In this document: piece after piece, positions 1-43,395 of the stretch
Layout of the letters: each line of letters starts with the position of its first letter
Position numbering within the stretch: position 1 is the stretch's first letter
Assembly: GCA_031291515.1 (NCBI GenBank)
Contig: JARLIW010000074.1
Coordinates: 1-43,395, forward strand
DNA: 43,395 bases
Reading direction: 5' to 3'
Source: Beijerinckiaceae bacterium
Lineage (GTDB): Bacteria; Pseudomonadota; Alphaproteobacteria; Rhizobiales; Beijerinckiaceae
Position numbers and translations under genes: made by a program
The notes under the pieces: generated by a model
The model's input: only the letters and a program-made list of their open reading frames with translations
Databases searched by the model: none
What the model was told of the DNA's origin: nothing

Positions 1-569
1 CAGCCCCAGCCGGGTTTCATCCCGTCCCAGTCGGTTTTTTGCACCATGTCGTTGGGAAAGGCCTTGGCCCAAGTCGCCTCCCAGGTTTCGGCCAGGATCA
101 GCATGGCGGCTTTGAAGGTGGGGAAGCTGACGAGGGGGTTTTCCTTATAATTGTCGTCCGTAATGCTAAATTCCGCGCTGTTGGCAGCGAACGACTTACA
201 TGGCCACGAATCCCCATCGTAAACGGCGACGGATGTAAACGGACCATCGGGTTTCGTCTCGATAGAAACCGGCATTGCGTAGCCTAAGCTCGGGTCCGGG
301 TCGGTTGTGTCGTCTTCGCGGCGCATATTTTCCTCGATGGCTTCAACCATCCACGGACGGACTTCGATGAGCGGCGTACGGCCATACTCGCCCTCCGATT
401 CAAACGACTCTTCGACATTGGACCAGACCCAGCCGTCGAGAAGAGGATCGACGCGGCGCAACTGATCAATCGTATCGAGGAAGCGCGGTGCCAGCTTTCT
501 TGGGGTTGCCGCACGCACGCCCCAATAACACCAGACTTGATGCTCTATTCTACGAATATACTCCGTCAT
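1..569 (-). CDS. Immunity protein, Imm52-like (partial, 3' end outside window)
   Basis: This frame is absent from the ORF track because it runs off the left edge. I translated it by hand: it is open from an ATG at 569 to base 1, about 189 residues without a stop. It begins MTEYIRRIEHQVWCYWGVR and is rich in Trp and acidic residues (for example LDGWVWSNVEESFESEGEYG). That style, with a W-G-x-R segment near the start, fits the Imm52 family. From family knowledge, Imm52 proteins are neighbours of Tox-REase-5 toxins in polymorphic toxin systems (for example the TseT/TsiT type VI pair). Here the start overlaps the 3' end of a Tox-REase-5-like gene by 20 bp, which suggests translational coupling. 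The inferred role is cytoplasmic neutralisation of that nuclease. The family call rests on composition, motif style and neighbour, not on a search. Confidence 0.6.
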   Translation of the reverse strand, partial: MTEYIRRIEHQVWCYWGVRAATPRKLAPRFLDTIDQLRRVDPLLDGWVWSNVEESFESEGEYGRTPLIEVRPWMVEAIEENMRREDDTTDPDPSLGYAMPVSIETKPDGPFTSVAVYDGDSWPCKSFAANSAEFSITDDNYKENPLVSFPTFKAAMLILAETWEATWAKAFPNDMVQKTDWDGMKPGWG

Positions 570-1338
570 GTCCACGTCCCATGCTTGAAATTTTGAATTT
601 TTTAGGATTGGGATAAGGTAAATAATGAACACCTATTTTGTCGCTTAGGCCCTTACTTTCGAAGATTTGCTTTGTAAAATCGTAATATCCTTTGTCGCGG
701 AGATACCATCTGCCCTTTCGCGACGAGCCCATCGCCTTGATCTGCCTCATAGCTTGTTCAAGAAATTTTGCGGCAATTCTTTTACTGCCTTCTTTGCCGT
801 ATAGGAAGCCCGACGTATTTGATTTCGCCTCGATCATGTCACCATTCAGTTCGTCACAATCATCATACCAGACACGGCCAGTTGGAGTCTCGGCTGGGAG
901 TGCAATGGTCAGCTCGGGGGGCATCTGCGGAAAACGTTGCCCATTAACGTGGTCCCGAACGAATTGCTGATATTCGGACGCCATGGGATCCGCGCTACCG
1001 CCCCGCTCCGGAACAGGGTCGAGGCACAGTTTCGGGCCAGTGCGTGGCTGGACACCGCCTCCACCTCCGCCCCAAGGCGGATTTTCGCTGGTGCCAGACC
1101 GCTTCGGCTGATCGAGTGTCGCGAGCACGTCGGGGTCGAGCATCACGATGCCGTCGCCCAGGTGCTGGGCGATCATGACGCCGCTTTCGACTTCGCGGTA
1201 GATCCCGCCCTGTCCGAGCAAGGCGACGACGGGGCGATACGCGCCGGTGCCGCTGGCATCGATCGTCAGCGTGCCGCTCTCGTTATTCGCCTCGTAGCGA
1301 CCGCCGGGCTGGCCCGGCAACTCGCCCCGCGAGATCAC
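550..1338 (-). CDS. Tox-REase-5-like nuclease toxin (orphan C-terminal toxin module, start uncertain)
   Basis: 262 residues from a GTG. The C-terminal ~150 residues begin ASEYQQFVRDHVNG and contain a D...IEAKS element (DMIEAKSNTSG), the D-(E)xK signature of restriction-endonuclease folds, then RWYLRDKGYYDFTKQIF and IGVHYLPYP. This layout matches Tox-REase-5 domains of polymorphic toxins, predicted DNases. A Gly-rich linker (WGGGGGGVQP) separates it from an N-terminal ~90-residue stretch I do not recognise. No signal peptide, PAAR, VgrG, RHS or filamentous domain is present, so how it would be exported is not visible. The GTG at 1338 has no Shine-Dalgarno sequence. The frame is actually open up to the ligA stop codon, with no ATG/GTG/TTG in between, so the gene may be a truncated tail of a longer toxin. 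The next gene downstream looks like its immunity partner. Confidence 0.6.
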   Translation of the reverse strand: MISRGELPGQPGGRYEANNESGTLTIDASGTGAYRPVVALLGQGGIYREVESGVMIAQHLGDGIVMLDPDVLATLDQPKRSGTSENPPWGGGGGGVQPRTGPKLCLDPVPERGGSADPMASEYQQFVRDHVNGQRFPQMPPELTIALPAETPTGRVWYDDCDELNGDMIEAKSNTSGFLYGKEGSKRIAAKFLEQAMRQIKAMGSSRKGRWYLRDKGYYDFTKQIFESKGLSDKIGVHYLPYPNPKKFKISSMGRGHDGVYS

Positions 1339-1434
1339 GCCGTCGTTGGGCGACGGGATGAAAAGCGTACGAAACGTTTCGACGCCAATGACGCCGACGA
1401 CCCCGCCCGCGTTTCGCGGCCATCCTCTTCCCGC

Positions 1435-3540
<2,106 letters not shown>

Positions 3541-3593
3541 TCATGGAGACGGTCTCGCCGAACATCTCCTCGCGCGCAAAAAGAGAGCGTTTT

Positions 3594-4073
3594 ATGCCTT
3601 CAATCTATGATTTTTCGCCCGCGCGGCTTGATGGAACAAAAGAGCCGCTCTCGACCTACAAAAACGAGGTGCTTCTGATCGTCAATACCGCGAGCAAATG
3701 CGGCTTCACGTCGCAATATGAGGGGCTTGAGGCGCTGCAGCGAACTTATGCCGGCCGGGGGTTTTCCGTGCTCGGCTTTCCCTGCAACCAGTTCGGCGGT
3801 CAAGAGCCTGGAAGCGCGGAGGATATCGCGAGCTTCTGCAAGCTGACCTACGACGTCGGCTTTCCGCTGTTCGCCAAGATCGAGGTGAACGGCGAGGGCG
3901 CCGACCCGCTCTACAAATATCTCAAGGCCGCGAAGCCGGGCGTCCTCGGGATCGAAGCGATCAAGTGGAATTTTACGAAATTCCTGATCGACCGGCAGGG
4001 CCAGGTCGTCGAGCGTTACGCGCCGACGACCACGCCGTCCGCGCTCGCGGGGCCGATCGAAGCGCTGTTATAG
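3594..4073 (+). CDS. Glutathione peroxidase (thiol peroxidase of the GPx family)
   Basis: Reduces hydrogen peroxide and organic hydroperoxides with thiol donors (glutathione or thioredoxin). It is 159 residues from the ATG at 3594 (MPSIYDFSPARLDG), the usual size for bacterial Cys-GPx. The catalytic set is visible: Cys in NTASKCGFTSQY, Gln in GFPCNQFGGQEPG, and Trp-Asn in IKWNFTKFLID. The ORF track extends the frame to 3510, but the extra 28 residues lack family character and would overlap the ligA start, while AAGAGAG lies just upstream of the chosen ATG. The gene is divergent from ligA and convergent with the next small gene. Confidence 0.93.
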   Translation: MPSIYDFSPARLDGTKEPLSTYKNEVLLIVNTASKCGFTSQYEGLEALQRTYAGRGFSVLGFPCNQFGGQEPGSAEDIASFCKLTYDVGFPLFAKIEVNGEGADPLYKYLKAAKPGVLGIEAIKWNFTKFLIDRQGQVVERYAPTTTPSALAGPIEALL

Positions 4074-4077
4074 TGGT

Positions 4078-4353
4078 TTACCGCAGGTCCGGCAGAATCG
4101 GGTTCCAGAGATAGCTGTGGCCCGTTTCGTCTTGCGTCAGCTTCTCCATATGCGCCTTGGCCTTGCGGCAGACGGCGTAGTCGTGGGTGCCGGGCTTGAG
4201 CCCATAGGAGCGGCAGCTCGCATCGTCCGCCGGAAAGGCGCTGGGGGCCAGATTGCAATCGGCGTGGGCGACTCCGATGATTTCGAGGAGACAGCCGTCG
4301 GCGCGGCAGGTCGTCGAAATCAGAACGAGGACGAGGGCAGCTACCAAGCGCAT
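4078..4353 (-). CDS. Small exported cysteine-containing protein of unknown function
   Basis: 91 residues. The start is fixed by an excellent Shine-Dalgarno (AAGGAGG) just upstream of the ATG at 4353; the track's longer start at 4425 is not needed and would overlap the neighbouring gene. MRLVAALVLVLISTTCRA is a clear signal peptide. The mature part carries four Cys (GCLLE, DCNLA, SCRSYG, VCRKAK), enough for two disulfides, so a folded periplasmic protein is likely. The C-terminus is acidic and aromatic (QDETGHSYLWNPILPDL). I do not recognise the family. It lies 10 bp downstream of a DUF305-like gene on the same strand, so the two are probably co-transcribed. Confidence 0.75.
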   Translation of the reverse strand: MRLVAALVLVLISTTCRADGCLLEIIGVAHADCNLAPSAFPADDASCRSYGLKPGTHDYAVCRKAKAHMEKLTQDETGHSYLWNPILPDLR

Positions 4354-4363
4354 CGCAACCTCC

Positions 4364-4705
4364 TTATTTTGCGTTTTTCGCCAGCCACGCCTTGAGCAGG
4401 GCGGTCTCTTTATCTTGCGCGGCAATGATCTGCGTTGCCAGCGCTTTCAACTCGGGATCCTTGCCAAATTGCAGCTCGGCCTTGGCGAGGTCGATCGAGG
4501 CTTGATCGTGGGGCAGCAGAAAGCGCGCGAAATCGCTGTCCGTGTCGCCCGAGGGCATGCTCTGATGCATCCCGATCATCTCGCCCTTCATCGCTTGCAG
4601 AAAGGCGACATCGGCGGGATTTTCGCCATTGTCGACCGGCGCGGCGAAGCAAGGCGGCGCCAGCATTAAAACGGCGGCGGCGATGAGCAAGCGAGGACGG
4701 GTCAA
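4364..4705 (-). CDS. DUF305-like exported protein
   Basis: The mature part reads ENPADVAFLQAMKGEMIGMH then DSDFARFLLPHDQASIDLAK and ends with a helical KALATQIIAAQDKE segment. This matches DUF305 proteins: small, helical, Met/His-rich periplasmic proteins often linked to metal (copper) handling. The start is ambiguous. The track gives an ATG at 4789 with a long Arg-rich leader. A TTG at 4705 preceded by GGAG leads straight into a normal signal peptide (LTRPRLLIAAAVLMLAPPCFA), so I prefer it (113 residues). The His and Met residues (GMHQSM, LPHDQ) could bind metal; that is inference. It heads a two-gene unit with the small Cys protein. Confidence 0.8.
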   Translation of the reverse strand: MTRPRLLIAAAVLMLAPPCFAAPVDNGENPADVAFLQAMKGEMIGMHQSMPSGDTDSDFARFLLPHDQASIDLAKAELQFGKDPELKALATQIIAAQDKETALLKAWLAKNAK

Positions 4706-4785
4706 AAGCGGCTCCAGGGCGTCCCGGCGGGAGGGCCGGCGGGTTTTCCTACAGCATGGGGCTGCGGAGGGGAAGCCGCCGCCCC

Positions 4786-5331
4786 TCAAAACACCGCCGC
4801 CCCCCTCGCGTTGAGCGCCGCCGAGACCTGGTCCAGCGCCCTCGCCCGCAGCTTATAGAATGTCGCGGGCGCCCAGCCTTTTTCGCGGCACAGGGCGCGC
4901 ACCGAGCGGTTGCGGGCGGCGCGGATCGCCCACAGGCTCGTCACCAGCGCGAGGCCGCTGTCGAGCGCGCGCAAATCGCGCAACCATTCGAGCGCATCGT
5001 CCATCCGGCCGATTTCGACGCCGGTCGGCCGCAACAGCGCGCGATTGCGGCGCTCCATGCGCTCGCGCTTTTCGCTGTCCGGCAGTTCGGCCTGGGCCAA
5101 TTGGTCGGCCCATTCGACTTTGTGGCGCGGCCAGTGTTGGCCCGGCGCGCGCGGTCCTCGGACGCCGGGCATGCGATCGAGCGTCGCGAAAGCCTCGACG
5201 AGACGTTTGGCGACATGGTCCGGCGTCCAGCTCACGGGCAGGGGCGCCGGGTCGAAGAGGGAGGCGGGGAGAGCGGGGTCCTCGGCCAGATCAGGGTTCA
5301 GGTCCATGTTCATGTTCATGTCAGAACCCAT
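4786..5331 (-). CDS. DUF6362 family protein (phage-type)
   Basis: 181 residues. The N-terminus has several clustered Met codons (MGSDMNMNMDLNPDL), so the exact start is uncertain. The core TPDHVAKRLVEAFATLDRMP followed by W-P motifs (QHWPRHKVEWADQL) and a C-terminal helical part (ALCREKGWAPATFYKLRAR) matches DUF6362, a family common in alphaproteobacterial phages and prophages. The C-terminal part resembles a helix-turn-helix, so DNA binding is plausible but not shown. Its start overlaps the end of the GcrA-like gene by 11 bp, so the two form one leftward unit that is probably driven from the operator-bearing promoter near 5662-5700. Confidence 0.7.
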   Translation of the reverse strand: MGSDMNMNMDLNPDLAEDPALPASLFDPAPLPVSWTPDHVAKRLVEAFATLDRMPGVRGPRAPGQHWPRHKVEWADQLAQAELPDSEKRERMERRNRALLRPTGVEIGRMDDALEWLRDLRALDSGLALVTSLWAIRAARNRSVRALCREKGWAPATFYKLRARALDQVSAALNARGAAVF

Positions 5332-5662
5332 CGTCGAGAATGTTTTCGATCAGCCCCTCGTCCTCGGCGGCGGTGACGAGCAGCACCCGGATCAGCCCTT
5401 CGCGCGTCAGGCCGCGTTTGGCGGCGGCGGCATCGTAAAGCTCTCCGGCTTCGGGCGGCAGGCGGAACGTGCCGACGGGCGCGTCGCGGAAGGCAAGGCC
5501 GAAGCGTTGTGCCTGGCGATGCACGTTGTTGGGGGTCGAGGCGATCAGGGGATCGCCCGCGATTCTCTTGGCGTCCATGCCTTGGCCGATGAGAAAGCCG
5601 AGGCGGGCGATGCGCTCGTTGGACCAACGAGTCTTGGGAGGGAGGGTGTGATGTGTGCTCAT
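5321..5662 (-). CDS. Small GcrA-like helix-turn-helix protein
   Basis: 113 residues from the ATG at 5662 (MSTHHTLPPKTRW). Residues ~11-60 (RWSNERIARLGFLIGQGMDA ... STPNNVHRQAQRFGL) resemble the N-terminal DNA-binding helices of GcrA-type regulators, where W-x-x-E-R and N-x-V-x-x-x-x-x-R-x-G-L are characteristic. The C-terminal part is a helical, acidic tail. The track's upstream start (5728) would cover the operator region and is rejected. A TTGACA box, 17 bp and GAATAT place the expected transcript start at or within a base or two of this ATG, suggesting a leaderless mRNA. An operator-like palindrome sits in the 17-bp spacer. It is likely repressed by the divergent S24 protein. Function is inferred, not known. 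Confidence 0.6.
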   Translation of the reverse strand: MSTHHTLPPKTRWSNERIARLGFLIGQGMDAKRIAGDPLIASTPNNVHRQAQRFGLAFRDAPVGTFRLPPEAGELYDAAAAKRGLTREGLIRVLLVTAAEDEGLIENILDDGF

Positions 5663-5747
5663 GCCGCGATATTCGGTAAAATTACCTCGCTTGTCAACGG
5701 TTATTTTACCGGATGCGCCGGGGACCATTTTCGGTTATTCTACCGCT
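5663..5747. promoter_or_regulatory. Divergent promoter region with three operator-like inverted repeats
   Basis: Three 12-bp sites share the pattern GGTWA-N2-TWACC: GGTAAAATTACC (5675-5686), GGTTATTTTACC (5699-5710) and GGTTATTCTACC (5733-5744). The first is a perfect inverted repeat and lies between TTGACA (complement of 5692-5697) and GAATAT (complement of 5669-5674) of the leftward promoter. The third contains TATTCT (5736-5741), a possible -10 for the rightward repressor gene, whose ATG follows 7 bases after it. Both genes would then have leaderless or near-leaderless mRNAs. Binding by the S24 repressor is inferred from position and symmetry. Confidence 0.7.
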
Positions 5748-6395
5748 ATGGACCTGCATGATGTCTTATCCCGTATCGAAAGCCGCCTCGAGGCCCTCGG
5801 TCTTTCGGCCAATCGCGCCTCGGCCTTGGCGAAAAAGCCGGATGCGATCCGCAATTTGAAGCGCGCCGTGCAAGGCGGCGAGCGGCGCGGCGTCACGACG
5901 GAAACCCTGGCCGCTCTCGCGCCGGTGCTCAAGACCACGGCGGCCTGGTTGCTCGAGGGCGTCGGGGATCAAGAAGCCAAGGCGCCCGTCCGCGTCGTCG
6001 GGCGCATCGGCGCGGGCGCCGAAATCTTGCCGGAATTCGAGCAAATTCCGCCCGAGGGCCTGTTCGAAATCGAGCTGGATTTTCCATTGCCGCCCGAATC
6101 CGTCGCTTTCGCGGTCGAGGGCGATTCGATGTGGCCGCGTTACGATTCCGGCGACATCGTGATTTGCGGCAAGCCCGAGGCCGACGCCAATGCCATTGCC
6201 GGCAGCGAGGCCGCCGTGCGAACCTCGGACGGCAAGCGTTATCTCAAGACCATCCGGCGCGGACCCGTGGCCGGAACCTTCGATCTCGAAAGTCACAATG
6301 CGCCGCCAATCCGGGGTGTGGGCATCGAATGGGCCGCTCGAATTCTGATGATCCTGCCGAGCAGCCAGTGGCGTCGCGCTCTCGCGCATAGGTAA
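5748..6395 (+). CDS. S24-type transcriptional repressor (CI/LexA-like)
   Basis: 215 residues from the ATG at 5748 (MDLHDVLSRIESRLEALGLS); the track's earlier start would read through the operators. Residues ~1-70 form a helix-turn-helix region (SANRASALAKKPDAIRNLKR, then ETLAALAPVLKTTAAWLLEG). Residues ~80-210 are a LexA/CI-type S24 domain with the catalytic Ser near 127 in EGDSMWPRYDSGD and Lys near 167 in KRYLKTIRR. An Ala-Gly at residues ~89-90 (GRIGAGAE) could be a self-cleavage site, but the spacing is not decisive. It is divergent from the GcrA-like/DUF6362 pair and flanked on both sides by three operator-like repeats each, so it probably controls itself and both neighbours, and may respond to DNA damage as related phage repressors do. 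Confidence 0.88.
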   Translation: MDLHDVLSRIESRLEALGLSANRASALAKKPDAIRNLKRAVQGGERRGVTTETLAALAPVLKTTAAWLLEGVGDQEAKAPVRVVGRIGAGAEILPEFEQIPPEGLFEIELDFPLPPESVAFAVEGDSMWPRYDSGDIVICGKPEADANAIAGSEAAVRTSDGKRYLKTIRRGPVAGTFDLESHNAPPIRGVGIEWAARILMILPSSQWRRALAHR

Positions 6396-6451
6396 GATTA
6401 CCAAAATCTAGCGGTATCCATACCTTGAATTAGGTATTTTTACCTTATAGG
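6391..6451. promoter_or_regulatory. Second cluster of three operator-like inverted repeats and promoter
   Basis: GGTAAGATTACC (6391-6402, overlapping the stop codon of the repressor gene), GGTATCCATACC (6413-6424) and GGTATTTTTACC (6433-6444). They share the 5-N2-5 architecture of the sites upstream of the repressor and are spaced 20-22 bp apart. A weak promoter (CTTGAA at 6424-6429, 16 bp, TATAGG at 6446-6451) encloses the third site and would drive the small gene at 6478. Repressor control is inferred. Confidence 0.65.
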
Positions 6452-6477
6452 GGTCGCGCTCCACCGGGAGCCGAGCC

Positions 6478-6798
6478 ATGATCACCGAAACCTATCTCCG
6501 CGACGATCCGTTCGCCGCCGCCGCGGCCCGCGCCGCCGCTCATATGATCAAGAGCCGCGCGCGCCAGTACCTCCGCCGTCCGCTGACTCTCGAGGCCCTC
6601 TATCCCGGGCTCTCCCACGCGGACCCCCAAAAGCTGATCGCCATATCGGCCCATTTGATCGAGCGCGAAAGCCGCTCGCCACGCCGCTGGTTTGCGTTCG
6701 GCGGCGAGGTCAATCTCGTGAACGCCAAAGCCGCCCACCTCGCCGGCCGCGCCTTGCGGCGTCAGGCCGCGGCTTCAGCCTCGCAAACGGCTCGATAG
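6478..6798 (+). CDS. Small basic protein of unknown function, probably repressor-controlled
   Basis: 106 residues from an ATG preceded by GGGAG. The sequence is Ala/Arg-rich: MITETYLRDDPFAAAAARAA, then RSPRRWFAFGGEVNLVNAK and a basic C-terminus. I do not recognise a family. There is no signal peptide or membrane segment, and the basic charge would allow nucleic-acid binding. Its promoter region carries the second operator cluster, so it belongs with the S24 regulatory island rather than with egtB, which starts 110 bp downstream after an inverted repeat. Confidence 0.6.
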   Translation: MITETYLRDDPFAAAAARAAAHMIKSRARQYLRRPLTLEALYPGLSHADPQKLIAISAHLIERESRSPRRWFAFGGEVNLVNAKAAHLAGRALRRQAAASASQTAR

Positions 6799-6851
6799 AT
6801 CAATTTTTCGCATACCCTCGTTTGGCAGGCGAGTGTATCGTTCGCAGGAAC

Positions 6852-6869
6852 CAAAACGAAGACGTTTTG
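6852..6869. repeat. Inverted repeat upstream of egtB
   Basis: CAAAACG-AAGA-CGTTTTG, a perfect 7-bp stem with a 4-base loop, 40 bp before the egtB start. It could be a weak terminator for the upstream gene (no clear T-run follows) or an operator for egtBD. I cannot tell which. Confidence 0.4.
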
Positions 6870-6908
6870 TTCTCTCGTCCACGACGTGCGTGCCTTGCTG
6901 GAGGGATT

Positions 6909-8189
6909 ATGCGGCCAAATTATTTCTCGATGGATAGTCTTCCGCCGACGCGGCAAAAAACGGAATCCGTTCTTCTCGAGAGACTTTTGAAGACCCGCGC
7001 CTATTCGCTCGAACTCGCGGCGCCCTTGTCCGCCGAGGACCAAACGGTCCAGCCCAACGATGACGCCAGCCCCACCAAATGGCACCTTGCGCATGTCACG
7101 TGGTTTTTCGAAACCTTCCTCCTTAAGCCGTTCTGTCCCGGGTACCGGCTGTTCGACGAGCGCTTCCCGTTTTGCTTCAACTCCTATTATGAGGCCGAGG
7201 GCGCGCGCCAGCCGCGTGGAAGCCGGGGATTGTTGACCCGTCCCACGACGACCGAAGTGCTGGCCTATCGCGCTCATGTCGATGACGCCTTGCGGCGGTT
7301 TGTTGGCGGCGCGGCCATTAGCGACACCGTTGCGGATTTGATCGAGGTCGGGATCAATCATGAGCAACAGCATCAAGAACTTTTGCTGACGGACATTTTG
7401 AGTTTGTTCGCCGCGAGCCCGCTGCGCCCGGCCTATCGGCCGGCCCCCGCGACCCGCATGGCAAGCGACGCCGCGCCGTTGACGTTCACGTCCTTTGAGG
7501 GTGGCCTTTATCACATTGGTCACGATGGCGCGGGATTCGGTTTCGATAACGAGGGGCCGCGCCATCGTGCTTTTCTGCATCCCTTCCAAGTCGCCAACCG
7601 GCTCGTGACCAGCTCGGAATGGCTGGAGTTCATCGAAGCGGGCGGGTATCGCGATCCCAGTCTTTGGCTCGCCGACGGTTGGGCCACCGTGAAGACGCAA
7701 GGCTGGGCGGCGCCGCTTTATTGGGAATGGCGTGACGGGTCGTGGCATCACATGACTTTGAGCGGTTTGCACCCTATCGACCCTGCCGCGCCTGTGTCGC
7801 ACGTCAGTTACTATGAGGCCGATGCCTATGCCCGGTTTGCCGGTAAACGGCTTCCCACCGAATTCGAATGGGAGTTCGCGGCCCGCGAGCTCGGCGCGTC
7901 GGCCCCCACGGAGCAGACAGATCCCTTGACGCCGCGGGTCTCGGACGAAGGTCAGATGTTCGGGGTCGTCTGGCAATGGACGCAGAGCGCTTATCTGCCT
8001 TACCCCGGTTATCGCGCCGCGCCGGGCGCCATCGGCGAATATAATGGAAAGTTCATGTGCGGGCAGCATGTCCTGCGCGGCTCGTCTTGCGCGACGCCGG
8101 CCGGCCACGCCCGTCTCACCTACCGCAATTTCTTTTACCCTCACCAGCGCTGGCAATTTACCGGTCTGCGCCTCGCGAGTGACGCATGA
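6909..8189 (+). CDS. egtB: Ergothioneine biosynthesis protein EgtB (sulfoxide synthase)
   Basis: Non-haem iron enzyme that joins trimethylhistidine (hercynine) to a thiol (gamma-glutamylcysteine or cysteine) with O2 to form the sulfoxide precursor of ergothioneine. I use the ATG at 6909 (MRPNYFSMDSL) because GGAGGG lies just before it; the track's extra 29 residues are not family-like. 426 residues. The N-terminal DinB-like domain carries the iron ligands: HLAHVTWFFETF near residue 60 and HEQQHQELLLTD near residue 150 (HxxxH). The C-terminal formylglycine-generating-enzyme-like domain shows RLPTEFEWEFAARE and ends with YPHQRWQFTGLRLA. It overlaps egtD by 4 bp (ATGA), an operon. No egtA, egtC or egtE is in the window. 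Confidence 0.95.
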   Translation: MRPNYFSMDSLPPTRQKTESVLLERLLKTRAYSLELAAPLSAEDQTVQPNDDASPTKWHLAHVTWFFETFLLKPFCPGYRLFDERFPFCFNSYYEAEGARQPRGSRGLLTRPTTTEVLAYRAHVDDALRRFVGGAAISDTVADLIEVGINHEQQHQELLLTDILSLFAASPLRPAYRPAPATRMASDAAPLTFTSFEGGLYHIGHDGAGFGFDNEGPRHRAFLHPFQVANRLVTSSEWLEFIEAGGYRDPSLWLADGWATVKTQGWAAPLYWEWRDGSWHHMTLSGLHPIDPAAPVSHVSYYEADAYARFAGKRLPTEFEWEFAARELGASAPTEQTDPLTPRVSDEGQMFGVVWQWTQSAYLPYPGYRAAPGAIGEYNGKFMCGQHVLRGSSCATPAGHARLTYRNFFYPHQRWQFTGLRLASDA

Positions 8190-9154
8190 CCCACGAGCAT
8201 TCCGAATTTTACGGCAACGACAGCAAAGCCGCGCCGGCATTTGCCACGGCGGTCTTGGCGGGTTTGTCAAAGCAGCAAAAGACGCTTCCCTGCGAATTCT
8301 TTTACGACGCGCGCGGCAGCGAATTGTTCGAGGCGATCACCGCTCTGCCGGAATATTATCCGACGCGGACAGAAACCGCCATCTTGACGCAATATGCGCC
8401 AGAGATCGCCGCGGGTACGCCGCCAGGCGCAATTCTTGTCGAGTTTGGCTCTGGCTCCAGCGTGAAAACCGAGATTCTGCTCCGTGCCTTGAAAGGTTTG
8501 AGCGCCTATGTTCCAGTCGATGTTTCATCGAGCGCCTTGGCTCTCGCGCGCGATCGGCTGATCCGCCATTTTCCAGACCTTCGAGTTCATGGTGTCGAAG
8601 GTGATTTTCGCGCCGGTCTCACGCTCCCCGTGGAACTTTCGGGCAAACCGCGCCTTGGCTTTTTCCCTGGCTCGACGATCGGAAATTTCACGCCAATCAA
8701 GGCCGCGCGGCTGCTTCAGGTTTTCGCGCGCAATTTGGGGCATGGGGCTCGCCTGATCATCGGCGTCGATCTTTTGAAGGACGAAGGGCGGCTCGTGTCG
8801 GCTTACGATGATGCGGCCGGTGTCACGGCCGCTTTCAATCTCAATCTGCTCGAACGGGCCAATCGGGAGCTCGGCGCCGATTTCGATATTGCTGGCTTTG
8901 GACATAAGGCGATTTTCAACCGTTCTCTCGGCCGTATTGAAATGCACTTGGTGAGCCGAACGCGTCAAAGCGTGACCGTGTTAGGCCGATCGTTCGCGTT
9001 CGGGCCGGGCGAAACCATCCATACGGAAAATTCTCACAAATACACGGTCGCTGGATTTTACAATCTGACCCGTGGCGCGGGATGGATACCGACGCGCGTC
9101 TGGACCGACGCCGATGACCTATTCAGCGTGCACGAGCTCGTCCTTAAGGCTTGA
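8186..9154 (+). CDS. egtD: L-histidine N-alpha-methyltransferase EgtD
   Basis: Transfers three methyl groups from SAM to the alpha-amino group of histidine, giving hercynine, the EgtB substrate. 322 residues, the normal length. The N-terminus has the family pattern LPCEFFYDARGSELFEAITA and LPEYYPTRTETAIL. The SAM-binding loop is ILVEFGSGSSVKTEILL near residues 75-90, and GFFPGSTIGNF follows at mid-protein. The C-terminal ENSHKYT segment is typical of the family. It is translationally coupled to egtB by an ATGA overlap. A repeat-rich intergenic stretch follows, convergent with glgP. Confidence 0.96.
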   Translation: MTHEHSEFYGNDSKAAPAFATAVLAGLSKQQKTLPCEFFYDARGSELFEAITALPEYYPTRTETAILTQYAPEIAAGTPPGAILVEFGSGSSVKTEILLRALKGLSAYVPVDVSSSALALARDRLIRHFPDLRVHGVEGDFRAGLTLPVELSGKPRLGFFPGSTIGNFTPIKAARLLQVFARNLGHGARLIIGVDLLKDEGRLVSAYDDAAGVTAAFNLNLLERANRELGADFDIAGFGHKAIFNRSLGRIEMHLVSRTRQSVTVLGRSFAFGPGETIHTENSHKYTVAGFYNLTRGAGWIPTRVWTDADDLFSVHELVLKA

Positions 9155-9190
9155 CCGGCGCGCGACCTCCGGCGCGTCGAGGACCCGTCC

Positions 9191-9282
9191 CGAAAAAGGC
9201 GAACCCTTTTTCGATCGAGGACATGTTCTAACTTCTTATAAAGAACCCGTTTTCTCGTCACTTGGATGATTCCGTCCAAGTG
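9191..9282. repeat. Two palindromic hairpin elements between egtD and glgP
   Basis: CGAAAAAGG-cgaac-CCTTTTTCG (9191-9213, 9-bp stem) and CACTTGGA-tgattccg-TCCAAGTG (9259-9282, 8-bp stem). Paired A- and T-tracts in the first make it a plausible bidirectional terminator for the convergent egtBD and glgP transcripts. The sequence style (CCGAAAA..., AAGTGCGGGGAAACCGG) resembles dispersed palindromic repeats of Hyphomicrobiales genomes; copy number cannot be judged from this window. Confidence 0.55.
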
Positions 9283-9318
9283 CGGGGAAACCGGTCTCCT
9301 TGATAGAAACAAAAGTTT

Positions 9319-9341
9319 CCGCGCCGATCGAATCGGCGCGG
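9319..9341 (-). terminator. Hairpin terminator downstream of glgP
   Basis: CCGCGCCGAT-cga-ATCGGCGCGG, a perfect 10-bp GC-rich stem with a 3-base loop, 9 bp past the glgP stop. On the leftward transcript it is followed by the T-containing stretch AAACTTTTG, so it is a moderate intrinsic terminator. Confidence 0.65.
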
Positions 9342-9350
9342 AGCGCTGAC

Positions 9351-11828
9351 CTAAAGCGTCGGCGCGCGCCAAATTTCTTCGGCATATTCGCGGATCGTGC
9401 GATCCGAGGAGAACCAGCCCATCGAGGAAATATTGTGGATTCGGGATTTGGCCCAGCCGGCGGTGTCCGTCCACAAGGCATCGACCTTGCTTTGCGCCGC
9501 CCAATAGGCATCGAAATCCCCGGCGACCATAAACGTATCGTAACCGAGAACGGCGTCGATCAGCGGCTTGTATCGATCGCGATCGTCGGGCGAGAACATG
9601 CCGTCGTAAATGGCGTCGAGCACATTTTTGAGGCGCGGCGAGAGGGCGGCGGCATCGCGGCCGCGGAACCCCTCGGCCCGTTTCGCCGCGACTTCGGCGG
9701 TCGTCAGGCCGAATATGAAAATATTGTCGAGACCGACGGCTTCGCTGATCTCGATATTGGCGCCGTCGAGCGTGCCGATCGTCAGCGCGCCGTTCAAGGC
9801 CATCTTCATGTTGCCGGTGCCCGAGGCTTCCATGCCCGCGGTTGAAATCTGTTCGGACAGATCCGCGGCGGGAATGATGACCTCGGCGAGGCTGACGTTA
9901 TAGTTTGGAAGGAACGCGACCTTCAAACGATCGCCGATCACGGGATCGTTGTTGGCGATTTGCGCGACATCGTTGGCAAGTTTGATGATCAGCTTGGCGC
10001 GGGCATAACTCGCCGCCGCCTTGCCCGCGAAAATCTTGACGCGCGGCACGTAAGCGGCGTCAGGCTCCTGCTTGATTTCGAGATACAGCGCGGCGGTCGA
10101 GAGAATATTGAGCAGTTGACGCTTATATTCGTGGATGCGCTTGATCTGTACGTCGAACAGGGCATCCGGGCTGATCACGACGTTGAGACGGTCTTTGACG
10201 ACGCTGGCCAAAGCCTGCTTGCTGCGGCGGCGTAGCTTTGCGACACGTTCCTGGATCGCCGCATCTTCGGCGAAAGCGGCAAATCCCTTGAGCAACATCG
10301 GCTGGTCGAGAACGCGGGGTGAAAGCGTCTCGGCGAGCAGCGACGTCAGTTCCGGATTGGCCTCGTAAAGCCAACGGCGGAAGGTGATTCCATTGGTCTT
10401 GTTTGTGATCCGGCCGGGATAGATCGAGTCGAGATCGTGGAAGATCGTCTCTTTCATGAGCTTGGTGTGGAGCGCGGAGACACCGTTGATCCGTCGCGAC
10501 CCGATAAAGGCGAGATGCCCCATGCGGACGCGCTTGCCGTCGCTTTCGTCGATCAGCGAGGCGGCGGCGAGGCCGGGCTCGTCGTGGATGATCGCGCGGA
10601 CGCGTTTCATGTGCATGTAGTTGATCAGAAAGATGATCTGCATATGCCGAGGCAGCAGATCGTTCATCAGAGCGACGGGCCAAGCCTCGAGGGCTTCGGG
10701 CAGCAACGTATGATTCGTGTAATTGAGCGTCGCCGAGGTGATTTTCCACGCCTCGGTGAAATCGAACCCTTCGTCGTCGATCAAAATCCGCATCAGCTCC
10801 GCCACCGCGATCGAGGGATGCGTATCGTTCATGTGGATGGCGGCATGGTCGGCCAAGTTGGCGAGGCTCTTGTGCCGGGACAAATGACGGCGAACCAAAT
10901 CTTGCAACGACGCCGAGGTGAAGAAATATTCCTGCCGCAACCGCAACGCTTGGCCCGAGGGAGTCTCGTCGCTGGGATAAAGCACGCGGGAAATCGATTC
11001 GGCGTAGGCGCGCGCCGCGAAAGAGCCGACATGGTCACCGCGATTGAAGGCCGTGAGTTCGATCGGATCGATCGAGCGGGCGGACCATAGCCTTAAAGTA
11101 TTGGCGTGTTTGCCCTGCCAGCCGATGATGGGCGTGTCGAAGCCGGCCGCCATGACCGTCTCCCGCGGGTGCCAAATATCGCGTGGCTTGTCTTCCTCGC
11201 TCGTCACATGTTCGACGTAACCGCCGAAGTGAATGGGATAGACGACCTCCGGCCGTTCGAATTCCCATGGATTGCCGTGGCGGAGCCAGTCCTCGGGCAC
11301 TTCATGTTGCCAGCCATCCGAAATCACCTGCCGGAACAGGCCGAGATCATAACGAATGCCGTAACCGTAGGCAGGCAGGCCGACGCTCGCCATGCTCTCC
11401 ATGAAGCAGGCGGCGAGGCGGCCGAGACCGCCGTTGCCCAAGGCCGCGTCGGGTTCTTCCTGGCGAATTTCGTCGAGATCGACGCCGAGCGCCGCGAGGG
11501 CGTCGCGGGCCGTTTCGGTCAGACCGAGATTCACAAGCCCGTCGAACAAAAGTCGCCCGATCAGAAATTCCACGGAGAGATAATAGACGGTCTTTCCGTC
11601 GGCTTGATGAGTCCGGCGCGTCGCGCTCATCCAGCGATCGACGATTCGATCGCGGACGGCGAGGGCCAGGGCCACGAACCAGTCGTGTGGGCTCGCGGTC
11701 TTCGTGTCCTTGCCGACAGCGTAAATCAGCTTGGCCAGAATGGCCTCGCGAAGTTCTTCGCTGTCTTTCGGCGCGGCCCACGATTCCGGGGCCTCTTTTT
11801 TCGCGGCTTCGAACTCGGTTTTCGGCAT
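9351..11828 (-). CDS. glgP: Glycogen/starch/alpha-glucan phosphorylase
   Basis: Phosphorolytic removal of glucose-1-phosphate from alpha-1,4-glucans (GT35, PLP-dependent), mobilising stored glycogen. I take the ATG at 11828 (MPKTEFEAAKKEAPESW), giving 825 residues; the track's 50 extra N-terminal residues are non-coding in character. Recognisable segments: YLSVEFLIGRLL and EEPDAALGNGGLGRLAACFMES in the N-terminal half, HMNDTHPSIAVAELMR, KTNGITFRRWL and the PLP-lysine region EASGTGNMKMALNGALTIGT in the C-terminal half. No other glycogen-metabolism gene is adjacent, so it appears to be a stand-alone transcription unit, convergent with egtBD and divergent from rsfS. Confidence 0.97.
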   Translation of the reverse strand: MPKTEFEAAKKEAPESWAAPKDSEELREAILAKLIYAVGKDTKTASPHDWFVALALAVRDRIVDRWMSATRRTHQADGKTVYYLSVEFLIGRLLFDGLVNLGLTETARDALAALGVDLDEIRQEEPDAALGNGGLGRLAACFMESMASVGLPAYGYGIRYDLGLFRQVISDGWQHEVPEDWLRHGNPWEFERPEVVYPIHFGGYVEHVTSEEDKPRDIWHPRETVMAAGFDTPIIGWQGKHANTLRLWSARSIDPIELTAFNRGDHVGSFAARAYAESISRVLYPSDETPSGQALRLRQEYFFTSASLQDLVRRHLSRHKSLANLADHAAIHMNDTHPSIAVAELMRILIDDEGFDFTEAWKITSATLNYTNHTLLPEALEAWPVALMNDLLPRHMQIIFLINYMHMKRVRAIIHDEPGLAAASLIDESDGKRVRMGHLAFIGSRRINGVSALHTKLMKETIFHDLDSIYPGRITNKTNGITFRRWLYEANPELTSLLAETLSPRVLDQPMLLKGFAAFAEDAAIQERVAKLRRRSKQALASVVKDRLNVVISPDALFDVQIKRIHEYKRQLLNILSTAALYLEIKQEPDAAYVPRVKIFAGKAAASYARAKLIIKLANDVAQIANNDPVIGDRLKVAFLPNYNVSLAEVIIPAADLSEQISTAGMEASGTGNMKMALNGALTIGTLDGANIEISEAVGLDNIFIFGLTTAEVAAKRAEGFRGRDAAALSPRLKNVLDAIYDGMFSPDDRDRYKPLIDAVLGYDTFMVAGDFDAYWAAQSKVDALWTDTAGWAKSRIHNISSMGWFSSDRTIREYAEEIWRAPTL

Positions 11829-12048
11829 TCTATGTTCCGTTCTTCGATCGGCTAAAGCAGCGAGAGAATCATTTTTTGCGCCAACGCCGGTACATGACCA
11901 CCTTAACAGTTGGCTCGATGTTGCGAAGACCCCCATTATTCCGGTTCGGGAAGGATATTTGATGGCGGTTCGGGGCAAACCGATAATGTCAATTGAAAAT
12001 TGCCACGATTTCGTTCATTCTTACAAAGTACCGGTCCATTGATCGGGG

Positions 12049-12480
12049 ATGATGAGGATCAAGGAACTGATCAACACAGCACTTCGTGGAACAGCCGAAC
12101 CGGCCTTCCCACCGTTGTCGGCCTCTGCAGAGTCCGCAAAGCTGACTCTCGTGCAAATCGTCACGGCCGGGCTCGACGACACCAAAGCCGATGATGTCAC
12201 GATTATCGACTTAAACGGAAAAACCAGCATTGCCGACGCGATGGTCATCGCGACGGGACGTTCCAGCGTCCATGTCGGGTCGATCGCCGATCGCGTGGTC
12301 AGGGCCTTGAAGGAAGCGGGACGAGGCGTGCCGCGCGTCGAGGGCCTGCCGGCGGGCGATTGGGTTTTGATCGACGCGGGCGATCTGATCGTCCATATCT
12401 TTCGTCCCGAGGTTCGCCAATTCTACAATCTCGAGAAGATGTGGGGCGCGGATCGGCCGTTGGAACGGCGCGCCGTTTGA
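12049..12480 (+). CDS. rsfS: Ribosomal silencing factor RsfS (Iojap family)
   Basis: Binds ribosomal protein uL14 and blocks 50S-30S joining when nutrients are short. 143 residues. The family core begins at about residue 36 (QIVTAGLDDTKADDVTIIDL) and includes DAMVIATGRSSVHVGSIAD and a C-terminal GDWVLIDAGDLIVHIFRPE then FYNLEKMWG, all typical. The N-terminal ~30 residues are a variable extension; the first or second ATG (12049/12052) could be used. rlmH follows 9 bp downstream, the usual pairing in bacteria. Confidence 0.95.
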   Translation: MMRIKELINTALRGTAEPAFPPLSASAESAKLTLVQIVTAGLDDTKADDVTIIDLNGKTSIADAMVIATGRSSVHVGSIADRVVRALKEAGRGVPRVEGLPAGDWVLIDAGDLIVHIFRPEVRQFYNLEKMWGADRPLERRAV

Positions 12481-12489
12481 GTTGAGGCG

Positions 12490-12972
12490 ATGCTGCGGGT
12501 CGTCCTGATCTGCGTCGGCCGCGCCAAGGCCGGGGCCGAACGAGATCTCGCGGCGCGTTACATCGAGAGAGCCAAGCTTGCCGGTCGCGGGGCCGGGCTC
12601 GTCGTCGAGCTGCGCGAAATCGACGAAGGCCGGGCGCGCCGACCCGAAGACCGCAAGAGCGAGGAAGCCAAGGCCATCGCCGCGCAGATCGAGCCCGGCG
12701 GTTTGGTCGTGGCGCTCGACGAAACTGGCAAAGCTGCCGACAGCGTCCATTTTGCGAATCTGATCGGCGCCGCGCGCGACGAGGGCGCGCCGGGTTTCAC
12801 TCTGGTCATCGGCGGCCCGGATGGCCTCGACCCCGCTTGGCGCCGGACCGTGGCGCATGTCATCGCTTTCGGCGCCATGACGTGGCCGCACCAACTCGTG
12901 CGAATCATGGCGGCCGAACAAATTTATCGCGCGGTGACGATCCTCAGCGGTCATCCTTACCATCGGGCATGA
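12490..12972 (+). CDS. rlmH: 23S rRNA (pseudouridine1915-N3) methyltransferase RlmH
   Basis: SPOUT-class methyltransferase acting on helix 69 of assembled 70S ribosomes. 160 residues, the typical size. Visible family elements: N-terminal VVLICVGRAKAGAERDLAAR YIER strand-helix, the knot region LVIGGPDGLDP, and the C-terminal signature AMTWPHQLVRIMAAEQIYRA followed by GHPYHR. It is co-directional with rsfS and very probably co-transcribed with it. Confidence 0.96.
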   Translation: MLRVVLICVGRAKAGAERDLAARYIERAKLAGRGAGLVVELREIDEGRARRPEDRKSEEAKAIAAQIEPGGLVVALDETGKAADSVHFANLIGAARDEGAPGFTLVIGGPDGLDPAWRRTVAHVIAFGAMTWPHQLVRIMAAEQIYRAVTILSGHPYHRA

Positions 12973-13038
12973 CCAACTCATCGTTTCTTAAGCGCCATTT
13001 GCGTGAATGGGCGGCTTGATCCGCGAGAGGAAAAATAG

Positions 13039-14415
13039 ATGCGGAAGCCCGGCGGGAGGTGGCCAATCATATTATCCGCGCGCCGTTCGGTGTTGTCCTG
13101 GCTTGTGGCGGTCCCATTGCTGGCTGTTGCCGGGCCGCCGCTTCCCATGTCGTACGCCCAGCAGGCCGCGCCCGTGGTGGCCCCTTCGGTTGGGGACAGC
13201 CAGTCTCGGCTCAAGAGCACGCAAGAATCGTTGGAGGTCTCGGCCGGCCGACGCAAGGCGATCGAGGCCGAGATCGACGGGATCAAGGACGATCACGTCA
13301 AATTGACCACAACGCTGATCGAAGCCACGAAACATGTCAGCGAGGACGAGCAGAAGATCGGCGACAGCCAGGCCCGCCTCGATAAGCTGAGCGGCGACGA
13401 GGCCGCGGTGAAACACTCGCTCGAGGGCCGGCGCGCGGTCATCGCGGAAGTTTTAGCCTCTCTCCAGAGAATGGGCCGCAAGCCCCCGCCCGCGTTGCTG
13501 GTCGATCCCAGCGATATTCTCAAAGCCATCCGGACGTCGATGCTGCTGGGCGCGGTGGTTCCCGGCATGAGAGCGCAAATCGATGTATTAATTGGCGATT
13601 TGACTGAATTGGCGCGAGTCCGCGCCGCGATCGAGGCGGAACGGCAAACCTTGACCGCCGATCTTTCGAGCATCCAATCCGAACGTCAGCGACTCAGCGC
13701 CTTGGTCGAGGCCCGTCAAGCCGCGCTCGGTAAAGCTCAAGATGCGCTCGAAGCGGAACGCAGTCACGCCCAAGCCTTGGCGGAGCAAGCCACCACGCTC
13801 AAGGAGCTGATCGCCCGGATGGAATCCGGGAGCAAGCCGGCCGCGGACGCGGCGGAGGCGGCCCGCAAGGCGGATGCTCAGCGCCAAAGCGTCGCGGCCC
13901 TGTCGCCAGATCCTTCATTGCGCGGCACCACCGCCCCGTTCAAGGATTCCGCCCGTCTCGCCCCGGCCGCCGCCTTCGCGAGCCTGAAAGGCCAGATTCC
14001 GCTACCGGTTAGCGGGACGGTCCTGAGGGGCTTTGGAAGCCCTGACGGGTTTGGCGGCGCCGGAAAGGGCACGTCTTTCAAAACCGGGGCCGGCGCCATC
14101 GTCGCTTCGCCGAGCGATGGTTGGATCGCCTATGCCGGCCCCTACCGCAGTTTTGGCCAACTGTTGATCATTAATGCGGGAAGTGGCTACTATATAGTCC
14201 TTGCCGGTATGGATCGGATCAACGTAGATTTGGGTCAATTCGTTTTGGCGGGCGAGCCAGTTGCCGTGATGGGCGACGGTTCGGTCAAGACGGCTGCCTC
14301 CGTGGCCCTCGGAGCGGCTCAACCAGTGCTCTACGTCGAGTTTCGTAAAGACGGGGCGACTATCGATCCGGGCCCATGGTGGGCTAAACCGGAGCTTCAA
14401 AAGGTTCGCGGATAA
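13039..14415 (+). CDS. EnvC-like murein hydrolase activator (M23/LytM, degenerate)
   Basis: 458 residues with an N-terminal signal sequence (LSWLVAVPLLAVAGPPLPMS) and a long coiled coil (residues ~50-290, many E/K/Q/A heptads). The C-terminal LytM-type domain starts about residue 315 (LPVSGTVLRGFG) and ends VLYVEFRKDGATIDPGPWW. The zinc ligands of active M23 peptidases are missing: the usual H-x(n)-D is SFKTGAGA and the HxH is replaced by YVEFR. This is the EnvC arrangement, in which the domain activates cell-wall amidases rather than cutting peptidoglycan. It overlaps ctpA by one base (TAATG). Periplasmic role in daughter-cell separation is inferred from the family. Confidence 0.9.
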   Translation: MRKPGGRWPIILSARRSVLSWLVAVPLLAVAGPPLPMSYAQQAAPVVAPSVGDSQSRLKSTQESLEVSAGRRKAIEAEIDGIKDDHVKLTTTLIEATKHVSEDEQKIGDSQARLDKLSGDEAAVKHSLEGRRAVIAEVLASLQRMGRKPPPALLVDPSDILKAIRTSMLLGAVVPGMRAQIDVLIGDLTELARVRAAIEAERQTLTADLSSIQSERQRLSALVEARQAALGKAQDALEAERSHAQALAEQATTLKELIARMESGSKPAADAAEAARKADAQRQSVAALSPDPSLRGTTAPFKDSARLAPAAAFASLKGQIPLPVSGTVLRGFGSPDGFGGAGKGTSFKTGAGAIVASPSDGWIAYAGPYRSFGQLLIINAGSGYYIVLAGMDRINVDLGQFVLAGEPVAVMGDGSVKTAASVALGAAQPVLYVEFRKDGATIDPGPWWAKPELQKVRG

Positions 14416-15839
14416 TGCGCAAAGTTTCGCTTGTGGTATTGGGTGCGGTCTTGGGAGCGGCCACGGTCTCGCTCGGAACGCAATCGAGGTTTTTATCGTC
14501 GCTTCCCGCAAGTGCCGCGTCTTCCGATACGTACCGGAGCCTGAATCTTTTCGGAGACGTATTCGAGAAGGTCCGCACCGATTATGTTGAAAAGCCCGAC
14601 GACCAAAAGCTGGCGGAGGCGGCGATCAACGGCATGTTGACGTCGCTCGACCCGCATTCGAGCTATATGGACGCGAAAAGCTTCCGCGACATGCAAGTTC
14701 AGACCCGCGGCGAGTTTGGCGGCCTCGGGATCGAAGTGACGCAGGACGACGGTGCCATCAAGGTGGTGACCCCCATCGATGACACGCCAGCATCGAAGGC
14801 GGGGATTCTCTCCGGCGACGTCATTACCGCGATCGACGGCGAGAACGTTTCCGGCCTGTCGCTGAACCAGGCGGTGGACAAGATGCGCGGCGCGGTCAAT
14901 ACGGCCGTCACCCTCAAAATCCAGCGCGGCACCGGCAAGGATCCGTTCGACGTCAAGCTGACCCGGGCCGTGATCACCATCAAATCCGTCCGTAATAAAA
15001 TCGATGGCGACGATATCGGCTATATCCGCATCACCCAATTCAACGAACAGACGTTCGACGGGGTGAAGGAAGCAATCGAAAAGTTCAATAAGGAAATTCC
15101 GGCCGACAAGTTCAAAGGCTATGTCGTCGATCTCCGGAACAATCCGGGCGGCTTGCTGGATCAATCCATCGCGGTGTCGAATGCTTTCCTCGACCACGGC
15201 GAGATCGTTTCGACGCGGGGCCGCAACGCCGACGAGACGCAACGGTATAATGCGCGGCCCGGCGACATTTCGAAGGGTCGGCCGCTGGTCATTCTCATCA
15301 ACGGCGGCTCCGCATCCGCATCCGAAATCGTCGCCGGCGCGCTTCAGGACCATAAACGCGCGACGATCCTTGGAACGCGCTCCTTCGGCAAGGGATCGGT
15401 GCAGACGATCATTCCGCTCGGCCAGAACAATGGGGCCGTCCGCCTGACGACGGCGCGCTATTACACGCCATCGGGCCGCTCGATCCAAGCCAAGGGCATC
15501 GAGCCGGATGTCGAAGTGCAGGAAGATATTCCGGCGGAATTGAAGGGCAAGGACGACACGAAGGGCGAGGCCTCGTTGAAGGGGCATCTGACGAATGGCC
15601 CAGAGGAGCATGGATCCAGCGCCTATGTCCCGGCGGATCCAAAGAAAGATACGCAATTGATCGCCGCGGAGGATCTGCTGCGCGGGGTCAAGAAGGCGGC
15701 GGTGACGAATCCCGCGCCCGCGGTCCCGACTTCAGCTCCGACGGCTCCGACCCCCGCGCCGGCTGTTCCGGCGCCGGGGGCGACACCCTCTGCCCCGGAC
15801 ACTCCCGCGCCGGCTCCTCCGGCGAAAATCGAAAAATAA
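14415..15839 (+). CDS. ctpA: Carboxy-terminal processing protease CtpA (S41A)
   Basis: Periplasmic serine protease that trims C-termini of exported proteins and often regulates murein hydrolases. 474 residues. Signal/anchor MRKVSLVVLGAVLGAATVSL, then a PDZ domain (GGLGIEVTQDDGAIKVVTPI) and the catalytic core with Ser in GGSASASEIVAGALQD and Lys in GTRSFGKGSVQTI, plus GYVVDLRNNPGGLLDQS. The C-terminal ~60 residues are a Pro/Ala/Thr-rich low-complexity tail. The one-base overlap with the EnvC-like gene indicates coupling. A strong terminator follows the gene. Confidence 0.96.
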   Translation: MRKVSLVVLGAVLGAATVSLGTQSRFLSSLPASAASSDTYRSLNLFGDVFEKVRTDYVEKPDDQKLAEAAINGMLTSLDPHSSYMDAKSFRDMQVQTRGEFGGLGIEVTQDDGAIKVVTPIDDTPASKAGILSGDVITAIDGENVSGLSLNQAVDKMRGAVNTAVTLKIQRGTGKDPFDVKLTRAVITIKSVRNKIDGDDIGYIRITQFNEQTFDGVKEAIEKFNKEIPADKFKGYVVDLRNNPGGLLDQSIAVSNAFLDHGEIVSTRGRNADETQRYNARPGDISKGRPLVILINGGSASASEIVAGALQDHKRATILGTRSFGKGSVQTIIPLGQNNGAVRLTTARYYTPSGRSIQAKGIEPDVEVQEDIPAELKGKDDTKGEASLKGHLTNGPEEHGSSAYVPADPKKDTQLIAAEDLLRGVKKAAVTNPAPAVPTSAPTAPTPAPAVPAPGATPSAPDTPAPAPPAKIEK

Positions 15840-15872
15840 CGGCGTAGACCACACAAAAGGGTACCTATCTCT

Positions 15873-15914
15873 AACGGCCCGGCGCACTTTATAGTTTGCG
15901 CTGGGCCGTTTTCG
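15873..15914 (+). terminator. Intrinsic terminator after ctpA
   Basis: AACGGCCCGGCGC pairs with GCGCTGGGCCGTT (13-bp stem with one G-U pair, 12-base loop) and is followed by TTC within GTTTTCG. It separates the envC-ctpA unit from the deacetylase-rppH unit that starts 50 bp further on. Confidence 0.85.
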
Positions 15915-15963
15915 ATTCGCGCTCATGTCGGCAAAAGGATGGCGGGCTTGCAAGGACCAGCTC

Positions 15964-17160
15964 ATGGCAGGCGATGACCTAAATGAACCTTTGGGAAGGA
16001 TAAAGCCTCGTCCCGATGGACTGCGGCGTCGAAAAGCTGCGTTATTCTCGACTGCTTGCCTTGCCATGGCGGTTCTCGGCGCCGGCGTTTTTTTGGTGGC
16101 CAAAAACCCGAGGGCAGGCGAACCTTTCGCGATTGCGACCATTGCGCCGCTCCCAAAACGCTTGGAATCGCCAGCGGCCGGCACGCTCAAATCCTCCACC
16201 GCGCCCGCCGCGGAAACGACAAACGGGACGCTTGAAAACGGCGTCACCGTGGTGCGGGCCAGTCCGGGGACCGCCCCCCACGTCAATGGTCCTTTGATCA
16301 TCAAGGTACCCGATGCTTTGGGTGTGAGCGAGGTCGCTGCGGCCGATCCCCATCTTATCGAAATGACGCACTATGGGCCTTTGCCCAAAATTGGCGCGGA
16401 TGGCGCCCGTCCGTCCGATCTTTATGCGCGACCTCTCGTTTTTAGCGGGACGATCCGGCCAGGCGCGCCCCGGATCGCGATCTATATCGGTGGCCTCGGC
16501 CTCAGCGCGGATGCAACGCGCGAGGCGATCGGCACTATGCCGGCCGCGGTTTCCTTGGCCTTCGCGCCGTACGCCGTTCATTTGGAGGACGATGTCAAAC
16601 GCGCCAAGGCGGCGGGACACGAGGCGCTTCTCCAAATCCCCATGGAGGCTTTTGGCGATCAACGCGATCAGCCCGGCCCCCACACGCTTCGCACGGATAT
16701 GCCCCGCGCCGGGATGATCGATGATCTCCATTGGCTGATGAGCCGGATGACGGGATATGCGGGCGTCACCAATTTCCTCGGGGGTAAGTTCACGGCCGAT
16801 CAGGCCGCGATGACCGCCATGCTTCAAGAGACCGGCAGCCGGGGGCTTCTTTACATCGACGACGGAACGTCGAAGCGGAGCTTGGGAGCCCTTCTCGCGC
16901 CGCAGCTTGGCGTGCCCGCGGCGAGGGTCGATATCGTCCTTGACGCCGCGCCGGACCCCGCGGCTTTGCGCGCCGCCTTGGTGAAGCTCGAGGCGATTGC
17001 GCGCGCCAAGGGCACCGCGATCGGCATGGCGAGCGATCTCCCGGCCAATTTGGGCGCTATCGCGAGTTTTGCCGCGACGCTCGAGGCCAAGGGGATTGCG
17101 CTGGTGCCGATCACGTCGGTCGCGAGCACCAATCCCGCCAATGTGGCTGTCGCGCCATGA
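15964..17160 (+). CDS. Divergent polysaccharide deacetylase family protein (YibQ/DUF610)
   Basis: 398 residues from the ATG at 15964 ([17 protein letters not shown]), chosen because AGGA lies just upstream and proteins of this family commonly begin with a DDL-PLG motif; the track starts 13 residues earlier. One membrane anchor near residues 33-55 ([19 protein letters not shown]) is followed by a Pro/Ala/Thr linker and a C-terminal deacetylase-like barrel ([54 protein letters not shown]). Classical NodB metal residues are not obvious, typical of this divergent family. It probably acts on periplasmic glycan, fitting the EnvC/CtpA neighbourhood. It overlaps rppH by 4 bp. Confidence 0.88.
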
Positions 17161-17675
17161 GCAATATTGGGTATTCCGATACCAATAATTACCGGCCCTG
17201 CGTCGGCATCATGTTGCTTAACAAGCAAGGCTTGGTCTTCGTCGGCCAGCGGAAGGCAAAGAGACTCGCGGAAGGATTCACCAACGGGCATCTCTGGCAG
17301 ATGCCTCAGGGTGGGATTGATCCGGGGGAGATGCCCTATAAGGCGGCTTTACGCGAGCTCGCCGAAGAGACAAATGTCACCTCCGTTTCCCTCTTAGCCG
17401 AGGCGCCGGAATGGTACAGCTACGATCTGCCGGTCGATGTTACCAAAAAGTCCTGGCGGGGCCGCTATCTCGGGCAACGCCAAAAATGGTTCGCTCTGCG
17501 CTTTGAGGGCGACGACAGCGAGATCAACGTCACGGCCCCCGCGGGCGGCTTCCGTCCCGAGTTCGAGACGTGGCGCTGGGAGCGAATGGAAAATCTCCCG
17601 AATCTGATCATCCCGTTCAAACGCCCGGTCTATGAGAATGTCGTGCGCGTTTTCTCGAAATTCGCGGCGGCATAG
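17157..17675 (+). CDS. rppH: RNA pyrophosphohydrolase RppH (Nudix)
   Basis: Removes pyrophosphate from 5'-triphosphate mRNA ends and starts RNase E-dependent decay. 172 residues, normal length. The Nudix box spans about residues 52-74 ([20 protein letters not shown] plus TNV). The N-terminal [20 protein letters not shown] and HLWQMPQ, and C-terminal [20 protein letters not shown], are RppH-typical. ATGA overlap with the deacetylase gene shows operon coupling. It is the last host gene before the phage-derived cluster. Confidence 0.95.
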
Positions 17676-18210
17676 ATTTCGTCGGCGACGACTTTTGCGA
17701 TGCGGCCCTCTGTATCAGGTACGAAATCAAAACCGCGACTTTTGCCCGACCGTTGACGCGAGACGATTTGTGACGGCTAATGCGCGCATGCCGAGCCCGA
17801 ACCACGTCCGCTGCTTCGATCGCCGGCGCGGCACGCGTCCGCATTGAAATTCGAAAATTCAATGGGATCGTTCCAGGTCAGCGGCCCTGGCATCGCGAGC
17901 CGAGACACTAAAATATTTCGAAATGGGGTCGCTCGTAAACATCACAAAATTTTTCGGTGATGTACGAAAGTAAAATCACGCGATCGGGCGGCGTCTTTAC
18001 AAGATACGGTTTGCGACGCCCAATACGCGAGTGCTGGCCGCAACGACATCGTTGCTTACGACGATCCCAATTGAAGACGACGTCATGAAAATATTCGCGG
18101 TGCCTTAGATGCCCGCGTCTAGATATACAACCATGCTTGATCGTCGTTGACAGAAACGGAGCCTATTCGTTCTCGCCCTCCCCGATACAAAACAAAAGAT
18201 TGGATCATGC
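17676..18210. other. 535-bp gene-free interval before the phage cluster
   Basis: No credible ORF on either strand. It contains a good promoter-like pair TTGACG (17753-17758), 17 bp, GCTAAT (17776-17781), which could start the rightward late operon. It also holds an imperfect 23-bp palindrome, CATTGAAATTCGAAAATTCAATG (17842-17864), and CCAGG/CCTGG arms (17873-17890). Its second half is AT-richer than the host genes nearby. No tRNA gene is seen and no copy of the GGTWA-N2-TWACC operators was noticed. This is where a small terminase gene or attachment site might have been expected. Confidence 0.55.
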
Positions 18211-19518
18211 ATGGTCTCATTCAGCCCTGGGCAGGAGGCGGCGCGGCGGCTCATGGAGGGGCCGCAGCGTTACACATGCTTAGCGGGTGGCACGCGGTCG
18301 GGTAAAACGTTCATGATCGTTCGCGCCATTGTCGAACGCGCGATGGCGGCGGATGATTCGCGTCACGCGATTCTCCGATTTCATGCAAACGCGGCGCGCG
18401 CTTCGATCGCGCTCGATACATTGCCCACGGTCATGCGTCTCTGCTTTCCCGGTGTCAAACTCAAGGAATCCCGTCAAGACGGCTATTTTCAGCTTCCCAA
18501 CGGCTCTCGTATCCTAATTGGCGGACTCGACGACAAGGACCGGGTCGAAAAAATCCTTGGGTTGGAATATGCGACGATCTTTCTCAACGAGGCTTCTCAA
18601 ATTCCTTATTCGTCGGCGCTTGTCGCTTTCACGCGGCTAGCGCAAGTCGTTCCGGGCATTCCGCAGCGGGCCTATGTCGATCTCAATCCGACGAGCAAAC
18701 TTCATTGGACCAATATCTTGTTCGGAGACAAACGAGATCCCGTCTCGATGCAACCTCTTCCAGACCCCGACGTCTATGCCCGCGCCTTTATTAACCCAGA
18801 GGATAATGCGGCAAATCTATCGGTCGCTTTTCTCGAGAGCCTTGCCAACCTGCCGGAACGACAACGAAAGCGCTTCTTTGAGGGTGTCTATGTCGATGCC
18901 GTCGATGACGCGCTTTGGAGCTACGATATTATCGAAAAGAACCGCCGGCCTCCCGCGGATATTCCGGTCGAGCGCCGAACCGCGGTTGTCGTCGCGCTCG
19001 ATCCCTCCGGGGCCGCCGGTCAAGATGATTTAGGATCGGATGAAATCGGGATCATCGTCGCCGCGCGCGGCGAGGATGGGGATTGTTACATCATCGCCGA
19101 TCGCTCCTGCCGGGATTCTCCGGCGGGATGGGGTCGGCGCGCGGTCACCGCATATCACGAATATCGCGCCGATTGCGTCATCGCGGAATCCAATTTCGGC
19201 GGCGAAATGGTGCGCGCAACCATTCAAGCCGCCGATCGCAACGTTCCCGTTCGTCTCGTCGTTGCGAGCCGGGGAAAGGCGGTACGGGCAGAGCCGGTAT
19301 CGGTCCGCTACGCGCTTGGCCAGGTCCATCATGTCCAGCGATTTGCAAAGCTCGAGGACCAGCTCTGCGCCTTTTCCGCGTCCGGTTACGCCGGCCAGGG
19401 AAGCCCCGACCATGCCGACGCGGCAATTTGGGCTCTCACCTATCTCTTCGGCGGCGACGACGGCACTGGCATTATCGAATTTTACCGCCGCGAAGCTCAC
19501 GACAAATCCAACGCTTGA
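18211..19518 (+). CDS. Phage terminase large subunit
   Basis: Packaging motor and nuclease of the capsid-filling complex. 435 residues. Walker A GGTRSGKT at residues ~26-33, Walker B TIFLNEASQI near residue 125, and a C-terminal RNase-H-like nuclease with acidic residues in VVVALDPSGAAGQDD, CVIAESNFGGEM and SPDHADAAIWAL. Both ATPase and nuclease centres therefore look intact. No small-terminase gene precedes it; the upstream 535 bp are gene-free. The portal gene begins 25 bp after its stop. Confidence 0.95.
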   Translation: MVSFSPGQEAARRLMEGPQRYTCLAGGTRSGKTFMIVRAIVERAMAADDSRHAILRFHANAARASIALDTLPTVMRLCFPGVKLKESRQDGYFQLPNGSRILIGGLDDKDRVEKILGLEYATIFLNEASQIPYSSALVAFTRLAQVVPGIPQRAYVDLNPTSKLHWTNILFGDKRDPVSMQPLPDPDVYARAFINPEDNAANLSVAFLESLANLPERQRKRFFEGVYVDAVDDALWSYDIIEKNRRPPADIPVERRTAVVVALDPSGAAGQDDLGSDEIGIIVAARGEDGDCYIIADRSCRDSPAGWGRRAVTAYHEYRADCVIAESNFGGEMVRATIQAADRNVPVRLVVASRGKAVRAEPVSVRYALGQVHHVQRFAKLEDQLCAFSASGYAGQGSPDHADAAIWALTYLFGGDDGTGIIEFYRREAHDKSNA

Positions 19519-19543
19519 TCGAAAAGCAGGAAGGCCTCAAACC

Positions 19544-20917
19544 ATGAGCGAACGTGGCGCCGGGCGGCCGAAATGGTCGTTGAATCCCTATGAGGTCAGC
19601 CTGTCCTTCGCGACGCGACAAACAGCGCCGTCCCAGGAATCGGCATGGGATTGGTTTGGTCCGCTTGATCCGATCGCGCCTGGCGCCCCCGCCGATGTCG
19701 CCGGACGCCAATGGGACTATCAAGCCGGCTTCAACCTTGCTTTACAGCCCCGACCCTACGAGCCCGTCACCTTTTCGACGCTGCGGTCGCTGGCGGACAA
19801 TTTCGACCTTTTGCGGCTCGTGATCGAGACGCGCAAGGATCAGATCGCGCGCCTGGCCTGGTCGATCAAGCCCCGTCAAACCGGCGTGGCCCGCGATCAG
19901 GCAAGAGTCGACGCGCTCACCACCTTTTTTCATCGACCGGACGGCATCCATGGATGGGCCGAATGGGTCCGCATGTTGCTCGAGGAACTGTTCGTCATCG
20001 ACGCGCCAGCGCTCTATATGCAGCGCAACCGCGTGGGCCAGCTCATCGCCCTCATGCCGCTCGATGGCGCCACCATCAAGCCTGTGATCGATGCGTGGGG
20101 TCGGCGGCCGGAGCCTTATCAAGAAGGCGGTCAAACGATTCATCCCGTCGCCTATCAGCAGATTCTCAAAGGCTTCCCGGCCGTGGATTATTCCACGCGC
20201 GACCTCTTGTATCGCCCTCGCAATCCGCGCGTGAACAAGGCCTATGGCTTTAGCCCCGTCGAGCAGGTCCTGACGACGGTGAATATCGCATTGCGGCGCC
20301 AGCTGTTCCTGATGGACTATTTTACCGATGGCAATATTCCCGACAGCTTGATCGGCGTTCCCGAGACCTGGACACCCGATCAAATCGCATCCTATCAGAA
20401 ATATTGGGATGCCTATTTCTCTGGCGATCTTGCACGCCGGCGGCGCGCCAAATTTGTGCCGGGAGGGGTTGCCAAAACCTTCATTCAAACGAAGGAACCC
20501 GAACTCAAGAGCGCTTTCGACGAATGGCTCGCGCGCATCGTCTGCTTCGCTTTCTCCGTCTCGCCGCAAGCGCTCGTGCAGAGCATGAATCGCTCGACAG
20601 CGGAGACACAGAAAGATCTCTCGCAGGAAGAAGGTCTCGTCCCCATCCTTCTATGGGTCAAATCTCTCGTCGATCATCTCCTCGCTTGCGAATTCGGCGC
20701 CGCCGATCTGGAGTTTGCGTGGACGCCCGCCGATACGATCGATCCGCAGGTTCAAGAATCCATTCTTTCGAGTTTCACGAGCCGGGGCATTCTTACGATC
20801 AATGAAGCGCGAGCGGCTCTCGGCCGCATTCCGCTCGCCGACCCTTCGGCCGATCAGCCATTGGCGCTGACGGCGACGGGCTATGTCCCAATTTCTTCGG
20901 CTCCTCCCGCCGCCTAA
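19544..20917 (+). CDS. Phage portal protein
   Basis: Forms the dodecameric ring at one capsid vertex through which DNA enters. 457 residues from the ATG at 19544 (MSERGAGRPKWSLNPYE), with AGGAAGG upstream; the track start at 19040 lies inside the terminase gene and is rejected. Typical portal features: SLADNFDLLRLVIETRKDQI near residue 90, ALYMQRNRVGQLIALMPLDG, DLLYRPRNPRVNKAYGFSPV and the C-terminal STAETQKDLSQEEGLVPILL. HK97-type portal fold is inferred. Confidence 0.93.
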   Translation: MSERGAGRPKWSLNPYEVSLSFATRQTAPSQESAWDWFGPLDPIAPGAPADVAGRQWDYQAGFNLALQPRPYEPVTFSTLRSLADNFDLLRLVIETRKDQIARLAWSIKPRQTGVARDQARVDALTTFFHRPDGIHGWAEWVRMLLEELFVIDAPALYMQRNRVGQLIALMPLDGATIKPVIDAWGRRPEPYQEGGQTIHPVAYQQILKGFPAVDYSTRDLLYRPRNPRVNKAYGFSPVEQVLTTVNIALRRQLFLMDYFTDGNIPDSLIGVPETWTPDQIASYQKYWDAYFSGDLARRRRAKFVPGGVAKTFIQTKEPELKSAFDEWLARIVCFAFSVSPQALVQSMNRSTAETQKDLSQEEGLVPILLWVKSLVDHLLACEFGAADLEFAWTPADTIDPQVQESILSSFTSRGILTINEARAALGRIPLADPSADQPLALTATGYVPISSAPPAA

Positions 20918-20947
20918 TTCGCATTTCACCCAAGATAAGGAGCTCCG

Positions 20948-21874
20948 ATGGCCGCGCTAAACATGTCCATCCCTATCACGAAGGTCGATGCGGCCCAACG
21001 TTTGGTCTACGGGCTCGCGACCGCGGAAATCGCGGACAGATCCGGAGAGATCTGTGACTACGCCACGACCAAACCTCTCTATGAAAAATGGTCACAGGCG
21101 ATCGAGGAGTCGACGGGCGGACGGTCCCTCGGCAATGTCCGTTCCATGCATAGCGCGATCGCGGCGGGAAAAGTCACGGCTTTGACGTTCAACGATAAGG
21201 AAAAGCAAATCGAAATTTGCGCCAAGGTCATTGACGATGCCGAATGGGCGAAAGTCGAGGAGGGCGTCTACACCGGCTTCTCACAAGGTGGCATCTACGC
21301 CAAGCGCTGGACCGATGAAACCGGGGCCAAGCGGTATACCGCCGAGCCCCACGAAATCTCGCTGGTCGATATCCCTTGTTTGCCCGAGGCCAGATTTGCG
21401 ATGATCAAGGCCGACGGAACGTTTGAAGCGCGGCCGTTCAAGAGCGCTCCGGCGGCGCAGCCCGACGGCGATGTCGAGAAAGTGACGTTGCCGCCATCAG
21501 AGCGCATTGAAAAAATAGGCGCTCGAAACAACGAGGCGGACCAAGAACGTATTCAGCATGTCCACGATACGGCGGTCGATCTCGGCGCCGTGTGTGGCGC
21601 CGCCAAGATTTATACGGTCGATCTCACCAAGCATTTCGACGTGCTCGCTGATCGTTTGCTGACGAAGCTCGATGACATTACGCGGCGGGTCAAGGCGATC
21701 GAGGACGAACCACGGCCGCTACCCCTTTCGATGCAAGCGCGCGCCGTCGGCAAACATGACGATGCCGGGCTCGAGAAAGACAACAGGATCGAAGCGCTTC
21801 TTGCCGATCCAAAGGCCCTTTCGCTCCTTGCGATCAAGCTCGCGCAGCGCCAGGGCGATGCCAACCGGCGCTAA
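20948..21874 (+). CDS. Prohead protease-like protein (S78-type)
   Basis: 308 residues. The N-terminal ~160 residues resemble HK97-type/XkdF-like prohead proteases: RLVYGLATAEIADRSGEICD near the start, GGRSLGNVRSMHSAIAAGKV, then EPHEISLVDIPCLPEARFAM, which corresponds to the E-V-S-L-V-D-x-P-A motif of the family. The C-terminal half (EADQERIQHVHDTAVDLGAV onwards) is helical and may act as scaffold, a common fusion. It sits between portal and capsid, as expected. Catalytic Ser/His assignment is not certain (candidate His in SMHSAI). Confidence 0.75.
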   Translation: MAALNMSIPITKVDAAQRLVYGLATAEIADRSGEICDYATTKPLYEKWSQAIEESTGGRSLGNVRSMHSAIAAGKVTALTFNDKEKQIEICAKVIDDAEWAKVEEGVYTGFSQGGIYAKRWTDETGAKRYTAEPHEISLVDIPCLPEARFAMIKADGTFEARPFKSAPAAQPDGDVEKVTLPPSERIEKIGARNNEADQERIQHVHDTAVDLGAVCGAAKIYTVDLTKHFDVLADRLLTKLDDITRRVKAIEDEPRPLPLSMQARAVGKHDDAGLEKDNRIEALLADPKALSLLAIKLAQRQGDANRR

Positions 21875-21913
21875 TCCGGCGTTCTCGATCAATTCCATTC
21901 CGCGTTGAACCTA

Positions 21914-21932
21914 TTCCGCCAGCCAGGCGGAA
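21914..21932. repeat. Hairpin before the capsid gene
   Basis: TTCCGCC-AGCCA-GGCGGAA, a perfect 7-bp stem 46 bp upstream of the capsid start. There is no T-run, so it may be a processing or stability element of the late mRNA rather than a terminator. Confidence 0.4.
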
Positions 21933-21978
21933 GGAACACGCTTATCCGAATCCAAACCAGTTCCCAGGGAGCATCCAA

Positions 21979-23496
21979 ATGGCCACCTCGAATGTTCACG
22001 ACGTTATCGCCAGTATCAAAAGCGCGCAACAGAAGCCGCTTTCGTTTCTAAATCCGGACGTGCTTTCCAAAAGTACCTTCTCTGAAAGCACAAGCGCGAC
22101 GTCCGGTCTCACGTTTTACGATCTTGAAATCGGCGCCAAGCTTCTCTTTCCGGTTCTGACGCCGCTTCGCAATTCGATCCCGCGTGTTTCGGGTAAAGGT
22201 GGCCTCCAGGCTGCATGGCGCGCGATTACGGCCATCAACACCAACGGGCTTCGCTTCGGCATTTCCGCCGCCAACCGCGGGGGCGCCTTGGCGGTCGCGA
22301 CTCACGACTATACCGCGACCTATAAAGGCATTGGCGTCGAGACGAGCGTCGACTTCGAGGCGCAATATGCCGGACAGGGTTTTGAGGATGTGCGCGGCCT
22401 GGCCGCGCAAACGGGCCTCGAAGCTTTGATGATCGGCGAAGAGGCGATGATCTTGGGGGGATGTTCATCGTTGTCGTTGGGCACGACGCCAACGCCGACC
22501 CTGAGCGACGGGCCGACTGGAGGCGCGCTAGCCCCGAATCTCGCCCTGAGCGTCATCTGCGTGGCGCTGACGCATGATGGGTTCATCAACGCTTCGATTG
22601 CCGGCGGCATCCAGGGACAGATTACCCGGACCAATGCGGATGGTTCCGTGGATACGTTCGGCGGCGGAGCCGCGAAGCCGTCGGCCAACGCCACCATTAC
22701 GACCGCGAACGATGGCAACGCGACGCATCTGATCCGCGCCTCTGTCGTTCCGGTCTTGGGGGCGGTTGGCTACGCCTGGTTCTGGGGGGTCGCCGGCGGC
22801 GAGCTCTTGGGTGCCATCAGCACCATCGCCTCGGTCGTGATTGCCGCGAGCGCGTCGGGGACGCAAACCGCTGAGTCGCTTGGGGCCTCGGACAATTCCG
22901 CCAACGCGCTTGCGTTCGACGGGCTCATCACGCAAGCCGTGAAGCCGGGGACCGGGTCCTATGTCTATACGATGGCACAGGGCGTGGTCGGCACCGGTAC
23001 GCCTTTGACGGCCGACGGCAGCGGCGGCATCGTCGAGGTTGACTTGGTCTTGAAGTCGATGTGGGACAATTACCGCCTGTCCCCCGATACGATGTGGGTC
23101 AGCTCGCAGGAAGCGCTGAATATTTCCAAGAAGATCGTCACCGGGGCCGCCGCCTCCGCGCAACGCTTCGTCTTCGATGTCTCCCAGGATTTCGTCGGCG
23201 GCGGTATCATGGTCCGCAGCTACCTCAATCGCTTCTCGATGCAAGGCGGCAGTGTCGTCGATATCAGGGTCCATCCCAATATGCCGGCCGGCACGCTTCT
23301 TCTAACCTCGAGCTCGCTTCCCTATCCGTTGGCGGGCGTCGGCAACGTCATGCAAATTCGTACCCGTCAAGACTATTATCAAATCGAATGGCCCCTGCGC
23401 TCGCGCCGTTACGAATATGGTGTCTATGCCGACGAAGTGTTGCAGCACTATTTCCCGCCGTCGATGGCCGTGATCACCAATATTGGCAATGGGTGA
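21979..23496 (+). CDS. Major capsid protein
   Basis: 505 residues, longer than the usual ~300-400 for an HK97 fold. The N-terminal part (LTFYDLEIGAKLLFPVLTPL, then GKGGLQAAWRAITAINTNGL) and C-terminal part (SPDTMWVSSQEALNISKKIV, GGIMVRSYLNRFSMQGGSVV, SRRYEYGVYADEVLQHYFPP) look like capsid core. Between them, residues ~175-330 are a Gly/Ala/Thr-rich beta-type insertion (GQITRTNADGSVDTFGGGAA, GAVGYAWFWGVAGGELLGAI) that may be an Ig-like surface domain. It is preceded by a purine-rich ribosome site (CAGGGAG). Position after protease supports the call. Confidence 0.88.
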   Translation: MATSNVHDVIASIKSAQQKPLSFLNPDVLSKSTFSESTSATSGLTFYDLEIGAKLLFPVLTPLRNSIPRVSGKGGLQAAWRAITAINTNGLRFGISAANRGGALAVATHDYTATYKGIGVETSVDFEAQYAGQGFEDVRGLAAQTGLEALMIGEEAMILGGCSSLSLGTTPTPTLSDGPTGGALAPNLALSVICVALTHDGFINASIAGGIQGQITRTNADGSVDTFGGGAAKPSANATITTANDGNATHLIRASVVPVLGAVGYAWFWGVAGGELLGAISTIASVVIAASASGTQTAESLGASDNSANALAFDGLITQAVKPGTGSYVYTMAQGVVGTGTPLTADGSGGIVEVDLVLKSMWDNYRLSPDTMWVSSQEALNISKKIVTGAAASAQRFVFDVSQDFVGGGIMVRSYLNRFSMQGGSVVDIRVHPNMPAGTLLLTSSSLPYPLAGVGNVMQIRTRQDYYQIEWPLRSRRYEYGVYADEVLQHYFPPSMAVITNIGNG

Positions 23497-23845
23497 TGCA
23501 TCCGTGTCAAATCGTCGGATCAAGTATCGTGTTCCGCCGGGCTGTGCCGCCATATGTCATGGCGGCACGGTCTATGAAATTTCGATCGATCGTACGATCG
23601 AAGCTGGCGAGGCGGATGCGCCATCGCTCGCCGCGCATGGTCTTGTGCCAATCGATCTCGTCGCTCCTGTTCGGCACCCCGTAAGCCTCGGCTTTTCATC
23701 GTATCAGATCAATAAAATGACCCGGGACGAGTTGATTGCCGCTCATGGGGATTGCGGCGTTCGGGGGCCCCTTCCGCGTCACCTCGCGGCGCTTCGATCC
23801 TCGCTACGCCGGTTGGTGTCCGCCGCGAATGCCAAGATGAAATAG
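23489..23845 (+). CDS. Small head-associated protein of unknown function
   Basis: 118 residues from the ATG at 23489, overlapping the capsid stop by 8 bp; the track's TTG (23483) and a GTG at 23504 are alternatives. Sequence MGDASVSNRRIKYRVPPGCA then HGGTVYEISIDRTIEAGEAD and a helical C-terminus with a SYQINKMTRDELIAAHGD segment. The position between capsid and connector is where head-decoration or head-closure proteins are encoded. I do not recognise the family. Confidence 0.65.
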   Translation: MGDASVSNRRIKYRVPPGCAAICHGGTVYEISIDRTIEAGEADAPSLAAHGLVPIDLVAPVRHPVSLGFSSYQINKMTRDELIAAHGDCGVRGPLPRHLAALRSSLRRLVSAANAKMK

Positions 23846-23917
23846 AGAGATCAAGCCCAGACGACCTCGGGCTTCGCCATTCGCCGGAGGCGTCCTCTTA
23901 GCATAGGATCAACTTTG

Positions 23918-24742
23918 ATGACATCGCCCAACGATCTCACGACCCTCGCGGCGCTCAAGGGGTGGCTTGGAATCGGGAGCACCAATGATGATATCGTTCT
24001 CGCCTCTCTGATCACCAATCTCAGCATCGCGATCCTTAATAATCTCGGGCGCCCCCAAATCCTGCCGTCGGTTTACACGGAGGTTTATGACGGCGCGGGC
24101 GAGCAATCCGTTCTATTGCGTCAATGGCCGGCCTGCGAATTATTAAGCCTCTCGGCGGATGGCATACCGGTCACGATCGCTCAAAGCGGCTATTTGCCCG
24201 CCCGAAGGTCCTTGTCGGCGATCCTGGATGGTCCCGACGCGGCCCCGCCAGGGCGCATGCAGCGCGTCTCTTTGCTGGGCGGTTTGTTCCCCCACGGCAT
24301 TCAGAACATCACGGCGTCCTATCGCGCGGGATATGAGGTGACCGCCGAAGCCGCCTTGATTCCGTCGAGTCCGCCCTACGTCGTCACGGCGGCGCAACCC
24401 TACGGGTGTTGGCAAAGCGACGGCGCGGTCACTTACGCCAATGGGCTCTCACTCGCGCCCGCGACGTCGCCGGGACCGGGCACATATAACGCGGAGAGCG
24501 GCGTCTACACCTTTTCCGCCAGCGACGCCGGAGCGAATATCATTTTACGATATGGCTATATTCCCTCTGATTTAATGCGTGCCTGCCAGGAATGGGCCGG
24601 GGAGCGATACGCCTACCGCGCCCGGATTGGCCAGAGTTCGAAAAGCCTTGGCGGGCAAGAGACGACATCCTTTATCGTCAAGGATATTCCCGACTTTGTA
24701 TCGCGGCTCCTTCAGCCCTATAGGCGCGTGGCAACACCATGA
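23918..24742 (+). CDS. Head-tail connector protein with beta-module insertion
   Basis: 274 residues from the ATG at 23918. The N-terminal ~45 residues (LTTLAALKGWLGIGSTNDDI, LASLITNLSIAILNNLGRP) and the C-terminal ~60 residues (SDLMRACQEWAGERYAYRAR ... IVKDIPDFVSRLLQPYR) form the helical connector fold of gp6/gp15-type adaptors. Residues ~148-215 hold an inserted module ending GVYTFSASDAGANIILRYGY. A clearly related module occurs in the tail tube protein about 1.7 kb downstream. It overlaps the next gene by 4 bp (ATGA). Confidence 0.8.
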   Translation: MTSPNDLTTLAALKGWLGIGSTNDDIVLASLITNLSIAILNNLGRPQILPSVYTEVYDGAGEQSVLLRQWPACELLSLSADGIPVTIAQSGYLPARRSLSAILDGPDAAPPGRMQRVSLLGGLFPHGIQNITASYRAGYEVTAEAALIPSSPPYVVTAAQPYGCWQSDGAVTYANGLSLAPATSPGPGTYNAESGVYTFSASDAGANIILRYGYIPSDLMRACQEWAGERYAYRARIGQSSKSLGGQETTSFIVKDIPDFVSRLLQPYRRVATP

Positions 24743-25182
24743 GTGATCTTCCCGGCGGCGATGCGGTTCTCTCGGCCTTGCTTCAAAAAGCGGAAACGCT
24801 TAGGGCGGCATTGGCGGCAAAAGTCGACATGAACCTTTCCGGCAATGTGCTTCAGACGCGGACCGGCGCGCTTCGCGATTCGATTTCATCGTCCGTGGAA
24901 GACGGCGGAGAAGTGGTCGCAATCCTCATCGAAAGTGTTGGCGTACCCTATGCGGCGATCCAAGAATACGGAGGCCGCACCAGCGCGCACGATATCGTGG
25001 CCACCAAATCAAAGGCGTTGCGCTTCATTGGGCCGCGGGGGGTAACCTTCGCCAAAATTGTCCATCATCCCGGCTCCCTCATTCCAGCGCGATCCTATGT
25101 CGGATCGGCCATCGCGGAAATGAGGGAGGAACTCCAAGATGGTTTGAAGAGCTCCATTCTTGACGCGCTTGGCGCGAATTGA
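24739..25182 (+). CDS. HK97 gp10-like head-closure/tail-completion protein
   Basis: 147 residues. Helical N-terminus (AVLSALLQKAETLRAALAAK), then NVLQTRTGALRDSISSSVED, GVPYAAIQEYGGRTSAHDI and the C-terminal GSLIPARSYVGSAIAEMREE. The TG-L-R-S-I ... Y-A-x-x-x-E-Y-G ... P-A-R-S-(F/Y) series is characteristic of HK97 gp10/phage virion morphogenesis proteins that join head to tail. ATGA overlap with the connector gene. Confidence 0.82.
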   Translation: MSDLPGGDAVLSALLQKAETLRAALAAKVDMNLSGNVLQTRTGALRDSISSSVEDGGEVVAILIESVGVPYAAIQEYGGRTSAHDIVATKSKALRFIGPRGVTFAKIVHHPGSLIPARSYVGSAIAEMREELQDGLKSSILDALGAN

Positions 25183-25194
25183 AAGCGGTTTGGC

Positions 25195-25635
25195 ATGAGC
25201 GCGCGGGAAAATGCACTGTCGGCACTCCTGACATTGATTACTGAAGCCTATCCGTGGCAGACCTCGCCTTCGCGCCGTCTTCGCCTCTGGAGCGACGTCG
25301 CGCCGATCGAACGCCCTGCGTGCTTCTTATTCGAAGGCGGCTTCGAGACTTACGAGCAAGGTGCCGCGTCTCAACCTAAACGGATCCTTGAGATCAAGCT
25401 ATTTGTCTACGTCGATGCGCGTGATCCCGCGGCCGTCGGCGCCGCGTCGATCAATAACATTATGGATGCTCTTGACCTGGCCTTTGTTCCATCCGGTTCC
25501 GATCTTCCCTTGGGGCGCGTGACGCTCGGCGGAACGGCTTACCGCTGCACGATCATGGGGAGGCCATTGAAGGATCCTGGCGACCTCGATGGAGACGGCC
25601 TTTTGATCGTTCCCATTCAAATCATTCTGCCCTAG
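25195..25635 (+). CDS. Tail terminator-like protein
   Basis: 146 residues: MSARENALSALLTLITEAYP at the N-terminus, then RLRLWSDVAPIERPACFLFE, KRILEIKLFVYVDARDPAAV and a C-terminal DLDGDGLLIVPIQIILP. The alternating helix-strand layout and position between a gp10-like gene and the tail tube match tail-terminator/minor tail proteins of siphophages. The family call is by position and pattern. Confidence 0.7.
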   Translation: MSARENALSALLTLITEAYPWQTSPSRRLRLWSDVAPIERPACFLFEGGFETYEQGAASQPKRILEIKLFVYVDARDPAAVGAASINNIMDALDLAFVPSGSDLPLGRVTLGGTAYRCTIMGRPLKDPGDLDGDGLLIVPIQIILP

Positions 25636-25768
25636 CAACGCCGCGCGATCCGATGCGATTGCGCGGGCACAAAATCTACGATTGATCTCATGACCGCGCT
25701 CGATCAAAGGGATCATGGGAACGCCGCCTGTCTGGCAACGAATATTCCATTCATGAAGGGGTTTACAA

Positions 25769-26506
25769 ATGTACAGTTTTGGCTCGGGTGTGCTGATCGG
25801 CACGCGGACGGATATCGCTAATGCGACGCCGGTAAACTTCGGCCTGGTCCAGGAAGTCACGATCGACGAAGCGGCCTCTGTCAAGGAACTCTATGGGCAG
25901 TTTCAGCACCCGATCGCGCTCGCGCGCGGAACGATCAAGACAACCGGAAAAGCGAAGGTCGCGCGAATATCGGGCCTCGCCTTTGCGAATCTCTTTTATG
26001 GCGCGACTCCGGCCGCCGGCCAGGTCGCGACGTCGTTCGCCGAGATTGCGACGATACCGGCAAGTAGTCCCTACACTGTGACGCCGGTGAATTCCGCGAC
26101 GCTCGTCGACGATGCGGGGCTCGTTTACGCGGCGACAGGACTTCCCTTGGTCAAAGTGGCATCGTCGCCCGTCGCGGGGCAATACTCTCTCGTAGGCGGC
26201 GTGTATACACTGAGCGCATCAGACGCCGGCAAGGTTGTCTTGGCGACCTATACCTATAGCCTCCCGACGAGCGGGCAAAACTATGTCGTCTCCAACCAGT
26301 TGACCGGAACGACCCCAACCTTTTCGGCTCACTTCTTTACGACCTTTCAAGGTCAAACGGTCTCATTGAAGCTCAACGCGTGTACATCGAGCAAGCTCTC
26401 GTTTCAGACCAAAATGGAAGACTACGTGCTCCCGGAATTCGATTTCTCGTGCTTCGCGGATGCGACGGGCACGATCATGACCTGGTCATTCTCGGAGGCC
26501 TCCTAA
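25769..26506 (+). CDS. Tail tube protein with beta-module insertion
   Basis: 245 residues. The N-terminal part (MYSFGSGVLIGTRTDIANAT, FGLVQEVTIDEAASVKELYG, TGKAKVARISGLAFANLFYG) and the C-terminal part (PTFSAHFFTTFQGQTVSLKL, SKLSFQTKMEDYVLPEFDFS) form the tube fold. Residues ~97-165 are an inserted module (SSPYTVTPVNS ... GGVYTLSASDAGKVVLATYT) homologous to the one in the connector protein. Its TAA stop overlaps the next ATG by one base. Confidence 0.8.
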   Translation: MYSFGSGVLIGTRTDIANATPVNFGLVQEVTIDEAASVKELYGQFQHPIALARGTIKTTGKAKVARISGLAFANLFYGATPAAGQVATSFAEIATIPASSPYTVTPVNSATLVDDAGLVYAATGLPLVKVASSPVAGQYSLVGGVYTLSASDAGKVVLATYTYSLPTSGQNYVVSNQLTGTTPTFSAHFFTTFQGQTVSLKLNACTSSKLSFQTKMEDYVLPEFDFSCFADATGTIMTWSFSEAS

Positions 26507-26823
26507 TGCGTATGAAGGCCGAGATAGTTCGCCTCGGCGCACATGAATGGTTGGTGCGGCCGCTGACGATATCGCAAGTGCAATCGATCGAGCCGGTGCT
26601 CTTGGAGTCCGGCGCCACGTCAAGGGGCAATGTGGCAGCCGCTCTTTCAATCTTGCGCGTGGCGCTTTTGCGCGACCATCCTGGAGCGGTTGAGAGTCTC
26701 GAGGAGATCGAGGCGGGAGCGTCGGAAATTTCACTAGCCATGGCAACTGTCTTGCGGCTCGGCGGTTTCCTTCCCTTGCCACCGGGAGGGAGTGACGCGC
26801 CGGGGGAAGCCGAAGCGGGCTGA
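26506..26823 (+). CDS. Tail assembly chaperone, upstream part (gpG-like)
   Basis: 105 residues from the ATG at 26506, which overlaps the tail tube stop (TAATG); the track start at 26380 lies inside the tube gene. Begins MRMKAEIVRLGAHEWLVRPL and is mostly helical (QVQSIEPVLLESGATSRGNV, LRVALLRDHPGAVESLEEIE). Position between tube and tape measure and the out-of-frame downstream ORF match the lambda G/GT arrangement, where a programmed frameshift makes a longer chaperone that coats the tape measure. Confidence 0.75.
   Translation: MRMKAEIVRLGAHEWLVRPLTISQVQSIEPVLLESGATSRGNVAAALSILRVALLRDHPGAVESLEEIEAGASEISLAMATVLRLGGFLPLPPGGSDAPGEAEAG
26796..26823 (+). promoter_or_regulatory. Candidate -1 ribosomal frameshift region (tail chaperone)
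   Basis: The downstream frame is -1 relative to the gpG-like ORF, becomes open at 26796 and stays open to 27101. The only homopolymeric slip site in the overlap is CGGGGGAAG (26801-26809), where a GGG codon could re-pair on GGG one base back. This is not a textbook X-XXY-YYZ heptamer, so the exact slip site is uncertain. Confidence 0.5.
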
Positions 26824-26879
26824 GCGCCCGCGGTTGCACGAACCGTGGGGTCGATTGGGCGACGCTATACGCGCGGCTC

Positions 26880-27101
26880 ATGACGGCCTGCGGTTACACG
26901 TCCCAACAGATCGATGCAATGGCGATGGGAGATGTTCTCGACCTCCTTCGTTATTGGCGCAACGCTCCTCCGGTCCATGAGATCCTGGCGGCGGTGTATC
27001 AAATCGCGCCGGTCACGGCTACGCCCAAGAGCGCGAGCGATCCGAGCGGCATCGGCGATCTCATCGCGCGCTATCCCAATGGTTCCGTGAAGCCAAGTTA
27101 G
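26880..27101 (+). CDS. Tail assembly chaperone, downstream part (gpT-like)
   Basis: The ATG-initiated ORF is 73 residues (MTACGYTSQQIDAMAMGDVL). The same frame upstream of that ATG, from 26796, encodes NRGVDWATLYARL, which continues the same helical pattern (W-x-x-L-Y ... GYTSQQIDAM ... LLRYW ... APPVHEIL), yet contains no ATG, GTG or TTG. So the true product is probably a -1 frameshift extension of the preceding gene rather than a free-standing protein. The pattern resembles GTA/phage tail-chaperone C-terminal domains. Confidence 0.7.
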   Translation: MTACGYTSQQIDAMAMGDVLDLLRYWRNAPPVHEILAAVYQIAPVTATPKSASDPSGIGDLIARYPNGSVKPS

Positions 27102-27111
27102 GAATTCGGAA

Positions 27112-28374
27112 ATGGCGGATGACGTTCAGATTACGTTCTCGGCGGATATTTCCGATCTTCAAAAAGGGCTCGCGGATGCCACAAGCGCGGTATCCACAAC
27201 GACGGGAGTCCTTCAGTCCGGGGCCGCGCAAATTGGCGCTTCGTTCGCGTCGCTTGGCCAAGCCTATGCGGCGGGCATGGCGCAACGGCTCGACAGCGCG
27301 CGCAATTACAGCGACGAGGCGCTCGCCATTGCGCGCGCTGGCGACAAGGCCGAAACGGACATCGCGCTAAATGGCGTGAAGACGAAGGAATCCGCCGTAA
27401 AGGGCGAGGCGCAACTCTCTCAAATGTCGCGCGAGCAAGAGCTCGCCGCGCTGCTTGCGCTTGAAAGCGATCGCGAGCAGATCGAACTTCGTCACCTCAC
27501 ATTTCTGCAATCGACCTATCAGGACAACGCAACGAAATTTGCAAACGTCCAGCGTCAGATCGACGAACTCGCGTCGCAATCGGCCCTCCGCCGCCAAGAT
27601 ATCGAGCGTAGGGTTAATAGCGAGATCTATGCCGATTACAAACGGACCTTCGAGCAGGCCGGATCTAGTGTCTCGACCGCGATCATGGGGATGATCAAAG
27701 GCCAAGAAACGCTCCGGCAAGCCGTGTCGAACGTTCTGCTGTCGATCGTCCAGTCCTTCATTCAGGCCCGGATCAAAAGCGTCGCGGATTGGGCGGCCGG
27801 CGTTCTAACGGAGACGACGGCGACGACGGCCGGAGAAACGGCCAAAACAAGCGCCGTGGTCGCGGGAGCCGCGGCGCGAACGAGCGCGCAGACGAGTGCC
27901 TCGGCAGCGGGCGCGGCGTCGGCGATCGCAGCGATCGGGCAGAGCATTGCAGCGTCCGCGGCGGAGACCTTCGCGGGCATTTTCGGCTTTCTATCGCCGT
28001 TGCTTGGGCCCGCGGCGGCGGGACCGGCGAGCGCCGGTCAGGCCTCGGTTCTTGCGGCGGGCGCGGCGCTCCCATCGTTCGACGCCGGTTCTTGGAATCT
28101 CCCCGCCGACATGGTTGCTCAGGTTCATCAAGGGGAGATGATTATTCCGGCAGGTCCCGCGGCGCGCTTGAGATCGATGACGTCGAGCGGCGGCGGAGGC
28201 GGCGATGTCCATGTGCATCATGCGACGCATTTTAATGTCTCGGCGATGGATAGCCGCGATGTCAAACGATTTTTCAATGGGAATGGCAAGGCCATCCTTG
28301 GCGCCATCAACGATTCAGTCCGCAACGGCGGGCATCTCGGCCTTCGCAATCTTAGGGGAAATAACGGAATATGA
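27112..28374 (+). CDS. Tape measure protein (short)
   Basis: 420 residues, short for a siphophage tape measure. N-terminus MADDVQITFSADISDLQKGL with helical S/A/T-rich repeats, coiled coil to ~200 (QIELRHLTFLQSTYQDNATK), then a very Ala/Thr-rich hydrophobic segment (AAIGQSIAASAAETFAGIFG) suited to membrane insertion, and a C-terminal QVHQGEMIIPAGPAARLRSM motif seen in lambda-like tape measures. At ~0.15 nm per residue this predicts a tail of roughly 60 nm. It overlaps the next gene by 4 bp. Confidence 0.85.
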   Translation: MADDVQITFSADISDLQKGLADATSAVSTTTGVLQSGAAQIGASFASLGQAYAAGMAQRLDSARNYSDEALAIARAGDKAETDIALNGVKTKESAVKGEAQLSQMSREQELAALLALESDREQIELRHLTFLQSTYQDNATKFANVQRQIDELASQSALRRQDIERRVNSEIYADYKRTFEQAGSSVSTAIMGMIKGQETLRQAVSNVLLSIVQSFIQARIKSVADWAAGVLTETTATTAGETAKTSAVVAGAAARTSAQTSASAAGAASAIAAIGQSIAASAAETFAGIFGFLSPLLGPAAAGPASAGQASVLAAGAALPSFDAGSWNLPADMVAQVHQGEMIIPAGPAARLRSMTSSGGGGGDVHVHHATHFNVSAMDSRDVKRFFNGNGKAILGAINDSVRNGGHLGLRNLRGNNGI

Positions 28375-30629
28375 CCGGCCTGCTTGGCGTGAATTTGTTA
28401 CCGGCCACGGGAGAGTGGGTTTACGATCCAATACCCCACCGCGCGGCGCAAGCCAACGGGGCCGGGCCGGTCACAGTCAACCTCAATGCGGCGCCGGCTG
28501 GGACCGTGACCGATTATTCTATTTCCATCGATCGATTGCAGTCGCAATATCCCGATTGCGCGACGGTCTCGCTTGTCGTGGCATGGTTTGGCAATTCAAC
28601 AGACGTCGCGCGGTGCGAGATATATCCTTCGACGAATTATATCGGAGGAAGCTCGGAACGTCTGGTCGATGGCGTTTGGTCTAGCGATCCTTGGCGCTGT
28701 TCGGGCCTTTCCCTCTCCTCGTCTGGCCTCATTCCGATCTCGGAAACCAATGGGGCGGCCTCTTATGGCGGCACGCCGTCCGACCCTTCGATTGTTCGAT
28801 GCCTTCGAGACCTCAAAGCCCGCGGTTTTCGCGTCGTCTTCTATCCGTTTATTCTGATGGACTGCGCCGGTTTGCCCTGGCGTGGGCGGATAACCTTTGT
28901 CGGCGCGGATATTACCGCGGCGGCCACGACGGCGATTCTCAACTTCTTGGGCGATGCCACGCTCGCGCAATTCGCGGTCGATAGCGTCAATCTCACCGTC
29001 AATTATTCCGGCCCTGCGTCCGACTGGACGTATCGTCGGATGATTCTGCACTATGCAAGCTTGTGCGTTCTCGCCGGTGGCGTCGATCTCTTCTTGTTGG
29101 GATCGGAATTTGTCGGGTTAGAGACGGTCCGCGGACCGCAATGGACGAAGGCCGGCGCTGTTGGCGCGGCGGGGACTGCGACTTGGGACTATCCCTTCGT
29201 CGCGGGTCTCGGCGCGCTCGCAAGCGATGTTCGCACTATTTTCGACAATGCGGGGTTAAGCCGCGACTCAGGCAATCTCAAAAATCTCATTGCCTATTCG
29301 GCCAATTGGTCGAATTGGATGGGCGTACAACATTCGGACTCGGCGGGACAGTGGCCACATCTCGATGCGCTTTACGCGCACCCCGATATCGATCTCGTGA
29401 GCTTTGACAACTACCTCCCGCTGTCCGATTGGACAACCGGAGACGGAGGGCTCGATGCCGCCAATTGGTGTGGTTCTTTACCAAATCAATGGCCCCCTTC
29501 GGCGTCTTCGATCAACGGACTTGGCCTTACCACGCCGCCTAGTCTATATGATAAGACCTATCTCAAGGCGAATATCGAAGGCGGTGAGAAGTTCTCATGG
29601 TTTTATGATGATTCGACGAGCTATGGACGAGGCCTGGATCCAAGGGGATCGGATCTGCAAGTGTCGCTTCCGGGGTCGGACCGGTTGCAACAGAGTCGTT
29701 CGACTTATTCCCCGGGACAGCAGCTTCTCGCCAACAAGCAGTTGCGATGGTGGTGGAACAATCCGCATCAAGCCATCTATGATATAGGAGATGGCGCTGG
29801 GCAGATCCCGCGCGGTCCCCCATCGGCCTGGGTTCCTCAATCGAAATCGATCACGTTTGCGGAGTTTGGGTTCCCAACATGTGACCGGTCCACGAACCAA
29901 CCAAACGTCTTTTACGATCCGCGGTCGACGGAAAGCGCGACGCCTTTCTGGTCGATTTGGGACGCATCCGCCGGGTCCGCGTATTCGCCCCGGCGCGACG
30001 ATCTCTTGGCTCGTCTCGCCTTGGAGGCCGTGATCGAATATTGGACGACGGACGGCAAAAACGAAATCGGCCCTGGCGGCATCTTGATGGTTCAGCCGGC
30101 ATTTATGTCGGCATGGAATTGGGACGCTCGGCCGTTTCCAGCCTTTCCGCTGCTTGGCGTTTGGGCCGATGGCGTGGATTGGCCGGCTGGAACGTGGATA
30201 GATGGCAAAGGGCCATCGGTCGCCCCGTCAGCTCCCGATCTCGCGCCGCCGCCGCCGTCCGTGCCTATCTTTCCTACGCTGTCCGGTCAGTCCTTCTCTG
30301 TGCATTACAGGCCCTCGTTTCGAAATCGCATCGCCAATCACGCGTCGGGGCGCGAAACGCGCGCGGCTTCGACGACCCTCGCACTTTGGGACATCGAATT
30401 GAAATTTGATATTCTGGGTGACGGCGCTGCCGGTGATCTCGCGACCTTGGTGAGTTTCTACGCCTCCTTGGCTGGCGCGGCCAATCTGTTCACTTTTCCG
30501 CTTCCGGCCAATTTGGGGGCCGGCGCCAGTCTCGTCTGCCGTTTCAACGACGATCGGGTCGATGTCGAAGAGTTTGGTCGACAGCTGTTTGCGAGCGGTG
30601 CGGTTAAGATCAAGAATATACGCGTCTAG
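28371..30629 (+). CDS. GTA TIM-barrel domain fused to a DUF2460-like distal tail domain
   Basis: 752 residues. Residues ~170-560 match the TIM-barrel (glycoside-hydrolase-like) domain of GTA protein g15: LFLLGSEFVGLETVRGPQW, IAYSANWSNWMG, HPDIDLVSFDNYLPLSDW, SITFAEFGFPTCDRSTNQPN. Glu in GSEF and AEFGFP are candidate catalytic acids. The last ~120 residues (FPTLSGQSFSVHYRPSFRNR ... LVCRFNDDRVDVEEF) are a DUF2460-type domain paralogous to the next gene (RPSF--R-A-H-SGRE-R shared). In RcGTA the barrel lies inside the g15 hub protein instead. A role in penetrating or degrading the cell envelope is likely but inferred. Confidence 0.85.
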   Translation: MTGLLGVNLLPATGEWVYDPIPHRAAQANGAGPVTVNLNAAPAGTVTDYSISIDRLQSQYPDCATVSLVVAWFGNSTDVARCEIYPSTNYIGGSSERLVDGVWSSDPWRCSGLSLSSSGLIPISETNGAASYGGTPSDPSIVRCLRDLKARGFRVVFYPFILMDCAGLPWRGRITFVGADITAAATTAILNFLGDATLAQFAVDSVNLTVNYSGPASDWTYRRMILHYASLCVLAGGVDLFLLGSEFVGLETVRGPQWTKAGAVGAAGTATWDYPFVAGLGALASDVRTIFDNAGLSRDSGNLKNLIAYSANWSNWMGVQHSDSAGQWPHLDALYAHPDIDLVSFDNYLPLSDWTTGDGGLDAANWCGSLPNQWPPSASSINGLGLTTPPSLYDKTYLKANIEGGEKFSWFYDDSTSYGRGLDPRGSDLQVSLPGSDRLQQSRSTYSPGQQLLANKQLRWWWNNPHQAIYDIGDGAGQIPRGPPSAWVPQSKSITFAEFGFPTCDRSTNQPNVFYDPRSTESATPFWSIWDASAGSAYSPRRDDLLARLALEAVIEYWTTDGKNEIGPGGILMVQPAFMSAWNWDARPFPAFPLLGVWADGVDWPAGTWIDGKGPSVAPSAPDLAPPPPSVPIFPTLSGQSFSVHYRPSFRNRIANHASGRETRAASTTLALWDIELKFDILGDGAAGDLATLVSFYASLAGAANLFTFPLPANLGAGASLVCRFNDDRVDVEEFGRQLFASGAVKIKNIRV

Positions 30630-30660
30630 CTGATTTAGGGTAGGTGATGCGGGGGACGCC

Positions 30661-31281
30661 TTGACAACAACGTTGATGTTTCCACGATTGGCAGGCCAGG
30701 GCTGGTCCGTTCATAAGAGACCCAGCTTTTCGACCCGCGTCGCGAGCCATGTTTCGGGGCGAGAGGTCCGGACATCGCTTTATTCTGGTACACTATACGA
30801 ATATGAGGTCGCGTTCGATGCTCTCGTCTCAAATGGTCAAGTGACAGGGCCGCTCGCAGCGGTGGGAGGAACGTCGCTTCAAACCCTCTTGGGATTCTAT
30901 CTCGCGTGCCAAGGGCAATTCGGAACATTCATTTATGTCGATCCGACCGACAATTTCGTCGAGGCCCAGGCGGTTGGAACCGGAGACGGCGTGACAACCG
31001 TGTTCACTCTGTCGCGGACGATCGGGTCTTTCACGGAGCCGGTTTCCTATGCGACCCAGGTCGACACCGTCTATCTGAACGATATCGCGCAAACGGATGT
31101 GTCGCTCGTCACCCCGAACTCGATTAGTTTTGCCACAGCCCCATCGTCCGGCGCCGCAATTACCGCCGATTTTTCATACGGATTCTTATGCCGGTTTCTT
31201 GACGACCAGCAAGATTTCGAAAACGTGATGAGCGGTCTTTGGACGCTGTCATCCCTGAAATTTAGGAGTGTAAGGTCGTGA
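30661..31281 (+). CDS. DUF2460 distal tail protein (GTA g12-like)
   Basis: 206 residues; starts at a TTG or, 15 bases on, at an ATG (LMFPRLAGQGW). Begins with FPRLAGQGWSVHKRPSFSTR, SGREVRTSLYSG, then a central extra beta region (AVGTGDGVTTVFTLSRTIGS) and a C-terminal GFLCRFLDDQQDFENVMSGL. This is the DUF2460/TIGR02217 family, the distal tail ring of RcGTA (g12). It closely parallels the C-terminus of the preceding protein. It overlaps the DUF2163 gene by 4 bp (GTGA). Confidence 0.88.
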   Translation: MTTTLMFPRLAGQGWSVHKRPSFSTRVASHVSGREVRTSLYSGTLYEYEVAFDALVSNGQVTGPLAAVGGTSLQTLLGFYLACQGQFGTFIYVDPTDNFVEAQAVGTGDGVTTVFTLSRTIGSFTEPVSYATQVDTVYLNDIAQTDVSLVTPNSISFATAPSSGAAITADFSYGFLCRFLDDQQDFENVMSGLWTLSSLKFRSVRS

Positions 31282-32144
31282 GATCCGCGTCCCCGGCCCT
31301 TGTCGCATATCTTGCCGCGCAGAAAGCCGCGCGGGATGCTCCCATGCTTATGGCCGATTGCTACACATTTACGCTCCGATCTGGATCTATCTACACCTAT
31401 ACCAACGCCGATGTGCCGATCACGATGAACGGCTTCGTGTTCGCGGCCAACTCGGTATTGGTCGATGGGCTAACCTTCAAATGCACGACGACATTGGACG
31501 TCGATACGCAACATATTTCGATCGCGGCGCGCCCCACCGATACGGTCAACGGCGTCCCCTTTCTTCTGGCGCTCCACAACGGCGTCTTTGACGGTTGTGG
31601 GGTCAAGCGCGAGCGAGCCTTTTTGTCGAGTTGGCAATCGCCCCCGATAGGGAGTGTTGTACTTTTCCAAGGGCTCGTTACCAGCGTCGATCAAATTGGA
31701 CGCACGAGCGCCGAAATCACCGTCGCTTCGGATCTCGTCCTTCTCGATTTGGACATGCCGCGTAATCTTTATCAGCCGACCTGTTGCCATACACTCTTCG
31801 ATTCCGGCTGCGGGCTCGTCAAGAATGCGTTTGGCAGCGTGGGAGCCGCCGGCGCAGGCTCAACCGTCAGTTCTATTGTTTGGTCGGGGGCCTCATCGAC
31901 TTTCGCGCAGGGCACGGTCTACTTTTCATCCGGACTGAATGCCGGAGCTTCGGCGAACATTAAGGCAGTGACAGCCGGCGCCCTGATCCTAAGCTATCCC
32001 TTGGAGTTTACGCCAGCGGTTGGCGATGCCTTCACGGCCTATCAAGGTTGTGATCATACGATCGCGACATGCCAATCCAAGTTCAATAATCCCGCGAATT
32101 TTCGCGGATTTCCCTTCGTGCCGCCGCCCACCAGCGCCTATTGA
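31278..32144 (+). CDS. DUF2163 / BR0599-type tail hub protein (GTA g13-like)
   Basis: 288 residues. N-terminal DUF2163 domain (MADCYTFTLRSGSIYTYTNA, LVDGLTFKCTTTLDVDTQHI) and C-terminal BR0599 domain (MPRNLYQPTCCHTLFDSGCG, then GCDHTIATCQSKFNNPANFR GFPFVP). The conserved cysteines in PTCCHTLF, SGCG and GCDH...TCQSKF correspond to the cluster-binding cysteines reported for the RcGTA hub, so an Fe-S site is possible. Gene order DUF2460-DUF2163-NlpC/P60-hub equals g12-g13-g14-g15. Confidence 0.9.
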   Translation: MRSASPALVAYLAAQKAARDAPMLMADCYTFTLRSGSIYTYTNADVPITMNGFVFAANSVLVDGLTFKCTTTLDVDTQHISIAARPTDTVNGVPFLLALHNGVFDGCGVKRERAFLSSWQSPPIGSVVLFQGLVTSVDQIGRTSAEITVASDLVLLDLDMPRNLYQPTCCHTLFDSGCGLVKNAFGSVGAAGAGSTVSSIVWSGASSTFAQGTVYFSSGLNAGASANIKAVTAGALILSYPLEFTPAVGDAFTAYQGCDHTIATCQSKFNNPANFRGFPFVPPPTSAY

Positions 32145-32153
32145 GGGACTGCT

Positions 32154-32606
32154 ATGACTGAAGCATTGCAGCGCGCCGCCGTGGTTGCGGAAGCTCGGCG
32201 CTGGATCGGCACGCCCTATCATCCTTGCGCCGATCTTCTTGGCATTGGGGTCGATTGTGGGATGCTCCTCGTGCGCGTTTTCGTGGACACGGGTCTTTGC
32301 GACCCGTTCGATCCGCGGCCATACGCCCAGGACTGGCATCTACATCGAGGGGAAGAGCGTTACCTCGGATTCGTCTTCGATCGCTGTTGCGAACGAAAAT
32401 ATCCTGCCCCCGGGGACGTCGCGGTCTTTCGATATGGCCGTTGCTATTCCCATGGTGGAATCGTGACCAAGGCCTCGCCCGTGACGATCGTCCACGCCTT
32501 CTCGCCATCGGGGTGCGTTTTGGAAGAAGCGATCGAAAGCAATTCCGTCCTCAGGGATCCGAAACGCGAATGTCGCTTCTTTACCAGGTGGGATAGCTCG
32601 GCATGA
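32154..32606 (+). CDS. NlpC/P60 peptidase (GTA g14-like)
   Basis: 150 residues. Catalytic Cys near residue 35 in GIGVDCGMLL and His near residue 99 in GRCYSHGGIV, with ARRWIGTPYHPCADLLG in front: a complete NlpC/P60 domain that cuts peptidoglycan peptides. In RcGTA the g14 enzyme sits in the tail tip to open the cell wall during DNA delivery; the same role is inferred here. It overlaps the hub gene by 4 bp (ATGA). Confidence 0.92.
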   Translation: MTEALQRAAVVAEARRWIGTPYHPCADLLGIGVDCGMLLVRVFVDTGLCDPFDPRPYAQDWHLHRGEERYLGFVFDRCCERKYPAPGDVAVFRYGRCYSHGGIVTKASPVTIVHAFSPSGCVLEEAIESNSVLRDPKRECRFFTRWDSSA

Positions 32607-35569
32607 GCATTTTTCGAGCCAGGGGCAACTCCACCGTCGTCACGCCACAATACACGGGCTTGCAGGTTCAGACCGCGAGTAGCGCCTTACCGATTCCGAT
32701 TGTCTATGGCGTCTCACGATTGGCTCCGAACCTTATTTGGGCGGACCACTTTCAGACATTTCCGGAATATACGTCGCAGGGAGGCAAAGGCGGAGGACAA
32801 AGTGTAACCGGATATACCTATTCGACAGCCCTCATCTTCGGGATTTCCGAAGGGCCGATCAGTTCGATTGGGACGATCTTTGGTCCCCAGGGCAAAAAGA
32901 CGCTCTCGGATTTCAACTTTTCTATTTTCAACGGAACGACACCACAGTCGACCTGGGGATATCTCACCGCAAGCTATCCCGCCTCCGCCCTCGCATATCA
33001 GGGGACAGCTCTGGTCGCATCGAGCAGCTTTGATTTAGGCGAGAGCGCATCGATCGATTCGATCGCCTTTGAGATTTACGGCGTGCTATCCACAAGCGGC
33101 GTCGTCAACGCACTGGATGCTGATCCGGCACTCGTCATCGCCGATTATTTGACCAACGCGCAATATGGCGTTGGCTTCCCCGCCGGCAGCATCGACGCGA
33201 CGGCTCTATATGGGGCATCCGGCGGTTGTTCCTATCAAACCTATTGCCAAGCATCTGGCTTGGCTTTCTCGCCGTGTTTGACGGACCAGGAGCCCGCGAA
33301 TACGACGCTGGCGCGTTGGCTTCAACTGACGAATAGTGCCGCGATTTGGTCAGACGGCCGATTGAAGATCATTCCCTACGGGGATGCCGTCGTAACGGGA
33401 ACGCTCAAGACTGGTCAGGCCGTCACCTTCCAACCAAATACCGCATCCGCCTACGATCTCGACGACGACGATTACATCTACGACGGGTCTGGCGATCCTG
33501 TCACAATTTCGCGAACGGACCCGTATTCGGCGTCCAACGTGGTGCGGCTCGAGGCGCTCGATCGCGCGAACCAATATAGTCCAACGACCATGGAGGCGCG
33601 CGACCAAAACGCAATCGAGCTTTACGGCCTACGCATCGCTTCGACCATTACCGCGCATGAATTTTGCGATACAGCGATGGCGGCTATTTCCGCGCAACTA
33701 ATCCTCCAACGTGGGCTCTATATCCGGAATACATATTCGTTTCGCCTATCATGGGAATATTGTCTGCTCGAACCGATGGACTTGGTGACCCTCACCGATA
33801 CCGGTTTGGGTCTCGATATGGTACCCGTCCGGATCATTGAGATTGAAGAAGATACGTCGGGTCTTCTGACCGTGACGGCTGAGGAATTCCCGGGGGCTGT
33901 CGCGACCGCGACCGCTTACCCGGTCCCGACCGTGACGAATACGCCGATCAACAGAAACGTCGCGCCGGCTCCGGTGAATACACCGGTGATTTTCGAACCG
34001 CCTTCCGATCTCACTGGCGGCTCTCCTCAAATCTGGGTGGGACTGTCCGGGGGCGTAAGCGGCGTAGCCGATCCAAATTGGGGTGGCGCGACGATCTACG
34101 TTTCGACAGATGATGTCACCTATGCGGAAATAGGGACGGTTTCATCCCCGGCCAAGCAAGGAATTTTGTCCGTCGCGGTGACGGCGGCGTCGGCGATCCC
34201 CGCAACATCGCAATTGAATGCAAATTTCACCGAAAGCGCCGCGCTCGTTGCGACGGTGGGCGTCAATGCCACCAATCCCGCGCTCTGCTTGGTTGGTGGT
34301 GAAATTATTGCTTATTCCGCCGTGTCTCTTTCCGGCGCGTACACTTATTCACTTGGAAATCTTCAGCGCGGTTACGTCGGTCAGCAGAGCGGAGCGCATG
34401 CAGTCGGCGTTCCCGTTCTTTGTCTCGATAGTGCCGTCTTTCACTATGTTTTTCCGCAGAATTTGATTGGCCAAGAAATCTACCTGAAATTCGCTAGCTT
34501 CAACATATTTGGGGTCGCCGCGCAGGACCTTTCGACATGTGCCACCTACGCGATCACGCCACAGGGTTCCGGTATCTTTGGCCCGGTCGCGCAATCCCTC
34601 AGCCAGGGGACGGCTTTGGATGAAGGCGCCGCAAGTCTGGCTGTCACGGAATCGGATACTTACGGTTTTGCATCGGACCCGTATACAGATACGATCGATT
34701 TGGGGTTGGCGTCGGACAATCCTACCATGCTAAGCGTTGGGTCGGGTGGGACGGGCGCCTCCTCGGCTCAAGCGGCCCGAGCGAATATCGGCGCCGCCGC
34801 GTCGGGTCATAATTCCGATATCGTCAGTTTGACCGAGCTTGGCGGAATAGGAATCAACACCGCCGTCGATACAAGCGTAAACCTACTGTCCGTCAAATCA
34901 AAATCCGTTTTGTTCGATAACGTCGGGGGCGGTGTCCAGCTCATCGTCGATAAGGCCGCGACGAGCGACAGTGGTTCGATTCTCTATCAAACCGGATATT
35001 CAACACGGGCGCTCGCCGGTTTGCTCTCAAGCGATCGTTATCGTATTTCCGTTTCGGCCGCGGGGACGAGTTTTACGCAAGCCCTCGATATCGATCCCGG
35101 GACGGGTCATGTCGGGCTAGCCGGTTACACCGCGGATTCGAATAACGCTTTAGGGATCGCGGGAACCTCGTTCCTGTTTACCGCGTCCGTCGATTCATGC
35201 CGGTTTACATTCAACAAAGCCGCGACCGCGAATGACGCGAGCCTGACGTTCGAGACCGGTTTTTCGGCGCGAGCGCTCGCGGGGCTTCTGGGGTCTGACG
35301 GATATCAATTGAAGGTATCGCCGGATGGTTCGACCTTTTTCCAAGTCTATACCGTCGACCAAACCACCGGAAATCTCGCGATTAAAGCGCTGGTTTCCGC
35401 CGCGTCCTACACGGTGGCGACATTGCCGACCGGCGTAAACGGGGCCCTGGCCTTTGCATCGAATGGTTTGAAGGTGGGCGAAACGACCGGTGGCGGGACC
35501 GGCGTGATCGTCGCATTTTCGAATGGATCATGGCGCCGTTTGTCCGATGACAGCGTTGTCGTAGCATAA
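32603..35569 (+). CDS. Tail hub/tip protein (GTA g15-like 'megatron' without TIM barrel) with repeated C-terminal modules
   Basis: 988 residues. The N-terminal ~430 residues have the phage-tail hub pattern (ALPIPIVYGVSRLAPNLIWA, ALIFGISEGPISSIGTIF, DPALVIADYLTNAQYGVGFP, LARWLQLTNSAAIWSDGRLK, YSFRLSWEYCLLEPMDLVTL). Residues ~440-680 are beta-rich fibronectin-like connectors. The TIM barrel present in RcGTA g15 is absent. The C-terminus has two tandem 80-residue modules (KAATSDSGSILYQTGYSTRA and KAATANDASLTFETGFSARA as landmarks) and a terminal GGGTGVIVAFSNGSWRRLSD motif common in fibre-type receptor-binding tips. It is likely baseplate plus receptor-binding. Confidence 0.88.
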   Translation: MSIFRARGNSTVVTPQYTGLQVQTASSALPIPIVYGVSRLAPNLIWADHFQTFPEYTSQGGKGGGQSVTGYTYSTALIFGISEGPISSIGTIFGPQGKKTLSDFNFSIFNGTTPQSTWGYLTASYPASALAYQGTALVASSSFDLGESASIDSIAFEIYGVLSTSGVVNALDADPALVIADYLTNAQYGVGFPAGSIDATALYGASGGCSYQTYCQASGLAFSPCLTDQEPANTTLARWLQLTNSAAIWSDGRLKIIPYGDAVVTGTLKTGQAVTFQPNTASAYDLDDDDYIYDGSGDPVTISRTDPYSASNVVRLEALDRANQYSPTTMEARDQNAIELYGLRIASTITAHEFCDTAMAAISAQLILQRGLYIRNTYSFRLSWEYCLLEPMDLVTLTDTGLGLDMVPVRIIEIEEDTSGLLTVTAEEFPGAVATATAYPVPTVTNTPINRNVAPAPVNTPVIFEPPSDLTGGSPQIWVGLSGGVSGVADPNWGGATIYVSTDDVTYAEIGTVSSPAKQGILSVAVTAASAIPATSQLNANFTESAALVATVGVNATNPALCLVGGEIIAYSAVSLSGAYTYSLGNLQRGYVGQQSGAHAVGVPVLCLDSAVFHYVFPQNLIGQEIYLKFASFNIFGVAAQDLSTCATYAITPQGSGIFGPVAQSLSQGTALDEGAASLAVTESDTYGFASDPYTDTIDLGLASDNPTMLSVGSGGTGASSAQAARANIGAAASGHNSDIVSLTELGGIGINTAVDTSVNLLSVKSKSVLFDNVGGGVQLIVDKAATSDSGSILYQTGYSTRALAGLLSSDRYRISVSAAGTSFTQALDIDPGTGHVGLAGYTADSNNALGIAGTSFLFTASVDSCRFTFNKAATANDASLTFETGFSARALAGLLGSDGYQLKVSPDGSTFFQVYTVDQTTGNLAIKALVSAASYTVATLPTGVNGALAFASNGLKVGETTGGGTGVIVAFSNGSWRRLSDDSVVVA
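34880..35383 (+). repeat. Two tandem 240-bp coding modules in the hub C-terminus
   Basis: Module 1 at 34880-35119 and module 2 at 35144-35383, each 80 codons, separated by 24 bp. Shared protein landmarks: DKAATSDSGSI versus NKAATANDASL, STRALAGLLSSDRYRISVS versus SARALAGLLGSDGYQLKVS, and DPGTGHVGL versus DQTTGNLAI. They are diverged at DNA level, so the duplication is old or imported as a pair. Confidence 0.8.
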
Positions 35570-35579
35570 GAGGTGAGCG

Positions 35580-37367
35580 ATGAGTGTGCAGGTTAAACGG
35601 CGGCGGGAATCCGCGACCTTCTTGGCAAGCTTCGTTGGAGCGCAAGGCGAGCTTATTGTCGATACAACAAACAATCGGGTTCAAGTCCATGACGGCGCGA
35701 CCGCTGGCGGCTTTGCGGCGGCGAAATTGGCGGAGGTTCTGCAAACGGCCAATAACCTCGCGGACCTTTCCAACAAGACAACCGCGCTCGGGAATCTTGG
35801 GGCCGTCGCAAGCACGCAAATCGGCGTCGCAAACGGGATTGCCTCGCTCGATAGCACCGGTCATGTGCCCTCCACACAGCTTCCGGCGTCAATCGTGGGC
35901 TCCCTGCAATTCCAGGGAACGTGGAATGCCACGGCCAATAGTCCTGCAATTACATCGGGGACGGGGACGAAAGGGAATTTTTTTAAAGTCGCGGTCGCGG
36001 GTACGACAGCTATCGACGGCAACTCCCAATGGAACGTCGGGGATCTCTTGCTATTCGATGGAACGGTGTGGGACAAGATCGATGGCGAATCCTCGGAGGT
36101 GGTCTCCGTCGCTGGCCTGACGGGTGCCGTGACTGCTGCCCAAATTCTGGCGGCGATCATCGCGAATGCGGGATCGACCGGATCTGGCGCGTTTGTTCTG
36201 GCGGCGTCGCCGACCCTCGTCACCCCGAATCTCGGTACGCCGTCGGCTGTCAACTTAGGCAACGCGAGCAACCTCGCCCCTACGGCCCTTCCCGGCTTGA
36301 CCGGCGACGTCACGTCGAGCGCTGGGAGCGCGGCGACGGTCATTGCCGCCAATGCGGTGACCAACGCCAAAGCGGCACAAATGGCCGCGGGAACGCTCAA
36401 GGGTAACAATACGGGCTCGACTGCAAATGCAAGTGATTTGACGGCTTCTCAGGCGGCGGCCCTATTGCCCGCCGTGGTGGGGGATACGGGGTCCGGCGGT
36501 ACGAAAGGGTTGGTCCCCGCGCCAGGCGCGGGCTCGGCCGCCAATAACGAAGTGCTGGGCGCGGGCGGCGCGTGGATCGGCCAGATGGCCGGATTCCGCA
36601 ATCGCTTACACAACGGTTCGTTTGCCATCAACCAGCGCGTTGTCGCCGGTACGGTGACGCTGGCCGCCGGGGCCTATGGGCATGACGGCGTCAAAGGAGG
36701 ATCGAGCGGCGCGACCTATACGTTCGCCACGTCCGGCCTCGATACCACGCTGACGATCACGGCGGGCTCACTGATTTTGCCTATCGAAGCAAATCTGATC
36801 GAGGGAGGTTCCTACATTTTGTCACAGAGCGGAACCGCGCAAGCGCGCATCTGGCAAGGAACCGGCTACACCGGTTCGGGCAGCTATGCCGCAATGCCTT
36901 TAACCGCGACGAGTTTGACCGCGAATACTCAGACCAATGTCGAATTCTCCACTGGAACCGTGCTTCGCCCACAATTCGAGCCGGGTATCGCGGCAACGTC
37001 CTTTGAGCGTCGCGCGCTGGGCGTCGAGTTGATCCTGTGTCAGCGCTATTTCCAAAAATCGTACAATATCGCTTCTGCGCCCGGTTATGCGCCGGGCAAC
37101 GGCGGCTGTTCCATTACGCAAGGGGCTCCTTCGGGGAGCTGCAACATTTACTTGCCCTTTGGCGTGCGCATGCGAAGCGCGCCTTCCGTCACGACATACG
37201 ATGGAACCGGCGCGGCTGGGAAGGTGAGCTACTACGGGTCCGGGTCTTGGAACGGGGGAGGTGCGTTAAGTTGGTGGAACTTCACCGAGGCAGGTCTCAG
37301 CATTCAAGCGAATATCGTCAGCTCTGCGCAGATTAATTTCGACTATGTTGCGAGCGCGGAGCTTTGA
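35580..37367 (+). CDS. Tail fibre protein
   Basis: 595 residues. The N-terminal ~60 residues (RRESATFLASFVGAQGELIV, RVQVHDGATAGGFAAAK) match the attachment domain common to phage fibres of the Mtd-N/hyaluronidase type. Middle region: low-complexity beta-helical repeats (GNASNLAPTALPGLTGDVTS, AAGTLKGNNTGSTANASDLT). C-terminal ~270 residues begin FRNRLHNGSFAINQRVVAG and include TSFERRALGVELILCQRYFQ, a widespread phage carbohydrate-binding tip. Likely receptor recognition. No reverse transcriptase or template repeat is nearby, so no diversity-generating retroelement. Confidence 0.85.
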   Translation: MSVQVKRRRESATFLASFVGAQGELIVDTTNNRVQVHDGATAGGFAAAKLAEVLQTANNLADLSNKTTALGNLGAVASTQIGVANGIASLDSTGHVPSTQLPASIVGSLQFQGTWNATANSPAITSGTGTKGNFFKVAVAGTTAIDGNSQWNVGDLLLFDGTVWDKIDGESSEVVSVAGLTGAVTAAQILAAIIANAGSTGSGAFVLAASPTLVTPNLGTPSAVNLGNASNLAPTALPGLTGDVTSSAGSAATVIAANAVTNAKAAQMAAGTLKGNNTGSTANASDLTASQAAALLPAVVGDTGSGGTKGLVPAPGAGSAANNEVLGAGGAWIGQMAGFRNRLHNGSFAINQRVVAGTVTLAAGAYGHDGVKGGSSGATYTFATSGLDTTLTITAGSLILPIEANLIEGGSYILSQSGTAQARIWQGTGYTGSGSYAAMPLTATSLTANTQTNVEFSTGTVLRPQFEPGIAATSFERRALGVELILCQRYFQKSYNIASAPGYAPGNGGCSITQGAPSGSCNIYLPFGVRMRSAPSVTTYDGTGAAGKVSYYGSGSWNGGGALSWWNFTEAGLSIQANIVSSAQINFDYVASAEL

Positions 37368-37369
37368 GC

Positions 37370-37921
37370 ATGACCTATAGCTATTCGCTTTTGTCTTCTT
37401 TATCGGGCATGGCGTCCGCGAACGGCACCGCGGTGTCGCGCAGCGACGGTGTCTCTATCCCGAGCGATCCACGAAATACCGATTGGCAGGCCTATCAGGC
37501 CTGGGTTGCGGCCGGAAATGCGCCCGTGCCGGCTTCGCCGCCGACGGCCATGGAACTCAAACGACATGCAGACAAGACTTGGGCCGCGCTTTTGGCGGCC
37601 GGGCGCATCTTCAATGTCTCAGCATCTGGTGCCGCGGCCGTGAGTGTCTTGTGTGACGGGACGAGTGGCACGCGGGCCGATTTGGCCCTCCTCGCGCTCT
37701 TTGGTCAGGCGAATCCCGCGGGAACGAAAACATGGGTCGATAATAACAACGTTTCGACGGTACTGACGGGGACCCAATTTGTCACACTTGCGACAGTGGT
37801 GGGAAATTGGGTTGCGGATACCTATCCCGCGCTAGAGACCCTACGGGGCCAAATCGCCGCGACGCCGCCAACGGTTGCCACCATCGCACAGATTGACGCC
37901 TACGTCTGGCCAGCATCGTAA
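37370..37921 (+). CDS. DUF4376 protein, probable tail fibre assembly or tip protein
   Basis: 183 residues from the ATG at 37370, just after the fibre stop; the track uses a TTG two codons earlier. The N-terminal part contains VSIPSDPRNTDWQAYQAWVA, the I-P-x-D-P-x-N-x-D-x-x-x-Y-x-x-W pattern of fibre-assembly proteins, and the rest (MELKRHADKTWAALLAAGRI ... TLRGQIAATPPTVATIAQI) matches DUF4376. It probably helps fold or attach the fibre encoded upstream. Confidence 0.75.
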   Translation: MTYSYSLLSSLSGMASANGTAVSRSDGVSIPSDPRNTDWQAYQAWVAAGNAPVPASPPTAMELKRHADKTWAALLAAGRIFNVSASGAAAVSVLCDGTSGTRADLALLALFGQANPAGTKTWVDNNNVSTVLTGTQFVTLATVVGNWVADTYPALETLRGQIAATPPTVATIAQIDAYVWPAS

Positions 37922-38027
37922 CCGCTTCAGTTGGTGCCGTAACAGCCGAGTTTCGGACGGGTTCTCGGTCGAGCCTTACCTCTTAAGAGGCTCGGATATT
38001 CGCGCGAGCTTTTCCACGGAGGCATCG

Positions 38028-38663
38028 ATGCCACAATTGTTTGATCGCGAAAATTTCTTTAATGCCGTGCGGACGCGCATCTATCACGGGCTCTCTCAAT
38101 CCCAGGTCGCCGGTTGCGAAGCGATCTTGACCGAGGCGGAGCGACGCGGACTTGGAACGCCGGAAACGGCCTATATTCTCGCGACTGTCTTTTGGGAAAC
38201 GGCCCGCGCCATGCAGCCGGTCAAAGAGATTGGCGAGGGCAGGGGACGCGCTTATGGCACGCCGGATCCTGCAACGAGAAAGCGCTATTATGGGCGCGGA
38301 CTCGTCCAACTCACTTGGAAGGAAAACTACGTTAAATTCGGTAAGGTTTGCGGCGCCGATCTCGTCAATGACCCAGATCTTGCTTTGGAACTCCCCATCG
38401 CGCTGAAAGTCGTTTTTGAAGGAATGGTCGGCGGTCTGTTTACCGGTAAGAAACTTGGCGACTACCTCTCCGGCTCCGGGACAGATTATGTCGGTGCCCG
38501 GCGGGTCGTCAACGGCACGGACCAAGCCAATATTATTGCGAGCTTCGCGCGGAAATTTGAGGCGGCGCTCGCCCCTTTATCCGCTCCCGCCGGGCCGCCC
38601 GCGTCCGCTACCGCGACTCGATCCGGAATTCTTTGTCGCCTCAAATCCTATCTCGGATACTGA
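38028..38663 (+). CDS. Endolysin, glycoside hydrolase family 19-like
   Basis: 211 residues from the ATG at 38028, with ACGGAGG 5 bases upstream; the track's earlier start (37875) is rejected as it overlaps the DUF4376 gene. Chitinase-19/lysozyme-like pattern: TAYILATVFWETARAMQPVK (candidate catalytic Glu near 57), EIGEGRGRAYG, RYYGRGLVQLTWKENYVKFG and a C-terminal ARRVVNGTDQANIIASFARK. It would hydrolyse peptidoglycan glycan strands to release particles. No signal peptide is seen, so a holin would be needed; one follows two genes later. Confidence 0.88.
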   Translation: MPQLFDRENFFNAVRTRIYHGLSQSQVAGCEAILTEAERRGLGTPETAYILATVFWETARAMQPVKEIGEGRGRAYGTPDPATRKRYYGRGLVQLTWKENYVKFGKVCGADLVNDPDLALELPIALKVVFEGMVGGLFTGKKLGDYLSGSGTDYVGARRVVNGTDQANIIASFARKFEAALAPLSAPAGPPASATATRSGILCRLKSYLGY

Positions 38664-38675
38664 CAGGAGCTTATC

Positions 38676-39191
38676 ATGAAATATGATCTGATTTCGATCG
38701 TCGTGGCTCTCACAGTTTGGTCTCTTGCCTACTTTCTTTTCATTCGTCGCTGGCTGATACAATATAAAATTACGGCTTCGATCGTCACCCGCATTCAGGC
38801 CGTCGAAGACAACCTTCTTGCCAAAATCGGAATATGGCTCGAGGCCAAAAAGGCATTGGCCGTGGCGTTTTTCGCCTCCTTGTTCGGCGCGGCGCATACC
38901 GGCGTCATATCCACGGTCGCGACCGTCAAGGCAACTGCCGCCACGGTCGGCACGACTGTTGGTGCGCTTCAGCCTTCCGATGTCGAAGCATTTAAAGACC
39001 AGAGCCTCTGGCACGGCCTCTTCAACGATAGCGGAATCGAATTGAAGATCATGTCGATATTGGCATTCGTGACCGCGTTGCTCGCGGTGAAGGGGCATGT
39101 GGCGGCGGCCAAGATCGTACCCGTGAGTTCCGCATCCGTCGCTCAGGCCACGCCGGCTGCCGTCTCCCCCGCTCCGCCCGCTCAAAGCTAA
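38676..39191 (+). CDS. Membrane protein of the lysis cassette, unknown function
   Basis: 171 residues. One clear N-terminal membrane helix (SIVVALTVWSLAYFLFI), possible further helices near AVAFFASLFGAAHTGVI and IMSILAFVTALLAVKGHVA, and a Pro/Ala/Ser-rich tail (QATPAAVSPAPPAQS). It lies 12 bp after the endolysin gene. It might be a holin partner or antiholin, but I do not recognise the family. Confidence 0.6.
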   Translation: MKYDLISIVVALTVWSLAYFLFIRRWLIQYKITASIVTRIQAVEDNLLAKIGIWLEAKKALAVAFFASLFGAAHTGVISTVATVKATAATVGTTVGALQPSDVEAFKDQSLWHGLFNDSGIELKIMSILAFVTALLAVKGHVAAAKIVPVSSASVAQATPAAVSPAPPAQS

Positions 39192-39203
39192 GGAGCGCGC
39201 GCA

Positions 39204-39650
39204 ATGGCCTTTCTTGCGCTCATCATGCCGCTCATTAGCGGCATTCTTACGCCGTTCGTCAAAGCGTGGTCTGATTATAAGCGGACGCAGCTCACGACGG
39301 TGGAGGCGGGTTTTGCGGCGGCGGTATCGGCCGATGCCGATGTCGTGAAGGCGTCGCTTGCCGCCGATACAGCCGATAATGCGATCAAGGCGCAGCTTTA
39401 TGGGAGCGGAATTTATCGCTTTGTGTCTTGGTTCGTTGGCGCGGCGGTCGCGATTCATTTCGGCTTGGTATTCTGGGCAACGATATTGGCGTCCAAATTC
39501 CTGTTCGGGCGGGATATACTCGGCGTGCCGCAGGCGCCGGGTCAGTATGGCGCCGTGTTCGAATGGGCGATCATATCGAGCTTCTTTATCGTTCGCGCTC
39601 TGCATGGCGGTCCCTCTGACGTCACGCAGTGGCTCGGAAGGAAATCGTGA
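39204..39650 (+). CDS. 3TM holin-like protein (GTA_holin_3TM type)
   Basis: 148 residues. Hydrophobic N-terminus (MAFLALIMPLISGILTPFVK), a helical amphipathic middle (TTVEAGFAAAVSADADVVKA) and two C-terminal membrane segments (FVSWFVGAAVAIHFGLVFWA and EWAIISSFFIVRALHGG). This is the layout of the 3TM holins found in GTAs and related prophages, which let the endolysin reach the wall. Confidence 0.72.
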   Translation: MAFLALIMPLISGILTPFVKAWSDYKRTQLTTVEAGFAAAVSADADVVKASLAADTADNAIKAQLYGSGIYRFVSWFVGAAVAIHFGLVFWATILASKFLFGRDILGVPQAPGQYGAVFEWAIISSFFIVRALHGGPSDVTQWLGRKS

Positions 39651-39754
39651 GCCACGAGGCTTATGTTGGGATTCTCGAAATCGAGGTCGCGGGCCGGTTG
39701 TCGACCTGCGACCGCCGTCGAGTCGTGATCGCGGGGTAAGAGGTGAGAGAGCTC

Positions 39755-40084
39755 ATGGACTTCACCCCCGTCATATTGCCTTTCGTCAATGAAGCTTTGA
39801 AGGTCTTGGGCCTTTGGGCGGTGGCGCCGGTCTTGGCCTGTCTCGTGGCTTGGGAGGTCAGACGCAAGTTCATCGCGAAGGATGCCGAGATTGCGACGCT
39901 GCGGCGACAGAATGAAGACCTGCAAAGCAAGCGCTTGCAGGACGCGCGGGAGATGATCCGCATTGCCGAATCGGGGACCGCCGCGACGGCGGCGCGGACG
40001 CAAAGCGATGAACGTTTCGCCGACCTCCTCGAGGCCCTTTTGCGAAAGACGTCGGGGACCGGCATTTTTGGATGGAGACGCTAG
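39755..40084 (+). CDS. Membrane-anchored coiled-coil protein (i-spanin-like)
   Basis: 109 residues from the ATG at 39755 (a GTG at 39743 is possible). N-terminal membrane helix (LKVLGLWAVAPVLACLVAWE) followed by a charged coiled coil (FIAKDAEIATLRRQNEDLQS ... RQ/QDAREMIRIAESG). One helix plus coiled coil at the end of a lysis cassette is the shape of inner-membrane spanins, but no lipoprotein partner is evident, so the call is tentative. Confidence 0.5.
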   Translation: MDFTPVILPFVNEALKVLGLWAVAPVLACLVAWEVRRKFIAKDAEIATLRRQNEDLQSKRLQDAREMIRIAESGTAATAARTQSDERFADLLEALLRKTSGTGIFGWRR

Positions 40085-40305
40085 TGTTTTGGCCGATTCA
40101 CTTTCCAATGCGGTTTGGATCGCAACTATCCGACGTTCCCCCCGAATCGCCTGACATCGTGGGGGACCGGTTGCGCGCGGCGATAGCCGAGAACGCTCGT
40201 GTCAAAGCCGATTGCGTTCGTTGCCACGAGACTCGGGTTCAAGGGATCATGGACGAACTGTTCGCATCCATGGCCGCCGCGGCGCGGATCGAACAAACGG
40301 GCTGA
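40072..40305 (+). CDS. Small protein of unknown function, last gene of the phage cluster
   Basis: 77 residues, overlapping the previous gene by 13 bp in another frame. METLVFWPIHFPMRFGSQLS then DVPPESPDIVGDRLRAAIAE and a helical, Ala-rich end. It contains ADCVRCHETRV but no signal peptide, so the CxxCH is not taken as a haem site. It could be an overlapping lysis gene. Its stop is 13 bp from the convergent pncB stop. Confidence 0.45.
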   Translation: METLVFWPIHFPMRFGSQLSDVPPESPDIVGDRLRAAIAENARVKADCVRCHETRVQGIMDELFASMAAAARIEQTG

Positions 40306-40318
40306 GCGACGTTCAGGT

Positions 40319-41632
40319 TCAGGCCTCTCGCGAGAGCCCTGGTTGATAGCCGAAGACGCGAGCATAGCGCTCGATTTCGTTTTGCGGACCCAGGAATTTC
40401 GCCGGGTTGTCGGAAAGTTTCACGGCGGGGCGCCCATTCGCCTCGAAGACTTTGCAGACGAGCGAGACCGGTTTGAGATCGATGAGTTTCGCCGCGGGCG
40501 CGCAGCCGGTGAAATCATTCGTCAGGTTCGTTCCCCAGCCAATAGACACCTGAACGCGATCTCTGAGCGCCCGGACGGCTTCCTCGATGGAATCGATGGT
40601 CATGGCATCGGAGAGAATGACGAGCTTTTCACGGGGATCGCGCCCTCTTGACCGCCACCATGCGATGAGTTCTTCCGCGGCTTCGATGGGTGGTTTGGAA
40701 TCGGGCCGGGCGCCGGTCCAATCCGCCGCCCAGTCCGGCGCGGCCGCGAGAAAGTTCGTGGTCCCGAACGTATCCGGCAACAGGACCAGGAGATTGCCGC
40801 CATAAAGTTTTGACCAGGCCTCGAGCACTTGGAACGGCGCGCGGCGCAGGGTTTCGTCGTCGCTTGCTTCGGCGGCGAAAACCATTTGCAATTCGTGGGC
40901 ATTCGTTCCGATTGCTTCGACACCGAGATCCATCGCGTGTTTGGTGTTGGAGGTTCCGGTAAAGTTCGCGCCGAGTCCTTCTTGGAGGGCGGCGACGCAC
41001 CAGCGCTGCCATAAGAAACCGTGCCGGCGCCGCGTTCCGAAATCGCCGAGCCGCAACGGCCCTTCCGTTGCGAGCGTGCGTAATCTCTCGATCTTCTCCC
41101 ACAGTTTCGATTTCGCGCGGGCATAGAACAGGTCGAGCTCGAAGCGGCTCATGGCGCCCATGGCGCGGCGCGCGCGCATCTCGTTGATGATCGCGAGCGC
41201 CGGCACTTCCCACATGGTTGTTTCCGCCCAGAGGCCTTCGAAGCGTAGTTCAAGCTGTCCCTCGCGCTCTTCGAGCTGGTAGGGGGGAAGTTGGAAGCCC
41301 GCGAGATAGTTGATAAAGGCCGGTTCGAAAATTTGGTTGCGGCCATAAAAGGAATTGCCCGCGAGCCAAACCAATTCGTTGCGCTTGAACCGCAAGGTTC
41401 TGGCGTGGTCGAGTTGCGCGATCAGCTCGTCGCGGTCGACCCATTCCGCGAGTTTGACGGATTTCGAGCGGTTGACCAGACCGAAGGTGACATGGGTGTC
41501 CGGCTTGAGCTTCCAGATCATCTGGAGCATCAAAAGCTTGTAAAAGTCCGTATCGAGCAGTGTGCGAATGACCGGATCGATGCGGAAGGAATGATCGTAG
41601 ACGCGATTGGCGAGGTCGGGGATCAGCGCCAT
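40319..41632 (-). CDS. pncB: Nicotinate phosphoribosyltransferase PncB
   Basis: Joins nicotinate and PRPP, with ATP hydrolysis, to nicotinate mononucleotide in NAD salvage. 437 residues. Typical segments: [16 protein letters not shown] at the N-terminus, [19 protein letters not shown], the phospho-His region [20 protein letters not shown], and [18 protein letters not shown] near the C-terminus. It starts 4 bp after the recN stop, so the two are co-transcribed leftward. Its product (toward NAD) is the cofactor of LigA, but ligA is far away here. The phage-derived cluster begins directly beyond its 3' end. Confidence 0.96.
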
Positions 41633-41636
41633 GGCG

Positions 41637-43298
41637 TCAGCTCGTTTCGGTCAGAAGCCTGCCGGCCGCGGCCCGAGCTTCGTCGGTGATCGTCGCGCCG
41701 GCGAGCATCCGTGCGATTTCTTCCTGGCGCGCGGCGGAGCCGAGCGTCGTAACCCGCGTCGCGACCCGTCGGCCCTGATCCATGGGCGCCTTGGCGATCT
41801 GAAAATGACCGCCGGCGCGCGCGGCGACCTGGGGTGCATGGGTGACGGCCAAGACTTGGACCTTGGCGGCAAGCCGGGCAAGACGCTGCCCCATGGCATC
41901 GGCCACCGCGCCGCCGACGCCCGTATCGATCTCGTCGAACACGAGTGTCGGCGCCGACCCCTTGTTGGCGAGCGCTACTTTCAAGGCCAGCATAAACCGC
42001 GCGAGTTCGCCGCCCGAGGCAATTTTCATCAGCGGCCCCGGTCGTGTTCCTGGGTTCGTTTCCACCCAAAAGCCGATGGCGTCGATTCCGTCCGGCCCCG
42101 GCGTTTCGACTTCGACCTGCGTGATGAACCGCGCGCGTTCGAGTTTGAGCGGCGGCAATTCCGCATTGACCGCGCGGTCGAGCGCGCCGGCCGCCTTTTT
42201 TCGCGCGGTGGAAAGTTTGTCCGCCGCTGCGTCATAGGCGGTTTTGGCCTCCACCAATGCGCCAGCCAGTCTTACGAGCTTGGCTTCGTCGGCGTCCAAC
42301 GCTTGAAGCGTTGCCGCATGGGATTCGGCCAGAGCGGGGAGGGCGTCGGCGGTCACCGCATATTTGCGCGCGGCGGCGCGGATCGCGAAAAGCCGCTCCT
42401 CGATCCGTTCCAATTCATGGGGGTCGAATTCGGCATCCCGCAAAGCGTCGTCCAGCGTGTCGCGGGCGACGTCGAGCGCGGCCAGCGCGGCGTCCAGCGC
42501 TTGAACGCTTGGGCCAATCAGCGCCGGCGCCTGGGCCTGCCGGCGGTCGAGCCGCCGCAGGGTCCCGCTGAGGGCCGAGACGGGGCCATCGCCGCCCAAG
42601 ACCTCCCGTGCATCGCGCAGGTCGGCGACGACTTTTTCGGCCGCCATCATTGTCTGCCGTCGCTGAGTCAGGGTGGTTTCCTCACCCTGCTGCACCGCAA
42701 GCTTGGTGAGTTCCTCGTGGGCGTGGCGAAGGTATTCCGCTTCCGTTCGAACCGCGGCAACGCGCAATTCCTCGGATTTACGCTCGGCCTCGATCGCTTT
42801 CACGGTCGCATGCGCCGAGCGGACCGCTTGCAGTGGCATGGCGAGACCGCCAAAGGCATCGACGAGCTGACGGTGGACGGTCGGCTCGACAAGCGCCCTG
42901 TCGTCGTGCTGGCCGTGAATTTCCACGAGTGTTTTGCCGAGAGCCCGCAGCGTCTGGACGCTGACGGGCTGATCGTTGACGAAGGCGCGCGTGCGCCCAT
43001 CCGCCATTTGTACGCGGCGCAGGATCAGATCGCCGGAGAGGTCGATGTCTTGCGCCAGCTCGCTTTCGCGGATGGGATGGCTGGCGGGGAGGTCGAAGAC
43101 GGCGGTGACTTGGCCCTGGCCCGCGCCTTCGCGCACCAAGGACCCGTCGCCGCGCCCGCCAAGCGCGAGTGAGAAAGCGTCGAGGAGGATTGACTTGCCG
43201 GCCCCGGTCTCGCCGGTCAGCACGGTCATGCCTTCGCCGAGATCGAGGTCGAGCCGGTCGATCAGGACGATATCGCGGATCGACAACTGGACAAGCAC
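41637..43298 (-). CDS. recN: DNA repair protein RecN
   Basis: SMC-like ATPase acting in double-strand break repair. 553 residues from a GTG at 43298 ([20 protein letters not shown], the standard RecN beginning). Walker [16 protein letters not shown] near residue 35, Q-loop-like [12 protein letters not shown], long coiled-coil arms, ABC signature [16 protein letters not shown], Walker [14 protein letters not shown] and a C-terminal [20 protein letters not shown]. RecN is commonly SOS-induced; I see no clear LexA box in the short upstream stretch available. Confidence 0.97.
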
Positions 43299-43317
43299 GG
43301 GTGCCGCACGCCCTTGG

Positions 43318-43395
43318 TCAGGCCCGCTCGGGGCCAGAGAAATAGCCCCGCTTCAGCCAGCGGGATGCCGTAGCGTCTGCGTGCCAAACATTCGG
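43318..43395 (-). CDS. C-terminal fragment of an unidentified leftward gene (partial)
   Basis: The 26 codons at the right edge are open and end in TGA at 43318, 19 bp before the recN GTG. The encoded end reads WHADATASRWLKRGYFSGPE. In many Hyphomicrobiales bamD (comL) precedes recN, but this tail is too short to identify. The frame choice itself is uncertain, since another frame is also open here. Confidence 0.3.
   Translation of the reverse strand, partial: PNVWHADATASRWLKRGYFSGPERA

Follow-up and report, generated by a model that had tools for sequence, protein, structure and literature searches.

In a tail module carried by a Beijerinckiaceae bacterium contig, one gene encodes a glycosidase-like barrel fused to a second copy of the distal-tail (Dit) domain, and its product is probably a virion tail-tip glycosidase held by this Dit2 anchor, which would have originated from a duplicated Dit and an acquired barrel. 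The window, meaning the whole stretch of DNA that was analysed, comprises 43,395 nt of the forward strand of contig JARLIW010000074.1 (GCA_031291515.1), and open reading frames for proteins of 752, 206 and 988 aa have been found at the places listed in Table 1. As had been proposed in a first-pass annotation, the 752-aa protein carries the GTA TIM barrel and ends in a DUF2460 domain. In Pfam searches, GTA_TIM (PF13547) covers residues 219-593 with 330.9 bits (E 9.9e-99), against a cut-off of 27 and over profile positions 1-299, and DUF2460 (PF09343) covers residues 638-709 with 35.2 bits (E 1.1e-8; cut-off 30.4).

Table 1. Features of the tail module in the window, numbered from its first nucleotide
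Feature	Coordinates	Strand	Basis and remarks
Tape measure protein	27112..28374	+	Immediately upstream, sharing 4 bases with the fusion gene; phrog_2854, E 7e-16
TIM-Dit2 fusion gene, 752 aa, ATG start: glycosidase-like barrel and second distal-tail domain	28371..30629	+	Pfam; 95 distinct fused homologues
Barrel module, residues 1-613	28371..30209	+	Homologous to RcGTA megatron residues 219-762 ('peripheral domain'), remotely to GH113 beta-mannanases
Glu246 codon (GSE, after strand 240-245), predicted acid/base	29106..29108	+	Aligned with the GH113 IGTEL glutamate
Glu498 codon (AEFG, strand 494-499), predicted nucleophile	29862..29864	+	Aligned with the GH113 LLEVG glutamate
Pro-rich linker, barrel to Dit2 domain	30210..30269	+	Sequence; low pLDDT at 583-629 in the full-length model
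Dit2 domain, residues 634-752, DUF2460 core without Dit insertion domain	30270..30626	+	Alignments; AF2; Foldseek
Dit1, free-standing distal-tail protein, 206 aa, DUF2460, TTG start	30661..31281	+	Pfam, E 1.4e-40; Dit tree
Dit1 insertion domain, about residues 94-172, absent from the window's Dit2	30940..31176	+	Alignment; borders approximate
Baseplate hub, g13/TIGR02218 homologue	31278..32144	+	TIGR02218, 92.8 bits (cut-off 80.5); Pfam PF09931, PF09356
NlpC/P60-type tail peptidase, g14-like	32154..32606	+	TIGR02219, 57.4 bits, below the 81.9 cut-off
Megatron (g15) homologue without barrel, 988 aa: adhesin-like domain, then Phage-tail_3	32603..35569	+	PF13550, E 1e-35; no PF13547

Tail fibre-like proteins starting with an Mtd_N domain (PF18454) are encoded at positions 35580-37367 of the window and at 10824-11417 of the prophage locus L197. 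A hint from phrog_8234 had raised the possibility that the Dit1 insertion domain is common to a tail protein (25769-26506) and an adaptor (23915-24742), for which BLAST gave no support.

The barrel has its closest characterized counterparts in the megatrons of the gene transfer agent RcGTA (Rcc01698, g15) and of phage R4C, with which it shares homology, the same catalytic glutamates and the same tail-gene neighbourhood. A phmmer search aligned the 752-aa protein with residues 219-762 of the RcGTA megatron (6tba_8A, E 1e-68), a region designated the 'peripheral domain' (Bardy et al., PMC7296036). The full-length AF2 model is of moderate quality (pLDDT 67.7), and its Foldseek matches are led by the R4C megatron (8gtc_M, 5e-25), followed by GH113 beta-mannanases (~1e-5); the peripheral domain has likewise been called mannanase-like by the R4C authors (PMC10276861). 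Profile-profile comparison of the barrel with GH113 proteins (hhalign) gave 97% and E 6e-11, with Glu246 falling on the glutamate of the IGTEL motif and Glu498, in a low-threshold extension of the alignment, on that of LLEVG. The motifs quoted in the first-pass annotation are all present, and the glutamates of GSE and AEFG are invariant across the family, being found in 65/65 fused and 134/134 megatron barrels (199/199). The GH113 beta-1,4-mannanases (clan GH-A) therefore provide the best enzyme fold match with both catalytic glutamates aligned, although the window barrel carries large insertions and stays below the Pfam cut-off for PF22612 (24.4 against 27 bits), which some relatives pass (e.g. 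L044, 34.0 bits).

The function of the RcGTA megatron barrel has been stated as unknown (PMC13420450). The invariance of both GH113-type glutamates in fused and megatron barrels alike indicates that the barrel is probably a working enzyme, and from its sequence it would be a retaining glycosidase acting on host surface polysaccharide. It is unlikely that it serves instead as a non-catalytic carbohydrate-binding domain, comparable to the carbohydrate-binding modules (CBMs) of known evolved Dits. Such a role would agree with the placement of the peripheral domain among carbohydrate-binding accessories by the R4C authors (PMC10276861), and no activity of the barrel has been reported in the literature searched, but both GH113-type glutamates are invariant in 199 sequences across two locations.

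Paralogy between the C-terminus of the 752-aa protein and the whole of the next gene, also suggested at first pass, is borne out by BLASTP (38% over 92 aa, E 4e-17), with the C-terminal CRF-x-DD block aligning as well (E 4e-5). The C-terminal domain reaches 60.8 bits against a DUF2460 profile built from relatives, and the next gene encodes a full-length DUF2460 protein (139.4 bits; cut-off 30.4). Against TIGR02217, which describes the Rcc01695-type distal tail protein with a cut-off of 136.65, Dit1 scores 27.1 bits, as a divergent relative, and Dit2 gives no match. Structure prediction, proposed earlier as a check on the C-terminus, returned a confident AF2 model for the last 133 residues (pLDDT 88.5), whose best PDB folds are the Dit or tail-tip ring proteins of T1, DT57C, T5, lambda, RcGTA and R4C; most of these matches have a probability of 0.9-1.0 and E about 0.01, and none reaches E 0.001. 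By the confident model and its best matches among tail-tip ring proteins, the C-terminus has a Dit-type fold. Dit1 and Dit2 thus resemble the DUF2460/Rcc01695 distal tail proteins (PF09343, TIGR02217) in family and in predicted core fold, whereas Dit2 differs from them in bearing a 600-residue enzyme-like N-terminal domain, in the absence, in the window, of the insertion domain, and in standing next to a normal Dit as an additional paralogue. In phage records (L201, L202, L203, L206 and L208) and in phrog_2913, the label 'glycoside hydrolase' is frequent for distal tail proteins in which the family model found is DUF2460, and such labelling may have coloured published inferences on the R4C Dit.

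The megatron homologue of the window, a 988-aa protein with Phage-tail_3 (PF13550) and a weak match to Rcc01698_C, lacks the barrel, as had been noted earlier: GTA_TIM was not detected in it by Pfam profile search, and the part corresponding to RcGTA residues 219-762 is missing, being matched instead by the 752-aa protein. Alignment with the RcGTA megatron begins at residue 47 and runs through the adhesin-like domain (47-207), directly after which Phage-tail_3 follows at residue 227. Scores against the GTA megatron equivalog NF048004 (800-bit cut-off) are divided accordingly between the two proteins, with 422.8 bits for the 752-aa protein, in the peripheral part only, and 124.6 bits for the 988-aa protein, in the adhesin-like and later parts. 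In the solved structures of RcGTA and R4C the barrel is inserted in the megatron, present in three copies per virion, whereas in the window it is encoded by a gene of its own, where a Dit-type domain follows it, and is missing from the megatron. The N-terminal 'iris/penetration' stretch is absent too, since the window megatron begins only at the counterpart of RcGTA residue 47; in a 2026 preprint, the iris density of RcGTA has been reassigned to the C-termini of the tape measure protein (PMC13420450).

A search for the TIM barrel plus DUF2460 architecture in other phages, which had been put forward as a further check, has revealed 95 distinct fused proteins in viral contigs and prophages, many of them from Rhizobiales, and 59 non-redundant pairs of fused and free-standing Dits. 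The named host genomes are those of Beijerinckia, Rhodoblastus, Roseiarcus and other Rhizobiales or Hyphomicrobiales, with cultured strains among them; prophages of Rhodoblastus acidophilus DSM 142 (L114) and Roseiarcus fermentans DSM 24875 (L115) each hold an intact fused gene. Within the close barrel family in viral contigs, every complete ORF ends in DUF2460, and downstream of the fused genes lie a free-standing Dit (except at loci with a sole Dit), the hub and a barrel-less megatron. The two locations of the barrel have not been found together: none of the 129 loci with a barrel inside a long megatron holds a fused gene or two Dits, and no megatron barrel was detected in about 118 fused loci (a redundant count). 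Four fused loci had been flagged for the megatron profile (e.g. L219, L226), and the domain tables trace this to a match of about 18 bits in the C-terminal tail of the fused proteins themselves. Among the matches listed for isolated phages in INPHARED, those to the barrel stop at residue 613, and the ten that were inspected all lie inside long megatron-type genes, without fusion; plasmid matches to the barrel stop at or before the same residue. A fold search of BFVD returned no viral protein spanning barrel and Dit, its two strong matches being entries of 1439 and 1010 aa, presumably megatrons. No description of a barrel-Dit fusion was found in the open-access papers searched.

The occurrence of so many fused proteins in independent assemblies, cultured strains included, has already refuted the idea that the fusion is an artefact of assembly or annotation, which is now practically out of the question even though the barrel ORFs of a few loci (L039, L054, L211 and L243) are split by frame breaks and could be read in its favour. 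In genome G063, two partial barrel matches, roughly the halves of one barrel, lie about 15 kb apart on contig C3 (353552-354040 and 369265-369717), where the barrel gene has possibly been split by an insertion.

In a small set of records (L034, L044, L049 and L298) the barrel is fused to the only DUF2460 domain present. The domains of L034, L044 and L049 fall inside the Dit1 clade, with an AU test against their grouping with Dit2 giving p 0.027, and carry the Dit1 signature HKRP...STR[VI]ASHVSGREVR right after the usual linker; L050 and L054 are seemingly of the same type, with broken frames. As a sole Dit must form the distal ring, a ring Dit can evidently carry a barrel, although, these records being fragments, it is possible that a second Dit lies beyond them. 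Another arrangement has been detected in the prophage L197/L297 (8241-10814 of L197, minus strand), which has a different tail type and in which the same barrel is followed by a phrog_1302 domain. This domain is the only copy of its family in that genome, and the name 'distal tail protein' is here the PHROG label alone; comparison of the L197 C-terminus with PDB, Pfam and NCBIfam returned nothing useful.

Further additions to Dits have been observed. In the isolated Brevundimonas phage Polewnik, a glycine-rich domain of the ALK/LTK type precedes the Dit in an 816-aa distal tail protein (L289, 5125-7575), and this tail lineage seems prone to adding domains at the N-terminus of its Dit. In L255 (2407-5535), where no fused barrel gene is in view, the Dit has an 837-residue C-terminal extension (phrog_5939 tail protein, with a weak BNR match), and L284 (6140-7639) shows an apparent in-frame fusion of Dit and hub (499 aa).

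The history of the fusion has been approached through separate trees. The Dit tree groups every fused Dit2 domain in one clade (100/100), with the free-standing Dit1 clade as its sister (97/90), which indicates one tandem duplication of the distal-tail gene, in keeping with the first-pass annotation; Dit1 and Dit2 together are nested in the Dits of barrel-less modules. In the hub tree, rooted on barrel-less phages, such modules (Acinetobacter, Pseudomonas and Brevundimonas phages, L263 and L251/L273) are the successive outgroups of the fused clade, while the lineage with the barrel in the megatron forms a separate clade; support is 100/98 for the fused clade together with a few later losses, and lack of the barrel has been checked for two complete phage genomes and for three contigs. 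This arrangement indicates that the duplication and the gain of the barrel took place in a lineage with a barrel-less megatron. Related tail modules without a barrel gene and with a longer megatron (about 1170 aa) occur at L246/L247, L275, L277, L287 and L288. The hub tree places those sampled (L246, L275 and also L255) within the fused clade, as apparent secondary losses.

The first-pass annotation had the barrel moving from the hub protein to the second Dit. The name 'megatron' belongs to g15 in the RcGTA literature, where the hub is g13, so that the protein meant was the megatron homologue, the hub proper being the g13 homologue of Table 1. The proposed move is half right: the barrel was gained by a lineage without one, whereas its derivation from the lineage's own hub or megatron does not agree with the hub tree. 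Excision from the lineage's own megatron, with movement onto the duplicated Dit, would suit the clear homology of fused and megatron barrels and their mutually exclusive location in the two genes. Without an outgroup, the barrel tree consists of two clades and gives no direction; rooted with GH113, it nests fused barrels within those of megatrons (84-92% support), which would also suit excision and weakly favours a donor of the megatron type, although the outgroup branch is long, the rooting weak, and the grouping of all megatron barrels in one clade is not rejected (p 0.22). Against this, barrel-less modules, confirmed as such in two complete phage genomes, branch between the barrel-in-megatron and fused clades, and the outgroup is barrel-less too, so that direct movement would need several extra losses, and we consider it quite improbable. 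The likely donor is the megatron of another phage or GTA.

The favoured history and role can be described as follows. A tail module with a barrel-less megatron duplicated its distal-tail gene, and one copy was joined to a barrel from elsewhere, probably from a GTA-type megatron. Sequence shows the fusion, the duplication, the single origin of Dit2, its Dit-like fold and the conservation of the catalytic glutamates, whereas placement in the ring, orientation, activity, substrate and donor are inferred. The Dit2 domain would anchor the 752-aa protein in or against the distal tail ring, with the GH113-like barrel projecting outward on its flexible linker, and by cutting host surface polysaccharide the barrel would allow the tail tip to reach the envelope. 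The claim of an enzymatic barrel on a tail ring thus persists in part, the barrel being probably enzymatic and its anchor of the Dit type, and the contrast once drawn with the hub applies to the megatron.

Where exactly Dit2 sits is a question of geometry within this explanation, and its answers are not wholly exclusive of it. The mean identity of the Dit core is 0.44 for Dit2 and 0.62 for Dit1, with Dit2 lower in 1687/1711 locus pairs, and alignment indicates that the window's Dit2 subclade has lost the insertion domain. These features suggest that Dit1 stays the main ring, with Dit2 specialised as a carrier, either in a second ring or in a mixed one; Dit2 may bind less tightly, or elsewhere. 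A glycosidase whose Dit2 lies outside the Dit1 ring, in a second ring of its own, in a mixed 3+3 ring or as an external decoration, is accordingly a possibility to be taken seriously, though we lean against it. It draws on the same divergence of Dit2, on the retention of Dit1 beside it in nearly all loci, and on the tailspike TspA, which has been described as able to bind the outer face of the distal tail and tube (PMC13420450). The sole-Dit fusions speak against it, as they show that a barrel-bearing Dit can be the only ring protein, and those of Dit1 type, present in at least three loci, argue for a position of the fusion on the tail ring.

A broader proposal, which we hold tentatively and at somewhat less than even confidence, is that of a dedicated enzymatic ring, in which a diverged Dit paralogue would display six barrels, or three if the ring is mixed, with siphophage distal rings acting as interchangeable platforms for enzymes. 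It counts three sites for the barrel, namely in the megatron, on a duplicated Dit and on the only Dit, and possibly also an unrelated Dit family.

The best reading of the 752-aa protein is that of an enzymatic 'evolved Dit' (evoDit), which would assemble into the ring and digest surface polysaccharide. Known evoDits belong to siphophages of Gram-positive hosts and carry CBMs in the galectin-domain loops of the phage's Dit (PMC7291167). The likeness consists of a Dit with an extra carbohydrate-active domain for surface sugars. Here, in contrast, the phages are those of Alphaproteobacteria and the domain is an enzyme-type barrel, which is usually found on the duplicated copy of the Dit and which, rather than being inserted in the loops of the Dit peripheral domain, by which evoDits are defined, lies N-terminal to the Dit core.

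If the placement on the ring is correct, an enzyme would be located on a part of the tail for which only sugar-binding additions have been described. The fusion also widens the idea of the evolved Dit from sugar binding in phages of Gram-positive bacteria to what is probably an enzyme in alphaproteobacterial phages, and it shows that the tail module was built by gene duplication and domain acquisition. In these phages the barrel occurs naturally as a free-standing module held by a simple anchor, with natural sole-Dit variants and barrel-less relatives, and such variants, together with the conserved catalytic residues, make both its enzymatic function and its dependence on position directly testable.
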